A DNA stretch of 64,000 nucleotides from Nitrospira sp. (GTDB lineage Bacteria; Nitrospirota; Nitrospiria; Nitrospirales; Nitrospiraceae): the NCBI GenBank assembly GCA_016873495.1, contig VGXC01000005.1:1-64000 (forward strand). Reading direction: 5' to 3'. The notes beneath the pieces were generated by a model, which saw nothing but the letters and a program-made list of their open reading frames with translations, ran no database searches and was not told the origin of the DNA. Both the position numbers and the translations under genes were made by a program. Below are positions 1-64,000 of this stretch, in pieces; the stretch's first letter is position 1, and each line of letters begins with the position of its first letter.

Positions 1-1836
1 GAGCTGGCGGAGATCGGGATCGTCCTGCTTTTGTTCACGATCGGAATGGAGTTTTCGGCTGCCCACTTACGGGCGGCCCGGCGGCTGCTTCTCGTGGGCG
101 GCCCCTTGCAGGTGGCCGGCGCGCTCATCGCGGGCGTACTGGTAGGTACCTTGGCCGGCCTGCCAGTGGCGCAGGCCATATTCTGGGGCTGTCTGTTTTC
201 ACTCAGCAGCACAGCGATCGTCCTGAAGGCCCTGGCCGAGAGGGGAGAAAGCGACTCCCTGTATGGCCGTGCCACGATCGGCATCCTGATCTTCCAGGAT
301 TTGGCGATGGTTCCGATGATGTTGCTCGTCCCCTTGCTGGCGAGCGGATCGAATGTGGATGCGGGGACAGTCCTGCGCGGCGTGGCTCAGTCGGTGGTCA
401 TGGTGGGAGTCATTGTGGTCGCAGCCTGGCTCCTCGTGCCCAGGCTCTTGGAGCAGATTGTCCGCAGCCGTAACCGCGAGCTATTTTTGCTAACCATCAT
501 CGTGCTCTGCATCGGGATCGCCTGGCTGACTTCTCGGTCGGGCTTGTCGTTGGCGCTCGGTGCCTTCATCGCCGGACTGGTCATTTCCGAGTCCGAGTAC
601 AGCCATCAGGCCCTGGCCGAAGTTCTTCCCTTTCGGGACAGCTTTAATAGCTTATTTTTCATTTCGGTCGGGATGCTGATGGATGTCCGCGTGTTGCTGG
701 AGTACCCGGGGTTGGTGCTGGCATTGGTTGCGGCGGTCGTTGCGGGAAAGTTTGTAACCGGTGCCGGACCGGTGCTGGCGATGGGGTATCCTCCACGTGT
801 GGCCCTCTTGACCGGTGTGGCTTTAGCCCAGGTCGGGGAGTTCTCCTTCATCCTGGCCCAGGCAGGGCAGGAGGCGGGGCTGCTGGCTAGGGAGCAGTAT
901 GAGGTCTTTTTGGCCGTGTCGGTGCTCACGATGGTCGTGACCCCCTTTCTGATCCAATTGGCGCCCAAGGTGGCCCGACGCGCGGAGGCGGTCCAACGGC
1001 TGCGCCGCTGGTTTCCCGAGCGGACCACCTCGCATCAGGTGCAAGCGGAATCTCGAGGCCCCAGGGTCAAGGACCATGTCGTGATCGTGGGCTACGGACT
1101 GAACGGCCGGAACCTGGCCCGCGTGCTCCAGCAGACCGAGATTCCCTATGTGGTGTTGGATCTGGATGGGGAAACGGTCCGTCGAGAATCCAAGAACGGG
1201 GTGCCGATTTACTATGGAGACGGGACCAATCCCAGCGTCCTCCACCATATGCGCATCGAACAGGCACGGGTTCTTGTGCTGGCAGTTTCCGACCCCTTTG
1301 CGGCGAGGCGGGCAGTTCAGATTGCCAAGGGGCTTAACCCAGCCGTGCATGTGGTGGTGCGGACCCGATATCTCAGAGAGTTGGAAGAGCTGCATGAATT
1401 GGGGGCCGATGAAGTCGTGCCGGAAGAATTCGAGACGTCCATCGAGATATTTTGCTTGGTCCTCAGGACCTTCAAGTTACCGCAAGAATTCATTCTGCAA
1501 AAGGCCGAGCAAGTCAGACGGGAGGGCTATGCGTTGTTGCGGCGGACGGGCCTGCCGGAACTGGCGCACCATCTCCGAGGCGGAACCTTGACAGATGCGG
1601 AAGTGGAGACGTGCCGCATCGAACCGGACTCCCCCGCAGCGGGCAAGACGCTGATCGAGGTTTCGATACGGCCGCGGACCGGCGCCTCAGTGATTGCCCT
1701 GACGCGCAGCGGGGTGACCGAATCCAATCCATCGCAGAAAATGCGCTTGGAAGCAGGGGATGTTCTTGTCTTGCTGGGCAGCCGGGACCAGATCCGCCGC
1801 GCGCTGGGCTTGCTGGTCGACACCAAGGCGAAGTGA
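1..1836 (+). CDS. CPA2-family monovalent cation:proton antiporter with RCK domains (5' end outside window)
   Basis: Membrane antiporter that probably exchanges K+ or Na+ for H+. The frame is open from base 1 with no start of its own, so the N-terminus lies upstream of the window. Residues 1-330 of the visible part are a series of hydrophobic helices of the Na+/H+ exchanger fold, with segments such as LSSTAIVLKAL and ALGAFIAGLVISES that are typical of Kef/CPA2 proteins. A TrkA-N (RCK) Rossmann domain begins near visible residue 357 (VVIVGYGLNGRN) and a TrkA-C domain lies near 535-605. The order transporter, RCK-N, RCK-C matches KefB/KefC and YbaL-like proteins; which ion is moved cannot be told from sequence. 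A candidate promoter for the next genes follows its stop. Confidence 0.93.
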   Translation, partial: ELAEIGIVLLLFTIGMEFSAAHLRAARRLLLVGGPLQVAGALIAGVLVGTLAGLPVAQAIFWGCLFSLSSTAIVLKALAERGESDSLYGRATIGILIFQDLAMVPMMLLVPLLASGSNVDAGTVLRGVAQSVVMVGVIVVAAWLLVPRLLEQIVRSRNRELFLLTIIVLCIGIAWLTSRSGLSLALGAFIAGLVISESEYSHQALAEVLPFRDSFNSLFFISVGMLMDVRVLLEYPGLVLALVAAVVAGKFVTGAGPVLAMGYPPRVALLTGVALAQVGEFSFILAQAGQEAGLLAREQYEVFLAVSVLTMVVTPFLIQLAPKVARRAEAVQRLRRWFPERTTSHQVQAESRGPRVKDHVVIVGYGLNGRNLARVLQQTEIPYVVLDLDGETVRRESKNGVPIYYGDGTNPSVLHHMRIEQARVLVLAVSDPFAARRAVQIAKGLNPAVHVVVRTRYLRELEELHELGADEVVPEEFETSIEIFCLVLRTFKLPQEFILQKAEQVRREGYALLRRTGLPELAHHLRGGTLTDAEVETCRIEPDSPAAGKTLIEVSIRPRTGASVIALTRSGVTESNPSQKMRLEAGDVLVLLGSRDQIRRALGLLVDTKAK

Positions 1837-1859
1837 GGCATGGCGGATCGCGCGGCGCC

Positions 1860-1889
1860 TTGACAAGAAAAAGAAGCGCATAGTAAGGT
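1860..1889 (+). promoter_or_regulatory. candidate sigma70 promoter for dsrE-tusA
   Basis: TTGACA at 1860-1865 and TAAGGT at 1884-1889 are separated by 18 bases, in the gap between the antiporter and the DsrE gene. The -35 is perfect and the -10 is weak. Confidence 0.4.
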
Positions 1890-1965
1890 TTTGGACGAGC
1901 TGCTGTCCCTGTGGAAACGGGGAAACGCCTACAGCCCCTGGCCGAGATGGAAGTGAGGTGGTTTC

Positions 1966-2496
1966 ATGAGCACAGTCCAACTCGAACCGTCGGCCGCTCT
2001 CGCTGAGCTTCGCGAAGCCAAGCCTGACCGGGTGACGATCGTCGTGCTGAGCGGAGATATGGATCGGGTGATGGCGGCGTTCATTATCGCCACCGGCGCC
2101 GCGGCCATGGGGATGCAGGTGACGATGTTCTTCACGTTTTGGGGGTTGAATGCCATCCGCCGAAGGGGTACGACCAGTGGGGCCAGAGACTGGCTGCGGC
2201 GGATGTTTGGATGGCTGAACAAGGGCGGCGCGGAGCTGTTGCCACTTTCCCGGTTCCATTTCTTCGGGCTGGGGACGGGCATGATGAAACGGGTGATGCG
2301 GCAGCATCGCATGCCCGATGTGCCGGAGCTGCGCCAGACGGCGCAGGACTTGGGGGTGCGGTTCATTGCCTGTACGACGTCCATGGGGTTGATGGGCATT
2401 ACGAAAGATACGTTGATCGAGGGCATCGATCAGCTGGCTGGCGTCACGACGTATCTCGCCGAGGCCAGGCAAGGGAGCGTGAATCTCTTCATCTGA
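1966..2496 (+). CDS. DsrE/DsrF/DrsH-like family protein
   Basis: A 176-residue cytoplasmic protein of the DsrE-like fold, a family linked to sulfur transfer and persulfide handling. The sequence has the expected opening beta strand (VTIVVLSGDMDRVMAAFIIATG), then GMQVTMFFTFWGLNAI, an Arg/Lys-rich middle, and a Cys in FIACTTSMGLMG near residue 130, where this family keeps its usual conserved cysteine. ATG at 1966 follows the purine-rich stretch gaagtgaggtgg. It lies 41 bases before tusA in the same orientation, so the two are probably one sulfur-relay operon. The sulfur donor and acceptor are unknown. A second DsrE-type gene lies at 9108-9527 on the other strand. Confidence 0.88.
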   Translation: MSTVQLEPSAALAELREAKPDRVTIVVLSGDMDRVMAAFIIATGAAAMGMQVTMFFTFWGLNAIRRRGTTSGARDWLRRMFGWLNKGGAELLPLSRFHFFGLGTGMMKRVMRQHRMPDVPELRQTAQDLGVRFIACTTSMGLMGITKDTLIEGIDQLAGVTTYLAEARQGSVNLFI

Positions 2497-2537
2497 CGTG
2501 CCCGAGCGATTCGCCAGTCGAAAGCAAGGAGCGGTGC

Positions 2538-2783
2538 ATGATCCAAGCCGACGTTAAACTGGACACTCTCGGGTACTTCTGTCCCATGCCGATCATCATG
2601 ACTTCCAAAAAGATCAAGGAACTGCAACTGGGGCAGGTCCTGGAAGTCGTCTCGGACGATGAAGGGATCAAAAAGGACATGCCGGCTTGGTGCCAAACCA
2701 CCGGTCATGAAATGGTTGGATTAGAAGAAGACGCCGACCAGGCCAAGCGCGTCTATAAAGCGTTTGTCAGGAAAGCAAAATAA
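2538..2783 (+). CDS. tusA: TusA-family sulfurtransferase
   Basis: An 81-residue sulfur-carrier protein. TusA-type proteins receive persulfide sulfur on the Cys of a CPxP motif and pass it on in tRNA thiolation, molybdenum-cofactor or dissimilatory sulfur pathways. The motif is seen as DTLGYFCPMPII near residues 9-20, with Cys15 as the predicted persulfide carrier. ATG at 2538 was chosen over longer in-frame starts because AAGGAG lies 7-12 bases upstream and the family is about 80 residues long. It is paired with the upstream DsrE gene, the usual partner, and followed by a strong terminator. Confidence 0.93.
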   Translation: MIQADVKLDTLGYFCPMPIIMTSKKIKELQLGQVLEVVSDDEGIKKDMPAWCQTTGHEMVGLEEDADQAKRVYKAFVRKAK

Positions 2784-2825
2784 CCGGACAGTAGCGTTTC
2801 GGCAATAAAGCCGGTTCGGCGTATG

Positions 2826-2863
2826 AAAAAGCCGGAAGATGCTGGCATCTTCCGGCTTTTTTT
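2826..2863. terminator. strong bidirectional Rho-independent terminator
   Basis: An 11-bp perfect stem (2831-2841 with 2846-2856, sequence GCCGGAAGATG) with a 4-base loop is flanked by AAAAA on the left and seven T on the right. It ends the dsrE-tusA operon and can also stop transcripts leaving the transposon on the minus strand. Confidence 0.92.
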
Positions 2864-2871
2864 ATCGGAGT

Positions 2872-2888
2872 TGTACGCTTTTGGACTT
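2872..2888 (+). repeat. left terminal inverted repeat of the IS1595-type transposon
   Basis: TGTACGCTTTTGGACTT, a perfect 17-base inverted match to 5500-5516. The sequences diverge immediately on the inner side. Confidence 0.92.
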
Positions 2889-2898
2889 ATTCTAACGC

Positions 2899-4596
2899 TT
2901 AGATTGGCAAGGGTGTTTGTCCTGTCGTGATCTTTGAAGCCATTTTAGTGGGACTAGCAAAGTCCTTCTTGTCCTCAAGAATTTCCTTAACAGTTAGTAA
3001 CTGAAGCCTGGGGTACGAGTGCCCAGCATACTCATACACCCCAGCGGAAGCTGCCTCCTGACGCATAGCCTTGGTCGGCTCATTGAGTGAAATAAAACCA
3101 GCCAGCTCCACTTCCTTTTCTCGCTCCAAGACTCCCCGTAAGTCCCGCACATCGGTAGGGCGCAGCGTTCCACCCTTTACAGACAGGACCATGGATTTCA
3201 TGGTGTCTTTGGTTTCAAAGTACATCCGCCCATCAATCCCTTTATCGCCAGTCTTTTTCAGAGTCGGAAATCCTCCGACCCGCTCAACCGCCCAATGTTG
3301 GAACTGGAATGGATCATGTTTAAACAGTTCTTGCGCTTGCTCCACGCTCACAGGGATGCCGTCCACAAGGAAATGTTTGTCCTCGGAAAGACGGTATTTC
3401 TCGGTTAAGACTTCCCGCATCAACTTAATGGCTAGAATCGCAATATCGCAGCCGACCCATGACCGCTCCATTTCATGTGCAGCGTACACTGTGGTTCCAC
3501 ATCCGCAAAATGGATCGAAGACAACCCCGCCCTTTTCGCTGGACGTGCGAATAATCCGCTTTAATAACCCAACAGGCTTCTGCGTAGGGTAACCAAGGCG
3601 TTCCTCTTCGTCCTCTAAATACTTCACATCCTCATCAATGCACACATTCTCATCAACGAGGACGCCTTTGGTGTTCGGCTGGTACGCCCAAATGTCCTGG
3701 TAGAGAACGCCTTCGCCCATGTACTGCTTATACATCGGCTGACCGCCATCCTTTTTGGGAAAGACAATCAGCCCTTGGTTATAAAGAGTTTCGAGGGCAT
3801 CAAGTGGCGACAGCCCCTTTCCTTCGCTCGGAAGGAATTGACGGAGGCTTTTGGGGATCGCCCAATGTCTGCCACAGTTCGACGGATTAAACCCGCGCCA
3901 CTCCTTTCCACTCTCGCCTTTTCTCTCGCCGGGGCCAGTGAGGTAGTTCGTTTGATACCGACCACGGCCATCCGTGTGTTTAAAGCGGTCTTCGATGTAA
4001 GCTTTTGTGTACGGGGTTGCTCCAGGCTTGAAATAAAAGTTCTCGGACGCTGAGTAGAACAAGATCACATCGTGAATAGGACCGTATTGCTTGGTCAGCT
4101 TATTGTGAGCGTTGGTGCGTCGCCAAATAATCTCATTACGGAAGTTCTTGTGGCCGAAAATGCCATCCATCATAACCTTGATGTAATGGCTAGCCGTTGG
4201 ATCGCAATGTAGATAAATAGATCCGCTCTTGCAAAGGATCGTTTTCATGTATAGAAGCCGCTGAACCATGTAGATCAGGTAGGCCATCAAGTGCGGCTGC
4301 GTATGGCGCAATGCCTGAACCCAAAGCCGCCAGAACTCGACGTAATAATCGTCCACCCCCTTTTCCCGCATGAGGACCGGCATGCTCATGGCGAGTTTTT
4401 CTTTCTCTGCGTCCATTTCCCATGTATCGCAAAACGCTTGCGCTTGTTCTGGGACAGGCTTGCCAGTCATCGTTTTGTAAACCAAGTTGTAGTTTTGGTC
4501 GGATTTAAAGGGTGGGTCGAGGTAGATGAGATCAACAGAAGCAAGCGGCATCCGCTCCATGATCCGAAGATTATCACCGTAGAATAGGCGGTTCAT
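2899..4596 (-). CDS. DNA methyltransferase fused to a restriction-endonuclease-like C-terminal domain
   Basis: A 565-residue amino-methyltransferase (N6-adenine or N4-cytosine) that uses S-adenosylmethionine. Motif IV (DPPF, residues 27-30) is near the N-terminus and motif I (FDPFCGCGTT, about 360) comes after a long target-recognition region, the order of the beta class. Residues about 430-540 form a separate domain with GDKGIDGR, then LSVKGG, then DVRDLRGVLERE, which resembles the Mrr-like PD-(D/E)xK nuclease fold. The E/Q normally before xK is Ser here, so cleavage activity is uncertain. The start ATG overlaps the transposase stop (ATGA), and the gene lies inside the transposon. It could be a solitary epigenetic methylase or a one-protein restriction-modification system. 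Confidence 0.9.
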   Translation of the reverse strand: MNRLFYGDNLRIMERMPLASVDLIYLDPPFKSDQNYNLVYKTMTGKPVPEQAQAFCDTWEMDAEKEKLAMSMPVLMREKGVDDYYVEFWRLWVQALRHTQPHLMAYLIYMVQRLLYMKTILCKSGSIYLHCDPTASHYIKVMMDGIFGHKNFRNEIIWRRTNAHNKLTKQYGPIHDVILFYSASENFYFKPGATPYTKAYIEDRFKHTDGRGRYQTNYLTGPGERKGESGKEWRGFNPSNCGRHWAIPKSLRQFLPSEGKGLSPLDALETLYNQGLIVFPKKDGGQPMYKQYMGEGVLYQDIWAYQPNTKGVLVDENVCIDEDVKYLEDEEERLGYPTQKPVGLLKRIIRTSSEKGGVVFDPFCGCGTTVYAAHEMERSWVGCDIAILAIKLMREVLTEKYRLSEDKHFLVDGIPVSVEQAQELFKHDPFQFQHWAVERVGGFPTLKKTGDKGIDGRMYFETKDTMKSMVLSVKGGTLRPTDVRDLRGVLEREKEVELAGFISLNEPTKAMRQEAASAGVYEYAGHSYPRLQLLTVKEILEDKKDFASPTKMASKITTGQTPLPI

Positions 4597-5450
4597 GCCG
4601 CCACCATCACATCGAGGGCGGTGCGAAATTCGTTGGGCTGATTTCTCAGGTTGTACTTAAAGCAGGCGTGATGGTGCTGTCCATACCCTGCCCGCTTAAC
4701 GAGGGACCAGAAGCCTTCAATCGTATTCGTATGAACCAGGCCGTTTGCATACTCCACAGCGTGGTTCACGGTCGCATGCAGTTGAGATTTGTTTACATGG
4801 CGATAGCCGCCGAACTCGTCCGTGATAACGAGCGTCCCGGCGTTATCAACGAACTTGTTAATGAACTTTGATAGGCCCTTCGTTGAGAGTTCACCGGGTT
4901 TGGCCGGACGAGCTATCACCCTTCCGCCACGTTCGACCACGCCGATAACTGCGGTTTTCTTCGTTCCACGTCCGCGCTTGTTCGGCTTGTCATTATCGCG
5001 GCGGTTGGGTTTACGCGGCTTGCCGCCAATGTAGGTTTCATCGGCTTCAACAATCCCATACAGCAGCTTGGTTTGCTGCGGGTCATTCGCCATCGCCACG
5101 CGCACGCGATGCATCATGCTCCAGACTGTAGGCCGACGCATGCCAAGGTCGCGAGCGATCTGGCAGGCGCTCGCAGATTTCTTGGCATTCAGCATTAAGG
5201 CAATCAGGAGAAACCATTGACGCAATTCAACATGGGTTCCGTGGAAGATTGTTCCGACCGTTGCCGCGAAGGCCCTAGTGCAGCCCTGACATTGCCAGCG
5301 CATCATTGCCCGATCCCCGCTGGCATGCCTGTGAACGGATTCGCTATTGCAATACGGACAGACCGGACGCCCCCGCCAGCGAATCCTTTCAAGGTATTCG
5401 ATGGCCTGCTCTTGGGTCTGGAAGCTATTGAAAACCTCAAGGATGTTCAT
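4593..5450 (-). CDS. IS1595-family (ISXO2-like) transposase
   Basis: A 285-residue transposase that cuts and joins at the 17-bp terminal repeats. An N-terminal zinc ribbon is visible (CPYC at 31-34, CQGC at 54-57), followed by a helix-turn-helix region (KSASACQIARDLGMRRPTVW, about 92-111). The DDE-type catalytic domain shows the family hallmark ADETYIGG near 134, VITDEFGG near 208 and NTIEGFWS near 242. ATG at 5450 follows AGGGAGG five bases upstream. The C-terminus after NEF differs from the usual FRYN-type ending, but the frame runs cleanly into the coupled methyltransferase start, so I read it as functional. Confidence 0.94.
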   Translation of the reverse strand: MNILEVFNSFQTQEQAIEYLERIRWRGRPVCPYCNSESVHRHASGDRAMMRWQCQGCTRAFAATVGTIFHGTHVELRQWFLLIALMLNAKKSASACQIARDLGMRRPTVWSMMHRVRVAMANDPQQTKLLYGIVEADETYIGGKPRKPNRRDNDKPNKRGRGTKKTAVIGVVERGGRVIARPAKPGELSTKGLSKFINKFVDNAGTLVITDEFGGYRHVNKSQLHATVNHAVEYANGLVHTNTIEGFWSLVKRAGYGQHHHACFKYNLRNQPNEFRTALDVMVAA

Positions 5451-5499
5451 GGCGTCCTCCCTGTATGCCAGGAGTATATCTGGCTAGGGAGGACTTGTC

Positions 5500-5516
5500 A
5501 AGTCCAAAAGCGTACA
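5500..5516 (-). repeat. right terminal inverted repeat of the IS1595-type transposon
   Basis: AAGTCCAAAAGCGTACA, the exact reverse complement of 2872-2888. It lies 50 bases upstream of the transposase start. Confidence 0.92.
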
Positions 5517-5924
5517 GGTCCGTTTTTTATTGACCGTAAGGAGCGTTGGGCGATTTCCAGATGATCCCATATGTTGTTGGTCATATGGTCACGAAGCCTA
5601 TATGTTGTAGTTTTTTGTTGACAGGGCGGAACTCATTTGCTATGTAGCCTCTGAGATTTCTTTCCTCCGAAGGACCGCTGACCCGGCGTTTGCTGCCATG
5701 AGCGTGGCAGCCCAGTACCTCAAGCCTCGAGGTAACGGATGTCTGGAAGGGTCGGTTCTCAAATGCTCCCCCAGCGAACATCAAACTGCCCCCTGCACAT
5801 GGCCTATTCACCCAAGCGTCGCATCGACTACTCCATCGGTTTCAGCGAGGGACGAACAGAGACCTGAGGAGGGCAACAAGGACATCGGGAGCCGCCATGG
5901 TGATCTCACACAAAGGAGGGGAGG
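5517..5924. other. intergenic stretch beside the transposon, no convincing gene
   Basis: About 400 bases between the transposon end and the next gene. Open frames on either strand lack a good ribosome site and recognisable sequence. A 22-codon frame at 5799-5867 has no clear support. The region is probably a remnant left by insertion and decay. Confidence 0.5.
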
Positions 5925-6266
5925 ATGTCAGGGCCATTCAGCCTCAGATATCTGCACCTGTTTGTTGGAGAGAAATCGCCCGGCACGTTCATTTTATCCC
6001 GCAACGGACGCCTGGCCGATTACGTGGGGGTAAGCATGGAGGACGTGGCAGGGGCGATTCGCCACGCCGCACGGCAGTCCAGCTACCGGTATTTCTGGTT
6101 TGCTGTGGCGGCCTCGGCCGGGGAAGCCGCTCAACTGGGGCATACCTGGTATCACCGGTACCACCCCACCGACAACGTCGCGCCTCCCGCGGAGTTTGCT
6201 GGATCAGCGTGGCAGTGCACGACCGACGGTTGTGCCGCCTGCGCCCTGGCGCAGCCTCGCCATTGA
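5925..6266 (+). CDS. small GIY-YIG-like protein of unknown function
   Basis: A 113-residue protein whose start is well supported: AAAGGAGGGG lies just before ATG. I do not recognise a named family, but the order of segments recalls a GIY-YIG domain: GTFIL at residues 20-24 in place of GxY, ADYVG at 31-35 in place of YIG, and WYHRYHPTDN at 75-84, which resembles the end of small GIY-YIG proteins. The Glu usually found just before the YH segment appears to be Gly72, so nuclease activity is doubtful. Cys98, Cys103 and Cys106 near the C-terminus might bind metal. It stands alone between the transposon and the folate gene. Confidence 0.6.
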   Translation: MSGPFSLRYLHLFVGEKSPGTFILSRNGRLADYVGVSMEDVAGAIRHAARQSSYRYFWFAVAASAGEAAQLGHTWYHRYHPTDNVAPPAEFAGSAWQCTTDGCAACALAQPRH

Positions 6267-6314
6267 GGTCAGTTTTCCGCCGGTGAGTCCCCTCCACAGC
6301 TCAGTGCCGTCGCC

Positions 6315-6343
6315 TTGACTTCGAGGGACGGTGCCCGTACCGT
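6315..6343 (+). promoter_or_regulatory. candidate sigma70 promoter upstream of the formimidoyltransferase gene
   Basis: TTGACT (6315-6320), a 17-base spacer, then TACCGT (6338-6343). The spacer and -10 contain the short inverted repeat ACGGT-gcccgt-ACCGT. Confidence 0.4.
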
Positions 6344-6470
6344 ACTCTCTCCGATGCGCCGTGTCCTGCCTGCGCAGATGCCGACGAGAATGCTCCCGCA
6401 GTCCGCCCTGCCGGATATGGCCTGTGCGATGTGCTGGATGTAGATGGATGAGAGGGACGAAAGTTGGGTA

Positions 6471-8018
6471 ATGGATCAGCTGGTTGAGTGCGTGCCGAAT
6501 TTCAGCGAGGGACGCAATGAGGAAACCCTGCGCGCGCTTGCCGCGGCGGTGACGGCGGTGCCGCATGTGGCGCTGTTCGATCAGCAACGGGACCGCGACC
6601 ATCACCGGGCCGTCCTGACCTTCGTCGGGACCCCGGAAGGGGTCGCCGAGGCCGCTGTGGCCCTTGCCCGCGTAGCCGCCGATCGGATCGATCTTCGACA
6701 ACATCAGGGGGCGCATCCGCGCGTGGGCGCGATGGATGTGGTGCCGTTTGTCCCGGTCCGTGGTGTGACGATGGAAGACTGCGTCGAATTGGCTCGGCGC
6801 GTCGGGGAACGGATCGGAACGGAGCTGGGGATTCCGGTATTCCTGTATGAGCGGGCGGCATCCAGGCCGGAGCGGGCTCGGTTGGAAAACATCAGGCGCG
6901 GCGGGTTGGTGGGGCTTGCAACGCGTATGCAGCAGGCGGCGTGGCGGCCTGATTTCGGCCCGCCGACGCTTCATCCTTCGGCTGGAGCCGCCGTGGTCGG
7001 TGCCAGACCAATCCTGATCGCCTACAACGTCAACCTCGAAACCACAGACCTGGCGATCGCCAAAACCATTGCCAAGAAAGTGCGCCAGTCCAGCGGGGGG
7101 CTCCCTTGCGTGAAGGCGATCGGGGTCGCACTGCCCAGCCGCCGCCTCGTGCAAGTTTCCATGAACCTCACGAACTATGAAGAGACCCCCATCCATGTGG
7201 CATTCGAGGCTGTTCGCAAGGCAGCGGCTCAGCATCAGGTCCAAATCGCCGGGAGCGAAGTGATCGGGGTGATGCCGCAGCGGGCGTTGATGCAAACGGC
7301 CGAATATTTTCTCAAACTGGAGGGATTCGACCCTGGTCAGGTCTTGGAGGCCAGAATGGAATCGGTCTTGGCGCGAATGGCCCAAGTTTGGCATGGCGCG
7401 CCAGGGCGTCAAAGCGGGACCGCTTCTTCTCTTCGCCCGTTGTTGGAGGCTCTGTCTGCAAGCAGTCCTGTGCCGGCGGGTGGAAGCGTTGCAGCGCTGG
7501 CCGGAGCCTTGGCTGCTGCCTTGGGGGTGATGGCTTGCCGGATTGGTCCGTCCTCAAAGTTGCCACAGTCCATTGGCTCCGGTGTGACAAATGGGGCGGA
7601 CGATCTGAGTGCCACGGAACAGCGGTTGATCGAGCTACGTCAGAGATTGGAAGAACTGGTTCAGGCCGATGCGGAAGCCTATGGACAGTTCTTGCAAGCC
7701 GCTCGGTTGCCGAAGACGGATCCCGCACGAGAGAGTGCAATTGCTCAAGGGCTTGGCGGGGCGATCGAGGTTTCGCTGGAAATTGCTGACCTGGCCTGCG
7801 AGGCGGCGGCCTTTCTACGCTCGTTACTGGGGCGAACCAAGCCCTCGGTCGGAGCGGACCTCAAGGTCGGGCTGATGATGGCCCTGGCGGCTGCCGAGGG
7901 AGGCCTGATCAATGCTGAAGAAAATGAAAAAAACTCGCTAAGTCAAAGATTTATCTCGACTTTTTCGAGCAAAATAAGCGCTCTAAAACAGAGGCTTGTA
8001 GATCTGCGCAAGCTATGA
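6471..8018 (+). CDS. bifunctional glutamate formimidoyltransferase / formimidotetrahydrofolate cyclodeaminase
   Basis: A 515-residue cytoplasmic enzyme that moves a formimino group between glutamate and tetrahydrofolate and then releases ammonia to give 5,10-methenyl-THF. Residues 1-300 are the formimidoyltransferase part, with VECVPNFSEGR at the N-terminus and HQGAHPRVGAMDVVPFVP near 82-99. The cyclodeaminase domain starts near residue 325 with SSPVPAGGSVAALAGALAAA. The fusion order is that of FTCD. ATG at 6471 fits homologues starting a few residues before VECVPNF; a start at 6444 would add nine residues, and neither has a strong ribosome site. No histidine-degradation genes are adjacent, so its role may be general one-carbon metabolism. 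Confidence 0.88.
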   Translation: MDQLVECVPNFSEGRNEETLRALAAAVTAVPHVALFDQQRDRDHHRAVLTFVGTPEGVAEAAVALARVAADRIDLRQHQGAHPRVGAMDVVPFVPVRGVTMEDCVELARRVGERIGTELGIPVFLYERAASRPERARLENIRRGGLVGLATRMQQAAWRPDFGPPTLHPSAGAAVVGARPILIAYNVNLETTDLAIAKTIAKKVRQSSGGLPCVKAIGVALPSRRLVQVSMNLTNYEETPIHVAFEAVRKAAAQHQVQIAGSEVIGVMPQRALMQTAEYFLKLEGFDPGQVLEARMESVLARMAQVWHGAPGRQSGTASSLRPLLEALSASSPVPAGGSVAALAGALAAALGVMACRIGPSSKLPQSIGSGVTNGADDLSATEQRLIELRQRLEELVQADAEAYGQFLQAARLPKTDPARESAIAQGLGGAIEVSLEIADLACEAAAFLRSLLGRTKPSVGADLKVGLMMALAAAEGGLINAEENEKNSLSQRFISTFSSKISALKQRLVDLRKL

Positions 8019-8110
8019 TACAGTGCCTGATCTGTTTGGGGACGTCGTGACAATCAGGCCCCAATCTCTTGATTGGGAGCAGAACGTTTAAGCAGAGAGT
8101 TAGGACAGCG

Positions 8111-8305
8111 ATGGAAATCAAAGTTTTCAACAACAATGTCGAGAAAGCGCTTAAAGTTGCCAAGAAAAAGCTGGCGGGCGAAGGCCTCTTCCGCGAATTG
8201 AAGCGGCGGCGGTTTTACGAAAAGCCCAGCGTCCGCAAGAAAGCCAAGCTGCGGGAAGCACAACGACGCCGACAGAAGTGGCTCGCCAAGCACCGGGCGG
8301 AGTAA
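8111..8305 (+). CDS. rpsU: 30S ribosomal protein S21
   Basis: A 64-residue basic protein of the small ribosomal subunit that helps initiation. It has the typical start MEIKVFNNNVEKALKVAKKK and the arginine-rich tail. ATG at 8111 was chosen from the family start and length; an upstream in-frame start at 8069 would add a non-conserved leader. It lies alone between the folate enzyme gene and nth. Confidence 0.96.
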   Translation: MEIKVFNNNVEKALKVAKKKLAGEGLFRELKRRRFYEKPSVRKKAKLREAQRRRQKWLAKHRAE

Positions 8306-8373
8306 GCGGACTTCGTTTCACCCTTCCTTATTCGTTCTTGCCCGGTCCCCTGAATTCTTAGGCGCTCTTCACC

Positions 8374-9030
8374 ATGCATGCGACGGAGATCCATGCCGCC
8401 ATCCGCCTGCTTCGGCGGGAGGTCCGGCACTGGCAGGAGCCGGTCGTGGGCGTGGTGGCCAGGGAGTCGCGTGACCCCTTCCGGATTCTCATCGCCTGCG
8501 TTCTCAGCCTCAGGACCAAAGATCGGACGACGGCGGACGCATCGCAACGGCTGTTCGCGCTGGCATCCGATCCCGCGACCATGGTGCGACTCCCGCTCCG
8601 TCGTATCGAAACGGCCATCTATCCCGTTGGGTTTTACCGGACCAAAGCCAAACAGATCCGCGAAATCTGCCGTCGGCTGCTGGATGCCTATGGGGGGCTG
8701 ATCCCCGACGAGATCGACGACCTCGTAACGTTGAAGGGAGTGGGGCGGAAAACCGCCAACCTGGTTGTCACGGTCGGTTATCAGAAGCCGGGCATTTGCG
8801 TGGATATCCATGTGCATCGGATCAGCAATCGGTGGGGCTATATCAAGACCAAGACTCCGGAGGAGAGCGAACAGGCGCTGCGGCGCAAGCTGCCGCATCA
8901 GTATTGGATCACCTATAACGACTTGTTGGTGCCCTTCGGCCAGAACATCTGCCAGCCGGTCTCGCCCTGGTGCAGCAAGTGCAAGCTGACAGCCTATTGT
9001 GATCGAAAGGGCGTGACGAATAGCAGGTAA
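8374..9030 (+). CDS. nth: endonuclease III (DNA glycosylase/AP lyase)
   Basis: A 218-residue base-excision repair enzyme that removes oxidised pyrimidines and nicks abasic sites. The helix-hairpin-helix is LKGVGRKTANLVV near residues 119-131, with the Lys of GRKTAN as the expected catalytic lysine and the Asp of VDIHVHR as the catalytic aspartate. A C-terminal 4Fe-4S cluster is shown by four cysteines spaced C-x6-C-x2-C-x5-C near 192-208. Length is normal. It is followed by a long imperfect hairpin. Confidence 0.95.
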   Translation: MHATEIHAAIRLLRREVRHWQEPVVGVVARESRDPFRILIACVLSLRTKDRTTADASQRLFALASDPATMVRLPLRRIETAIYPVGFYRTKAKQIREICRRLLDAYGGLIPDEIDDLVTLKGVGRKTANLVVTVGYQKPGICVDIHVHRISNRWGYIKTKTPEESEQALRRKLPHQYWITYNDLLVPFGQNICQPVSPWCSKCKLTAYCDRKGVTNSR

Positions 9031-9035
9031 GAAGT

Positions 9036-9100
9036 GAAAGGTGAGAAGTAAAAGGTGGATGGAGTGAGCCGAACTTTTTACCTTTTACTTTTCACGTTTC
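9036..9100. repeat. long imperfect inverted repeat between convergent genes
   Basis: The arms 9036-9056 and 9080-9100 are 21 bases each with two mismatches (GAAAGGTGAGAAGTAAAAGGT type), with a 23-base loop. It sits between the ends of nth and the DsrE gene, so it may act as a bidirectional terminator, but its GAAA/AAGT-rich style also recalls dispersed intergenic repeats. Confidence 0.7.
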
Positions 9101-9107
9101 ATTCTGG

Positions 9108-9527
9108 TCAGATGAACAGCGTGGTTTCCGCCCCCGCCGTGAGGGAGAGAATGGCCGGAAGGCCCATGACTTCGTCCACATTCTTGGCCACGGTCTCTTG
9201 ATCTACGCCCATGTATTCCAGCCCGGCGCTGCAGGCGATCAAGCGGAACTGTCCCACCAGCTTGGCTTCCTTGAACATCTCGGAAATCTTCGGGACGTTT
9301 TTTTCTTTCAGCAGGCGGGCGACTTCTATTCCTTGATCCCCGTATTCCGGCGGAAAGTCCACCCGATCGATGTGCCCCAACGCCAGCTTCTTGATCGTCC
9401 AGAAGAGCAAAACTACGGTCACGTCTTTGCCCATGGCGGCGGCGGTGAGCCCCAGCGTGGCGACCTGATGGAGCTTGTCGTAGGTGGCATTGTGGGCGAA
9501 GAGCACGAATCGAGGTTTGTTCGTCAC
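9108..9527 (-). CDS. DsrE-family protein
   Basis: A 139-residue cytoplasmic protein of the DsrE-like fold. It shows FVLFAHNATYDKLHQVATLG, then a second strand VTVVLLFWTIKKL and FRLIACSAGLEYMG with a Cys near residue 106 in the position conserved in the family. GTG at 9527 is preferred because GGGAG lies 5 bases upstream; the longer frame to 9575 adds residues without family similarity. It resembles the protein at 1966-2496, including the C-terminal LFI ending. Its sulfur partner is not adjacent. Confidence 0.87.
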   Translation of the reverse strand: MTNKPRFVLFAHNATYDKLHQVATLGLTAAAMGKDVTVVLLFWTIKKLALGHIDRVDFPPEYGDQGIEVARLLKEKNVPKISEMFKEAKLVGQFRLIACSAGLEYMGVDQETVAKNVDEVMGLPAILSLTAGAETTLFI

Positions 9528-9620
9528 AGGGCTCCCGCTTGCTCGGAGGGTAAAGCCTTCAGGATGGCGCGCCAATTATAACGTTCGGGCGGGGATGTGA
9601 CAAGCAAGGCGAGGAGGCCG

Positions 9621-10010
9621 TTACTTCCGCTTCTTCACCTGGGTCTTCACGCTGTTCACGTAGTCCGTGATGGAGCCGTCCACTTCCTCTTTGGTCAAGC
9701 TCCGATCGTGGGTCTCGCTCTCGTCCACGAGGTATTTGTCCCCGTCTTTTTCCTGGCGGACCACGACCGTATTCTCAGGCGTGACTTCGACCAGCATGTA
9801 CCATTCCTTGCCGCCTTTCCGAATGGTGACTTCTTTCCCCAGCCCTTTCTTGGTGATCTCGACGTGCAGGCCTTCGTCGCCTGCAGTGGGAGAGAGTACT
9901 TGGTCGGCTGTACCGGCAGAGGAGGGGCTCGATGGGCCGAAGCAAAGGACTATCGTCACCGAAGCAACCAGTCGAAGAAGCCGGGAGGGCTCAATCCGGT
10001 ATCGATTCAT
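9621..10010 (-). CDS. secreted hypothetical protein
   Basis: A 129-residue protein not recognised as a named family. The N-terminus MNRYRIEPSRLLRLVASVTI leads a hydrophobic stretch and a Ser/Ala-rich region ending near AGTADQ, which fits a Sec signal peptide. The mature part is rich in charged residues and ends KTQVKKRK. ATG at 10010 is supported by GAGG upstream and by the signal peptide; a longer frame to 10061 has no such support. The start faces that of the membrane protein at 10169, so the two are divergent. Confidence 0.7.
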   Translation of the reverse strand: MNRYRIEPSRLLRLVASVTIVLCFGPSSPSSAGTADQVLSPTAGDEGLHVEITKKGLGKEVTIRKGGKEWYMLVEVTPENTVVVRQEKDGDKYLVDESETHDRSLTKEEVDGSITDYVNSVKTQVKKRK

Positions 10011-10168
10011 GAGAGAGGTCCTCGCAGGCGGTCGTGCCACCAGATTATAGCCCGGTCGCAAGCCGCGTCAAAGATGAAAGTAAGAGGCCAGGCTGACAAT
10101 GATCCAGTCGCGTGACGGTCCCGCTGGCCTTTGCGGTGGGCGCAGCCACGTGCTAGGATGCCGGCTTC

Positions 10169-10579
10169 ATGGAGGCGCTCTTCAGCAAAGACCTGCTCGT
10201 CGGCTTGTTCGTCCTGTCGATCGTGGGGTTCATCGGCAGTCTGATCGCGATTCCTTTCATCCTGGTTCGGCTGCCGCCGCATTATTTCGATGAGCGCCAT
10301 CCGCGCACCTGGATGGAGAATCACCATCCGATCTTGCGCCTGACCGGCTTGATCCTGAAAAATGTGGTCGGCATAGTCTTCCTGTTAGCCGGATTTGCGA
10401 TGCTGTTCCTGCCGGGACAGGGAATTCTGACCATGCTGATCGGGGTCTCGCTGATGGATTTTCCAGGCAAGCGCCGCCTGGAGCGAAAACTCATCGGCCG
10501 GCCCGCGGTGCTCAAGACGATCAATATGATGCGGGCCAAGTTCGACCGGCCGCCGTTGACCGTGGCGGACGATCCGTAA
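10169..10579 (+). CDS. PGPGW-type small membrane protein
   Basis: A 136-residue inner-membrane protein with a first helix at about residues 8-31 and a second hydrophobic pair at about 62-95. The loop sequence LFLPGQGILTMLIG with LMDFPGKRRLERKLI matches the putative transmembrane PGPGW family, in which the Pro-Gly motif is conserved. Function is unknown. Only 23 bases separate it from polA, so the two may be co-transcribed. Confidence 0.78.
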   Translation: MEALFSKDLLVGLFVLSIVGFIGSLIAIPFILVRLPPHYFDERHPRTWMENHHPILRLTGLILKNVVGIVFLLAGFAMLFLPGQGILTMLIGVSLMDFPGKRRLERKLIGRPAVLKTINMMRAKFDRPPLTVADDP

Positions 10580-10602
10580 CGAAGACAGAGTCCGACTTAT
10601 CT

Positions 10603-13266
10603 ATGCCGACCGCACCGTTCAGCGCCAAGCGGACCCTCTATCTCATAGACGGCAGCGCCTATATCTACCGCGCCTACTTCGGACTGCCGGCCCTGTCCAA
10701 CTCCAAGGGCCTGCAGACCAACGCCATCTACGGCTTCACGACCATGCTCATGAAGATCCTGCGTGATCGTCGGCCGGACGGCCTGGCCGTGGTCTTCGAC
10801 GAAAAAGGTCCGACCCAAAGGCATGAGGAATTCAAAGCGTACAAGGCGCATCGGCCGGAAATGCAGCAGGGCATGCGGGATCAGATTCCCTACATCCACC
10901 GGGCGGTGGAAACGTTCGGGATTCCCGCCGTGCGCGCCGCCGGCTACGAGGCCGACGACCTGATCGGCACCCTCGCGCGCCAGGCCGAGGCGGTAGGGTT
11001 CGAGGTCGTGATCGTGACCGGCGACAAGGACATGTTCCAGCTCCTGACGCCGGCGACGCGCATCTACGACCCGGTCAAAGACAAGTGGTTCGGAGAGGCC
11101 GAGTGTCGGGAGCGGTTCGGCGTGGAGCCGGCGCGCGTGGTCGAAGTCATGGGGTTGATGGGGGATACGGCCGACAATATTCCCGGCGTGAAAGGCATCG
11201 GCGAAAAGACGGCGATGAAACTGATCGCCCAGTTCGGCACGATCGAGAACCTCCTGGTCAATCTCGACGAGGTGACGGCGGCCAAAACCAAGGCACTCCT
11301 CACCGAACAAGCGGAGAATGCCCGCTTGAGCAAGCGGTTGGCCACGATCCAGACGGACTGTCCGGTGAACTTCGATCCGGAGCGGTTCAAGGTCGTGCCG
11401 CCGCCGCCCGAACCATTGGTGGCCTTCTTTCGGGAGATGGAATTCCCCACGTTGCTCAAGGCCATTCAGCCGTCGGTTGCGAACGACGCGTCACCGACGG
11501 AGGTGCTGGTCGTCCGGGATGAATCCACGGCCAGACGATTTGCAGACCGGTCCCAGCACAGCGACGTAATCGCCTTCCACTGCATCACGGACGGAAGCGG
11601 GGTCTCGGCCAATCTACAAGGACTGGCCATGAGAGACGGAAACGGCCAGACCCTGTTCGCCGGACGGCTGTTCGGACCCCTGGCCGAGCTGTTCGGGCAT
11701 CGGACGTTGCTCAAGGCCGCGCACGATCTCAAACCGGCCCTGCTCGCGCTGCTGCGGACCGGTGTCGAGGTTCAGCCTCCCTGTTTCGACACGATGATCG
11801 CCGCCTATCTGCTGAACCCCAATCGGCGAGGCCATAGCTTGGAAGCGGTGGCGTTGGATGTGCTGGGCGCGAGGCTGGGTGGCGGGCAGGTTGAACGGCA
11901 GGCCGAGCCGCCCAAGGATCTCTTCGACCAGCCGAATGTGATCGGCGAGGCGGACCAGGCCAAAGCCAGCGAAGCGGCCGCGGCGATACGCCGGCTCGTG
12001 CCGGCGCTGAAAGAACGATTAAGCGAGCAGGGGAGCTGGCAGCTGTTTACCGACGTGGAGATGCCGCTGGTGCCGGTGCTGGCTGAGATCGAACGGAACG
12101 GATTCAAGCTGGACGTCGCGGCCCTGGCCGCACTGAGCAAGGAACTGGAGCGAGAATTGGACCGGATGATGACGACGATCACCGGCCTGGCCGGGGGCGA
12201 GTTCAACGTCAATTCGCCCAAGCAGCTCGCGACGGTTCTCTTCGAGAAGCTGGGGCTCAAACCCTTGCGAAAGACCAAGACCGGCTACTCCACGGACGAA
12301 GATACGCTCACGCAACTGGCCACCCAGCATGAACTGCCGGCGCAAATCCTGAACTACCGCAGCCTGAGCAAGCTCAAGTCCACCTATGTGGATGCCCTGC
12401 CGGAGCTGGTGAATCCGGAGACCGGCCGCTTGCACACGTCGCTCAACCAGACGGTCGCGGCGACGGGGCGCCTCTCCTCCACCGAGCCCAACTTGCAGAA
12501 CATTCCGGTGAAGGGGGAGTTTGGGCTGCGGATTCGCGAGGCCTTCATCGCGTCTCCAGGCCATACCCTGCTCTGCGCCGATTACAGCCAGATCGAGCCG
12601 CGTATTCTGGCGCATTTGTCACAGGACGAACGTTTGCTCAAGGTCTTCGAGCGGGGCGAGGACATCCACATGGCCACCGCCGTCGAGATTTTCCGCTTGC
12701 CGCCGGAGGAAATCAGCAAGGAAATGAGACGCGCAGCCAAGAGCGTGGTATTCGGCATCGTCTACGGCATCAGCCCCTTCGGCCTGGCCGCCAACATCGG
12801 CGTTACGCAACAGGAAGCCAAAAAATACATCGATACCTATTTCGAGCGTTATGCGGGGGTCAAAGCCCTCATGGATCGAACCATCGCGGAAGCCAAGGAA
12901 AAGGGGTATACGACCACGATCCTGGGCCGCCGCCGGCCGATCCCGGAGTTGCATAGTTCCGATCCGGCCCAGCGCGGCTTCGGTGAGCGGATGGCGGTCA
13001 ACAGTCCCATCCAGGGCTCGGCGGCGGATCTGATCAAGTTGGCCATGATCGCGGTCAGTCAGAAATTGAAGGTCGAGCTGCCGAAGACCAAAATGATCCT
13101 TCAAGTCCACGACGAACTGATCTTCGAGACGCCGGAGAAGGAGCTAGAAAAGGCCAAGCAGCTGGTGCAGTCAGAAATGGTGGCCGCCGGTCCGCGCCTG
13201 GGCCTCTCCGTGCCGCTGAAGGTGGATTTGGGGGTAGGGAAGAATTGGAGATCGGCGCACCCCTAG
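10603..13266 (+). CDS. polA: DNA polymerase I
   Basis: An 887-residue repair and Okazaki-fragment polymerase. Residues 1-290 are the 5' nuclease (LIDGSAYIYRAYFGLP, AAGYEADDLIGTLA, VTGDKDMFQLL, followed by a helix-hairpin-helix). Residues 300-480 occupy the place of the 3'-5' exonuclease but lack its acidic motif I: where D-x-E is expected the sequence reads VIAFHCITDG. The polymerase domain (about 500-887) is complete, with LLCADYSQIEPRILAHL, KSVVFGIVYGISPFGLA and QVHDELIFE. It therefore probably replicates without proofreading, as several bacterial Pol I enzymes do. Confidence 0.96.
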   Translation: MPTAPFSAKRTLYLIDGSAYIYRAYFGLPALSNSKGLQTNAIYGFTTMLMKILRDRRPDGLAVVFDEKGPTQRHEEFKAYKAHRPEMQQGMRDQIPYIHRAVETFGIPAVRAAGYEADDLIGTLARQAEAVGFEVVIVTGDKDMFQLLTPATRIYDPVKDKWFGEAECRERFGVEPARVVEVMGLMGDTADNIPGVKGIGEKTAMKLIAQFGTIENLLVNLDEVTAAKTKALLTEQAENARLSKRLATIQTDCPVNFDPERFKVVPPPPEPLVAFFREMEFPTLLKAIQPSVANDASPTEVLVVRDESTARRFADRSQHSDVIAFHCITDGSGVSANLQGLAMRDGNGQTLFAGRLFGPLAELFGHRTLLKAAHDLKPALLALLRTGVEVQPPCFDTMIAAYLLNPNRRGHSLEAVALDVLGARLGGGQVERQAEPPKDLFDQPNVIGEADQAKASEAAAAIRRLVPALKERLSEQGSWQLFTDVEMPLVPVLAEIERNGFKLDVAALAALSKELERELDRMMTTITGLAGGEFNVNSPKQLATVLFEKLGLKPLRKTKTGYSTDEDTLTQLATQHELPAQILNYRSLSKLKSTYVDALPELVNPETGRLHTSLNQTVAATGRLSSTEPNLQNIPVKGEFGLRIREAFIASPGHTLLCADYSQIEPRILAHLSQDERLLKVFERGEDIHMATAVEIFRLPPEEISKEMRRAAKSVVFGIVYGISPFGLAANIGVTQQEAKKYIDTYFERYAGVKALMDRTIAEAKEKGYTTTILGRRRPIPELHSSDPAQRGFGERMAVNSPIQGSAADLIKLAMIAVSQKLKVELPKTKMILQVHDELIFETPEKELEKAKQLVQSEMVAAGPRLGLSVPLKVDLGVGKNWRSAHP

Positions 13267-13313
13267 GTGCGCCATGAGATCGAACGGTGCAATGACGACT
13301 GCTCCCCAGGCAG

Positions 13314-13841
13314 TTACTCCGCCAGCAACGTATACACCGCCTGCATCTCTTTGATGGTGGGGCGGGAGAGTTTGCCGCGAATCTGGGAAAGCACCCGTTT
13401 GGCCTCCGCCTTTGTCTCCCCTCCGTACACGGCGATGAAGAACTGGTCGTAGGGCTTGCCCGTCACTTCGTATAAGACGGCGCCCATGTCCGGACATTGA
13501 TGTGCGGCGAAGACTTTGCGGTCCGGAAAGAGCTTTTGTAGCGTCAACCGCTGCCGCTCGACCTTCGTGGAAAACTCGCCCCCGTCGCACTCGTTCCCGC
13601 CCGGCTCGAACTTGGGAAAGGTCTTGAGGATCACCGCCTGGAAGGGGCGGGTCTTGTAATCCTTGTTCGGTTCGAGCTTGTCCGGCAGTTGAAAGGTCAG
13701 CTCATAAGGCGCGAAGGTCTTCGCGGCGCTCGTGCAGGGCTGAGCCGGATCGGGACAGACCGTCACTTGGTCCTGGGCCTGGACCATCGCGCCTAAGAAC
13801 GTCGGGAATGCCAGAACGATGGAGAGCAGGCAGAGCCGCAT
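13314..13841 (-). CDS. secreted hypothetical protein
   Basis: A 175-residue protein with a clear signal peptide (MRLCLLSIVLAFPTFLGAMV, cleavage likely after AQA). The mature part has four cysteines (VCPDPAQPCTS, GGNECDGG, AHQCPDMG) that could form two disulfides. I do not recognise the family. ATG at 13841 has AGAAGG four bases upstream; a TTG at 13856 would extend the signal peptide needlessly. It lies 11 bases after the stop of the gene at 13853-15124 and is probably in the same operon. Confidence 0.72.
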   Translation of the reverse strand: MRLCLLSIVLAFPTFLGAMVQAQDQVTVCPDPAQPCTSAAKTFAPYELTFQLPDKLEPNKDYKTRPFQAVILKTFPKFEPGGNECDGGEFSTKVERQRLTLQKLFPDRKVFAAHQCPDMGAVLYEVTGKPYDQFFIAVYGGETKAEAKRVLSQIRGKLSRPTIKEMQAVYTLLAE

Positions 13842-13852
13842 GGCGCCTTCTG

Positions 13853-15124
13853 TCAATGGGCCGGATACAGAGCTTGCACGATCTCGGTCGTATTAAACAA
13901 CAGATTTGCCAGGCGCGTATAGGCCGCGTGGCCGTAAAAATGGTCGCGCGGATTGGACGAGCCGGTCGCGTCCTTGTAATCCACCAATAAACACCGGCCG
14001 TCGTTCGCGCAGCGGACGCTCTTGCGCGCACATTCCAGCCAACGCTCGAACCCATCATAGGGCTCGACGATCTCCCAGATGGCCTTGATGGCGGCTTTTG
14101 CCTCAGCCGTCGCCGGCAGGGCGTCGGTCACCGCCGTTGCCAGTTGTTGGACATAGTCCCCGCCCCAGGCAATCGGCATCTCCATCGTAACCTGCGGCAG
14201 TTCCATCTTGGCCAGCCAGCGTTTGCCGTCGGTCCTCATCGGGCGATGGTTGACGAGGTGCAGTAGCTTGCCGAGCCTGGTTGGGTCCCAGCCGTACCGG
14301 ATGGGCATGCCGAAGGTCACCACATCCAGCAGGGCGCCGTTCAGCACATTGCCCGCTTTGAGCGCACTGTCGGCCTGGCCGAGCTGCTCCGTTAGCTCGG
14401 CTGCTTGTGTCTGCTTGGCATAGGTAGTGAGAATCTGAAGCAGCCGGTCCCGTCCCGAGGACTCGCCGAGGGCCAGGAGATTCGACAGCAGGGCTAGGAC
14501 GAGCCCCGCCTGCCCATGCGCTTGTACCAACAGGCGATCTCCCTGGTCCAGATTCAGCTCACGTGAGAGGGCTTGAAGTTGGTTGAGTAAACGGCAGGCA
14601 TCGAGGGCCCTCCCCAGATGGTGATGCTCGGACGACCAGAGCCAACGCCGGCAATCAATTGGACGCGATGCGTTGCGGTTCACAGCCTTGCTGAAGGCTT
14701 CGACGTAAGCATTCGTGAAGTTGCAGGCATCGCCTGCCTGCTCGTCGAGCCATGATTTGGTCTTGTCGTCGTTGTTGAAGGGCGGGGTAGGGCCTTCTGG
14801 CGGCTTGGACAGGCCGTTGCTCTCCTCCCGCATGAGGGCGAGCAGGGCATCCAGCCCGGCGATGCCGCGCGAATAGCCGCGTTTGAGTCCGCCTACTTCA
14901 TCCAGCCGCTGCATGCCGAACAAGTCGGTGCCCAAATAAGTGCCGTGCAGGAACAAGCAGGCGCGGACTCCGGCCCCGGCCATCTTCCGGCCAAGCCGGG
15001 CCATCTCGTCCTGCCAGGCGAGCGAGTCCGGCGCGGCGCTGGTCGTGACCTCGCGATAGGCCAGACGCTCGCCCGGATCGGACCGGGCATAGACCGAATG
15101 TTGGAAATTGTTGCCAGCCGGCAT
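13853..15124 (-). CDS. alpha/beta-hydrolase-like protein lacking the nucleophile serine
   Basis: A 423-residue protein without a clear signal peptide. An N-terminal strand and oxyanion-type turn are visible (RACLFLHGTYLGTDLFG, about 55-71). The segment LLVQAHGQAGLVLALLSNL near 200-218 matches the nucleophile elbow of lipases (G-H-S-x-G-G), but the serine is Gly. No named family was recognised. ATG at 15124 is preferred over GTG at 15148 because GAGGGA lies upstream at good spacing. It may be a pseudoenzyme or use another residue; function is unknown. It precedes the secreted protein at 13314-13841. Confidence 0.68.
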   Translation of the reverse strand: MPAGNNFQHSVYARSDPGERLAYREVTTSAAPDSLAWQDEMARLGRKMAGAGVRACLFLHGTYLGTDLFGMQRLDEVGGLKRGYSRGIAGLDALLALMREESNGLSKPPEGPTPPFNNDDKTKSWLDEQAGDACNFTNAYVEAFSKAVNRNASRPIDCRRWLWSSEHHHLGRALDACRLLNQLQALSRELNLDQGDRLLVQAHGQAGLVLALLSNLLALGESSGRDRLLQILTTYAKQTQAAELTEQLGQADSALKAGNVLNGALLDVVTFGMPIRYGWDPTRLGKLLHLVNHRPMRTDGKRWLAKMELPQVTMEMPIAWGGDYVQQLATAVTDALPATAEAKAAIKAIWEIVEPYDGFERWLECARKSVRCANDGRCLLVDYKDATGSSNPRDHFYGHAAYTRLANLLFNTTEIVQALYPAH

Positions 15125-15297
15125 GGGGTCATTCCCTCGGATGGTCACAGCGCAAACCTTTCATACCTGAAAATGGAGCTGGGGCGCAATCCGTGCCCCC
15201 CTGAGCCGTTCGCTTGATTTCAGCTCCATGCTTCTTTAGCATGGCCTTGTGAGTCTTCATGCAAGTATTCCAACTCTTTCGAAGCAAGGACGTCATC

Positions 15298-16305
15298 ATG
15301 CTTAATCGAGTGCTGGTTTTGGCTGGCGCATTCCTCCTGTTCTGGGTATCGGCCGGTGTGATGAGTTCTCCGGCCCGGGCCGAAGATCGGCAGACACTGT
15401 CCCCTGCCTTGAAGCCATATGTCAAAGTGGACGGGGTCTCGGGCACGCTCACGAGCGTCGGATCCGGGTCGTTAAACAAGTTAATGGCCCTGTGGGCGGA
15501 AGGCTTTCGGCGGTATTACCCAGGCGCCCAGATTCAGGTGGAGAATAAGGGCGCCAGCGCCAGCACGATCGCCCTGCTGGACGGGACGGCGCACATAACG
15601 CCCATGTCGCGCATAATGGAGGAAAGCGAGTTGGCTCGGTTCCAGACGAAATTGGGCTATCGACCGACTGCGTATGCGGTCGCGGTGGATGCGCTGGTGT
15701 TCTACGTCCACAAGGAGAACCCCATCCAGGGCTTGACGATGGAGCAGGTCGAGGAAGTCTTTGCCAAGGCGCCCCGTTATCGCGCTACTCCTATCACCAA
15801 GTGGGACGAGCTTGATCTGGTTGACCATTGGGCGGGCGCACTCATTAACCTGTATGGCCTGCCGTCCACGACCGCGACCCATGAATTTCTCAGAACGAAA
15901 ATTTTGCACGATGGAGAGTTCAAGCCCAACGTCAAGGAAGAAGCCAATTCCGTGTCCGTGGTTCAGAAAGTATCGGCGGACCCCTATGGGCTGGGTTATG
16001 GCGGCAGTGAGTCTGTAGCGCCCGGTGTGCGCCTGGTACCCCTGGCCGAGTCTGAATTTTCGCCTTATGTGGAGCCGACGGCCCAGAACATTGTGAATCG
16101 GCGGTATCCGTTGAGACGGTATCTCTATATCTACGTCAACCAGACTCCGCGAAAAATACTCAAAGGCGCGAAGCCGCTCCCTCCCGTCATGCGGGAGTTT
16201 CTCCGGTATGTGTTTAGCCAGGAAGGGCAGGCGGAAGTCACGAAGAACGGCTATTCTCCGGTTGAGGACTGGATTGTCGAGAAGGCTCTTGCGAAGATCA
16301 AATAG
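15298..16305 (+). CDS. PstS-like phosphate-binding periplasmic protein
   Basis: A 335-residue secreted protein with a signal peptide (about 1-28, ending SPARAED). The mature part shows the PstS-type binding fold: GVSGTLTSVGSGSLNKLMAL, then a WAEGFRRYYPGAQIQVENKG strand-helix unit, a Ser-Met-Arg segment, and hinge strands ending in FLRYVFSQEGQAEV. ATG at 15298 has AAGGA upstream; a start at 15259 would only lengthen the leader. No pstC, pstA or pstB genes are nearby, so it may be a stand-alone phosphate sensor or scavenger, or bind another oxyanion. Confidence 0.85.
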   Translation: MLNRVLVLAGAFLLFWVSAGVMSSPARAEDRQTLSPALKPYVKVDGVSGTLTSVGSGSLNKLMALWAEGFRRYYPGAQIQVENKGASASTIALLDGTAHITPMSRIMEESELARFQTKLGYRPTAYAVAVDALVFYVHKENPIQGLTMEQVEEVFAKAPRYRATPITKWDELDLVDHWAGALINLYGLPSTTATHEFLRTKILHDGEFKPNVKEEANSVSVVQKVSADPYGLGYGGSESVAPGVRLVPLAESEFSPYVEPTAQNIVNRRYPLRRYLYIYVNQTPRKILKGAKPLPPVMREFLRYVFSQEGQAEVTKNGYSPVEDWIVEKALAKIK

Positions 16306-16538
16306 TTGAATCCTCCGGCGGTCGGCAAAGACCATCGGCAGGACGCGATTCGAGCGCAGCCGACCTCCATTTTCAGTAACGGATTCACTGTACAAAGCCG
16401 CGCCACTCCAGCTGTTTATGGTGAGTCGCAGTCGTGGCCCCCGTCGCTTGCCTTCCCAGAAATCAGCATGTTAAGGTACTTCGCTCTGGTGGTGAACAAT
16501 TGGTGTGAGGTAGAGGCTCTATCTAAATGGGAGAGGTT

Positions 16539-17579
16539 ATGGCCGGTTACGGTTGGCAGAAGGTCGTACGAATCATCGTTGGTTGTGCCGCCCTGCTCTT
16601 CGCGGGCTCGCCCGTCCCGCTTCGCGCCGAGCCGGCCTCGTCCGCGACGCCGGGCGCGCCGACGGAGCACGTGATTCTCTTCGTGCTCGAAGGGGTGGAT
16701 CAGCCGGCCTTGAAGGCCGGACCCATGCCGGTCCTCACGCGCCTGGTCAAAGAAGGTTCGGCGACTTGGGCGGCGACTTCGGTCAAGCCGGCGCTGCGGT
16801 TGCCGGCCATGGCCTCGTTGGTGACCGGCATGCCGGTGGAAAAACACGGGATCACCTGGAATGCCTTCGACTTCATCCGCGGCTATCCCCGTCCCCCGAC
16901 GGTGTTCGATTATTTGGATTTGAGCGGCGGCAGGGACAGCGCGATCTTCTTCATGGACGAGTCGCTCTATCAATTGGCCAAGCCGGAGCCCTATACCGAC
17001 TATCAGATGTGCGGGCCGCTTAAGCCCGAGTGCAGCACGGTGACGGTCGTCGGGTATATCAATCAATACTTCCGCAAGGCCACCAGCGGACATGGCTACG
17101 GCCATGCGATCCTCTCCTTGCCCCATTTCCTGGTCGTGCATCTCCCTGAGGCGGGTCGGGCCGGACTGGCGCAAGGACGGGGCTCCAAAGCCTACAGGGA
17201 CGCGCTCAAAACCGTGGATGGGGCCATGGGCTCGATCCTGGGCATGTATAAGGACCTGGGACTGCTCAACCGTACCGCCGTTTTTGTGACCGTGGTCAAT
17301 AGCGATGAGACAGGCAAGGCGAACGGTGTGAGTAAAGAGGCGGGGGCTGGGCCCCCGCAGATTCCATGGATCGCCTGGGGCGCCGGCATCAAGTCCGGCT
17401 ATGCCATCAAGGCGCCTGTGTCCATCATTGACACGGGCGCGACGGTGCTACGGACGCTCGGGCTGGAGACCCATACGGAGTGGGAGAGCCGGGCAGTCGA
17501 GGAGATCTTTACCGCGCCCAAAGTGGCCGCTGCCGAAGATGGGGCCCGGTCCGGTCGGCCCCGAAATATGGAGAATTAG
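16539..17579 (+). CDS. secreted alkaline-phosphatase-fold protein with altered active site
   Basis: A 346-residue exported protein (signal peptide about 1-28). The layout is that of type I phosphodiesterase/nucleotide pyrophosphatases: an opening strand HVILFVLEGVDQ where DGxD is expected, RLPAMASLVTGMPVEKHGIT in place of the TFPNHxSLxTG nucleophile motif, VVHLPEAGRAG in place of PDxxGHxxG, and VVNSDETGK in place of SDHGM. Metal and nucleophile positions therefore appear replaced, so catalysis is doubtful. ATG at 16539 follows GGAGAGG. It is 6 bases ahead of the next secreted gene and near the HEAT genes. Confidence 0.78.
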   Translation: MAGYGWQKVVRIIVGCAALLFAGSPVPLRAEPASSATPGAPTEHVILFVLEGVDQPALKAGPMPVLTRLVKEGSATWAATSVKPALRLPAMASLVTGMPVEKHGITWNAFDFIRGYPRPPTVFDYLDLSGGRDSAIFFMDESLYQLAKPEPYTDYQMCGPLKPECSTVTVVGYINQYFRKATSGHGYGHAILSLPHFLVVHLPEAGRAGLAQGRGSKAYRDALKTVDGAMGSILGMYKDLGLLNRTAVFVTVVNSDETGKANGVSKEAGAGPPQIPWIAWGAGIKSGYAIKAPVSIIDTGATVLRTLGLETHTEWESRAVEEIFTAPKVAAAEDGARSGRPRNMEN

Positions 17580-17585
17580 GGGACA

Positions 17586-18035
17586 ATGAGGCATCGTATT
17601 GTCGGCAATATGAGCAAGGGGAGACGGGTTCGCCCGTTGGCCGGCTTGGCCATGGGCGTGTGTCTTCTCACGCTAGCTGTGTCTGTTTCCGCCGCGCCGC
17701 CGGCTTCCTATTCGAAGGAATACACTATCACGATTGATGCCTCCGCGCTGACGCCGCCGACATGGTGGCAGGTCCCGGGCAAAACGCCGATGATTATGAC
17801 GCTGGACCCAGAGAGCACCGAGGCGTTCCGGACCACCGCGCCACGCACGCTCGCGCTGAAACCCGGCTCCTATCGGTTCGGGACCTTTACCTTCGATTTT
17901 CCCTTCGCGGTTACGCTCGAAGGGGTTTTGGAATATGCTCCGTCGCTGGATCAGTGCGTGAGCGGGCGGGGGACCCAGGTGCTGACGATCAAGTGCAGCC
18001 GCACACAGCCCTACGGGGGGCAGCGCGAATACTGA
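17586..18035 (+). CDS. secreted hypothetical protein
   Basis: A 149-residue protein with a basic N-terminus, a hydrophobic segment (LAGLAMGVCLLTLAVSVSA, about 18-36) and a likely cleavage after SAAPPA. The mature region is beta-rich with two cysteines (LDQCVSG and TIKCSRT) near the C-terminus that could form a disulfide. I do not recognise the family. ATG at 17586 has AGGGGAC upstream; a second ATG at 17610 is possible. It links the phosphatase-like gene to the HEAT-repeat cluster, 39 bases before the first HEAT gene. Confidence 0.7.
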   Translation: MRHRIVGNMSKGRRVRPLAGLAMGVCLLTLAVSVSAAPPASYSKEYTITIDASALTPPTWWQVPGKTPMIMTLDPESTEAFRTTAPRTLALKPGSYRFGTFTFDFPFAVTLEGVLEYAPSLDQCVSGRGTQVLTIKCSRTQPYGGQREY

Positions 18036-18074
18036 TATCGGGGGGAGTACCGGACAGTTTGTATTGAGGGACTT

Positions 18075-19436
18075 ATGGCTCAGGCAGTCGAAGATTTGGT
18101 GGAAGCGCTCGAAGACGTCGATGACGCCACGCGCGAAGAGGCAGCCAAGGCGCTGGCCGAGCTGGCCGACCCAAGTACGTTGGAAGCCTTGATTCGCGCC
18201 CGCGAAGACGAGTTCTGGTCCGTCCGGGCCCATGTCTGTCAGGGGCTGGGGAAGATCGGCGGAGCCAGAGCGGTGGAATCTCTTGTCGGCCTGTTCAACG
18301 ATCCCATCATGGAAGTGCGGGGCGCGGCCGTGGCCGCCACGGCGCAGATGGGGCCGGCGGTCGTCGAGCGGCTGGTCAAGTGCCTAAAGGACGAGCGATG
18401 GCGTGTGAAAGAGCATGCAGCCAAGGCGTGCGGCGAGATCAAAGATGCGCGGGCGGTGGACGCCTTGATGCTGGTCTGCCGGGATCGGGATGGGGCCGTG
18501 AAAAGCGCCGCCGCCGAATCCCTGGGCAAGATCGGCGACGCGAAAGCGATCCCCGCCTTGATCAAGCTCTTCCAAGATTCGTCGAAGACGGTGCGGGAGA
18601 CGGCGGGAACGGCGCTGGTGGCGATCGGCGCGCCGTCCGTGGACCCGTTGCTGCAGTCGCTCAAGAACAAGGATTACGTCGTGCGGTGCCATGCGGCTCG
18701 CGCGCTGGGGGGGATGACCACCGACTACCAGATCGGCCGCACCTGGGTGACGGACGCCCGCGTGGTGGATGCGCTGATCGCGGCGCTGAAGGATTCGGAC
18801 CGGGCGGTGCGCGAGGACGCGACGATCGCCCTGGGGCAGATCGGCGATGTCCGGGCGATCGATGCCTTGATCGAGGCGATGAAGGACGGGGCCGTCAAGC
18901 GGCACGCCATCATGTCGTTGGGGATGATCGGGGACGCCAGGGCCCTGCCGGTGGTGTTGGATGCGATGCGCGGGAAGGGCATCCGTCAGGACGGCACGCC
19001 GACTCCCGGTTGCATCGTGAGCGAGGAAGCCTTCATCAAGGAAGCGGCGGCGACCGCCCTGGGTCACTTCCGGGACCCGCGCGTGATCCCGGAGTTGATC
19101 ATGATGCTCAAGGACGGGGTCTTGCGTGAACGGGCCGCCGCCTCGCTGGTGCTGATCGGCGACACGGCCATCGAGCCCCTCATCGCTTTCCTGCACGATC
19201 CCAAGGCCTCGGAGGTGGAGTCCAATGAACGGGCCCTCTCCTTTGCCACCAGCCGGTTGAGCGCCACCGATGCGTTACGGAAGCTGACCCTTGAAACGCT
19301 CCATAAGCTGGGCTGGGACATGCCGCCGGAAGACGAACGGGAAGTGAGCTCCAGCCAGACCGACAACCTCCGGGTGGACATGCCGCTGGGAGACACCGGG
19401 CGGTTCGGCCCCTCCGGCGATACGATCGGCACGTAA
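18075..19436 (+). CDS. HEAT-repeat protein (first of five)
   Basis: A 453-residue cytoplasmic protein built almost wholly of PBS-lyase-type HEAT repeats of about 31 residues (pattern A-DALI-AL-KDxDxxVRxxAAxALGxIGD), roughly eleven units. HEAT proteins act as protein-protein scaffolds; some of this type act on bilin-binding proteins, but no such partner is seen here. A non-repeat loop near residue 315 contains PGC, and the repeat array ends in the motif LGWD before an acidic tail. GAGGGA precedes the ATG. It opens a run of five HEAT genes with gaps of 46 bases or less. Confidence 0.9.
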   Translation: MAQAVEDLVEALEDVDDATREEAAKALAELADPSTLEALIRAREDEFWSVRAHVCQGLGKIGGARAVESLVGLFNDPIMEVRGAAVAATAQMGPAVVERLVKCLKDERWRVKEHAAKACGEIKDARAVDALMLVCRDRDGAVKSAAAESLGKIGDAKAIPALIKLFQDSSKTVRETAGTALVAIGAPSVDPLLQSLKNKDYVVRCHAARALGGMTTDYQIGRTWVTDARVVDALIAALKDSDRAVREDATIALGQIGDVRAIDALIEAMKDGAVKRHAIMSLGMIGDARALPVVLDAMRGKGIRQDGTPTPGCIVSEEAFIKEAAATALGHFRDPRVIPELIMMLKDGVLRERAAASLVLIGDTAIEPLIAFLHDPKASEVESNERALSFATSRLSATDALRKLTLETLHKLGWDMPPEDEREVSSSQTDNLRVDMPLGDTGRFGPSGDTIGT

Positions 19437-19482
19437 TCCGCGCGGTGGATATCCGTCGAAATTGGCGTACGAGCCGAGCACG

Positions 19483-20565
19483 ATGGCCGATTACGTTGGC
19501 GAACAAATTGCCGCGCTCAAGGATGAGGATTGGGCGGTCCGCGAAGAGGCGGCCTCGGCTCTGGGGGCCAGCCGGGATGCGCGGGCCGTGGTGCCTCTGG
19601 TGGCGCTACTGAGCGACGGCGATCGGGCGGTGCGCCAGGCTGCGATCGCGGCCTTGACCGCGATCGGAGAGGCGGCGGTGCCGGCGCTGGGAGCCTGCTT
19701 GGCGGCTCCTGATTTGAACGTGCAGGAGTCCGCCGCGTCGATCCTGTCCGGAATCGCCGACCGCCGCGTCCTGGAACCCCTGCGGACCGCGCTGGGGAGT
19801 CCCGATTGGATCGTCCGGATGCATGCGGCCAAGGCGCTGGGCCGGATCGGGGATGCCGGGGCGGTGGACGTCCTCATGCCGCTCTTGCAGGACAAGGTCA
19901 AGGCGGTGCGGGTGGAGGCGGTCCAGGCGCTGGTGGCCATCGGCCAACCCTCCGTGCCCCACTTGCTGGACGCGATCAAGCATGAGGAATGGGTGGTTCG
20001 GCTGCACGCGGTGGAGGCGCTGGGGCGGCTGAAATCCACCGAGTCGGTAGAGCCGCTTCTCTGGCTTTTGTTCAACGACCAGGATCAGGCCATTCGCGAA
20101 GACGCGGTCCGGTCGCTGGGGGAGATTGGCGATGCGCGGGCGGTAGATTTCCTCTTCCTGGCGATGAAGGATGTGGGACTGCGCCACTTGGCCATCGAGG
20201 CCCTGGGCAAGATCGGCGACCGTCGGGCGGTTGCGGCGCTGGTGGACGTGGTGACGGGAGCCAGCCGACCGGCCGACAGCCGTACGATTGCCGGCTGCGG
20301 CGACCGGTGGGATACGGAAATGCACGCGATGGAAGCGGCGGTGCGGGCGCTGGCGTTGATCCGGGAAGAAGCCACGATTCCGACCTTGGTGGGCGCGCTG
20401 CAGAATACGGTGGTACGGGCGGAGGCTGCCGCCGCGCTCGTCTCGTTCGGGCCCCCGGCTATCCCGTTTTTGTTGGGGGTGCTCAAGAGCGAGCGGGACG
20501 AGAACATTCTCTTCCATGCCAAAGATACGCTGGCGCAACTGGGCTGGCGGGCGGGGAGAATCTGA
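19483..20565 (+). CDS. HEAT-repeat protein (second of five)
   Basis: A 360-residue HEAT-repeat scaffold, about ten repeats. The C-terminal third carries an insertion with AGCGDRW, which matches in place the PGC loop of the first protein, and the last residues include LGWRAGRI, the same LGW cap seen in the first and fourth proteins. ATG at 19483 (MADYVGEQ) is preferred over the in-frame TTG at 19462. Only 6 bases separate its stop from the next gene. Confidence 0.88.
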   Translation: MADYVGEQIAALKDEDWAVREEAASALGASRDARAVVPLVALLSDGDRAVRQAAIAALTAIGEAAVPALGACLAAPDLNVQESAASILSGIADRRVLEPLRTALGSPDWIVRMHAAKALGRIGDAGAVDVLMPLLQDKVKAVRVEAVQALVAIGQPSVPHLLDAIKHEEWVVRLHAVEALGRLKSTESVEPLLWLLFNDQDQAIREDAVRSLGEIGDARAVDFLFLAMKDVGLRHLAIEALGKIGDRRAVAALVDVVTGASRPADSRTIAGCGDRWDTEMHAMEAAVRALALIREEATIPTLVGALQNTVVRAEAAAALVSFGPPAIPFLLGVLKSERDENILFHAKDTLAQLGWRAGRI

Positions 20566-20571
20566 TCGGGT

Positions 20572-21675
20572 ATGCCCAAGGAATCGCTCGAGACGCTGAT
20601 CTCCGAACTGGTCCACGAAGAGGACTGGCGGCGGATGCGGGCCACGGCCGCCTGTCTGAAGGGCGGGCCCAAGGCGGTCCAGGCGCTGATCCATGTGCTG
20701 GACACCGGCAGCGCGCCCTTGAAGATCGAAGCAGCGGGCATGTTGGCCCGGGTGAAGGATTCCCATGGAGGGGTGCCGCTGGTGAGGCTGCTCCGGGACG
20801 AGGACCCGTCGGTCCGCAAGGCGGGGGCCTTGGCGCTGGAACAGCTGGCCGGCGTGCTGGACCAGGCTGCGGCCCAGGCCTTGGTGGAAGACCTCCATAC
20901 GATGGCGGATGAGGGGCAGAGGGCCACGGTGATCGCCCTCCTCGGCGTCATTCCCAACGCGATCCAGCCTCTGTGCGCCATGTTAAAGCACCAGGATGCC
21001 GCGGCCCGGGAAACCGCCGCCGTCATTTTGGAACATTTGCTGGATCCCCGCTCGGCCGACGCGCTGGTGGACGCGATGACCGACCAGGCCGTGGCCGTCG
21101 TCGCTATGCGCACGCTGAAGAAGCTGGGTGCGATCCGGGATCGAATCGATCAGGTCTTTAATGCCTTGCGCGAAGTCGAGGGGAGCGGGGAGCGAGAAGA
21201 AGCCAGGATGGCTGCGGTTGTGGACTTGCTCGGGATCGGGCGCCCGATGGTCGAAATCCTGATCGAGTATTTGGAGGACGAGGATTGGGTGGTGCGTGAA
21301 GCGGCAGCCGATTTGCTGGGCAAGATCGGCGATCTCCGCTCCGTGGAGCCCTTGATGGAGCGGCTGCGTCGGGACAAGGACACCGGCGTCAAGGAATTGG
21401 CCATGAAGTCGCTGGGCTTGATCGGCGATGCGCGGCCCATGCAACTTTATATCGACGGCTTGCCGATCCGCCCTCTCCGGCCGCTGGCGATGGAGGCCCT
21501 GGCGAAGATCAAGGACGTGGAGGTGCTGCGCCCGTACCAGGACTTGTTTGAACAGCTCAAGACCGACCGGGACGGGCTGGTGTCGTACAATGCCGGCATG
21601 ATCGTGGACAAGCTTCAAGCCGCGGCGATGCAGGCCGAACAGGCTGCCGTGGCAGAGGGGGGCGAGGATGAGTGA
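20572..21675 (+). CDS. HEAT-repeat protein (third of five)
   Basis: A 367-residue protein with more divergent HEAT-type helices: clear repeats appear in residues 30-110 and 210-330 (EDWVVREAAADLLGKIGDLR, ELAMKSLGLIGDAR), with a less regular middle. It lacks the LGW cap and ends in an acidic tail. Its stop region overlaps the next start by 8 bases, which suggests coupled translation with the fourth protein. Confidence 0.87.
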   Translation: MPKESLETLISELVHEEDWRRMRATAACLKGGPKAVQALIHVLDTGSAPLKIEAAGMLARVKDSHGGVPLVRLLRDEDPSVRKAGALALEQLAGVLDQAAAQALVEDLHTMADEGQRATVIALLGVIPNAIQPLCAMLKHQDAAARETAAVILEHLLDPRSADALVDAMTDQAVAVVAMRTLKKLGAIRDRIDQVFNALREVEGSGEREEARMAAVVDLLGIGRPMVEILIEYLEDEDWVVREAAADLLGKIGDLRSVEPLMERLRRDKDTGVKELAMKSLGLIGDARPMQLYIDGLPIRPLRPLAMEALAKIKDVEVLRPYQDLFEQLKTDRDGLVSYNAGMIVDKLQAAAMQAEQAAVAEGGEDE

Positions 21676-22438
21676 GGAGCAGTATCACGAGCGCGTCAAC
21701 CAATTGCTCTCGGCCCTGCGGGACGAAAACGAGGCCTTGCGGGACCATGCGGCGGCCAGCCTGGGGCAGATGGGGCTAGAGGCTCTGTCGGGCCTGATCG
21801 GCCTGCTGGCCGACGAGGATACGGTCATTCGCGAGGCCGCGGCGAGCGCGATCGTGCGGATTGGGCCGGCGGCGGTCGAGCCGATGATCGAGGCGCTGAC
21901 GGACGACGAGTGGGCGGTGCGGGAGCAAGCCGCTAACGTGCTGGGCAAGCTCAAGGACCCGCGCGGCGTCGAACCATTAATCAAAGCCCTCAAGGATAAA
22001 GATGGCGCCGTCCGCAGCTCGGCGGTCTGGGCCTTGGAGCGGGTCGGCGATCCCCGCGCCGTGCCCGGGCTGGTGGAGGCCTTGAACGACGGGACGCTGC
22101 GGGAAGACGCGGCGCGCGTGCTCAAGAAGATCGGCGACGTGCGGGCCGTGGAGGCCCTCATCGATGGGCTGCTCGGCAACAACTGGATGGTCCGCCGGCA
22201 TGCGGCGGAAGCCCTGGGCAAGATCGGGGACGTGCGGGCCATGCCCTCACTGATCGAGGCGTTGAAGGACGAAGACTGGCTGGTGCGGCGCAACGCGGTC
22301 GAATCCCTGGCGCGGTTGGGGGATCGGCGGGCGGTGGACGCGCTCGTGCCGCTATTAGAAGACGAGAACGAAATGGTGCAGGAGACCGTGGAGGGCGCCC
22401 TGGCCAGCCTGGGCTGGAAATCGCAAGCGACCAAGTAA
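21668..22438 (+). CDS. HEAT-repeat protein (fourth of five)
   Basis: A 256-residue protein made of about eight very regular HEAT repeats (ALTDDEWAVREQAANVLGKL and AVEALIDGLLGNNWMVRRHA are typical). It ends ALASLGWKSQATK, sharing the LGW cap. ATG at 21668 lies inside the end of the third gene. The regular pattern is that of an alpha-solenoid surface for binding partners; no catalytic part is seen. Confidence 0.9.
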   Translation: MSEEQYHERVNQLLSALRDENEALRDHAAASLGQMGLEALSGLIGLLADEDTVIREAAASAIVRIGPAAVEPMIEALTDDEWAVREQAANVLGKLKDPRGVEPLIKALKDKDGAVRSSAVWALERVGDPRAVPGLVEALNDGTLREDAARVLKKIGDVRAVEALIDGLLGNNWMVRRHAAEALGKIGDVRAMPSLIEALKDEDWLVRRNAVESLARLGDRRAVDALVPLLEDENEMVQETVEGALASLGWKSQATK

Positions 22439-22482
22439 CATCGGCTTCATTCACGTCATCGCGACACAGAAAAGAGGGCCCT

Positions 22483-23199
22483 ATGGCAGACGAAACACCG
22501 CAGCAACCCCCCAAACTCATCCAGATCGGCCCCAAAGGGGGCGCTAAGAAGGACGGCTTCAATCTGGTCACCGAAAAAGTCGTCTCGGTGAATCTCGCGC
22601 TTAAGCAACTGGAGGTGGAGTTGCTGGCCTATGACGGCAAGACGGTCGTCTTGGATGTGGCCGAAGAGGCACTTGAAGATCTCAAGAACATCAAGCCGGG
22701 CGACGGAGCCACGATCCGAGTGGTGGAGGAAGGCGGCAAGCGCCTCGCGAAGAGCTTCCGCATCCGTTCCAAGGATCCGAATGCCGCGAAAGCGGATGCA
22801 ATGCTGGTGGATCTCAAGGATACTCATTGGCTCAACCGGAAATATGCGGCTGAGTCCTTGGGCGACCTCAGAACCGAACGGGCGGTCGGGCCCTTGGTGG
22901 AGGCGCTGGGCGACGAAGTCGGCGATGTTCGGCAGCGAGCCTACGACTCACTCATCAAGTTGGGCGCCGTGTCCGTGCCGACGCTCATTCCCTTGTTGGT
23001 CTCGGAGGAAGACGAACTGCGCCAGTTCGCCACCGAGATCATCCGCAAGATCGGGAAACCGGCTGTGGAGCCCCTGGCGGTGGCGCTGAACGAGGCGGAC
23101 GATCGGCTGAAGGGCCGGATCATGAAGGTGCTGGACCGGATGGGATATAAACCCAAGCCGAAAGAGGAGGGGGCCAGGCAGATCAGCGCCCAAGGTTGA
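22483..23199 (+). CDS. HEAT-repeat protein with a beta-rich N-terminal domain (fifth of five)
   Basis: A 238-residue protein. Residues 1-105 are not HEAT-like: they look beta-rich (EKVVSVNLALKQLEVELLAY, GATIRVVEEGGKRLAKSFRI) and may form a small barrel. Residues 105-220 hold about four HEAT repeats, ending in a variant cap RMGYKPKP. GAGGGCCCT precedes the ATG. It is the last gene of the cluster, and its stop lies 7 bases from the convergent ugd stop. Confidence 0.86.
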   Translation: MADETPQQPPKLIQIGPKGGAKKDGFNLVTEKVVSVNLALKQLEVELLAYDGKTVVLDVAEEALEDLKNIKPGDGATIRVVEEGGKRLAKSFRIRSKDPNAAKADAMLVDLKDTHWLNRKYAAESLGDLRTERAVGPLVEALGDEVGDVRQRAYDSLIKLGAVSVPTLIPLLVSEEDELRQFATEIIRKIGKPAVEPLAVALNEADDRLKGRIMKVLDRMGYKPKPKEEGARQISAQG

Positions 23200-23206
23200 C
23201 CGAGCG

Positions 23207-24535
23207 TTACGAGGTTGCCGGTTCGGGCCCGCGGGACGGTCTTCCGACGGAGATGTAGCGCAACCCCAGCGTCCTGATTCGATCCGGCTCGTAGACATTG
23301 CGCAAATCTATGAAAATGGGCCGGCGCAGTGTCTGCTTGAGGAGGTCGAAGTCGAGGTTGCGGAACTGGTTCCATTCGGTCATGAGGACCAATGCATCCG
23401 CTCCCTGGGCCGTGTCATAGGCATCCTTGCAGGCCTGTAGCGCGGGCAGGAGCTTGGTCGCCTCTTCCAGCCCTTCCGGGTCGTAAGCCCGGATGATAGC
23501 GCCCTGCTCGATCAGCTGCTCCGCAATGGCCAGCGCCGGGGACTCCCGCAAATCGTTCGTATTCGGTTTGAACGAGAGCCCCAGGAGACCGACGGTCTTT
23601 CCTTTCAGGCCGCCGAGCGCGGCCTGAATCTTCTCCACCATCCGCTGTCGTTGCCGCTCGTTCACCTCTGCGGCCTTGGCCGCGATTTCCATTTTCTCCC
23701 CTGCGTCCCGACCAATCTGAACCAGAGCGGCCAGGTCTTTGGGAAAACAGGAGCCGCCGAAACCGGGGCCCGCATGCAGGAACTTGGGACCGATGCGCCG
23801 GTCCAGGCCCATGCCCTTGGCGACCACTTGTACATCCGCCCCGACCTTCTCGCAGAGGTTGGCGATCTCGTTGATAAAGGAGATCTTGGTGGCCAGGAAG
23901 GCGTTGGAGGCGTACTTGATCATCTCCGCCGACGTAATATCCGTGATGACGAACGGGGTTTCGATCAGGTAGAGCGGGCGATAAAGATCTTTCATGATCG
24001 CGACGGCTTGGTCGCTGTCCGCGCCGATCACGACGCGATTGGGTCTGAGAAAGTCTTCGATGGCAGACCCTTCCCGCAGGAATTCCGGATTGGACACCAT
24101 GTCGAAACGACAGGGGGCCGCTTGGTTGGTCTTGATGACCTGGCGAATCCGCTCTCCCGTCCCTACCGGGACGGTAGACTTGGTGGCAATGACTTTGTAG
24201 CTCTTCATGTGCTGGGCGATGCCGCGACCCACTTCTTCCACGAACGAGAGATCGGCGGACCCGTCTGCGCGGGGCGGTGTCCCCACGGCGATGAAAATGA
24301 CCAGGGCTTCCTCAACCGCTTTGGGCAGGTTGGACGTAAATGTCAGGTGGTTTTCCTTGATGCCCTTGTGGACCAGCTCGGCGAGTCCCGGCTCGAAAAA
24401 CGGCACCTCGCCTTTCTCCAACTTCCCGATCCGTTTGGCATCCGTGTCCATACAGGTCACGTTCAGCCCGAATTCCGCAAAGCAGGCTCCCGTGACCAGT
24501 CCGACGTAGCCGGTTCCAATGACGCTTATGTGCAT
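23207..24535 (-). CDS. ugd: UDP-glucose 6-dehydrogenase
   Basis: A 442-residue enzyme that oxidises UDP-glucose to UDP-glucuronate with NAD+, giving precursors for exopolysaccharide or LPS. The NAD-binding start is ISVIGTGYVGLVTGACFAEF. The catalytic Cys segment is FGGSCFPKDLAALV near residue 259, and GLSFKPNTNDLRESPALAI is the usual C-terminal-domain motif. The ATG of MHISVIG is used as the start; GTG at 24556 would add seven unneeded residues. It is transcribed away from the CBS gene. Confidence 0.95.
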   Translation of the reverse strand: MHISVIGTGYVGLVTGACFAEFGLNVTCMDTDAKRIGKLEKGEVPFFEPGLAELVHKGIKENHLTFTSNLPKAVEEALVIFIAVGTPPRADGSADLSFVEEVGRGIAQHMKSYKVIATKSTVPVGTGERIRQVIKTNQAAPCRFDMVSNPEFLREGSAIEDFLRPNRVVIGADSDQAVAIMKDLYRPLYLIETPFVITDITSAEMIKYASNAFLATKISFINEIANLCEKVGADVQVVAKGMGLDRRIGPKFLHAGPGFGGSCFPKDLAALVQIGRDAGEKMEIAAKAAEVNERQRQRMVEKIQAALGGLKGKTVGLLGLSFKPNTNDLRESPALAIAEQLIEQGAIIRAYDPEGLEEATKLLPALQACKDAYDTAQGADALVLMTEWNQFRNLDFDLLKQTLRRPIFIDLRNVYEPDRIRTLGLRYISVGRPSRGPEPATS

Positions 24536-24703
24536 GGGGGATCCTTGTAGAGTCACACTTGTTCAATAATTCTGAAATTCGACAGAAATAGCAGATGTCG
24601 CAGCGAAGTATAGCAAGGTACTTCGGGGGTCGCAAGAAAATCAGGCGAAGATCGCAGAATGGTGGCTTGCGACCGGCGGAGACTGTCTGTATCGGTGCTC
24701 CGG

Positions 24704-24732
24704 TTGACTCCCCCGCAAGGGTCCAGTACAAT
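24704..24732 (+). promoter_or_regulatory. sigma70-type promoter for the CBS-domain gene
   Basis: TTGACT (24704-24709), a 17-base spacer, then TACAAT (24727-24732): near consensus, 47 bases before the ATG. Confidence 0.65.
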
Positions 24733-24779
24733 TTTGCCTCGTTGCGGACAGTGGTACATGAAGCTGAGGGAGTAGGTCT

Positions 24780-25190
24780 ATGGCGCTTCAAAGCGGCGCA
24801 ATGCTGCGGCCCTTGGCGGTGATGATGAACCGGGCGATTCGGACGCTCGGTCCGGATGCGACACTGGTCGAAGCTGCGCGGTTGATGCGGGAGGCGCAAG
24901 TCGGGGCGCTGTTCGTCGTGAGTGAGGGCGCCTATTTGGGGGTGGTCAGTGAGACGGATCTGGTCCGGAAAGCTATGGCCCAGGGGCTTGACCCGGCGCA
25001 GGTGCCAGTCCGCACCGTCATGAGCAGCCCCGTCATTACGATTGAGAGCAACTGTTCCGCCCACGATGCCAGTGATCTTATGGCCAACAAAGGCATCCGG
25101 CACCTGGCCGTTACCCAAGATGGACAGGTCGTCGGAATGATTTCGGTGCGCGGTCTTCTCCGATACTTCAAGAACTGGGGCACATCCTAG
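24780..25190 (+). CDS. CBS-domain protein
   Basis: A 136-residue protein consisting of a tandem CBS pair (Bateman module), which usually binds adenine nucleotides. Repeat 1 covers about 10-70 (MMNRAIRTLGPDATLVEAAR, GVVSETDLVRKAM), repeat 2 about 75-132 (VMSSPVITIESNCSAHDASD, RHLAVTQDGQVVGMISVRGL). No fused effector domain is present, so it may regulate a partner in trans. It has its own promoter, and the spermidine-synthase-like gene starts 68 bases after its stop. Confidence 0.9.
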   Translation: MALQSGAMLRPLAVMMNRAIRTLGPDATLVEAARLMREAQVGALFVVSEGAYLGVVSETDLVRKAMAQGLDPAQVPVRTVMSSPVITIESNCSAHDASDLMANKGIRHLAVTQDGQVVGMISVRGLLRYFKNWGTS

Positions 25191-25258
25191 CTCCTCCAGC
25201 CTGAGAAGACCATGCGATTCTCTCCTGTTCATCGTTCGGCAGTTGGAATGTCCCGCGC

Positions 25259-26875
25259 ATGACCGCTCCATCCGTTCCTGCTTCCTCGTCCTCCATCTCC
25301 TTATTCGCGACCGCGTTCCTGACGGGTGCCGTGGTGATGGCGCTCGAAATTCTAGGCAGCCGCCTGTTGGCGCCCGTGTTTGGCAATTCCCTCTACGTTT
25401 GGGGCGCTTTGATCGGGGTTATCCTAGCCGCCATGAGCAGCGGTTATGCGCTGGGAGGCTGGCTGGCGGATCGCCATCATGGCGGTTCGGTGTTGGCCGG
25501 GCTGTTGCTGACGTCCGGGGCTTGGACGTTTCTGTTGGCCTGGAAAGGCGATCCTGTGATGTTCCAGGTCGCCGACTGGGTGCAGGATCCGCGCTGGGGG
25601 CCCTGTCTCGCAGCCAGTATTTTGCTCGCGCCCCCGGCAATCGGGCTCAGCGGGGTCTTGCCGGCGTTGATGCGGCTCTCCATCGGCGACATGGGGCATC
25701 TGGGGCGGCACACGGGCCGCATGATCGCAGTTTCCACAATCGGCAGCCTCGTCGGGACTTGGGGGACGGCGTTTTTCTTGTTGAGTTGGCTGGGCAGCGT
25801 GACTTTGGTGGCCCTGCTGGGCGCTGTCCAGGTCCTGCTTGGGCTCTTCTGGTGGTGGCGGTCGGTGGCTATTCAGGCGCGTGCGGCAGTGCGGACCATT
25901 GGGAGCCTGGTGTTGGTGGGGGGCGGACTTGGCCTGGCATGGTTGGCCTGGCATCCGGAGTTGGTTCTGCCCGCGCCGGTCTATCAAGAGGACAGTCCAT
26001 ACCAGCAGCTCAGGGTCCGCGATACGGACCTGCTGCGGATTCTGATATTGGATCGCACCTTCCACGCGGTCATGTGGCTGGTCGAGCCGGTGGAGTTGGT
26101 GTTGCCCTACAGTCATATGATGATGGTGGCGTTGGCCTTGGTGCCGGAGCCGCAGGCTCAGGGGCCGGCGGTGAGTGTTCCTCCCAGGCGGGGGTTGATC
26201 CTGGGGCATGGGGGAGGGTCGATCGCCAAATGGCTGGCTCGGTACTGGCCTGAGCTGACCCTGGACATCGTGGAGGTCGATCCCTCCGTAGTCCGGGCCG
26301 CCGAACGATATTTCAGCTATACCCCGCCGGCGTCCCACCATGTCTATGTAAAGGATGCGCGTCTGTTCTTGCGCACGGCGACCGACCAGTATGATGTGAT
26401 CTGGGTGGATGCCTTTGCACGACATCTCGTACCCTTCCATCTCACCACCAAAGAATTTTTCGCGGAAGTTCGGTCACATCTCAAGCCCAACGGGGTGCTG
26501 ACGGTTAATCTGGCTTCATCGGGGAACGGGCCTGACCGGCTACGCTCCCAGGCGGTGGTAGCGACGATGCGGACCTCCTTTCCCGTCATCGAGTCGTTTG
26601 CGGTCAAGGGATCGAAGGGGGCGGACAACTTGATCTTTTTTGCTGGGACTCCCGCAGCGACGATAGGCAACCCGGAATTTGCAGACCGGCTTAACCGCCT
26701 GATCGAAGGGCGGCGGATGCCGGCCGGAGCCTCCGCGCTCTTGGCCACAAGACGAGAAACGGCCTGGCAGGAAGGAGTGGTGCTCACCGACGACTATGCG
26801 CCGTTTGATTTGCTGATGGGGCGTGGCGAAGCGGGGATGGCAATGACCACGGGCGGGATGGGGTCTGTCCGTTAG
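25259..26875 (+). CDS. membrane-anchored spermidine-synthase-like protein
   Basis: A 538-residue protein. Residues 1-230 form about six membrane helices in the style of the fused MFS/spermidine-synthase family. The C-terminal cytoplasmic part has the Rossmann methyltransferase-like fold of polyamine synthases: LILGHGGGSIAKWLARYWPE near 315, LDIVEVDPSVVRAAERYF and YDVIWVDAFARHLVPFHLT. The usual GGG motif is partly changed (GHGGGS) and the polyamine-binding residues cannot be confirmed, so the product is uncertain. It may be translated from the CBS transcript. Confidence 0.85.
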   Translation: MTAPSVPASSSSISLFATAFLTGAVVMALEILGSRLLAPVFGNSLYVWGALIGVILAAMSSGYALGGWLADRHHGGSVLAGLLLTSGAWTFLLAWKGDPVMFQVADWVQDPRWGPCLAASILLAPPAIGLSGVLPALMRLSIGDMGHLGRHTGRMIAVSTIGSLVGTWGTAFFLLSWLGSVTLVALLGAVQVLLGLFWWWRSVAIQARAAVRTIGSLVLVGGGLGLAWLAWHPELVLPAPVYQEDSPYQQLRVRDTDLLRILILDRTFHAVMWLVEPVELVLPYSHMMMVALALVPEPQAQGPAVSVPPRRGLILGHGGGSIAKWLARYWPELTLDIVEVDPSVVRAAERYFSYTPPASHHVYVKDARLFLRTATDQYDVIWVDAFARHLVPFHLTTKEFFAEVRSHLKPNGVLTVNLASSGNGPDRLRSQAVVATMRTSFPVIESFAVKGSKGADNLIFFAGTPAATIGNPEFADRLNRLIEGRRMPAGASALLATRRETAWQEGVVLTDDYAPFDLLMGRGEAGMAMTTGGMGSVR

Positions 26876-26959
26876 CCCAATGTGTGACATTCCCAATAGG
26901 GCGCAGAATCGCAAACAATTCGAGGTATTGTACGAACTCATGGCGAGCAAAGAACATTC

Positions 26960-26988
26960 TTGCTTCCCATTACGGCCTATGTTATAAG
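26960..26988 (+). promoter_or_regulatory. possible promoter for the cupredoxin gene
   Basis: TTGCTT (26960-26965), a 17-base spacer and TATAAG (26983-26988). The -10 is good and the -35 weak. Confidence 0.35.
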
Positions 26989-27110
26989 GGGCACCGGTCA
27001 GGTGGTGGTCGCCGATTCGTCGGCGTTGGCTCTAGTCATTGTTGTGCCAGGCGGGGTCTTCCTCATTCACTAACCTAATCACAGCTCTTTTCTTCCAAGG
27101 GAGGTAGGCT

Positions 27111-27590
27111 ATGGGTAAGATGTTATTGTCGGTATTTTTCGGCCTCGTGGTTTTGGTGGCCGGGACGTCGGTCTCGTTCGCCCACCATTCAGGCGGCGTC
27201 GAAATCGGCGACCTGGACACGGGCTCCGTGGTCGGCCAGGCGTTCAAGGAATTGACGGTGGATCAGGAACTTTTTGCCATCGAGCTTGGTGAAACCAAGG
27301 TCTGGTATCCGCCCGTGACGATCATCGACTTCAAGGTGCGGCCCGGTCGGCCGGTGGTCCTGAAGGTGACGAACAAGTCCAGCGCGGAACACGGGTTCCT
27401 GCTGACGGCGGATGAATCCTTCGGCGCCCCTACCGTGTTGAAGGCCCAGGTGGTTCTGAAGCCGGGGGAGACGAAGTACATCGGCATCCCGACCAGCGAC
27501 TTCTTGTATGCGACGCAGGGTGTGACGCTGGTCTACAAGTGTCACCTGCATCCGGGGCACGTGGGCGGGAAGCTGTTGATGATTAAGTAG
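27111..27590 (+). CDS. secreted cupredoxin (plastocyanin-like copper protein)
   Basis: A 159-residue periplasmic protein with a signal peptide (about 1-25, ending VSFAHH). The mature part is a cupredoxin beta-barrel: ligand His in SSAEHGFLL near residue 90, and VYKCHLHPGHVGGKLL near 142-157 with Cys and His as further type-1 copper ligands. Such proteins carry electrons between respiratory complexes. A strong ribosome site (AAGGGAGG) precedes ATG, and a terminator follows, so it is a single-gene unit. Confidence 0.9.
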   Translation: MGKMLLSVFFGLVVLVAGTSVSFAHHSGGVEIGDLDTGSVVGQAFKELTVDQELFAIELGETKVWYPPVTIIDFKVRPGRPVVLKVTNKSSAEHGFLLTADESFGAPTVLKAQVVLKPGETKYIGIPTSDFLYATQGVTLVYKCHLHPGHVGGKLLMIK

Positions 27591-27622
27591 CCTGTCCGGT
27601 ATTTCCTGGTTTCGATAAAAGA

Positions 27623-27665
27623 CGCCCCGTCCGTCGTAACTGGCGGACGGGGCGATCTCTTTTCG
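27623..27665 (+). terminator. Rho-independent terminator after the cupredoxin gene
   Basis: An 11-bp perfect stem (27623-27633, CGCCCCGTCCG, with 27644-27654), a 10-base loop, then ATCTCTTTTC. The T tract is moderate. Confidence 0.75.
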
Positions 27666-27678
27666 GGCCAACTGGGGA

Positions 27679-28011
27679 TTAGGTGGTGTGTTCCGGCTGA
27701 CAGTCCGCGCCGTCCAGCGGGATCGTCTGCGCGGCGGCCAGCTTGCCCGACACGATCAGCAACAAGAATCGGTTTTCCGTCGGGGAGGCTCCGGCCCGTC
27801 CCATGACGATCGTGTGAAGATCCACGACCAGTTCGTTGTCCGCTTGCCACTGGGTGCCGTTGACCACCCAGATATGCCCGCTGGCATCCGGAAATTGTCT
27901 GGTGACGAAGCTTTCGATGACGGTAGAAATGTCTCCAGACCCGGCCTGCAGGGGTGCCGCGGTCCACAGACTCATCACAAGGCCGATCAGGAGCATCCAT
28001 CGGATTGCCAT
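27679..28011 (-). CDS. secreted hypothetical protein
   Basis: A 110-residue protein with a signal peptide (MAIRWMLLIGLVMSLWTAAP, cleavage after LQA). The mature region has beta-type segments (HIWVVNGTQWQ, ELVVDLHTIVMG, FLLLIVSGKL) and a single Cys near the end. I do not recognise the family. ATG at 28011 has GGAGG upstream, and a longer frame to 28107 lacks support. Confidence 0.72.
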   Translation of the reverse strand: MAIRWMLLIGLVMSLWTAAPLQAGSGDISTVIESFVTRQFPDASGHIWVVNGTQWQADNELVVDLHTIVMGRAGASPTENRFLLLIVSGKLAAAQTIPLDGADCQPEHTT

Positions 28012-28144
28012 GGCAGGACCTCCGTGCAAGAGGTGAAGCGCCGCAGCCGGACCGGCCCTGAGAGGTGTTGACAGAGTGGCAGGCCGACATCGCGGCTTAG
28101 CCGACAAGGTTCATTATATATCATGGGCGGAAAAGGGCGAAGAA

Positions 28145-28176
28145 AAACCCCCATCCCGGCTGGGGGATGGGGGTTT
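28145..28176 (-). terminator. terminator of the ferredoxin gene
   Basis: A 13-bp perfect stem (28145-28157, AAACCCCCATCCC, with 28164-28176). Read on the minus strand it is followed by a T-rich tract, at the right distance after the ferredoxin stop at 28213. Confidence 0.85.
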
Positions 28177-28212
28177 GGCAAGACTGACGGCCAGGCTTGG
28201 GAGCAGCTCGGC

Positions 28213-28560
28213 TTAGTTCCGCACGCCGCTCCATACCTTGGCCGGATCGATGGCCTTCTCCGGATTCAGGGACTTGGCCTTTTCAAGCAACACTTCCGTG
28301 GTCTCGGGATAGGCCGGATCGGCGATGCAGCAGTTATCCACCGGACACACGGCCGCGCACTGGGGCTCGTCGAAATGGCCGACGCATTCCGTGCATCGGT
28401 CGTGGGTGATCACGTAGATGCTATCTCCTTCCCCCTGGCCCTCCCCCACATGGTATCCTTTACCTTCTGCGTCGCTCCGGGTTTCGAAAATCGCTTCGTT
28501 GGGACATTCCGGCAGACATGCGCCGCAGGAGATGCATTCAGCGGTAATTAAAAGAGCCAT
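28213..28560 (-). CDS. ferredoxin with two 4Fe-4S clusters
   Basis: A 115-residue soluble electron carrier. The first cluster motif is CISCGACLPECP near residues 10-21; the second is split, with CTECVGHF near 59-66 and CAAVCPVDNC near 71-80, the extended spacing of YfhL/FdxN-like dicluster ferredoxins. ATG at 28560 follows GAAGGAGG seven bases upstream. The gene is alone, with its own terminator; its redox partner cannot be named from context. Confidence 0.92.
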   Translation of the reverse strand: MALLITAECISCGACLPECPNEAIFETRSDAEGKGYHVGEGQGEGDSIYVITHDRCTECVGHFDEPQCAAVCPVDNCCIADPAYPETTEVLLEKAKSLNPEKAIDPAKVWSGVRN

Positions 28561-28757
28561 GACATCAGCCTCCTTCGAGTATTGACAACCACCTGCGACA
28601 CTGACCATAGTGCGCATCGCAGAGGGCACATTCTAGAACGCCACTTTCTTGCAAGTCAACAAGGAAAGCGACGATCAGAAGGCCTATCTGATTGATCTGT
28701 ATGAGCCATTGGGCCTAGGCAGGCGTCACCCAGGGAAGGGCTTAGATTAAGAGAATT

Positions 28758-29261
28758 ATGTCGGAATCGTCGGCTCCGCCTATGCAGGCCCCCAAGCGAA
28801 CCCGCATCATAATCCTCATCGTGCTGGCTATGGGTTTGATCACGGCCAGTTGGTTTTTTACTGATCAACAGAACGAATCGCACACGATCGTGGTGACGTT
28901 CCCCGGCGGAAAAATTCTCGAAACAGAAGTGGCCGATACGCCTGAAAAACTTCTCTTCGGGCTGGCCTTCAGGGAAGGATTGCCGCCGGACCAGGGGATG
29001 CTGTATATCTTCGAAACCTCCGATCGCCATCGCGTCAAGACTAAGGGGTTCCGGTTTCCGGTGGACATGATTTGGGCGGACGAGAGCCGGCACGTCGTAC
29101 AGGTCATCGAACAGGCGCTGCCTTGCCCCCAAGATCCCTGTCCCTACTTCGGTCCGCCGCCCGAGAAGGTTCGCTACTTGATTCAAGCGCCGGCCGGCTT
29201 CGTGCAGGAGAACCAAGTGGCGCCGGGAGGCGAGATGAAGTTTACGCTTCGGCTCCCATGA
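28758..29261 (+). CDS. DUF192-family protein with an N-terminal membrane anchor
   Basis: A 167-residue protein with one hydrophobic segment (about 17-35) that anchors or exports it. The rest matches DUF192: LFGLAFREGLPPDQGMLYIF, then FRFPVDMIWADESRHVVQVI with the typical Met-Leu and Pro-Val-Asp features. Function is unknown in all species. It is followed 36 bases later by the Rieske gene, with which it is probably co-transcribed. Confidence 0.85.
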   Translation: MSESSAPPMQAPKRTRIIILIVLAMGLITASWFFTDQQNESHTIVVTFPGGKILETEVADTPEKLLFGLAFREGLPPDQGMLYIFETSDRHRVKTKGFRFPVDMIWADESRHVVQVIEQALPCPQDPCPYFGPPPEKVRYLIQAPAGFVQENQVAPGGEMKFTLRLP

Positions 29262-29297
29262 CGGTGGCGGTACGCAGGGTGGGAAGGGCGAATTAGG

Positions 29298-29642
29298 ATG
29301 GGGATGGAACAGATACGCATGGAGGGGTTTCAGCTGGTTGCGCGCGCGGAGGAGATTCCCGTGGGCGGCGCCAAGGTGGTCGAGGTTAACGCGCGTGAGA
29401 TCGCCCTGTTCAACGTCAACGGCACGTTTTACGCCATTTATAACATCTGCCCACATCAGGGGGGGCCCTTGGGCGAAGGGAGACTCAAGGGACACGTCGT
29501 CTCCTGCCCATGGCACGACCTCGCGTTCGACGTGCGGAGCGGCCTTGCAACGGACGGCGGAGGCAACTGCGTGGGCAGCTACCAGGTTCTGGTGAACGAC
29601 GGCGAGGTCTTTGTCGGGCCTCGCCGAAAAGTCCAGGATTAA
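29298..29642 (+). CDS. Rieske-type 2Fe-2S ferredoxin
   Basis: A 114-residue soluble Rieske domain. The cluster ligands are in CPHQGGPLGEG near residue 51 and CPWHDLAFDVRSG near 71, and the final strand VLVNDGEVFVGP is usual. The length fits stand-alone Rieske ferredoxins and NirD-type subunits, but no oxygenase or nitrite reductase gene is adjacent. The ribosome site is weak. It lies ahead of a chagasin-like gene. Confidence 0.92.
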   Translation: MGMEQIRMEGFQLVARAEEIPVGGAKVVEVNAREIALFNVNGTFYAIYNICPHQGGPLGEGRLKGHVVSCPWHDLAFDVRSGLATDGGGNCVGSYQVLVNDGEVFVGPRRKVQD

Positions 29643-29657
29643 GGGGCACAGACGACG

Positions 29658-30008
29658 ATGGCGGGTTACGACGGCACAGCAGGTGAGAGGGACCGGGACA
29701 CCAAACGCCTATCGGTCCTGGTCGGGCAGCCGTTTTCGCTACACTTGTGGGAAGATCGCACGCGCGGCGAGCTGTGGGTGCCATCCTACGAAGCCGACGC
29801 GATGGCGCTGATCAGCGACGACTTTTTGCGGACGGCGAGCAACAATGCGGTGGATACCGGCACGCGGACGTTCGAATTCCGGGCACTGGCGCAGGGCGAA
29901 CATCGGCTGTTGTTCGAAAAGCGCATGGGCTGGAAATTCACGGCCGAGGATCGCCGGGTCTATCTGGTATCCGTCCGGGACGGTGCCGCCCCGACGGCGA
30001 GCCGATAG
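29658..30008 (+). CDS. chagasin-like (I42) cysteine-protease inhibitor candidate
   Basis: A 116-residue protein with strands and loops like those of chagasin-type inhibitors: LVGQPFSLHLWEDRTRGELW stands where the NPTTGY loop occurs, TFEFRALAQGEHRLLFEKR resembles the G-x-L-x-F-x-Y-x-RPW strand, and a final YLVSVRDG strand follows. The key NPTTGY loop is not conserved, and there is no signal peptide, so binding to a protease is unproven. It lies between the Rieske gene and an aminotransferase gene. Confidence 0.55.
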   Translation: MAGYDGTAGERDRDTKRLSVLVGQPFSLHLWEDRTRGELWVPSYEADAMALISDDFLRTASNNAVDTGTRTFEFRALAQGEHRLLFEKRMGWKFTAEDRRVYLVSVRDGAAPTASR

Positions 30009-30019
30009 GAGTCGGAGGG

Positions 30020-30859
30020 ATGCCGACGATCGGGTTTGTCAATGGAACGTTCATGCCGATCGAGCAGGCGACGGTCTCCGTGGAAGATCGCGGATATCAG
30101 TTCGGCGACGGGGTCTACGAGGTGATCCGTACGTACCGTGGCGCGGCGTTTCAGGTCGAAGCGCACCTGGCCAGACTGGTGCGAAGCGCACAGGCCATCG
30201 GACTGCCTATGGCCTATTCCAGTGGTGAGTGGCAAGAACTGGTCGCTGAGGGGCTCCGACGGGCCGGCTTTGCGGAAAGCAAAGTCTATATCCAGCTCAC
30301 GCGCGGCGTCGCTCCGAGAGACCATGCCTTCCCAGCTGAGAGCCGGCCGACAGTAGTGATGACCGTCCGGGAGTTGCGGCCTCTCGCCCAGGCCGTCTGT
30401 GACGCCGGGGTTGAGGCGATGACGCTTGACGATCTACGCTGGGGACGGTGTGATATTAAGAGCATAAACCTGCTGGCCAACGTCTTGGCCCGGCAACAGG
30501 CCAAGGAAGCCGGAGTCTTTGAGGCGATCTTTATTCGGGATGGAGTGGTGACGGAAGGGTCGGTCAGCAACGTGTTGGTGGTTCGTGATGGGATCTTGGC
30601 TACGGCTCCGGAAGGGGCCCGCATCCTGTCGGGCGTAACACGGTCCTTGGTGTTGGACTTGGCCCGCAAGGACCGGCTGCCGGTTGAAGAGCGGGCGGTG
30701 TCGTTGGAGGAGTTGCGTCACGCGGACGAAGTGTTCCTCTGCGGCACCACGGTGGAAGTACTGCCGGTGGTCCGAATCGATGGGCAGGTCGTCGGCACGG
30801 GGAAGCCCGGGCCGCTCACCGGCCGACTCAGCGAGCGGTTCAAACAGGCCGTTAATTAG
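30020..30859 (+). CDS. class IV aminotransferase (D-amino-acid or branched-chain)
   Basis: A 279-residue PLP enzyme. Class IV signatures are FVNGTFMPIEQATVSVEDRG, QFGDGVYEVIRTY near residue 30, the lysine segment LRWGRCDIKSINLLANVLA near 138-156 (the Lys of DIKS binds PLP), and EGSVSNVLVVRDG near 179. The short length and GYQFGDGVYEVI fit D-alanine aminotransferase better than IlvE, but substrate use overlaps in this class. ATG at 30020 follows GGAGGG. Confidence 0.88.
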   Translation: MPTIGFVNGTFMPIEQATVSVEDRGYQFGDGVYEVIRTYRGAAFQVEAHLARLVRSAQAIGLPMAYSSGEWQELVAEGLRRAGFAESKVYIQLTRGVAPRDHAFPAESRPTVVMTVRELRPLAQAVCDAGVEAMTLDDLRWGRCDIKSINLLANVLARQQAKEAGVFEAIFIRDGVVTEGSVSNVLVVRDGILATAPEGARILSGVTRSLVLDLARKDRLPVEERAVSLEELRHADEVFLCGTTVEVLPVVRIDGQVVGTGKPGPLTGRLSERFKQAVN

Positions 30860-30982
30860 CCAGCCAACGGTCCTCATTCCGTCAGGCAGCCAGGTCTGCG
30901 AGTAGCGAGCGGGAAACGGATCGGGAATCTCGCCATCTCTCTTGCGCGGCCGTGTGCAATAGTGGTAACGTACGGCGATTGG

Positions 30983-31008
30983 AAGTGGGCTCGGGCCCAC
31001 TTTTTTGT
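30983..31008 (+). terminator. intrinsic terminator / attenuator in the rimP leader
   Basis: An 8-bp perfect stem (30983-30990, AAGTGGGC, with 30995-31002), loop TCGG, then a T run. It lies 124 bases after the aminotransferase stop and about 66 before rimP. Leader terminators in front of rimP-nusA have been described as attenuators, so it may regulate that operon or simply end the upstream one. Confidence 0.8.
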
Positions 31009-31073
31009 TTGGATCGATCTCCGAGGGAGCCGCCTTGCCGTGCGACCTCCTCTGGCCGAGATAAGCAAGCAGC

Positions 31074-31589
31074 ATGGAACCGGGTGAATTCCGGGACGTT
31101 TTGGACCGGGTACGGGCCGTCGCCGCGCCGATCGTTCGCGCCCTGGGGCTCGAACTCGTGGATGTGGAATGCGTCGGCCAGGGACAAGGCATGGTCCTGC
31201 GGGTTTTTATCGACAAGCCTGGCGGCGTGACCGTGCACGATTGTGAGCAGGTTCATCTCTCGCTCGGCCACGCGCTGGATGTTGAAGACCTGGTGGCGCA
31301 TGCCTATACGTTGGAAGTCTCATCGCCGGGGCTTGACCGGCCGCTGAAGCGACGTGAGGATTATGACCGGGCGTTGGGCAAGCAGGTCAATCTGAAGCTG
31401 AGGCAGCCTCGGGAGGGGCAGTGGCGCGTGGTCGGCCGACTCCTGGCCGTCGATGCGCAGGGGCTGACGTTGGCCATGCCGGCCGCACAGTCGACCGGCC
31501 CTCGCCGTCGGGCGAGCCCATCACCTGCGCTGCAGATGCAGCTGGAATGGGAGACCATCGCGACAGGTCGGCTGGAAGTCGAATGGTAG
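31074..31589 (+). CDS. rimP: ribosome maturation factor RimP
   Basis: A 171-residue factor for 30S subunit assembly. The N-terminal alpha/beta part has LGLELVDVECVGQGQGMVLR and the Asp-Cys segment TVHDCEQVHLSLG; the SPGLDRPL motif near residue 84 is typical. The C-terminal SH3-like barrel follows, with a Pro/Arg-rich loop (PRRRASP) inserted. It starts the rimP-nusA-infB operon; nusA follows after 55 bases. Confidence 0.95.
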   Translation: MEPGEFRDVLDRVRAVAAPIVRALGLELVDVECVGQGQGMVLRVFIDKPGGVTVHDCEQVHLSLGHALDVEDLVAHAYTLEVSSPGLDRPLKRREDYDRALGKQVNLKLRQPREGQWRVVGRLLAVDAQGLTLAMPAAQSTGPRRRASPSPALQMQLEWETIATGRLEVEW

Positions 31590-31644
31590 AAGCCGCAAGG
31601 CATATGGAGAACGGGTCGAGGAGTCACCAGGACGGGGAATTTGT

Positions 31645-32814
31645 ATGAACTACCGAGACGTAATCGCGCAGATCGATCAGATGGGGCGGGAAAAGGGCAT
31701 CGACAAAGCCAAGGTCATCGGTGCCGTTGAGGCGGCGCTCCAGACGGCGGCCAAGAAACGCTTCGGACAGAACGAGAACATCCAAGTTCAAATAGATCCG
31801 AAGACGGGCGAAATCGCCGTCGTCTCGCTCAAGACCATCGTCGAAACCGTCACCAATCCCAAGACCGAGGTTTCGCTCCTCGATGCGCGTAAAGTGGACA
31901 GCGGCGCCGAGGTGGGGGACGAAATCGGCGATACGATCGGCATCGAGGAACTGGGCCGAATTGCCGCCCAGACAGCCAAGCAGGTGATTTGTCAGAAGGT
32001 CCGCGAAGCCGAATGGGAAGCGGTGCAACGCGAGTATGCCACGCGCCAAGGCGACCTGATCAACGGGATCATACTCGGCCAAGAGCGTCGCAATTATCTG
32101 GTGGACCTCGGCAAGACCGAGGCGATTTTGCCGATCCAGGAGCAGATTCCGCGCGAATCCTACCGACGCGGGGATCGGGTCAAGGCTTACTTATTGGAAG
32201 TACGGAGGACCCCCAAGGATGTGCAGGTGATCCTGTCTCGGACCCATCCCCAATTTGTGTCAAAGCTGTTCGAATTGGAGGTCCCGGAAGTGAGCGAGAA
32301 AATCGTCGAGATCAAGGGGATCGTGCGGGAGCCGGGGGACCGGACCAAGATTGCGGTGTCGTCACGGGATAAGGCCGTCGATCCGGTCGGCGCCTGCGTG
32401 GGCATCAAGGGGTCCCGTGTGCAGGCGGTCGTGCGGGAACTCCGCGGAGAAAAGATCGACATCATCGCCTGGACTTCCGATCCCCGCGTGTTCATCGCCG
32501 AAGCGCTGAATCCGGCCAGCATCGAAAAGGTGGGGATCGACGAGGAGAAAAAGTCGGCGCTGGTCGTCGTGGCCGACTCCCAGTTGTCGTTAGCCATCGG
32601 CAAGAACGGTCAGAACGTGCGTCTGGCCGCCAAGTTGACCGGGTGGAAGATCGACATCATCAGCGCCACGGAATACGAGAAGGAAAAAGTCGAACGGGAC
32701 AAGGAAATCAAGGCGGCGTTGGCCGAAGAAGCCGAGGCGCAGCGCGAGCAGGATGAAGCGGCGAAGGCACAGCGGGAAGCGTCCGACGAGTCGGCCCAGC
32801 CGACAGCCAACTGA
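31645..32814 (+). CDS. nusA: transcription elongation/termination factor NusA
   Basis: A 389-residue RNA polymerase partner that acts in pausing, antitermination and termination. Domains in order: N-terminal RNAP-binding (1-125), S1 (about 133-200, GIILGQERRNYLVDLGKTEA), KH1 (CVGIKGSRVQAVVRELRGEK near 250) and KH2 (LAIGKNGQNVRLAAKLTGW near 315). The C-terminal acidic repeats of the E. coli protein are absent; instead there is a short Glu/Ala-rich tail. It is 18 bases ahead of infB. Confidence 0.96.
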   Translation: MNYRDVIAQIDQMGREKGIDKAKVIGAVEAALQTAAKKRFGQNENIQVQIDPKTGEIAVVSLKTIVETVTNPKTEVSLLDARKVDSGAEVGDEIGDTIGIEELGRIAAQTAKQVICQKVREAEWEAVQREYATRQGDLINGIILGQERRNYLVDLGKTEAILPIQEQIPRESYRRGDRVKAYLLEVRRTPKDVQVILSRTHPQFVSKLFELEVPEVSEKIVEIKGIVREPGDRTKIAVSSRDKAVDPVGACVGIKGSRVQAVVRELRGEKIDIIAWTSDPRVFIAEALNPASIEKVGIDEEKKSALVVVADSQLSLAIGKNGQNVRLAAKLTGWKIDIISATEYEKEKVERDKEIKAALAEEAEAQREQDEAAKAQREASDESAQPTAN

Positions 32815-32832
32815 GGTGTGACAGGATTGCTT

Positions 32833-35478
32833 ATGCGGGTGTACGAACTGGCGAAGAAGCTGGGGATGCAAAACAAGGAGCTCATCCCCGAGCTCAAGCG
32901 TTTGGGCATTGCGGTGGCATCGCACAGCAGTGCGCTCGAGGAAGACGCGGTTCAGAAGGCGCTGGACAAGTTGGCGCCGAAGGGCAAAGCCAAAGCGTCG
33001 GCCAAGCCGGAGGAGAAGAAGGCGGAGGCTGGTCGCAAGGAAGAGGCGAAGAAGGAGCCCGGACTGCGCAAGGCCGCAGTCACGTCTCCAAAGCAGGCAA
33101 GCGGCAAAGCGGAGCCGGTCGTCCCGGACGAGTCTCCCAAGCTCGACAAGAAACGCATCCTCTTCAAGCGCAAGAAGACGGACGAGGAAATAGCCGCGGA
33201 GGAAGCTGCGACGGCCAGCGAGGCGAGCGAAGTTTCCCAGGCGACAAGCGGGCCGCCGCCGGTCACTGAGCCGGGGTTGTCGCATCCGGTAGTCCAGGCG
33301 GGGCCCGCAACGGTTGAGCCGGAGTTTGCCGCTGTTTCGAGTCCGGCCGACCTCAAGGCAGACCATCTCGGGCTCTCGCATGAGCCGACGGCCCCCGTCG
33401 CGCCGGTTCCGACGGCGCCTGCGCCTCCTGCCTTCGGCGGCGGCGTGCCGCCTGCCCCTACGGGGGGAGCGCCGGCCGAGTTGCGCGCAGAAAAGAAGAA
33501 GGGGGTCATGCTGGAGCCTTTGGTGGGTGAGGCGGGCCTGAAGGATAAACTCAAGAAAGCCAAAAAACCAGGTCGGGTTCGCGACGACGAAGCGCTGAAG
33601 GCCAGGGAAGACGCAGCCCGCTGGCAAGACTTGCGGGCGATTCCGGTGCATCGTCGCGAGAGCCGGTCCCGCCATCTGGAGCCCTCCCCGTCCACCGAAG
33701 TCACCAAACCACGGAAAAAAGTGATCAAGCTTTCTCCGGGCCTGACGGTGAAGGAATTTTCCGAGCTCGTCGGGCAACGGCCGGGGGACATCATTAGGAA
33801 GCTCATGGAAATGGGGCAGATGCTCACGCTCAACCAGGCGATGAACCTGGAAGCCGCCATGTTGATTGCCGAGGGGCTTGGGTTGAAGACCGAAGCCGCA
33901 GGCGAAAAGGAGGGCGAAGAGCTGCTGCAAGAAGCCACCGAATGGGCCGAGGAAGAGCAGCTGGCCCCGCGGCCGCCCGTAGTCACGATCATGGGCCACG
34001 TGGACCATGGCAAGACCTCCCTCCTGGACGCCATTCGACAGACGAACGTCACGGCGCAGGAGGCGGGCGGGATTACCCAGCATATCGGAGCCTACACGGT
34101 CGCCGTCCACGGCAAGCAGGTGACGTTCCTGGATACGCCTGGCCACGAGGCGTTTACCGCGATGCGGGCCCGCGGCGCCAAGATCACCGATCTCGTCGTG
34201 CTCGTGGTGGCGGCAGACGACGGCGTGATGCCCCAGACCGTGGAGGCAATCAACCACGCGGTGGCGGCCAACGTGCCGATCATCGTGGCGATCAACAAAA
34301 TCGACAAACCGGGAGCCAACGCTGAGCGAGTGAAGCATGCCCTGGCGGAGCACAATCTGATCCCCGAATCCTGGGGCGGTCAGACCATCTTTGCGGAAGT
34401 CTCCGCGAAGCAGAAAACCGGACTGGAGTCGTTGCTGGAAATGATCCTGCTCCAATCCGAGGTGCTCGAGTTGAAGGCGGATCCCACCCGCCCCGCCAAG
34501 GGCGCGGTGGTGGAGGCAAAGCTGGATCGTGGCCGCGGGCCCGTTGCCACTGTGTTGGTGCAGGGAGGCACGCTCAAGGTCGGTGATGCATTCGTCGTGG
34601 GGACGTTCAGCGGACGGGTGCGGGCGCTGGTTTCCGACAAGGGCGAGAAAGTGTCCGAAGCCGGGCCGTCGACGCCGGTGGAAGTCATCGGTTTGCCGGG
34701 CGTGCCGGCGGCCGGCGATCCGTTCATCGTGGTGCAAGACGAGCGCGTGGCGCGCGAGATTGCCGAATCCCGTCAGCAGAAGCAGCGGAGCGCCGACCTG
34801 GCCGCCGGGTCCACGCGGGTGTCGCTGGACGATCTGTTCTCGCGGATCAAAGAGGGAGAGGTCAAGGAACTGGCTCTGGTCATCAAGTCCGACGTACAGG
34901 GTTCGGCGGAAGCGCTCTCCGAAGCGGTGGAGAAGCTCTCCACGCCGGCCGTGAAGCTGCGCGTGATTCACCAGGGCGTCGGCGGCATCACCGAAACCGA
35001 TGTGCTCCTGGCCTCGGCTTCGCGGGCCATCATCATCGGGTTCAGCATCCGCCCCGAACCCAAAGCCGCTGTGCTGGCCGAGCGCGAAGGCGTGGACGTC
35101 CGGCTCTACACGATCATCTATGACGCGATCGCGGACATCAAGGCGGCGATGGAAGGGCTGTTGGAGCCGACGTTGAAGGAGCGGGTGCTGGGCCGGGCCG
35201 AAGTGCGGCAGGTCTTCTCGATCCCCAAAATCGGGGTGATCGGAGGCTGCTACGTGATCGACGGGACGATCAGCAGGGCCAGCGCCGGCGTTCGCGTCAT
35301 CCGGGACCACGCGACGGTCTATGAGGGGCGAATCGGGTCGCTTCGCCGGTTCAAGGACGATGTGCGAGAAGTGCAGCAAGGCTATGAGTGCGGGATCGGG
35401 GTCGAGAATTTCGGGGACTTGAAAACCGGCGACGTGCTCGAAGTCTACGTCGTGGATAAGGTGGCCACGAAGCTCTAG
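32833..35478 (+). CDS. infB: translation initiation factor IF-2
   Basis: An 881-residue GTPase that brings initiator tRNA to the ribosome. The N-terminus [20 protein letters not shown] is the usual IF-2N helix bundle, followed by a long Lys/Ala/Pro-rich linker (about 40-280). The GTPase domain has [22 protein letters not shown] and NKIDKPGA near 390-495; domains II-IV follow. ATG at 32833 is preferred over GTG at 32818, from the conserved start. A long open frame on the opposite strand is a shadow of its high-GC third positions. Confidence 0.97.
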
Positions 35479-35524
35479 CCGGTTGGTCGACGGCCCAGGC
35501 ACCGTCTTTGGGCCGCGCGCAGAT

Positions 35525-35806
35525 ATGATCATCGGGCTTTGCACGGTCGAACTGGTTATCCCTGACGCCCACTCCCTGAAGGCGAAGCGACAGGTGCTCC
35601 TGAGTCTCAAGGATCGCCTGCGCGATAAATTCAACGTGTCGGTGGCGGAAGTGGATGAACAGGATTTGTGGCAAAAGGCGGTGCTCGGTATCGCCTGTGT
35701 CGCCAATGAGGGAAAGCACGTGAATCAGGTACTGGACCAGGCGGTCAATCTCATCCGGTCGGTCCCGCTGGTAGAACTGGTGCAAGTCCGCATCGAGCTG
35801 CTCTGA
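35525..35806 (+). CDS. DUF503-family (YlxP-like) protein
   Basis: A 93-residue protein with the typical DUF503 features: MIIGLCTVELVIPDAHSLKA, KRQVLLSLKDRLRDKFNVSV, AEVDEQDLWQKAVLGIACVA. Members are found between infB and rbfA in many bacteria, as here, which suggests a role linked to translation or ribosome assembly. ATG at 35525 was chosen from the conserved start. The rbfA start follows 1 base after its stop. Confidence 0.92.
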   Translation: MIIGLCTVELVIPDAHSLKAKRQVLLSLKDRLRDKFNVSVAEVDEQDLWQKAVLGIACVANEGKHVNQVLDQAVNLIRSVPLVELVQVRIELL

Positions 35807-35807
35807 G

Positions 35808-36176
35808 ATGGCCAAAGCGGCGTACAAGCGGGCTACCCGCGTAGCCGACCAGATCCGGATGGAAGTAGCCGAGATCATCATGCGGAAGACCAAGGATCCC
35901 CGCGTGGCTTCGGTGACGGTGACGGACGTGGAACTGACCGATGATCTCCGGTTGGCGCGGGTGTTTGTGACGACGGGAGCCGATGGGCAGCATGAGGCCG
36001 AGGCGTTGGCGGGCCTGGCCAAGGCGGGAGGGTTCATCCGCGCCGAGCTCGGGCGGCGGATGCACTTGCGGTACACACCGGAATTGATTTTTCAGAAGGA
36101 TGTGAGCGGTCTCCGGGGAGACCGAATCCTGGCCCTGCTGGAGCAAGTCGAGGCCAAGGATACACCCCAGGAGTGA
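35808..36176 (+). CDS. rbfA: ribosome-binding factor A
   Basis: A 122-residue KH-like protein needed for 16S rRNA 5'-end maturation and cold growth. Features: RVADQIRMEVAEIIMRKTKD, DPRVASVTVTDVELTDDLR and FIRAELGRRMHLRYTPELIF. Length and place in the infB operon fit. Confidence 0.96.
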   Translation: MAKAAYKRATRVADQIRMEVAEIIMRKTKDPRVASVTVTDVELTDDLRLARVFVTTGADGQHEAEALAGLAKAGGFIRAELGRRMHLRYTPELIFQKDVSGLRGDRILALLEQVEAKDTPQE

Positions 36177-36201
36177 AGGCGCAGGGGGGTGTGCAATTCT
36201 T

Positions 36202-37218
36202 GTGAGGGATGCCGTGGTTGGTCCGCGAGTAAAGCGTCTAGTCGAGCCATCCGTCGCCAGGCCCAGGGCCGCCGCCAAGCCTGTTGATGGGGTGTTGGTG
36301 GTCAACAAGGCGTTGGGCTGGACCTCCCATGATGTAGTGGCGAAGCTCCGGGGGCTGTTCCGGGGGCAAAAAGTCGGACATGCCGGCACGCTCGATCCGG
36401 CGGCGACCGGAGTGCTGCCGATCTTGGTGGGCAAGGCGACGCGCATTGCTGAATACCTATTGGATTGGGACAAAGATTACCGGGCGGTCCTGCGTTTGGG
36501 CGACACCACGGATACGCAGGATGCGACAGGGACGATCCTGGAGTCGCGTTCGACAACTGGCCTGACCGAGGATGCGATCCGGTCGGCGATCGGGCGCTTT
36601 CAGGGACGAATGGCCCAGGTCCCGCCGATGTATTCGGCGGTCAAGGTCGGGGGCATGCCGCTGTACAAGGCGGCCAGGGCCGGCCGGACGGTGGATCGGA
36701 ACCCTCGGGAAATCACGGTGCACGGGATCGAGGTGCAGGGCATTGCCGGGCGCGATGTGTCTCTCCTGGTCCGTTGCTCCAAGGGGACGTACATACGGAC
36801 GCTCTGCGCGGATATCGGTGCAGCGTTGGGTGTCGGCGGACACCTGTTGGCCCTGGAGCGGCGGCGCGTCGGGCCGTTGACGATTGAACGCGCGCTGACC
36901 GTGGAAGCGGTCGAGGCTCGGCTCCCGTTCGGCCACCTGGAAGATGAGTTGATTTCGCTGGACGCTGCGCTTGCCGCGGTGCCCGCCGTCGTTGTGGACG
37001 AGGCCACCGCGTTGCGGACCCTCCATGGGGTCCCGGTGCCTTGGCGGGCGGCCCAGTGGACGGACAATGTTGGAACGGCCGAGGGGCGTGGCGGCCAGAC
37101 GGTCCGCCTGCAAGACGGGGCCGGCCGCCTGTTGGCGCTGGGCCGGTTGCCCCAGGAAGCGGGGGCCGAGATCGCGATCCTCAAGGTGCTGGCAGAAACG
37201 AATCCGCAGCCGGCTTAG
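36202..37218 (+). CDS. truB: tRNA pseudouridine(55) synthase TruB
   Basis: A 338-residue enzyme that makes pseudouridine at position 55 of tRNA. The catalytic motif GHAGTLDPAATGVLPILVG is near residues 59-77 (Asp65 the predicted nucleophile), preceded by DGVLVVNKALGWTSHDVV. The region PPMYSAVKVGGMPLYKAARAG is typical. A C-terminal domain of about 80 residues follows. GTG at 36202 is used as start; about 28 N-terminal residues are less conserved. Confidence 0.95.
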   Translation: MRDAVVGPRVKRLVEPSVARPRAAAKPVDGVLVVNKALGWTSHDVVAKLRGLFRGQKVGHAGTLDPAATGVLPILVGKATRIAEYLLDWDKDYRAVLRLGDTTDTQDATGTILESRSTTGLTEDAIRSAIGRFQGRMAQVPPMYSAVKVGGMPLYKAARAGRTVDRNPREITVHGIEVQGIAGRDVSLLVRCSKGTYIRTLCADIGAALGVGGHLLALERRRVGPLTIERALTVEAVEARLPFGHLEDELISLDAALAAVPAVVVDEATALRTLHGVPVPWRAAQWTDNVGTAEGRGGQTVRLQDGAGRLLALGRLPQEAGAEIAILKVLAETNPQPA

Positions 37219-37296
37219 CGGCGTTGTGTGTCAGAGGGTAGGGCAGTATAAGGGGCAAGGGCTCGCACGGACAGACGTATTGATCGGGAGGAAGAC

Positions 37297-37566
37297 ATGG
37301 CGTTGACCAAAGAAGCGAAGACCGAAGTGATTCAGGGGTACAGGCGGCACGGGACCGATACGGGTTCTCCGGAAGTCCAGATCGCCGTGCTCACTAACCG
37401 GATTACCTACCTGACGGAGCATTTCAAATTGCACAAGAAGGATCACCATTCCCGGAGGGGACTCTTGGAGTTGGTCGGCCGGCGCCGTCGCTTGCTGGAT
37501 TACTTGCGCGGGGTGGATGACGGACGGTACCGGGCTGTCCTCGAACGACTGGGTATCCGGAAGTAA
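37297..37566 (+). CDS. rpsO: 30S ribosomal protein S15
   Basis: An 89-residue protein that binds 16S rRNA helices 20-22. Features: [20 protein letters not shown] and [12 protein letters not shown]-like segment [27 protein letters not shown] precedes ATG. A stem-loop lies between it and pnp, as in many bacteria. Confidence 0.97.
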
Positions 37567-37574
37567 CACACGAT

Positions 37575-37601
37575 CCCCGGCGCCTATATGGGGCGCCGGG
37601 G
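37575..37601 (+). promoter_or_regulatory. rpsO-pnp intergenic hairpin
   Basis: A 10-bp perfect stem (37575-37584, CCCCGGCGCC, with 37592-37601) and 7-base loop, without a T tract. It is probably an RNA processing or stability site rather than a full terminator. Confidence 0.6.
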
Positions 37602-37699
37602 CACTGTCGCCACAGGTGAACACCGACATGGGCTGCGACCCGGCGCGCAGCCCATCTCTGTGGGCATCTGTGGGGCAGAAACAGAAGGAGACTGTGACC

Positions 37700-39811
37700 A
37701 TGGTGCACACAATTGACATTGACGTGGCCGGCCGGACATTGCGGCTGGAGACCGGCCGCATGGCCAAACAGGCCAGCGGATCGGTTTTGGCCTCTTATGG
37801 GGACACGGTGATCTTGGCTACGGCGGTGGCTTCCCAGACCATCAAGCCCGGCATCGACTTTCTTCCCCTCACGGTTGATTACCAGGAAAAGGCCTATGCG
37901 GCCGGCAAGATTCCGGGCGGCTATTTCAAGCGCGAGGGCCGGCCTTCGGAAAAGGAAGTGCTGACCAGCCGACTGATCGACCGTCCGATGCGGCCGCTCT
38001 TTCCGGAAGGCTACTACTACGAGACACAGGTCATCGCCTCGGTCCTGTCGGCGGACCAGACCGGCTCCTCGGACATCGTGGGGATCACCGCGGCCTCTGC
38101 GGCCTTGACGCTCTCCGATGTTCCCTTCGGCGGCCCCGTGGCCGGGATCAAGATCGGCCGGGTGAACGGGCAATTCGTGGTCAACCCCGACCTGACGACG
38201 CTGGAAACCAGCGACCTGAACCTCACGGTGGCCGGCACGGCCGATGCCGTGATGATGGTGGAAGGCGGCGGCAGCGAGCTGCCCGAGTCGGTCATGATCG
38301 ATGCGATCGAGCTGGCCCATGCCGAGATCAAGAAGATCGTGGCCAAGATTCTGGAGCTGCAGGCGAAGGCGGGCAAGCCGAAACGGAAAGTGCAAGCCGA
38401 GCAGATCGACCCGGTCTTAACCGAAGAAGTCCGCAAGCTGGTGGCCGGACCGATCCGGGAAGCCATCATGATTCCAAACAAGTCCGCCCGCCAGGAACGG
38501 CTGGATCAGGTCCTTGCGGAAACGGTTGACAAGTTGAAGACCGACGATCCGAATCGCAGCCGGCACATCAAGCTGGTCTTTCACGGGCTTGAATATACGG
38601 AAGTCCGGGACATGATTCTGGAGCGTGGGGTGCGGGCCGACGGCCGGGGTCCTGCGGACATCCGCATGGTGACCTGCGAGGTCGGAGTCTTGCCGCGCAC
38701 CCACGGGTCCGCCTTGTTCACCCGAGGCGAAACGCAGAGTTTGGCGGTGGTCACGCTGGGAACGACGGAGGATGAGCAGCGGATCGACGCCCTCGAGGGA
38801 CAGTATTACCGGACGTTCATGCTGCACTACAATTTTCCCCCCTTCAGCGTTGGCGAAGCGAGGCCGCTCCGGTCTCCTGGCCGCCGCGAAGTAGGGCATG
38901 GGGCCTTGGCGGAGCGGGCGATCAAGTCGGTGCTTCCGACCAAGGAGGAGTTCCCCTACACGCTGCGCCTGGTGTCGGACATTCTGGAGTCCAACGGGTC
39001 TTCTTCCATGGCGACGGTTTGCGGCGGGACGCTGGCGCTGATGGACGCGGGGGTGCCGATCAAGGAGCCGGTGGCCGGAATTGCGATGGGGCTGATCAAA
39101 GAGGGCGAACGGGTGATGGTGCTCAGCGATATCCTGGGCCTGGAGGATCATCTCGGAGACATGGATTTCAAGGTGACTGGCACCAAGAACGGGGTGACGG
39201 CCTTGCAGATGGATATCAAGATCGCCGGCATCACGCCCGAGTTGATGCGCCAAGCCCTCGATCAGGCCCGCAAGGGCCGGCTCTACATCCTGGACCGGAT
39301 GGCCGCCGCGCTGGCAGCGCCGAGGACGAATCTGTCCGCCTTTGCCCCGCGCATCTTTACGTTAAAGATCAAGCAGGACAAGATCCGCGACGTGATCGGT
39401 CCGGGCGGCAAGATGATCCGGAGCATCATTGCCGACTGTGGCGTGAAGATCAATGTGGAGGACACGGGGGCAATCTCGATCGCAGCCGTGGACGAGGCTT
39501 CCGCCAAGAAAGCGATCGAGCGGATCAACCAGCTGACTGAGGAAGTCGAAGTCGGCAGGCTGTACTTGGGCACCGTCCGCAAGATCATGGACTTCGGCGC
39601 GTTCGTGGAGATTATCCCGGGGACCGACGGCTTGGTCCACATTTCCCAACTTGCTCACCATCGCGTCAAGGCGGTGTCCGACGAGGTCGCGGAGGGCGAC
39701 CAGATCATGGTCAAGGTGCTGGAGATCGACAAGCAAGGGAAGATTCGGCTCAGCCGCAAGGAGGCGATGGCGCCGCCCGCGGATGCCAAGGAGCAGCCGG
39801 CCGCCTCGTAA
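37700..39811 (+). CDS. pnp: polyribonucleotide nucleotidyltransferase (PNPase)
   Basis: A 703-residue phosphorolytic 3'-5' exoribonuclease, part of the RNA degradosome. Two RNase PH domains (residues 10-230 and 325-545), a KH domain (KIRDVIGPGGKMIRSIIADC near 557) and a C-terminal S1 domain (GTVRKIMDFGAFVEIIPGTD near 628) are all present. Core catalytic-region motif FPPFSVGEARPLRSPGRREV is seen. ATG at 37700 follows GAAGGAGA; a longer frame to 37517 runs over the hairpin and is rejected. Confidence 0.97.
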   Translation: MVHTIDIDVAGRTLRLETGRMAKQASGSVLASYGDTVILATAVASQTIKPGIDFLPLTVDYQEKAYAAGKIPGGYFKREGRPSEKEVLTSRLIDRPMRPLFPEGYYYETQVIASVLSADQTGSSDIVGITAASAALTLSDVPFGGPVAGIKIGRVNGQFVVNPDLTTLETSDLNLTVAGTADAVMMVEGGGSELPESVMIDAIELAHAEIKKIVAKILELQAKAGKPKRKVQAEQIDPVLTEEVRKLVAGPIREAIMIPNKSARQERLDQVLAETVDKLKTDDPNRSRHIKLVFHGLEYTEVRDMILERGVRADGRGPADIRMVTCEVGVLPRTHGSALFTRGETQSLAVVTLGTTEDEQRIDALEGQYYRTFMLHYNFPPFSVGEARPLRSPGRREVGHGALAERAIKSVLPTKEEFPYTLRLVSDILESNGSSSMATVCGGTLALMDAGVPIKEPVAGIAMGLIKEGERVMVLSDILGLEDHLGDMDFKVTGTKNGVTALQMDIKIAGITPELMRQALDQARKGRLYILDRMAAALAAPRTNLSAFAPRIFTLKIKQDKIRDVIGPGGKMIRSIIADCGVKINVEDTGAISIAAVDEASAKKAIERINQLTEEVEVGRLYLGTVRKIMDFGAFVEIIPGTDGLVHISQLAHHRVKAVSDEVAEGDQIMVKVLEIDKQGKIRLSRKEAMAPPADAKEQPAAS

Positions 39812-39825
39812 CGATCGGGGAGTCT

Positions 39826-41079
39826 GTGTATCGTAAGCTGATCCTGGACAACGGCCTCCGGGTCGTGACCGAACGGATACCGGCCCTCAAGTCGGTCACG
39901 GTCGGCATCTGGGTCAACGTGGGGTCGAGGGACGAGGGGGCGGGCGAGGAGGGCCTGTCCCACTTCCTCGAGCATATGTTCTTCAAGGGGACCAAGTCCC
40001 GGTCCGCCACGCAGATTTCCCGCGAGATCGATGCGCTCGGCGGAGAGTTGAACGCGTTCACGTCCCGCGAAACCACCACCTTTTATGTGAAGGTGCTGGA
40101 TCAGCATATCAAGCCCGCCCTGGCCCTTCTGTCCGACATCTTCCGCCAATCCCGGTTCGCCCCCAAGGAAGTGGAAAAAGAGAAGCAGGTGGTGCTGGAG
40201 GAGATCCGGATGGTTCAGGACGACCCTGAGGATCTCGTTCAGGAGCTCCACACGGAGCAGGCCATGAAGCGGCATCCGCTGGGCCGCTCGATCCTGGGGT
40301 CGGCGCACACCATCCAGGAGCTGCGTCGTGCGCACCTGCTCCGGTACGTCCGCACCCACTACCACCCGCAGCAGACGGTGGTTTCCGTGGCGGGGAGCTT
40401 CAATCTCAAGGAATTGACCCCGTTGCTGGAAAAGTCCTTCGGCACCTTCACGCAACCCGGCATCCTGCGCATGCACCGTTGGCCGTCGGATGTGAGCGGG
40501 GGCTTGGTCGTCCGTAAGAAGGCGCTCGAGCAGGCACATCTCTGCCTGGGGCTTCCGGGAGTCGCCCTGGACCACAAGGACCGGTATGGCGCCTATGCGC
40601 TGAACGCTCTGCTGGGCGGGAGCGTCAGTTCACGCCTCTTCCAGGAAGTTCGAGAGAAGCGCGGGTTAGCCTACACCATCTACTCCTACCTCGCGTCGTA
40701 TTCGGACAGTGGGACGTTCACGATCTACGCGGCCACCCGCCCGCGCGAAGCGGCCCGCGTGGTGGAGTTGGTCGGCCGGGAACTTGGCCGTCTCCGGCGC
40801 CGCGGCGTGGGCGATGAGGAACTGGCACGGACGAAAAACCAGATGAAGGGCAACCTCATGCTGAGTCTGGAGAACTCTCAGAGCCGCATGAGCAAGCTGG
40901 CCAAAGACGAGCTGCATTTAGGACGCTATACATCTCTGGAGGAGATATTGGCCAAGATCGAGCAGGTCAATGTGGAGCAGGTGCTCAGACTGAGCCACGA
41001 GTTGTTGGATTTAAGCCGATTGTCGGTCACGGTGTTGGGGCCGGTTTCGCGTAAGTCGATCCAGTCGGTCGTAAATTAG
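39826..41079 (+). CDS. M16-family zinc peptidase
   Basis: A 417-residue processing-peptidase-like metalloprotease. The inverted zinc motif HFLEH is at residues 46-50, with the further ligand Glu in VEKEKQVVLEEIRMVQDDP near 124; the C-terminal half is the usual inactive structural repeat, with the substrate-binding KRGLAYTIYSYLASY-type segment. GTG at 39826 is 14 bases after pnp and is used as start. Many bacteria keep this gene after pnp. Confidence 0.93.
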   Translation: MYRKLILDNGLRVVTERIPALKSVTVGIWVNVGSRDEGAGEEGLSHFLEHMFFKGTKSRSATQISREIDALGGELNAFTSRETTTFYVKVLDQHIKPALALLSDIFRQSRFAPKEVEKEKQVVLEEIRMVQDDPEDLVQELHTEQAMKRHPLGRSILGSAHTIQELRRAHLLRYVRTHYHPQQTVVSVAGSFNLKELTPLLEKSFGTFTQPGILRMHRWPSDVSGGLVVRKKALEQAHLCLGLPGVALDHKDRYGAYALNALLGGSVSSRLFQEVREKRGLAYTIYSYLASYSDSGTFTIYAATRPREAARVVELVGRELGRLRRRGVGDEELARTKNQMKGNLMLSLENSQSRMSKLAKDELHLGRYTSLEEILAKIEQVNVEQVLRLSHELLDLSRLSVTVLGPVSRKSIQSVVN

Positions 41080-41163
41080 CGGACCTCCGATGACGTGCGC
41101 AAGTCATTGCTAAACAAAGACTTTTCTCAAATTGTCGCCATGGGTCCTGCGTCAAATATTTCC

Positions 41164-41192
41164 TTGACAAGGTTCGGACGATTCAGTACGAT
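41164..41192 (+). promoter_or_regulatory. sigma70-type promoter for two secreted proteins
   Basis: TTGACA (41164-41169), a 17-base spacer, then TACGAT (41187-41192). It leaves a long leader of about 170 bases before the ATG at 41367. Confidence 0.65.
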
Positions 41193-41366
41193 TGGAACCT
41201 CTTTCGCCCTTATTTCTTGGTACGAGTGAACGGAATGTTGCTTCAGGGAAGGAAAGGGGGTGGCCGCGAGCTTTTTCATTCCGTGAAGTGCGTCTATTCG
41301 TTTTCTTTCTTGTTTGACGATTCGCTAATACACAGGGTCTGATTTTTCATGAAGGAGGTGTGGGGC

Positions 41367-41858
41367 ATGAGCAAGCGAGTAATCATTGCCATGGTGTCTG
41401 TCTTTTTTGTCGCTGGGCTGGCAATGTCCGGCATCGTGATGGCGGCCGATGCACCGGCTGGCGGCGCCCCCTTGATGAAGGGCGAAGCCATGAAGACGCT
41501 GAAAGGCCGGATCTGGTCTCAGTGGGCCGACAACCCCGAGCAGGAGATTCTGTTCGGCATCCAATATTGGAACACGGGCGATCCCGCATCCGGCACCCCC
41601 AGCGGACGGGCTTCTTCTGACTTGGATGTGCGTCCCCCGGATCCCTTGTTCACCTGCTGCGCTTGGGGCTTCACCGGAGGCGCAGACCGGAACAACCCCT
41701 ATGCCGGCTGGTACCATGCGGCGACCACGGTCCGTTTGAAGGTCAAGGACAAGGCGCTCATGGATAAAATGATCAAGGACTCGCAGGAGCTGGTGGCCAT
41801 GGAAGTCACGCTGGATGGCCGCACGATCACGGGCTATAAGCTGCTGAAGAAGGACTAG
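41367..41858 (+). CDS. secreted protein of unknown family
   Basis: A 163-residue exported protein: basic start MSKRVIIAMVSVFFVAGLAM, hydrophobic core and a likely cleavage after VMA. The mature part has an odd pair of adjacent cysteines (LFTCCAWGFTGG) and many aromatic residues (WSQWADNPEQEILFGIQYWN). I do not recognise the family. ATG at 41367 follows AAGGAGG; an upstream ATG at 41349 would place that ribosome site inside the gene. It shares leader style and neighbourhood with the next gene, so the two may form one expressed pair. Confidence 0.78.
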   Translation: MSKRVIIAMVSVFFVAGLAMSGIVMAADAPAGGAPLMKGEAMKTLKGRIWSQWADNPEQEILFGIQYWNTGDPASGTPSGRASSDLDVRPPDPLFTCCAWGFTGGADRNNPYAGWYHAATTVRLKVKDKALMDKMIKDSQELVAMEVTLDGRTITGYKLLKKD

Positions 41859-41925
41859 CCGACGGCCGTCGTTGCAGCGATTGATACGTTATTCTTACAC
41901 ACGGTTCATGTGAAGGAGGGTGGCA

Positions 41926-42600
41926 ATGATGAGACTTCATAAGAAAGGCTGGACGTTCATGGTCGCCGTGGCCCTGGTCGTGGGCATGACCTCGACCGCG
42001 CTGGCCATCGAGGCGTTCCAAGAGCGATTCGAATGGGGGGATATGAGCAAGCCGACCACGTTGCAGGGGCGGGTGATCATCCTCGATCCCTACGATGAGG
42101 CGGTCTGGATCAATGTCGCCGTGTTCGGCGGCAATGCCGAGAGCGGCCTGTTCTGGCAGCGGATCCACCCGGGCAAGAACCTCAAGTTCTACGCCGCCAA
42201 CAAGGAAGTGTGGGATCAACTGAAGTCCATGGCCCGCCCGCACGCGGGACCGGCTGCGGCGAAGGAAGTGCCGCCGGCGTCGGCGACCACGCTGGTCGAG
42301 TTTACGGCCCAGGAAGTCGAGCAGAACCGGCGGGTGATTTCATCCGTGAAGAAGCTGGCGGACAACGCGGGCGAAATGGGCAAGCCCCGCGGCATTCGCG
42401 CGCTGAAGGAAGCGGCCTGCGCGAGCAAGCATGAGTTCGAAGGGGATTGTTACAAGGCCAAGCAGGCCCTCAATGCGGCGCCCAAGGGTGCGGAAAATGT
42501 CGTCATGCAGTATGACGTGACGATCCCCGGCGGGAAGCAGTTTGCCGGCGGCTTGATTCCGTGGACGGCCCAGTACAACGAGGGCGGTCACGGTCACTGA
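41926..42600 (+). CDS. secreted protein of unknown family
   Basis: A 224-residue exported protein with signal peptide (about 1-26, ending STALAIE). The mature part begins AFQERFEWGDMSKPTTLQGR and contains VIILDPYDEAVWINVAVFGG, then a helical region rich in Lys and Ala with two cysteines (EAACASKHEFEGDCYKAK). It ends in a His-Gly tail (GGHGH) that could bind metal. No known family was recognised. AAGGAGG precedes ATG, as for its upstream neighbour. A strong terminator follows. Confidence 0.78.
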   Translation: MMRLHKKGWTFMVAVALVVGMTSTALAIEAFQERFEWGDMSKPTTLQGRVIILDPYDEAVWINVAVFGGNAESGLFWQRIHPGKNLKFYAANKEVWDQLKSMARPHAGPAAAKEVPPASATTLVEFTAQEVEQNRRVISSVKKLADNAGEMGKPRGIRALKEAACASKHEFEGDCYKAKQALNAAPKGAENVVMQYDVTIPGGKQFAGGLIPWTAQYNEGGHGH

Positions 42601-42623
42601 GCAGTAGAAGTTGAATCTGAAAA

Positions 42624-42656
42624 GGGCGGTGCGCTGATCGGCGCACCGCCCTTTTT
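42624..42656. terminator. bidirectional terminator between the secreted-protein gene and mutS
   Basis: An 11-bp perfect stem (42624-42634, GGGCGGTGCGC, with 42641-42651), 6-base loop and five T on the plus strand; four T follow on the minus strand. Confidence 0.9.
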
Positions 42657-45324
42657 ATTTCTGCTGATCCTCGCCGAGCCGGCGCTGGAGTTCGGCAAGC
42701 CGATTCAGCGCTTCCAGCGGAGTCATCGAAAAGAGGTCCATCTGCCGGACTTCCTCGATAATCGGGTGGGGTTGGGGAAGCGTGGGGTCGGGAGGAGGCG
42801 CGGCGGGTGCGGCCGTGAACAGATCGGGTTGCGTTGGTTGGGCCGATGACCGTTCCAGTTGGGCCAAGACCTCGCGCGATCGGTTGATCACCTCGGGCGG
42901 AAGCCCGGCCAGCCTGGCGACATGAATCCCGTAACTGCGATCCGCCCCCCCCTCTACAATCTTGCGGAGGAAGAGCACATCGTCATTTTGCTCACGGACG
43001 GCCACTGAGTAATTCTTGATCCCTTCACGCAAGCCGGCCAATTCGGTCATCTCGTGGTAGTGGGTGGCGAAGAGCGTCCGCGCGCCCAAATGGCGCTGGT
43101 CCTGGATATATTCGGCGATCGCCCAGGCAATGCTGAGGCCGTCGTAGGTGCTGGTTCCCCGTCCGATTTCATCGAGTAAGATGAGGCTGCGAGCGGTCGC
43201 ACAGTTGAGGATTTGAGCCGTCTCGGTCATTTCCACCATGAATGTGCTCTGGCCGGCCGCCAGATTGTCGGAGGCTCCGACACGGGTGAAGATGCGATCG
43301 ACTAACCCGATGGTGGCGGCATGGGCCGGCACGAAGCTGCCCATCTGCGCCATCAGGACGATGAGCGCCACCTGCCGGAGATAGGTGCTCTTGCCGGCCA
43401 TGTTGGGGCCGGTGATAATCAAGAGACGATTCTGAGCCCGGTCGAGCCTGGTGTCGTTGGCGATGAATCCTGCCGGCAGGTCCAGCCGCTCCACCACCGG
43501 GTGGCGCCCCTCTGTAATCGTGAGGGTCCCTCCATCGTCAATGGTCGGGCGGACGTAACCGTTGATGCCGGCGGTTTCCGCCAAGGCCGCGAGTACGTCC
43601 AGCATGGCGATGGTCTGTCCCATGGCTTGCAAGCGTTGCGTCTCCTCGGCGAGCCTGCTGCGGATCCGCTCGAATAACTCCTGCTCGAGCGACGTCAACT
43701 GGGTCTCGGCCCCCAGCACCCGGTCTTCCAGCTCTTTCAGCTCGGCCGTGGTAAACCGTTCCGCATTGGCCAAGGTTTGCTTGCGATGGTAGTGAGGGGG
43801 AATCCGGGGCAGATTGGTCTTGGTCACCTCGATGTAGTACCCGAAGACCTGATTGAAGCGCACCTTGAGCGATTCGATCCCGGTGCGCTCCCGTTCCTGC
43901 GCTTCGAGCCTTGCGATCCAGCCCTTCCCTTCCTTGGCGGTTTTGCGCAATTCATCCAGCGCGGCATCGCAGCCATCCTTGATGATCCCGCCGTCACGAA
44001 TCGAGGCGGGTGCATCCGGGAGGATCGAACGCTCGATCAGCTCATGGACGTCGCCCAGGTCGTCCCATGTGTGGGTGAATTCCTGCAAGAGGGAGGCGCG
44101 CAGCGGTGTCAATAGCCCCCGGAGGGCTGGGAGGGCTGCGACCGACTGCTTAAGCGCCAGCAACTCTCGCGGCTGGGCCGCGCCCAGCGAGATTCTGCTG
44201 CTCAGCCGCACGATATCCTGGACCGTCCGGAGCGCCGTCCTGATCCCAGTGCGCACGGGCAGGTTGTGAAACAGTTCCGCAACGGCCTCCAAGCGGGCCT
44301 GGATCGGTCCTGGCTCTAGGAGGGGGCGAAGAATCCATTCCCGAAGCATCCGGCTTCCCATGACGGAGACCGTCCGGTCGAGCACCGAAAGGAGCGTGGC
44401 CTGGATCTGTTGGCCCGGTTCTGACCCCAACGGTCTGACCAATTCAAGGTTGCGAATGGTGGCACTGTCCAGGTGCATCTCGTGTCCGAGACGGCGCACT
44501 CGGAGCCGGCGGACGTGAGTCAAGCAGGCTGAGGGCTGGGTCTCTCGCAGGTACCGCACCGCAGCCCCGGCTGCTTGCAGGCCGAGCGTCAAGCCCTGGC
44601 AGCCAAAGGCGTCCAACGAGCTTACGCCGAACTGCTCCCGGAGGGTGCGCTCCGCTGTTTCCAGGAGAAACCGGGCGGGCTCTTGGGAGCAGAGACGGGG
44701 GCCCTTCAATTGAGCGAGCCAGGCCAGAGGTTTTTCCGATAGGCCCGCTTGGTGCAGCACTTCGCGGGGCTCCAGTCGGGACAGCTCATCCAGTAGGTCG
44801 GTTGAGGCGCCGGATCCGCCAAACTCCCTGATCCAGAATTCCCCGGTCGAAAGGTCCAGCGCCGCCAGCCCCAGCCTGGCGGATTGAGCGCCCCGGTCTG
44901 AGGCACGGGCCGTCGTCTCGAACATTGCCACGGAAGCCAGATAATTTGATTCGGTGGCGGGAAGAAACTCGGTGTCGATCAGGGTGCCGGGCGTATAGAG
45001 ACGGACCACCTCGCGCCGGACGAGGCCCTTGGCCAGCTTGGGGTCTTCCACCTGATCGCAGAGGGCCACGGTGCGCCCCGCCTTGAGGAGCTTGGCGATG
45101 TAGCCGGTGGCCGCATGATGCGGCACGCCGCAGAGCGGGACCGGATCGGCCTTCGCTTTGTCCCGGGAAGTCAGCGCGATCGAGAGTAGCCGCGACGCCT
45201 CTTCCGCATCCTCGTAAAACATTTCGTAGAAATCGCCGACTCGGAAAAAAAGGATGGCCTCTTGGTACGCCTGCTTGATCTCCCGGTACTGGCGCATCAG
45301 GGGCGTTAGGTCGCTGTCATTCAT
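42655..45324 (-). CDS. mutS: DNA mismatch-repair protein MutS
   Basis: An 889-residue mismatch-recognition ATPase. Domain I holds FFRVGDFYEMFYEDA near residue 26 with the Phe-x-Glu wedge that stacks on the mispaired base. The C-terminal ATPase has Walker A GPNMAGKSTYLRQ near 628 and LILLDEIGRGTSTYDGLSIA near 698. A short tail follows for dimer/tetramer contacts. Its start overlaps the end of the LapA-like gene by 8 bases; it is last in a minus-strand operon. No mutL is in the window. Confidence 0.97.
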   Translation of the reverse strand: MNDSDLTPLMRQYREIKQAYQEAILFFRVGDFYEMFYEDAEEASRLLSIALTSRDKAKADPVPLCGVPHHAATGYIAKLLKAGRTVALCDQVEDPKLAKGLVRREVVRLYTPGTLIDTEFLPATESNYLASVAMFETTARASDRGAQSARLGLAALDLSTGEFWIREFGGSGASTDLLDELSRLEPREVLHQAGLSEKPLAWLAQLKGPRLCSQEPARFLLETAERTLREQFGVSSLDAFGCQGLTLGLQAAGAAVRYLRETQPSACLTHVRRLRVRRLGHEMHLDSATIRNLELVRPLGSEPGQQIQATLLSVLDRTVSVMGSRMLREWILRPLLEPGPIQARLEAVAELFHNLPVRTGIRTALRTVQDIVRLSSRISLGAAQPRELLALKQSVAALPALRGLLTPLRASLLQEFTHTWDDLGDVHELIERSILPDAPASIRDGGIIKDGCDAALDELRKTAKEGKGWIARLEAQERERTGIESLKVRFNQVFGYYIEVTKTNLPRIPPHYHRKQTLANAERFTTAELKELEDRVLGAETQLTSLEQELFERIRSRLAEETQRLQAMGQTIAMLDVLAALAETAGINGYVRPTIDDGGTLTITEGRHPVVERLDLPAGFIANDTRLDRAQNRLLIITGPNMAGKSTYLRQVALIVLMAQMGSFVPAHAATIGLVDRIFTRVGASDNLAAGQSTFMVEMTETAQILNCATARSLILLDEIGRGTSTYDGLSIAWAIAEYIQDQRHLGARTLFATHYHEMTELAGLREGIKNYSVAVREQNDDVLFLRKIVEGGADRSYGIHVARLAGLPPEVINRSREVLAQLERSSAQPTQPDLFTAAPAAPPPDPTLPQPHPIIEEVRQMDLFSMTPLEALNRLAELQRRLGEDQQK

Positions 45325-45670
45325 CGAGCAGTTCCCCGGTTGACTTCTCGGGGGGCCGCGCTCCGGCCTGGGGGAGGGGATGATCGGTGGTCTGCTGTGG
45401 CCGCCGCAGCCGCTCGAGGTCGGCTTCAGCCTCCTGCAGGGCCTTGACTTTGCGTCGCAACTCCAGCCGCACCTGGATCCAGGCCGGAAAGAGCAGAATG
45501 GATGCGACCAGCAGCCCGACGGCGAAGGCGCTGAGCACCGGCCTCCACAACTCGGTCGTCGCCTCGCGGAGCCCGAAGAAATAGCGGAGGGTGACCTCCT
45601 GTTCCTGGTTCTGGAGAAAGAAGGTGAGCGACAGCAGCAACAGAAGGCCGACCAGGATGAGACGAATCAT
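45317..45670 (-). CDS. LapA-domain membrane protein
   Basis: A 117-residue inner-membrane protein with two helices (about 3-20 and 43-63), an extracytoplasmic loop and a cytoplasmic coiled-coil-like tail (VRLELRRKVKALQEAEADLE). The first helix is followed by NQEQEVTLRYFFG, like the LapA/YciS family, which assists lipopolysaccharide assembly in proteobacteria. It overlaps the HIT gene stop as ATGA. Confidence 0.82.
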   Translation of the reverse strand: MIRLILVGLLLLLSLTFFLQNQEQEVTLRYFFGLREATTELWRPVLSAFAVGLLVASILLFPAWIQVRLELRRKVKALQEAEADLERLRRPQQTTDHPLPQAGARPPEKSTGELLDE

Positions 45671-46284
45671 GGGGTTCCTATTCCACTCCTTCTTGAGGCG
45701 CTTGTCGGAACGGGTTGCCGTCTGGTCTTCGTCCTCCGTTTGGCGCCGGCCTCCGGCAAACGGACGCGGCGGAGGGCCGCCGGAGGTTGGCGGCCTGCGA
45801 GCGCCGATCGGAATGCCGTGCGGAGCGTCCGATAGGTGGCCCGCAAGTGTTCGGGAATGACACGAGTCTCGGCCAGCAAAGACATGAAATTCGTGTCGCC
45901 GTTCCAGCGAGGGACGATATGGAGATGGAGATGGGCCTCGATTCCGGCGCCGCTGACCTGGCCCAGGTTGAGTCCCACGTTAAACCCTTCAGGCCTGACG
46001 GCCAGTTGTAGAGCCATGATCGAGAGATTCGTCATCCGGATCAGATCCAAGGCGCAGTCGGCCGGGAGCAATTCCAGGCTCCTGACGTGCGCGTAGGGCG
46101 CGACGAGGAGATGTCCGCTATTGTACGGGTACCGGTTCATGATGACAAATCCATATTGGCCCCGGTGGAGGACCAGATGTGCGGCATCGCGTCTGCTGTC
46201 ATGCTTCAGGCAGAAGATGCATCGTGCCGGCTTGTGCGCGTTCTTCACATAGGCCATGCGCCAAGGAGCCCAGATGACGTTCAT
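45667..46284 (-). CDS. HIT-family hydrolase
   Basis: A 205-residue nucleotide phosphoesterase/AP4A-phosphorylase-like protein. A zinc site appears at CIFCLKHD near residue 22 and the catalytic histidine triad is HLHLHIVPRWNGDTNF near 120. Similar proteins start MNVIWAPWRMAYV as here, so ATG at 46284 is used. A basic, Arg-rich C-terminal tail of about 40 residues is an extra. It is coupled to tsaE upstream (ATGA) and LapA downstream. Confidence 0.92.
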   Translation of the reverse strand: MNVIWAPWRMAYVKNAHKPARCIFCLKHDSRRDAAHLVLHRGQYGFVIMNRYPYNSGHLLVAPYAHVRSLELLPADCALDLIRMTNLSIMALQLAVRPEGFNVGLNLGQVSGAGIEAHLHLHIVPRWNGDTNFMSLLAETRVIPEHLRATYRTLRTAFRSALAGRQPPAALRRVRLPEAGAKRRTKTRRQPVPTSASRRSGIGTP

Positions 46285-46943
46285 CGACGGGGCCGTTTCT
46301 TCCGCCCCACGGGAACCGGATCGCGGGCGATCTTTGCCGGGGTGGTCATCCGGGTCAGGCAGGCTCGTGCGCTTGGGCCAATGGCATGCATGACGATGGT
46401 ACGGGACGTGGCGGTCAGATGGTCCAAGCGAATCTCGAGGCGGTCTTGCGGCAACTCCGTGCCGGCCTTCTCGGCCCATTCGATGGCCATGACGGTCAAG
46501 CCATCCTGGTAGTCGGGTAGGCCCAGGTGTCGCAGATCCGACTCCTGTTCAATCCGGTAGAAGTCTGCATGGACCAACCGCAGGCGACCTGGATACTCGT
46601 GGATCAGCACGAAAGTGGGGCTGCTGACGGCCCGGGACGGAGCCCCGAGCCCCGCGGCCAGCCCGCGGACGAAGACCGTCTTGCCGCTTCCCAATTCTCC
46701 GTACAGCGCCAGTGTTTCGCCCCCGCGCAAAGCTTGGCCTGTGGCGCGGCCGAGCCGCTCGGTCTCTGCGGCTGAGCGGGTGACCGTCCGCCAGGCGCCG
46801 GCGGACAGAGGGGGCTGGTCCGACGTGCGTCCCTCCGGTTTGGCGGAGAGCGGCGCCGCGCGGGTGTCCGAGGTGGACCGCCCAGCGCGGGAGTCCCTGG
46901 GGCCGCTAGTAGCCGATAGACGTCGTGGTTTTGGTGAAGGCAT
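46281..46943 (-). CDS. tsaE: tRNA threonylcarbamoyladenosine biosynthesis ATPase TsaE
   Basis: A 220-residue P-loop ATPase that drives the TsaB-TsaD complex in t6A37 tRNA modification. Walker A is LYGELGSGKTVFVRGLAAGL near residue 80; SSPTFVLIHEY and LVHADFYRIE are typical. The family is about 150 residues, so the 50-residue N-terminal part and the basic tail (GRKKRPRR) are extras; the N-terminal part overlaps nnr by 38 bases and the true start could lie downstream. Confidence 0.93.
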   Translation of the reverse strand: MPSPKPRRLSATSGPRDSRAGRSTSDTRAAPLSAKPEGRTSDQPPLSAGAWRTVTRSAAETERLGRATGQALRGGETLALYGELGSGKTVFVRGLAAGLGAPSRAVSSPTFVLIHEYPGRLRLVHADFYRIEQESDLRHLGLPDYQDGLTVMAIEWAEKAGTELPQDRLEIRLDHLTATSRTIVMHAIGPSARACLTRMTTPAKIARDPVPVGRKKRPRR

Positions 46944-48468
46944 AGGAAATGTGCTCGATGATGTTGCCCGCCGTCATCCCGATGGGCCCCCGATCGGCTG
47001 CGGCCAAGTCTCCGGCCAGTCCGTGAAAATAAGTGCCCACGCAGGCAGCGGCCCAGGGGTCGAGCTTTTGGGCCAATAGCCCGACGATCATGCCGGTCAG
47101 GACATCGCCGCTGCCTGCTGTCGCCATACCTGGGTTGCCCGTCGGGCAGACGGCCACGCGTCCATCCGGATGGGCCACCACGGTCCTGGCTCCCTTCAGT
47201 ATCAGAAACACTCTCCGCCGGTGCGCGAAGCGCGTGGCGGTGCCGATACGATCGGCATTAATCGAGCGGGGCGAAGCGTCTTCTTCCAGCCTGGCCATTT
47301 CTCCAGGGTGGGGGGTCAAGATCGGCGCGACCTTGCAATCCGCCAGCAAGGCGGGGCGTCCGGCCAGCGCATTCAGTGCATCGGCATCCAAGACGAACGG
47401 GCATTCCAACCGCGGGATCAGCGCCTGCATCACCTCGACTGTTTCCGGATGGGTTGTGAGTCCCGGCCCCAGAGCCACGGCGTCCTTGGCCTGCGCAAAC
47501 GAGAGCAGCCGATCAAGGCCCGAGCGTGCCAGGGTCCGGGCCTTGGTTTCGGGCATCGGGGCCGTCATCGCCTCCAGAAGTTTACATTCGAGGATGTCGT
47601 TGACGCTGGTCGGGGTGGCGACGGTGACCAGGCCGGTGCCGCTCCGCAGCGCGGCGTTCGCGGCCAGGGCTGCGGCGCCGGTCTTGCCGACCGAGCCGGC
47701 GATGATGCCGGCATGTCCGAACGTGCCCTTGTGGGCGGACGAAGGCCGGGCCGGCAACAAGTGGTGGCACCAGCCCAACGTCAGCAGCGAGATTTTGCTA
47801 TCTACGGCAGCCTCGAAGGAGCGCGGAATCCCGATGTCGACGATATGGATCCTGCCGGCATGGTCGATGCCAGGGCCGAGATAGAGTCCTAGCTTGGGCT
47901 GGGCGAAGGTCACCGTCAAGGCGGCCCGCACGGCGGAGCCCATGACCGCTCCTGTGTCCGCATGAATACCTGAGGGGAGGTCTACGGAAACGACCGGTCG
48001 GCCGGATTCGTTGATGGCCTCGATAGCATTGCGATAGAGCCCTTCGACCGGAGCGGATAGGCCGGTTCCCAGCAAGGCATCCACAATTACCTGACTCTTG
48101 TTGACCCATGCGCGACAGCGCTCATCGGCCCGGTAGGCTTGGACGGCCGCGGCGCCGGCCACCTTCACGAATCGGCGGTACGTGGTGTTGGCGTCCCTCG
48201 TCATGGATGACGGCTGAGCCATCAGCAGGACCCTGGTGCGTGCCCGCTTGCGCGTAAGCAAGCGGGCTAGGACGAACCCGTCCCCTCCGTTGTTGCCCTT
48301 TCCGCACAAGATGGTCACGGTCCTGCCGGCCAGCGAGCCGAACACCTGTTCCATGGAGGCGACCAAGCCGGCTCCGGCGTTCTCCATTAGGGTGAGGCTG
48401 GGAATCTGCGCGTCCTGGATGGCGCGTCGGTCGAGGGCTTGCATCTGGGCGGCTGTGACGATCTTCAT
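46906..48468 (-). CDS. bifunctional NAD(P)H-hydrate epimerase / ADP-dependent dehydratase
   Basis: A 520-residue metabolite-repair enzyme. The N-terminal part (1-220, MKIVTAAQMQALDRRAI, VTILCGKGNNGGDGFVLARL) epimerises R-NAD(P)HX; the C-terminal kinase-like part (235-515, PFVLDADALNAL, PILTPHPGEMARLEE, TAGSGDVLTGMIVG) dehydrates it. Homologues start at MKIVTAA, so 48468 is used. An earlier ATG at 48525 has a much better ribosome site (AAAGGAG) and overlaps the acpS stop as TAATG, adding 19 residues; it may be the real start. Confidence 0.93.
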   Translation of the reverse strand: MKIVTAAQMQALDRRAIQDAQIPSLTLMENAGAGLVASMEQVFGSLAGRTVTILCGKGNNGGDGFVLARLLTRKRARTRVLLMAQPSSMTRDANTTYRRFVKVAGAAAVQAYRADERCRAWVNKSQVIVDALLGTGLSAPVEGLYRNAIEAINESGRPVVSVDLPSGIHADTGAVMGSAVRAALTVTFAQPKLGLYLGPGIDHAGRIHIVDIGIPRSFEAAVDSKISLLTLGWCHHLLPARPSSAHKGTFGHAGIIAGSVGKTGAAALAANAALRSGTGLVTVATPTSVNDILECKLLEAMTAPMPETKARTLARSGLDRLLSFAQAKDAVALGPGLTTHPETVEVMQALIPRLECPFVLDADALNALAGRPALLADCKVAPILTPHPGEMARLEEDASPRSINADRIGTATRFAHRRRVFLILKGARTVVAHPDGRVAVCPTGNPGMATAGSGDVLTGMIVGLLAQKLDPWAAACVGTYFHGLAGDLAAADRGPIGMTAGNIIEHISYAFTKTTTSIGY

Positions 48469-48524
48469 GGGAGACAAGAGCGTATGGTCATGAGCCGATG
48501 GTGCCGGCCATGAGCTATCAGCCA

Positions 48525-48911
48525 TTAGCTCTCCTTTGTCAGCACCACTTGCGCGATCGCATAGTCGGCATCGTGGGAGAGACTGATATGGATGTCGGTG
48601 ACGCCGGCTTCCTGCAGCAGGGCTCCGGCACGACCTTGCACGTGGGCCACCGGTTTCCCGCTGCCGTCGTTCAACACCTGGATATCCTGCCAGCTGATTC
48701 CCGCCGACCAGCCGGTCCCTATCGCTTTCAAGACCGCTTCCTTGGCGGCAAAGCGTCCGGCGAGCGAGGCATAGGGCGAAGCCCGTTCGAAGCAATAGCG
48801 GCGCTCAGCTTCCGTATAGAGCCGTTCCAGAAACCGTTCCTGCCACCGATCCGCCAGGGCGCGAATCCGTTCGATCTTTACGAGATCCAGGCCGATTCCG
48901 ACGATGCGCAT
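48525..48911 (-). CDS. acpS: holo-[acyl-carrier-protein] synthase
   Basis: A 128-residue enzyme that attaches 4'-phosphopantetheine to acyl carrier protein. Metal and CoA-binding motifs are MRIVGIGLDLVKIERI at the N-terminus and RFAAKEAVLKAIGTG near residue 54; ISLSHDADYAIA is the usual C-terminal strand. ATG at 48911 is chosen from the family start. pdxJ is upstream, the common acpS-pdxJ pairing. Confidence 0.95.
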   Translation of the reverse strand: MRIVGIGLDLVKIERIRALADRWQERFLERLYTEAERRYCFERASPYASLAGRFAAKEAVLKAIGTGWSAGISWQDIQVLNDGSGKPVAHVQGRAGALLQEAGVTDIHISLSHDADYAIAQVVLTKES

Positions 48912-49000
48912 GGAGTCCTGGGCGTCACATACGACGGTTGAGGGTTGATGTAGAGGCTCGGCGGCCGTTCTCCGCCTGCTTGAGCCGATCAACAGGGCGA

Positions 49001-49714
49001 TCAACCCACGAGTTGCTTCATTTCCCTGACGGCGCGGTCAAGGCCGACGAGGATGGCGCGGGCGATGATGCTGTGGCCGATGTTGTATTCCACAATCTCA
49101 GGAATCTGGATGAGGCGTTTCACGTTACGGTAGGTCAAGCCATGCCCTGCATTGACGCCCATGCCCAACTTGTAAGCGAGTTTGGCTGCGTGGGTGATGG
49201 CCTCGAATTCGGCCTGCTCCTCCTTGAGGCGGCGGGCATTGGCATAGCGGCCGGTGTGCAACTCGACATAGTCGGCGGCGATCTTATGGGCCGCTTTGAT
49301 CTGGGCCGGGTCCGGTTCGATGAAGAGGCTGACCGGGATGCCGCCATCGTGGAGCATCTCCACGATGCCCTTGATCCGGTCCCTCTGTCCCGCCACTTCC
49401 AAGCCACCCTCCGTCGTCAGCTCCTGCCGCCGTTCCGGCACCAGCGTGACGAGATGGGGCTTGACGCTGAGCGCGACCTTGACCATCGCTTCATCGGCGC
49501 CCATTTCCAGGTCCAGCTTGGTCTGGATCACGTCCTTCAGTAGGTTCAGGTCTCGGTCCTGGATATGACGTCGATCTTCGCGCAGGTGCACGACGATGCC
49601 ATCGGCCCCGGCGAGCTCCACCAACACGGCCGCCGCCACTGGGTCCGGTTCGCTCCCACCCCTGGCTTGCCGGAGGGTGGCGACATGATCGATATTCACA
49701 CCCAACCGTGCCAC
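49001..49714 (-). CDS. pdxJ: pyridoxine 5'-phosphate synthase
   Basis: A 237-residue TIM-barrel enzyme that joins 3-amino-2-oxopropyl phosphate and deoxyxylulose phosphate to make vitamin B6 phosphate. Conserved segments: [42 protein letters not shown] and [15 protein letters not shown] at 49714 has GGGGAGG four bases upstream and matches the family start. It is the first gene of the minus-strand operon. Confidence 0.96.
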
Positions 49715-49895
49715 AGAACCTCCCCTCTGCCGTCGTTTGTTTGTGTAGACGATGGCAGAATGCATGAGTTTGCAAAAGGTTAGAATATTATTACAAAAAG
49801 GACAGGGAGGTAGCAAGAAACAAACTGCCTGGTCGAGTCAGGAGGGCATCCACAAGCTTCTTGCCTTAAAAAAATCATCCAACTCCGGATTAAAA

Positions 49896-49924
49896 TTGAC
49901 TGTTTTGGCGCGCTGCATTAAAAT
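49896..49924 (+). promoter_or_regulatory. near-consensus sigma70 promoter of the aspartate-family operon
   Basis: TTGACT (49896-49901), a 17-base spacer, then TAAAAT (49919-49924). It lies in an AT-rich divergent gap and about 69 bases before the GTG at 49993. Confidence 0.75.
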
Positions 49925-49992
49925 TAGCCCTTTCACGCCTTGCATACACCTGTGAAGGCGCACTCGCAACGTATTGAAAAACCGAGGAGATA

Positions 49993-51176
<1,184 letters not shown>

Positions 51177-51180
<4 letters not shown>

Positions 51181-52502
51181 AGCGGCGCATCGGCGTGGGA
51201 CTGGTGGGGTTCGGCACGGTCGGGGCCGGCGCGGCGAAGATTCTTCAGCAGAACGCCGCGCTCATTCAGCGGCGCGTGGGCGTACCGGTGGAACTTGTGC
51301 GCATTGCGGACCTGGACGTGACGCGCGATCGCGGCGTGGCAGTGCTGCCGGGTGTGCTGACGACGGACTTGCGCCAGGTTTTGGACGATCCGGCCGTGGA
51401 CATCGTGTTGGAGCTGATCGGCGGCTACGAGACGGCCAAACGCGTGATCCTGGGCGCCATGGCGGGCGGCAAGTCGGTGGTGACGGCCAACAAAGCCCTG
51501 CTGGCGGTCCACGGCGAGGAGATCTTCGAGGCGGCGGCCCGGCATGGCGTGGATCTGGGGTTCGAGGCGAGCGTCGGCGGGGGCATTCCCGTGATCCGCG
51601 CGTTGACCGAAGGCTTGGCCGCCAATACGATCCTGTCCATCTATGGCATCATCAACGGAACGTCCAACTACATCCTGAGCCGGATGACGAAGGAAGGCCA
51701 CGGGTTCCAGGAGGTTCTGGCGGAGGCGCAGCGAGCCGGATATGCGGAAGCCGATCCCACGTTCGATGTGGCGGGCACCGATAGCGCCCACAAGCTGGCC
51801 ATCATGGTGAGCCTCGCCTACGGCACCCCGGTGAACTTCAAGGACCTGTTCGTGGAAGGGATCACCAAGATCACGCCGCTGGACATCGCCTATGCGAAGG
51901 AGTTCGGCTACACGATCAAGCTGCTGGGCATCGCCAAGTTCCTGCGCGGAGACCATGAGGGCGAGATCGAAGCCCGGGTCCATCCGACGATGATTCCCTC
52001 GGATTCGCCGATCGCCCGGGTGGACGGCGTCTACAACGCGATCCAGCTCGTCGGCGACGCCGTGAATGACGTGGTGCTCTACGGGCAGGGTGCCGGGTCG
52101 ATGCCCACCGGCAGCGCAGTGGTTAGTGATGTCATGGACATCGCGCGGAATCTGCTGCGCGGCGCGTCCGGCCGGGTACCGCCCGCTTCGTTTCAGCGGG
52201 ACCAGCGCCGCCCCTTGCGCCTGCGCCCGATCGAAGACATCACGAGTCTCTATTACCTGCGCTTCATGGTCCTGGACCGACCCGGGGTGCTCTCCCAGAT
52301 CGCCGGGGTGTTGGGACAACAGGGGATCAGCATTTCCTCCGTGCTGCAGAAGGGACGGAAAGAAGGGCAGACCGTGCCGGTCGTGATCATGACCCATACG
52401 GCGACGGAGCGGCACGTGCAGGCGGCCCTGTGCGAGATCGATCGCATGGCATTCATTTCGGAGCCCACCACGTTGATTCGTGTCGAGGGGCATGACGAGT
52501 AA
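51177..52502 (+). CDS. hom: homoserine dehydrogenase
   Basis: A 441-residue enzyme that reduces aspartate semialdehyde to homoserine with NAD(P)H. The N-terminal Rossmann part has [18 protein letters not shown]; the catalytic region includes [20 protein letters not shown] and [21 protein letters not shown]-terminal ACT domain ([20 protein letters not shown] near 358) suggests threonine feedback. ATG at 51177 overlaps the aminotransferase stop, so translation is probably coupled. Confidence 0.96.
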
Positions 52503-52564
52503 TCCATGCAAGTCCCTTGCTGCCAGCTCCATCCAGGTTCGCGCCATTCTCGCCGAGGTCGGTC

Positions 52565-53623
52565 ATGAGGCCCTGGCGCGGGGTAATCGAGGAGTATCGG
52601 AAATTTCTACCGGTCACGGAGGCGACGCCTATCGTGACCCTGGGCGAAGGGAACACGCCCTTGATCGCGGCCAAGCGCCTGGCTGCCAGGATCAATCCGC
52701 GGGTCGAGCTCTATCTCAAGTTTGAAGGGGCGAATCCCACCGGGTCGTTCAAGGATCGGGGCATGACCCTGGCGATTTCTAAGGCGCTGGAGGCGGGGGC
52801 CCGCGCGGTCATCTGCGCTTCGACGGGCAACACGTCCGCGTCCGCGGCCGCCTATGGCGCCCGCGCCGGTCTGGCGGTCTATGTCTTGATCCCAGCCGGA
52901 AAGATCGCGCTGGGCAAGCTGTCGCAAGCGATGATGCACCAGGCTACGGTCATCCAGATCGAAGGGAATTTCGACCAGGCCCTGGCCATCGTCAAGGACG
53001 TGGCCGCCACGCATCCGATCGAGCTGGTGAACTCGATCAATCCCTTCCGGATCGAAGGACAGAAGACGGCCGCGATGGAAGTGTGCGATCAGTTGGGCGG
53101 GGCGCCGACGGTCCATGTTCTGCCCGTCGGCAACGCCGGCAACATTACCGCCTATTGGAAAGGCTACAAGGAGTACCGGAGCGCCGGCCAGATTGCCCAG
53201 GCGCCGAGAATGATGGGTTTTCAGGCCGCCGGCGCCGCGCCGATCGTGCTCAGTCGTGTCGTCGAGGATCCCCAGACGGTGGCCACGGCCATCAGGATCG
53301 GTAACCCCGCCAGCTGGAAGGGGGCGCTGCAGGCGGTGGAGGAGTCGCGGGGTGGCATCGACTTGGTGACGGACGAGGAAATCCTCAAGGCCTACGGCAT
53401 GGTGGCGGCGGACGAAGGGGTTTTTTGTGAGCCGGCTTCGGCCGCGTCCGTGGCGGGCGTGATCAAGCTGAACGGCAAGGGGGAGCTGCAGGAAGGGGAC
53501 CGGGTCGTGTGCACGTTGACTGGGCACGGGCTGAAGGATGCGGACACGGCCATTAGCGTGTCGCGCCAGCCCCGCACGATCAAAGCCAGTCGGGATGAGG
53601 TGGTCCGTCTGCTGAACCTGTAA
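52565..53623 (+). CDS. thrC: threonine synthase
   Basis: A 352-residue PLP enzyme that turns O-phosphohomoserine into threonine. The PLP lysine is in KFEGANPTGSFKDRGM near residue 58; the nucleotide-like phosphate loop LPVGNAGNITAYW is near 187. ATG at 52565 (MRPWRGVIEEYRKF) matches the family. It needs phosphohomoserine, yet no classical ThrB gene is in the operon; the next gene is the candidate kinase. Confidence 0.95.
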   Translation: MRPWRGVIEEYRKFLPVTEATPIVTLGEGNTPLIAAKRLAARINPRVELYLKFEGANPTGSFKDRGMTLAISKALEAGARAVICASTGNTSASAAAYGARAGLAVYVLIPAGKIALGKLSQAMMHQATVIQIEGNFDQALAIVKDVAATHPIELVNSINPFRIEGQKTAAMEVCDQLGGAPTVHVLPVGNAGNITAYWKGYKEYRSAGQIAQAPRMMGFQAAGAAPIVLSRVVEDPQTVATAIRIGNPASWKGALQAVEESRGGIDLVTDEEILKAYGMVAADEGVFCEPASAASVAGVIKLNGKGELQEGDRVVCTLTGHGLKDADTAISVSRQPRTIKASRDEVVRLLNL

Positions 53624-53675
53624 TGAAAGTCGGTCATGATGAGGGTGGCATGAGATCAGAGAGGAAAGGTTGCCT

Positions 53676-54917
53676 GTGAAATACGTGATTCTGCATGGCG
53701 AGCGGATGGCGGGGACGCCCCATTCGGACCTCGGGGGAAAGACTCCGCTGCAGGCTGCGGCCACGCCGCGCATGGACGAGTTGGCTCGCAAGGGGGAGCA
53801 GGGGCTCATCGCGATGCTGCCGGAAGGGCTGGCGCCGAGCGGAACCGTCAGGCAGTTGGCGATTTTCGGGTACGACCTGCGTAAGTATCCGGGCGGGCCG
53901 GCGCCCTATGAGGCGGCGAGCCAGGGAGTGGCGCTGGGAGAACAAGACGTGGCATTCCGTTGTAGTATGGTGACGCTCCGTCCTGGCGTGCCCAAAGGGA
54001 AGGCCACCACCGATGAGATCAAGAAGCTCGGGCCGCAGGTTGTGCTCGATGATGCGGCGGCGGGCGGGATCGGAATCGAGGAGGCGCGGGAATTGCTCGA
54101 GTCGGTCAATGAGCAGCTCGGGTCCGAGACGATTCAATTCTATCCGGGATCGGACCATCGTCACCTACTGGTCTGGGTCGGAGGCAAGGCGCGGGCGACC
54201 ACGCACGACCCTCGCGCCGCGGTCGGCCAGCCGATCGGCGCCTTTCTACCCGTCGGAGATGGGGCTGATATTTTGAAACAAGTGATGGAGGCCTCGCTGC
54301 TCATCCTGCAGGATCATCCGGTGAACGACCAACGGCGGGAGGCGGGCCAGAAACCGGCCAACTGTCTGTGGCTTTGGGGGCAGGGCAAGGCTGCGCTATT
54401 GCCGAAGCTGACAGATAAGTATCAGAAAACAGGATCGGTCGTGTCAGCCAGGGAGCTGCTCCGAGGGATCGGGTTGTGCGCAGGATTCGAGGCGGTCAAT
54501 CCTGCCGATCTTCCGGGCGGGGGAGATCCTGATTTTGAAGGGCTGGCCAAGGCTGCGCTGAACGAACTGGGGCAAAAAGATTTCGTCTATGTTCATGTAA
54601 AAGCGCCGGGCGAAGTGGCGCGTGGGGCCGATGCCAAGGCTAAGGTGAACTTGTTGGAGGCGTTCGACCGGAAGACCGTCGGTCCGATCCTGGATGGGCT
54701 GGCCAAGCTGGGCCCCCACCGGGTAGCGCTGATTTGCGACCATGTGGTGGCCGAGCGGGGTCAAACCAGCCTCCCGCCCGCGCCCTATGTCCTGTACGAC
54801 GGGACCGGCTCCAAGGGGCGCGCCACGGGGGGCTTCAACGAAGTCGAGGCTAAAGCTGCAGGGGGCGGGACGAAGCCTGCGTCGCGGCTGATGAGCTGGC
54901 TTTTCAACAAGGGCTGA
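53676..54917 (+). CDS. COG3635 protein, phosphoglycerate-mutase-like, candidate homoserine kinase
   Basis: A 413-residue protein of the cofactor-independent phosphoglycerate mutase (ApgM) family in the alkaline phosphatase superfamily. Recognisable parts: [50 protein letters not shown] and [11 protein letters not shown]. The expected metal Asp in DGMAD reads GERMAG (Glu), and the Ser nucleophile region reads PSGTVRQLA (Thr likely). Such genes in hom-thrC operons lacking thrB have been proposed to be homoserine kinases, and the position here between thrC and lysC fits. GTG at 53676 follows AAAGG. Mutase activity remains the alternative. Confidence 0.82.
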
Positions 54918-54934
54918 GGAAGGAAGGCAGCCCA

Positions 54935-56161
54935 GTGTCTCTGATCGTCCAGAAATACGGCGGCACGTCCGTCGGCACCGTCGAGCGCATCCATCGCGTG
55001 GCCGACCGCGTAGCGGAAGCCAAGAAGGCCGGGCATGCCTTGGTGGTGGTCTTGTCCGCCATGAGCGGAGAGACCGATCGGCTCTTGCGGTTGGCCCACG
55101 AGGTGACCGCCTCGCCGGACGAGCGCGAACTAGATATGCTGTTGTCTACGGGCGAGCGAGTGACCATTGCGCTGCTGGCGATGGATCTGCGCGGGCGTGG
55201 GATCAATGCACAGTCGTTTACCGGCCGCCAGGTGGGAATTATCACGGACAGCAGCCACACCAAGGCGCGCATCGCGCGGGTGACGGCGGAGCGGATCAGG
55301 GAAGCCTTGGCCGAGGGGATCATTCCGGTCGTGGCCGGATTCCAGGGGATCAACGAACGGAACGACGTGACGACCCTGGGACGCGGCGGGTCGGACCTGA
55401 CCGCGGTTGCGCTGGCGGCGGCGCTCAAGGCGGATCGTTGCGTCATCTATACCGACGTGGACGGGGTCTACACGGCCGATCCCAATATCGTCCCTTCGGC
55501 CCGGCGTCTGGACCGGGTGTCCTACGAAGAGATGCTCGAACTGGCCAGCCTGGGCGCCAAGGTACTGCAGAGCCGGTCGGTGGAATTCGCGGCCAAGCAC
55601 GGGGTGCCGCTAGAAGTGAAATCCAGTTTCAAGGAGGGGCAGGGAACGCTTGTGGTTACCGAAGATGCCGATATGGAGCGAGTGGCGGTCTCCGGCGTGT
55701 CCGGCGATCGGAACCAAGCCAAGATCACGATCATCGGGGTTCCGGATCGTCCCGGCGTGGCGGCCAGGATTTTCGGGCCGGTGGCCGAGGCCAATATCAT
55801 CGTAGACATGATCATTCAGAACGTGAGCCAGGCCTCGCTCACCGACATTTCGTTCACGGTGCCTCGCGCGGACTTGGGCAAGGCGGTCGGCCTGGTGCAG
55901 CGCATCGCCAAGGAGATCGAGGCCAAATCCGTGGCGGTCACCGAGGTGATCGCCAAGGTGTCGCTGGTCGGGGTCGGGATGCGGTCCCACTCCGGCGTGG
56001 CGGCGCGGATGTTCGAGGTTCTCTCCAAGGAGGGGATCAACATCATGATGATCAGCACCAGCGAGATCAAGATCTCCTGCGTGATCGAGGAAAAGTACCT
56101 GGAATTGGCCATGCGCACTCTCCACGGGGCTTTCGGCCTGGATCAGTCACCGGCAGCGTGA
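54935..56161 (+). CDS. lysC: aspartate kinase
   Basis: A 408-residue kinase for the first step of the aspartate pathway. [19 protein letters not shown] opens the protein; the catalytic region has [20 protein letters not shown] and [15 protein letters not shown]. Two C-terminal ACT domains (about 265-405, [20 protein letters not shown] and [20 protein letters not shown]) suggest feedback by lysine and/or threonine. GTG at 54935 is used. It is 7 bases before cimA. Confidence 0.96.
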
Positions 56162-56168
56162 GGGCGGA

Positions 56169-57758
56169 GTGAGAGACGGGAATAAGTCCGAGCCGCATCT
56201 GGAAGTCTACGACACGACTCTGCGCGACGGAGCGCAGGCGGAGGACGTCAGCTTCTCCGTGGACGACAAGGTCCGCGTGGCGCAGAAGCTCGACGAATTG
56301 GGGGTGCACTATATCGAAGGCGGCTGGCCGGGCGCCAACCCAAAGGACATCGAATTCTTTCGGATCATCAAGACTATCCCCTTCAAGCATGCGACGGTGG
56401 TGGCCTTCGGCGCGACCCGCAAGGCCAGCAACCCGGTGCAGAAGGACCCCAACCTCCAGGCGCTGCTGGCGGCGGAGACCGAGACGATCACGTTGTTCGG
56501 CAAGAGCTGGAACCTGCACGTGACGGACGCGCTCGGCATCACGCTGGCCAAGAATCTGGAACTCATTGGGGACTCGATCGCGTATTTGAAGGACAAGAGG
56601 CGCCGGGTCTTCTACGACGCGGAACATTTCTTTGACGGCTACAAAGCCGATCCCGACTATGCCCTCGAGACATTGCGCCGCGCAGTGGAGGCGGGAGCCG
56701 AACGCGTGATCCTCTGCGATACGAACGGAGGCACGATGCCGTGGGAGATCAGGGACATCTGCAAAGCGGTCAAACAACACTGCGTCGTGTCGCTCGGCAT
56801 TCATGCCCACAACGATACCGAAATGGCGGTGGCCAACTCGCTGGTCGCCATCGAAGCCGGCATCGTCCAGGTACAGGGCACGATCAACGGGATCGGTGAA
56901 CGATGCGGCAACGCGAATCTCTGTTCAATCGTGCCCAACCTGGAACTGAAGATGAAGCGGTCGGTGCTGGGAGAGAAGCGCCTGCGGCATTTGCGCGAGG
57001 TGTCCGGGTTCGTCTCCGAGATCGCGAACCTCATGCCGAACAAACACCAGCCGTATGTCGGGGACGCTGCCTTCGCTCACAAGGGCGGCGTGCACATCCA
57101 CGCCGTGCAGAAGAACCCGGCCACCTATGAGCACATCATTCCCGAGAAGGTCGGGAATCGCCAGCGCATGCTTGTGTCCGACTACTCGGGCCGCAGCGGC
57201 CTGGTCGGCAAGGCGGAAGACTACGGCCTCAAACTCTCGAAGGACAATCCCAAGCTGCAGGAACTGGTGGCGACCCTGAAGGATTTGGAGAGCGAGGGCT
57301 ACCAGTTCGAAGGCGCCGAGGGATCGTTCGAGTTGTTGCTGCGCAAGGCGGTCGGCAAGCACAAGCCCTCGTTCGAATTGCTGGGGTTTCGTATCATTGT
57401 GGAAAAGCGCCATGCCAAGGAACCCTCCATCTCGGAGGCCACCGTCATGGTGAAGGTCGGGGATGTAATCGAGCATACGGCTGCGGTCGGCGCCGGGCCG
57501 GTCAACGCGCTGGACCACGCGCTCCGCAAGGCGCTCGAAAAATTCTATCCCCAACTGGCCGAGGTCAAGCTGCTGGATTATAAAGTGCGGGTGCTGGCGG
57601 CCACTCAAGGCACGGCGGCCAAAGTGCGGGTGTTGCTCGAGTCCGGCGACCACAAGGAAAAATGGGGCACGGTCGGCGTCTCGGAAAACATCATGGAGGC
57701 CAGCTGGCAGGCTTTGGCGGACAGCATCGAGTATAAGCTGATGCCGCATGAACCCTGA
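56169..57758 (+). CDS. cimA: (R)-citramalate synthase
   Basis: A 529-residue enzyme that condenses pyruvate and acetyl-CoA to citramalate, the threonine-independent route to 2-oxobutyrate for isoleucine. [20 protein letters not shown] and [18 protein letters not shown] are typical of CimA rather than Leu[21 protein letters not shown] and [15 protein letters not shown] are the catalytic segments. The C-terminal regulatory domain is present. GTG at 56169 is used. An isoleucine route inside the threonine/lysine operon suggests joint control. Confidence 0.95.
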
Positions 57759-57780
57759 CCGGCAGACGCCGAGCAGAACG

Positions 57781-57806
57781 TTCCAGGGAGATGATGTGTC
57801 CTGGAA
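57781..57806. repeat. inverted repeat next to the ihf promoter
   Basis: TTCCAGG (57781-57787) and CCTGGAA (57800-57806), a perfect 7-bp inverted repeat with a 12-base spacer, just upstream of the -35 at 57812. It could be an operator or a weak stem after cimA. Confidence 0.45.
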
Positions 57807-57811
57807 TTCGC

Positions 57812-57840
57812 TTGACACCAGAGGTAACCTCACGTAATTT
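57812..57840 (+). promoter_or_regulatory. sigma70-type promoter for the IHF/HU gene
   Basis: TTGACA (57812-57817), a 17-base spacer, then TAATTT (57835-57840), 83 bases before the start codon. Confidence 0.65.
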
Positions 57841-57922
57841 ATGGGGAAAATTTGACGCAGCAGTCCGGCCGACAAGAACGCGCACCTAAGTGGAGATTCG
57901 GAGCGTTGCCCAGGGGGAAGGC

Positions 57923-58201
57923 ATGAGAAAGGCTGATATCGCCAACGAGATCTACGAGAAGGTTGGGGTCTCCAAGAAAGAAGCGGCGGACATCGTCGAG
58001 TTCATCTTGAATCTCCTCAAAGAAGTCCTCCACAAGGGCGAGTCGGTCAAGATCGCCGGATTCGGAAATTTTGTGGTGCGGAGCAAAGGAGCCAGAAAAG
58101 GTCGCAATCCCAGGACCGGCGAAGAGATCGGCATCACGCCGCGCCGCGTCGTCACCTTCCGGCCCAGTCAGGTGTTTAAGAAGTACGTGAACCATTCCTA
58201 A
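57923..58201 (+). CDS. ihfA: IHF-alpha/HU-type DNA-bending protein
   Basis: A 92-residue histone-like protein. MRKADIANEIYEKVGVSKKE and VKIAGFGNFVVRSKGARKGR with NPRTGEEIGITPRRVVTFRP match the IHF alpha subunit (Pro of the arm at NPRTGE). ATG at 57923 follows GGGGGAAGG. It is followed by a MerR gene, the same order seen in other bacteria that keep ihfA-merR. No partner IHF-beta gene is in the window. Confidence 0.94.
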   Translation: MRKADIANEIYEKVGVSKKEAADIVEFILNLLKEVLHKGESVKIAGFGNFVVRSKGARKGRNPRTGEEIGITPRRVVTFRPSQVFKKYVNHS

Positions 58202-58257
58202 AGGCGGAACCCCTGTTCGCCGGGCCGCCGATTGCACGGGCGACAAGAGGGTCGTTG

Positions 58258-58608
58258 ATGGCGGCTGAGCCAAGGCTTGGCAGTAAGCTCTTCTACAAGA
58301 TCGGAGAGGTCAGTGAGATCGCCAAGCTTCCGGCCTATGTCTTGCGCTTCTGGGAATCCCAGTTCGGTTTTCTCAGGCCCAAGAAAAGCCGAGGCCGGCA
58401 GCGTCTCTATATGCAGCGTGATATCGAGACCGTCCTGGAGATCAAGCGCCTGCTGTATGAAGAGGGGCATACGATCGAGGGCGTGAAGCGTTTCTGGGGG
58501 CGGCGGGGGCGACGGGGAGGACAACCGGTCTCCCCCCGTGAGGTGGCCAAGCGGTTGAAGGGCAACCTGCAGGCCATCCTCAGAATCATGGACTCCTACG
58601 ATCGATAA
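58258..58608 (+). CDS. MerR-family transcriptional regulator
   Basis: A 116-residue regulator. The winged-helix DNA-binding part spans about 13-80: FYKIGEVSEIAKLPAYVLRF, WESQFGFLRPKKSRGRQRLY, DIETVLEIKRLLYEEGHTIE. The C-terminal part is short with no metal cysteines, so no effector can be named. The pairing with ihfA is conserved in other groups. ATG at 58258 is 57 bases after the ihf stop. Confidence 0.92.
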   Translation: MAAEPRLGSKLFYKIGEVSEIAKLPAYVLRFWESQFGFLRPKKSRGRQRLYMQRDIETVLEIKRLLYEEGHTIEGVKRFWGRRGRRGGQPVSPREVAKRLKGNLQAILRIMDSYDR

Positions 58609-58670
58609 TGTGACCAGATATTCAGCCATCGTCGCCTCGGCTAGTGCCGGCGAGTTGACATCGGTTGGGT

Positions 58671-58747
58671 CGGGGCGTAGCGCAGACTGGTAGCGCACTC
58701 GCTTGGGGTGCGAGAGGTCGTGGGTTCAAATCCCGCCGCCCCGACCA
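58671..58747 (+). tRNA. tRNA-Pro (anticodon GGG)
   Basis: A 77-base cloverleaf with CCA encoded. Acceptor CGGGGCG pairs with CGCCCCG; the anticodon stem CTCGC/GCGAG encloses loop TTGGGGT, giving anticodon GGG; the T arm GTGGG-TTCAAAT-CCCGC is perfect. Confidence 0.97.
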
Positions 58748-58763
58748 TACCGAGCTTGCTGAG

Positions 58764-58802
58764 CCGCCCGCTTCGATCAAGTGCGGGCGGAGAAGTTTTT
58801 TT
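58764..58802 (+). terminator. terminator after tRNA-Pro
   Basis: An 8-bp stem (58764-58771, CCGCCCGC, with 58783-58790), 11-base loop, then seven T (58796-58802). Confidence 0.85.
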
Positions 58803-59060
58803 GCCGCAAGTTAGGTTTGGAACCCAGCTAGCTGGAGCCGGTTGCCATCGAGATGGTTCTTGGCAGCCGGAGAAAACCATTCGGAAAGGCTGGTTGCGCG
58901 AGGTGCGGCGACCTCAGATTGATGGGCGCCGCAGTAGATTCCTCCAGCGCGGTTTCCGGTTGTCAGAGTGTCCATCGAGACCGTCCGCCGCAAAGGTTGA
59001 TGGCGGCGGATAAGAACCGTATAGGTTTCTTCCCCCAAGCTGCCCCGCGCAGCTTTTTTT
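58803..59060 (+). ncRNA. candidate structured non-coding RNA between tRNA-Pro and surE
   Basis: About 235 bases with no credible protein, lying after one terminator and closed by another (59037-59060) that comes before surE. Several strong hairpins are seen: 58838-58847 with 58861-58870 (CCGGTTGCCA type, one G-U), 58984-58990 with 59004-59010 (TCCGCCG), and GAGGT/ACCTC near 58900-58915. No match was recognised to 6S, SRP, RNase P or tmRNA signatures. It could instead be a leader of surE. Confidence 0.4.
59037..59060 (+). terminator. intrinsic terminator upstream of surE
   Basis: A 7-bp stem (59037-59043, AAGCTGC, with 59049-59055) running into a run of seven T (59054-59060). It ends 31 bases before the surE ATG. 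Confidence 0.82.
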
Positions 59061-59091
59061 GTTCCCGGCCCCGTCACGGCAACGGAGCGTG

Positions 59092-59918
<827 letters not shown>

Positions 59919-59925
<7 letters not shown>

Positions 59926-61400
59926 AGGTCTACAACACGTTATCGGGCAAGAAAGAGGCCTTCGCGCCCCTCGTGCCGGGCGTGGTTCGGATGTATGTCT
60001 GCGGTGTGACGGTCTACGACGAATGTCACCTCGGCCACGCGCGCAGCGCGCTCGTCTTCGACGTGGTTCGGCGCTATCTAGAACACAGCGGATTTTCCGT
60101 CACGTTCGTGAAAAACTTCACGGACGTGGACGACAAGATCATCAAGCGAGCCAATGAACTCGGCAAACCCTGGCAAGAGATAACGGCCACGTACATCGAT
60201 GCCTATTACCGCGACATGGGGCGGCTCGGCATCAAGCCGGCGACGGTCGAGCCGAAGGCCACGGAACATATGGCCGAGATCGTCGAGCTGGTCCGGGCGC
60301 TGATCCAAAAAGGCATGGCCTATCAAGTGAACGGAGACGTATATTTTCAGGTCGACCGGTATGGAACGTATGGCCGGCTCTCGAAGCGAAAATTGGACGA
60401 TATGCAGGCCGGCGCACGGGTCGAGGTGGATGAGCGCAAGCGTCATCCGATGGATTTCGCCCTCTGGAAGGGCGCGAAGCCGGGTGAGCCCTCATGGCCC
60501 AGTCCCTGGGGCCTCGGTCGGCCCGGCTGGCACATCGAATGTTCGGCCATGGCCATGAAACATCTCGGCGAGACCTTCGACCTCCACGGCGGCGGGATGG
60601 ACCTCATTTTCCCGCATCACGAAAACGAGATCGCGCAGTCTTGTGGCGCGACGGGAAAGGAATTTGCCCGCTACTGGCTTCACAACGGCTTCGTGCAGAT
60701 CAATCAGGAGAAGATGTCCAAGTCGCTGGGAAACTTCTTCACAATTCGGGAAATTTTCGAGAAGTGGGAGCATCCGGAAGCGGTGACAGCAGAGGTGCTG
60801 CGATACTTTCTCTTGGCCACCCATTATCGGAGTCCGCTTGACTTTTCCGATCTGGGATTGGACGAGGCAAAACGGACACTGGACTCCTTCTATGGTCTCT
60901 TTAACCGACTGACTGAACCCACCGGTTTGCCGACAACGGGAGACGAGCAGTTGCCTTCACTCATCGAAGAACTTGCCGGATCGTTCCGGCAGGCGATGGA
61001 TGATGACTTCAACACCTCTATCGTCATCGCGGCCTTTCAACGATTTCGGTCCGAGGTCAATCGTTTGCTGGAAAGTGGACTCTCGCCGGCTGCCTGCCGG
61101 CGGGCACGGGAGACTTTTCGGACCCTTGGTTATGTGGTGGGATTGTTTCAATCAGACACATGGCAATTTGGTGTCGTCCATGGGGGGCCTGCTTCTCTTG
61201 CCGGAGGAGACGCTAGTGCTGCCGGCCTCATCGTGCAGGGTCCGATATCGGATGTCGAGATCGAACGACTGAAGAGCGAACGGGGTGAAGCACGGAAGCG
61301 GAAGGATTTTGCGAGGGCAGATGAGATCAAGAAATTACTCGCCGCCCAAGGTTGGATCGCCGAGGACCGGCCCGATGGCACGACCCGTTGGAAGCGGTGA
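59919..61400 (+). CDS. cysS: cysteinyl-tRNA synthetase
   Basis: A 493-residue class I synthetase. Zinc Cys and HIGH-type motif are in MYVCGVTVYDECHLGHARSA near 25-44; KMSKSLGNFF near 266 is the second ATP motif; the GWHIECSAMA segment adds zinc ligands. ATG at 59919 overlaps surE. The frame runs 26 bases into rlmB, so the two genes are probably translated together. Confidence 0.96.
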
Positions 61401-62166
61401 ATCCGGCGAAATCATTTTCGGGCTGCATGCGGTCCGGGAGGCGCTCCGGGCCAAGACCAGGCCGTTGATCCGGCTGGTGGTTGTGCAGCAGGACCGGCAA
61501 TTCGCCGAGTTGGTCGGGTTGGCCCGCAGCGAAGGGATCCCCGTTCATGTCGAACCGCGCCCGGTCTTGGACCGTCTGGTTCCGGACGGGCGGCATCAAG
61601 GGGCCGTCGGCATCGTCGCGGCCAAGGCCTATACGGACCAAGCGGATATTCTGGACCATGCCCGGCAGCGGGGCGAACCGCCTTTTCTGGTGGTGCTGGA
61701 CGGGGTCGAGGATCCGCACAATCTTGGGGCCATCTTGAGAACGGCGGAGGGCGCCGGGGTGCACGGGGTCTTTCTTCCGGAGCGCCGCTCGGTCGGGCTC
61801 ACGGGCACGGTGGCGAAAGTCTCAGCCGGCGCGCTAGAACATCTGCGGGTCGGCCGGTCGGGCAACGTCAGTCAATTGATCGAGGCGCTCAAGGTGGAGG
61901 GCGTCTGGGTCTATGCGCTGGATCCTCGCGCCTCCAAGTCCTACACGGATCTGGACTTTCGAGGGCCCGTGGCGTTGGTGCTGGGGGGAGAGGGGAAGGG
62001 GGTGCGTCCCGGTGTGCTGGAGCATTGCGACGAGCGGGCCACGATCCCGATGCGAGGCCGCGTCGCCTCGTTGAACGTCTCGGCCGCGGCGGCCATTGTC
62101 TTGTATGAAGCGGTGCGGCAACGCGGAGAGCGGCGCGGATCGTCGAAGGGGTCTAGCGGAGCTTGA
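61375..62166 (+). CDS. rlmB: 23S rRNA 2'-O-methyltransferase RlmB / SpoU-family
   Basis: A 263-residue SpoU methyltransferase that probably methylates G2251 of 23S rRNA. The substrate-binding N-terminal part has IFGLHAVREALRAKTRPLIR; motif 1 is DPHNLGAILRTAEGAGVHGV, and the knot has VALVLGGEGKGVRPGVLEHC and IPMRGRVASLNVSAAAAIVL. ATG at 61375 is inside the end of cysS; a longer frame from 61285 is rejected as it covers conserved cysS sequence. Confidence 0.93.
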   Translation: MARPVGSGESGEIIFGLHAVREALRAKTRPLIRLVVVQQDRQFAELVGLARSEGIPVHVEPRPVLDRLVPDGRHQGAVGIVAAKAYTDQADILDHARQRGEPPFLVVLDGVEDPHNLGAILRTAEGAGVHGVFLPERRSVGLTGTVAKVSAGALEHLRVGRSGNVSQLIEALKVEGVWVYALDPRASKSYTDLDFRGPVALVLGGEGKGVRPGVLEHCDERATIPMRGRVASLNVSAAAAIVLYEAVRQRGERRGSSKGSSGA

Positions 62167-62437
62167 TCATGCCTCCCTGGATGGCCGCCTTCAGCAACTG
62201 GGCGGTGTTGGAGACGCGCACCTTTTTCATCATGTTGGCGCGATGGGCTTCCACGGTCTTCACGCTGATCTTGAGGCGCTGTCCGATTTCCTTGTTTTTC
62301 AAACCGGTCCAAATGAGCTGAAGGATTTCGTGCTCTCGACCGGTCAGGCTCTCGGGGCGCTTGCGCGTGAGGGGAGGAGCCGCCTGGAGTTTTCGTTTCT
62401 TCAGGCGTGTGGTCATGGTCGACTTCGTGGTTCCCAT
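62153..62437 (-). CDS. LuxR-type (GerE) small DNA-binding regulator
   Basis: A 94-residue protein holding only the GerE helix-turn-helix: LTGREHEILQLIWTGLKNKE, IGQRLKISVKTVEAHRANMM. There is no receiver or ligand domain, so it acts alone or with a partner. AAGGAGG lies upstream of ATG at 62437, with rather long spacing. Its end overlaps the rlmB end by 14 bases on the other strand. Confidence 0.88.
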   Translation of the reverse strand: MGTTKSTMTTRLKKRKLQAAPPLTRKRPESLTGREHEILQLIWTGLKNKEIGQRLKISVKTVEAHRANMMKKVRVSNTAQLLKAAIQGGMIKLR

Positions 62438-62669
62438 TGCCGCCAGCTCCTCCTTAACCGAGCCAAATCTAATCGATGAGGATAAAAGTCATGAACGATC
62501 GACAGGGCAAAATAGTACGCAATAGTAACAGGAGAGGATCGGCTTGTAAATAGAAATACCGTTCTCGAATCGTGGTCCGTAGTCCGTTCCCGGCGGCGTG
62601 AGTCGGATGCGGCAGGCTACGGATCGCGAGCAGGCAGATCGAGGCCGGCCAATCAGGATACAATAGCCC

Positions 62670-63455
62670 ATGGGTGCACCCCTGCTTCTCTATGCCACGG
62701 TCTGCCTGTTTGGGGCGCTGGTCGGCAGTTTTTTGAATGTCTGCATTCATCGACTCCCGCGGCGTGAATCGGTTGTATGGCCGTCCTCCCGCTGTCCGGC
62801 CTGTGCCGCGCCGATCGCTCCCTACGATAATCTGCCGCTGCTCAGCTTTCTGATTCTCAGAGGTCGGTGCCGCTCCTGCCGCGAACCGATCTCGCGTCGG
62901 TATCCCACTGTCGAAGCGGCGAATTCGGCCGGCTACGGGCTGATTCTCTGGTGGTTCGGAGCCGGGTGGCCCGCGGCCGCCTATGCCTTGCTATTTTCCG
63001 CGTTGCTCGTGATCACCGCCATCGATCTGGCCCACCAAATCATTCCGGATGTGATTACCTTGCCCGGGATTCTGGTGGGGCTTGTCCTGTCGGCCACGAT
63101 CCTTCCGATCGGTTTGCTGGACTCGGTGCTTGGCCTGCTGGTGGGTGGAGGCCTCTTGTGGTTCATGGCCTGGGTCAGTCCCTATCTCTTCGGGAAGGAA
63201 GGGATGGGTGGGGGGGACATCAAGTTATTGGCCATGGTCGGCGCCTTTTTGGGCTGGAAACCGACGCTCCTGACCATTATGGTGGGGGCCACCACCGGCT
63301 CGTTGGTGGGAATCAGCTTGCTCTCGTGCAAGCTGCTCCGGCGCGATCAATATATACCCTTCGGCCCCTTCCTGGCGTTCGGCGCTCTTGTTGCCCTATT
63401 TTTTTATCAAAATATTTTCGCCTGGTATGAAGCGGTGTTGATCGGGTCACGATAA
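62670..63455 (+). CDS. prepilin peptidase (leader peptidase / N-methyltransferase)
   Basis: A 261-residue inner-membrane aspartic protease that cleaves and methylates type IV pilin-like proteins. The cytoplasmic zinc loop has CPACAAPIAP and CRSCREPISRRYP near 43-74. The catalytic Asp pair is in AIDLAHQIIPD near 117 and GMGGGDIKLLAMVG near 187. Several helices follow. It lies before a pilin-like gene, its probable substrate. Confidence 0.95.
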   Translation: MGAPLLLYATVCLFGALVGSFLNVCIHRLPRRESVVWPSSRCPACAAPIAPYDNLPLLSFLILRGRCRSCREPISRRYPTVEAANSAGYGLILWWFGAGWPAAAYALLFSALLVITAIDLAHQIIPDVITLPGILVGLVLSATILPIGLLDSVLGLLVGGGLLWFMAWVSPYLFGKEGMGGGDIKLLAMVGAFLGWKPTLLTIMVGATTGSLVGISLLSCKLLRRDQYIPFGPFLAFGALVALFFYQNIFAWYEAVLIGSR

Positions 63456-63783
63456 GCGTTTTCTGGGTTCCCCCCTGCTTCTCCTGAGTACTTTCCCCCT
63501 GTATCCAGCTAGCGCGCCGCCGGTATCTGATCAGCCAAGTTCACTGAGGCCGGGCGGACCTTGGGGTTTCCCATCTGCTGGGTGCGGGATTTCCTAGCGC
63601 CCACCAAATGTCTCGCAACCATCGACCAGTCCTGGTTCTTGCCTCGCTCGTGCGTGGTTCGCGGCCGATTCCCTCGCCGGTTCCGCTACGGCCTCCTGTA
63701 CACGTCCCATTCCGGCATGAGTTTTGGAATGGACTCCGGCAGCGTCGATCGGGAAGCGGGGAGTCCACAGGAAGGAGGATGCC
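63456..63783. other. intergenic region with tandem hairpins before the pilin-like gene
   Basis: About 330 bases without a credible gene. Two stems lie close to the next start: 63707-63713 with 63726-63732 (CCATTCC/GGAATGG), and 63731-63737 with 63760-63766 (GGACTCC/GGAGTCC). They overlap by two bases. The rest shows nothing recognised. Confidence 0.5.
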
Positions 63784-64000
63784 ATGGCGAGAAACGAACA
63801 AGGAGCCAGTCTGGTCGAACTGATCGTGGTTCTGGGGGTGGTCGGATTGTTGGCGGGGCTCATCGGGGTCAGTGTAGCGGCGGCCGCAGCCCGCTACCAG
63901 GGCAAGGCGGTGGCAACCGAACTGGCGTCGGAACTGCGCGCGGCGCGCTACTTGGCATTGGTGCGGCGGGAGCGGGTGCGGGTGGTTTTCGAGCCAGAGC
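63784..64000 (+). CDS. type IV pilin-like protein / pseudopilin (3' end outside window)
   Basis: The first 72 codons of a prepilin-like protein. A short leader MARNEQG is followed by ASLVELIVVLGVVGLL, the cleavage site and hydrophobic helix of type IV pilins and GspH/FimT-type pseudopilins, with Glu at +5. The region ELRAARYLALVRRERVRVVF is typical of FimT/GspH. GGAGG lies six bases upstream. The frame is open to the window end. Confidence 0.88.
   Translation, partial: MARNEQGASLVELIVVLGVVGLLAGLIGVSVAAAAARYQGKAVATELASELRAARYLALVRRERVRVVFEPE

What the first reader, a model, noticed from the sequence alone, without database searches (positions are those of the whole stretch)
2872..5516. Transposon that couples its transposase to a DNA methyltransferase with a nuclease-like domain
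Seen: 17-bp perfect inverted ends, intact IS1595-type transposase, and a 565-residue methyltransferase joined to it by an ATGA overlap. The methyltransferase carries a C-terminal domain resembling Mrr-like PD-(D/E)xK nucleases (GDKGIDGR, LSVKGG). Established: IS1595 elements may carry passenger genes. Inference: the element may spread a methylation mark or a one-protein restriction-modification trait, with the methylase perhaps regulating transposition or protecting the host.
Basis: partly seen in the sequence, partly recalled or inferred. Interest (0 to 1): 0.72.

Follow-up and report, generated by a model that had tools for sequence, protein, structure and literature searches.

The report
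Transposon carrying a methyltransferase–nuclease passenger gene
A small jumping gene in this bacterium carries, locked to its transposase, one protein that joins a DNA-tagging enzyme to a restriction-nuclease-like domain; the same pair sits inside matching ends in many unrelated bacteria, and related jumping genes carry other anti-virus genes, so this transposon lineage may be a shuttle for single-gene defences.

Summary
The element is 2866-5522 (2657 bp), not 2872-5516. Its ends are 23-bp inverted repeats (21/23), flanked by a perfect 8-bp target duplication, TTTTTTAT. A congeneric genome has the empty site. The transposase is IS1595 family but lacks 12 conserved residues that all 18 aligned relatives keep wholly or partly, so 'intact' is doubtful. 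The 565-aa protein is a beta-class (probably N6-adenine) methyltransferase with an Mrr-like PD-(D/E)XK domain. D455 and K474 are invariant, but the acidic position is Ser here (Glu in about half the family).

Twenty elements across several phyla have the same gene order inside matching ends; 13 have perfect 8-bp duplications. Transposase and methyltransferase diverged together (r=0.89), whereas the target-recognition domain was exchanged between lineages. That, and copies with broken methyltransferases that still moved, argue against a role in transposition.

Sister IS1595 elements carry other passengers: a one-protein restriction-type enzyme, a C5 methyltransferase, a ThsB-like TIR protein, an AriA-like ATPase, or P63C proteins. 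Best reading: a transporter IS carrying a defence or anti-restriction modification enzyme. Nuclease activity is unproven. IS-borne methyltransferases are known; I found no report of this module, but ISfinder could not be searched.

The parts
2858..2865 (.). left copy of the 8-bp target duplication, TTTTTTAT, in the T-tract of an intrinsic terminator
   Evidence: empty site in congener G060 (L275); terminator stem 2826-2861
2866..2888 (+). left terminal inverted repeat (methyltransferase end), CGGAGTTGTACGCTTTTGGACTT
   Evidence: CGGAxTxxTACGCTTTTGGACTT-type ends also in L002, L004, L006, L007, L010
2899..4596 (-). 565-aa beta-class (probably N6-adenine) DNA methyltransferase with C-terminal restriction-endonuclease-like domain
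   Evidence: PF01555 E=8e-37; AlphaFold model; best PDB matches EcoP15I Mod, M.BceJIV, RsrI, MboIIA
4507..4518 (-). methyltransferase motif IV DPPF (residues 27-30)
3607..4041 (-). target-recognition region (about residues 186-330), variable and exchanged between elements
3493..3522 (-). SAM-binding motif I region (residues 359-368, VFDPFCGCGT)
2962..3384 (-). Mrr-like PD-(D/E)XK domain (about residues 405-545); E438, D455, S472, K474
   Evidence: (Mrr_cat in 33/40, NA-iREase1 in 36/40 relatives)
2902..2919 (-). C-terminal tail QTPLPI, sliding-clamp-binding-like QxxLx[FLIM] peptide
4593..5450 (-). IS1595-family transposase, 285 aa
4667..4668 (-). junction at which a 12-residue block conserved in relatives is missing (between H261 and A262)
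   Evidence: alignment A3
5473..5501 (-). predicted promoter TTGACA-17-TATACT; the -35 box overlaps the inner edge of the right terminal repeat, as in most relatives
5500..5522 (-). right terminal inverted repeat (transposase end), CGGACCTGTACGCTTTTGGACTT
5523..5530 (.). right copy of the 8-bp target duplication, TTTTTTAT

Best explanation
This is a transporter insertion sequence (tIS) of the IS1595 family. A DDE transposase inserted a 2.66-kb unit into an AT-rich 8-bp target (shown by target duplication and empty site). Transposase and passenger are probably transcribed from one promoter whose -35 box is the inner edge of the transposase-side repeat (predicted, conserved) and are translationally coupled by ATGA (sequence). 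The passenger is a beta-class, probably N6-adenine, methyltransferase with an exchangeable target-recognition region and a C-terminal Mrr-like nuclease-fold domain (fold and motifs shown; activities inferred). Most likely it acts as a one-protein modification or restriction-modification enzyme: it marks the host genome at its own site and, at least in relatives with the full D-ExK motif, cuts unmarked DNA. It thus benefits the host against phage, or the element against host restriction, and is not part of the transposition machinery. The copy here may no longer move by itself.
For: Ends and 8-bp target duplication; empty site in G060. Twenty elements with the same architecture; 13 with 8/8 and 3 with 7/8 duplications. 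All 22 pair-bearing transposases of one supported clade (98/97) precede the methyltransferase; the 23rd, L053, precedes its truncated remnant. Transposase and methyltransferase co-diverge (Mantel r=0.89 core, 0.84 C-terminal domain) but the target-recognition region does not (r=0.32; mean distance 0.65 against 0.32). Swaps: L013/L092 from different subgroups share 73% there but 47% in the C-terminal domain, whereas L013/L022 share 24% and 84%. Low dN/dS where computable for transposase, core and C-terminal domain (0.04-0.10). Mrr_cat in 33/40 relatives; fold matches EcoO109I, MspJI, FokI, BamHI. Related IS1595 elements carry a HSDR_N-N6_Mtase-specificity one-protein enzyme (L212), a C5 methyltransferase (L215), ThsB-type TIR (L209), AAA_15/AriA-like ATPase (L210) and PDC-S42 (L201).
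Against: Position 472 is Ser in the window and about half the family, so cleavage may be lost; NA-iREase1 is a family named 'inactive'. No activity, recognition site or phenotype is known. The methyltransferase family is common as a lone gene in phages, where anti-restriction is the usual explanation. The most common passenger of the sister elements is P63C, of unknown function. The genome sample was found through the methyltransferase, so lone relatives of this transposase clade may be under-sampled; the transposase-driven check found only three further clade members, all with the methyltransferase.
Confidence: 0.6

Rival explanations
1. Anti-restriction orphan methyltransferase: the enzyme methylates the element and host DNA so that the element survives restriction on entering new cells; the nuclease-fold domain is a DNA-binding or regulatory relic.
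For: Ser at the acidic position of the window and about half of the family; a similar domain in Pfam is named inactive; lone relatives abundant in phages; target-recognition exchange fits an arms race.
Against: D455 and K474 are invariant in 41 homologues and about half keep a complete D-ExK motif; the C-terminal domain is under purifying selection like the catalytic core where this could be computed.
Confidence: 0.3
2. The methyltransferase regulates transposition (as Dam does for IS10), by methylating the ends or promoter.
For: Strict order and ATGA coupling in the window and tight order across the clade; co-divergence with the transposase.
Against: Target-recognition regions are exchanged between lineages whose ends keep their lineage type; L031 and L032 share a broken methyltransferase and interrupted transposase yet sit at different sites with their own duplications; sister elements with similar ends have other passengers.
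Confidence: 0.07
3. Neutral passenger: a chance capture with no function, kept by hitch-hiking.
For: Single copy here and a possibly defective transposase.
Against: Long co-divergence, low dN/dS and catalytic motifs kept across phyla.
Confidence: 0.03

Closest known systems
IS1595 family, transporter ISs (tISs) such as ISNha5, tISCpe8 and MTnSag1 (Siguier et al. 2009, cited in PMC5704250 and PMC11891212)
   Same: IS1595-type DDE transposase with zinc ribbon, inverted repeats, 8-bp duplication, passenger gene inside the ends
   Different: Passengers named in the reviews read are a transcription regulator (ISNha5) and resistance; none of those read names a methyltransferase-nuclease fusion for IS1595. 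ISfinder itself could not be searched.
IS with methyltransferase passenger in the IS1380 family (IS220, named in PMC11891212)
   Same: An insertion sequence with a methyltransferase passenger gene
   Different: Different transposase family; whether that enzyme carries a nuclease domain was not stated in what I read
Type III Mod EcoP15I and beta-class N6-adenine methyltransferases M.BceJIV, RsrI, MboIIA, CcrM
   Same: Best structural matches; motif order IV - target recognition - I
   Different: About 15-18% identity; the C-terminal PD-(D/E)XK domain is not part of those matches; no separate Res subunit here
Mrr-type PD-(D/E)XK domains (PF04471) and MspJI/EcoO109I fold
   Same: E438, D455 and K474 core, Mrr_cat matches, Foldseek probability 1.0
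   Different: Fused to the C-terminus of a methyltransferase; Ser instead of Glu/Gln before VK in this copy
Type IIG one-protein restriction enzymes
   Same: Methyltransferase, target recognition and nuclease fold in one chain
   Different: Type IIG enzymes, from general knowledge, usually carry the nuclease at the N-terminus of a gamma-class methyltransferase; here it follows a beta-class one, and activity is unproven
Tn7-like transposons with defence cargo (PMC8649781)
   Same: Transposon carrying restriction-modification, OLD-type and other defence genes
   Different: Tn7-like elements are large with many cargo genes; here one to three genes directly behind one IS1595 transposase
Phage orphan methyltransferases (for example Streptomyces phage Yasdnil gp48, Mycobacterium phage Amgine gp37)
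   Same: Homologous over 96% of length, 35-37% identity
   Different: Stand-alone phage gene, no transposase or inverted ends

Membership tests
IS1595 insertion sequence family | IS1595-type DDE transposase with zinc ribbon | tested here: met
   PF12762 101.7 bits (cut-off 27), PF12760 37.8 bits (25.4), NF033547 163.7 bits (75)
IS1595 insertion sequence family | terminal inverted repeats and 8-bp target duplication | tested here: met
   23-bp repeats 21/23, TTTTTTAT on both sides, empty site in G060
IS1595 insertion sequence family | complete, active transposase | tested here: inconclusive
   presumed DDE residues present, 12-residue conserved block absent. Activity not testable here
Transporter IS (tIS) | passenger gene not needed for transposition inside the IS ends | tested here: met
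   twenty elements with the pair inside the ends; sister elements with similar ends carry other passengers; copies with broken methyltransferase moved
Beta-class N6-adenine DNA methyltransferase | order motif IV (DPPF) - target recognition - motif I; beta-class fold | tested here: met
   Base specificity (N6-A rather than N4-C) is inferred from DPPF
Mrr-like PD-(D/E)XK nuclease | fold and profile match | tested here: met
   Mrr_cat 33/40, NA-iREase1 36/40; model pLDDT 87, EcoO109I E=4.6e-4
Mrr-like PD-(D/E)XK nuclease | complete catalytic motif D...(D/E/Q)xK | tested here: not met
   window has S472 at the acidic position; 19/41 homologues have Glu, 3 Gln, 19 Ser; D455 and K474 invariant
One-protein (Type IIG-like) restriction-modification enzyme | cuts DNA lacking its own methyl mark | not testable with these tools
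   needs purified protein; domain architecture compatible
Methylation-regulated transposition | methyltransferase needed for or tuned to the element's own ends | tested here: inconclusive
   target-recognition exchange and movement of methyltransferase-broken copies argue against; no assay

The most novel reading that the evidence does not exclude
A lineage of IS1595 elements is a dedicated shuttle for single-gene or few-gene anti-phage defences, each locked directly behind the transposase and sharing its promoter. In the clade of the window the cargo is a one-protein modification-restriction enzyme whose specificity is renewed by swapping its target-recognition domain.
Probability: 0.35. Interest if true: 0.72.

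Novelty: new variant of a known kind. Interest (0 to 1): 0.56.

Why it matters
If right, insertion sequences of a few kilobases, usually ignored in defence surveys, move restriction-modification-like and other immune genes as minimal one-promoter units between phyla. The clear boundaries give a practical way to find new defence genes: read what sits between an IS1595 transposase stop and the far inverted repeat. The methyltransferase-nuclease family with swappable recognition domains would also be a source of new sequence specificities.

Tried and rejected
Copies in the same genome: none beyond the one. Plasmid collection: no element by DNA; the closest plasmid transposases are about 37% identical, and the plasmid methyltransferases examined have no IS1595 transposase in front. 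A solved-structure search with the C-terminal profile gave only chance hits; the fold search settled it. Preference for terminator T-tracts: the window copy is in one, but only 6 of 22 insertions rank in the strongest tenth of background hairpins, so not a rule. I first took the CATOSU copies L029 and L032 as a recognition-domain swap; DNA comparison shows a plain deletion with a frame change. Paper searches found no IS1595 element described with this passenger or as a defence carrier; ISfinder and REBASE were not available. The claim that the pairing is clade-wide rests mostly on loci found through the methyltransferase; the transposase-driven scan gave only three further clade members.

Full report
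WHAT IS THERE. The ends are 2866-2888 and 5500-5522 (21 of 23 match), and the next 8 bases on both sides are TTTTTTAT. The site lies in the T-tract of an intrinsic terminator. In the congeneric genome G060 the same place reads ...CATCTTCCGGCTTTTTTATTGACTG..., with TTTTTTAT once and no element, flanks 88-90% identical (the wider upstream region is 92%). The insertion is therefore a genuine transposition with an 8-bp duplication after the two species parted. The element's G+C, about 51%, is below the 57-66% of the surrounding stretches. It is single in its genome.

THE TRANSPOSASE. It is an IS1595-family DDE enzyme with a zinc ribbon. In an alignment of 19 clade members the presumed catalytic residues D137, D211 and E245 are present (identified by the usual spacing and the K/R seven residues after E; inference), but the window protein alone lacks the whole block YSRKYMPLYIAE that follows HHH; L008 lacks half of it.

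THE PASSENGER. The methyltransferase start overlaps the transposase stop as ATGA. It matches PF01555, has the beta-class order DPPF - target recognition - FDPFCGCGTT, and its AlphaFold model (pLDDT 81) matches EcoP15I Mod, M.BceJIV, RsrI, MboIIA and CcrM best. The C-terminal domain (residues about 405-545; separate model pLDDT 87) matches EcoO109I, MspJI, FokI and BamHI, and 33 of 40 relatives hit Mrr_cat. D455, G456, K474 and R484 are invariant in 41 homologues. Position 472 is Ser in 19 including the window, Glu in 19 and Gln in 3. So the fold claim is confirmed, the activity claim is open, and more so for this copy than for the Glu relatives.

IT IS A FAMILY OF ELEMENTS. A methyltransferase-driven scan of genome contigs brought 61 loci; more than 20 have an IS1595 transposase directly in front, in Alphaproteobacteria, Nitrospira, Latescibacterota, Paceibacterota and others. 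Twenty of them (with the window) have a matching inverted-repeat pair outside both genes; 13 have perfect and 3 have 7/8 target duplications. Two main end types occur, CGGAxTxxTACGCTTTTGGACTT and CGGAATxAGTAGTTATGGGCTT, and they follow the two transposase subclades. The transposases with the pair form one supported clade (98/97); its one apparent exception, L053, is followed by a truncated methyltransferase; a distant Bacteroidota pair, L052, lies outside. A transposase-driven scan of viral contigs found three clade members, all with the methyltransferase. In 296 sampled genomes of the phylum the element occurs only in the window's genome, whereas methyltransferases of 40-48% identity without a transposase occur in seven others: rare and horizontally spread. 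One Rhodobacteraceae MAG holds five 99-100% identical copies.

EXCHANGE OF SPECIFICITY. Distances of transposase and methyltransferase core correlate at r=0.89, and of the C-terminal domain at 0.84, but of the recognition region only at 0.32, with twice the divergence. L020 and L023 are 85% alike in the core and 86% in the C-terminal domain but 33% in the recognition region. L013 shares 73% of the recognition region with L092 of the other subclade, though their C-terminal domains are only 47% alike. Core, C-terminal domain and transposase show dN/dS of 0.04-0.10 where it could be computed; many synonymous distances are saturated. The module is old, functional and changes specificity. This speaks for a role in which the recognised sequence itself is under changing selection (restriction-modification or anti-restriction) and against methylation of fixed sites in the element.

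MOVEMENT WITHOUT A METHYLTRANSFERASE. L031 and L032 carry the same nested insertion in the transposase and the same deletion that removes much of the recognition region and shifts the frame, yet lie at different sites with their own duplications. They moved in trans, so a working methyltransferase in cis is not required.

EXPRESSION. The transposase-side repeat runs into TTGAC(A) in most elements; in the window TTGACA-17-TATACT (11 of 12) follows. Transposase and passenger thus probably share one promoter whose -35 box is the edge of the repeat (inferred).

SISTER ELEMENTS. Transposases at 45-50% identity, with CGGA-type ends and often 8-bp duplications, have other genes directly behind the transposase stop: a 759-aa HSDR_N - N6_Mtase - specificity protein, that is, another one-protein restriction-type enzyme (L212); a C5 methyltransferase plus an unknown 251-aa ORF (L215); a membrane-type protein with a ThsB-type TIR protein (L209; L205 alike); an AAA_15/AriA-like ATPase with an IrrE-like protease (L210); PDC-S42 (L201); and most often P63C proteins of unknown function (L074, L213, L220, L221; similar ORFs in L073, L076). 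Transposons with defence cargo are known for Tn7-like elements (PMC8649781). IS-borne methyltransferases are known for IS1380 (IS220) and IS1595 passengers for ISNha5 (a regulator) (PMC11891212). I found no paper on this module or on IS1595 as a defence carrier, but most specialist papers and ISfinder were out of reach.

VERDICT. A real IS1595 transporter IS that inserted after this species split from its sampled congener; a new variant of a known kind. The family-level pattern (locked, co-evolving, specificity-swapping methyltransferase-nuclease cargo, next to sister elements with other defence genes) is more interesting than the single element. The function as a one-protein restriction-modification or anti-restriction enzyme is inferred.

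Noticed in passing
L201, L205, L209, L210, L212, L215 (viral contigs): Sister IS1595 elements with CGGA-type ends carry different defence-type passengers directly after the transposase: one-protein HSDR_N-MTase-S enzyme, C5 methyltransferase, ThsB-like TIR protein, AAA_15/AriA-like ATPase, PDC-S42.
   Followed up: partly
L073, L074, L075, L076 (same phylum); L213, L216, L217, L219-L221, L226, L227: The most common passenger of related IS1595 elements looks like a P63C-domain protein of unknown function (PF10546 confirmed for L074, L213, L220, L221; the others by sequence likeness only), started close to the transposase stop.
   Followed up: partly
L019, L023, L029, L031, L032 (Rhodobacteraceae MAG CATOSU): Five 99-100% identical copies; two share a nested IS in the transposase and a frame-changing deletion in the methyltransferase but sit at different sites with their own duplications, so they moved in trans.
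   Followed up: yes
window 2902-2919 and C-termini of relatives: The methyltransferases end in a QxxLx[FLIM] peptide like the bacterial sliding-clamp-binding motif: 61 of 120 distinct tails against 3.2 in shuffles. Clamp binding would couple modification to replication.
   Followed up: partly
L017:4911-6515, L025:1508-3104: Spirochaete contigs have a close methyltransferase gene alone between inverted repeats GTTATGCGC..AT..TTTTTG, an apparently methyltransferase-only mobile unit.
   Followed up: partly
window 5500-5522 and L002-L030: The transposase-side inverted repeat runs directly into TTGAC(A), so the repeat edge doubles as the -35 box of the operon in most elements.
   Followed up: yes
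L053:4768-7426: Two damaged IS1595-methyltransferase elements face each other in an Entotheonella chromosome, one of them truncated after 41 methyltransferase residues.
   Followed up: no
L038:4257-7556, L041:4977-6470: A Cellvibrionales MAG carries several lone methyltransferases of this family; two have 90% core and 100% C-terminal identity but 23% in the recognition region, a recent specificity exchange outside the transposon.
   Followed up: partly
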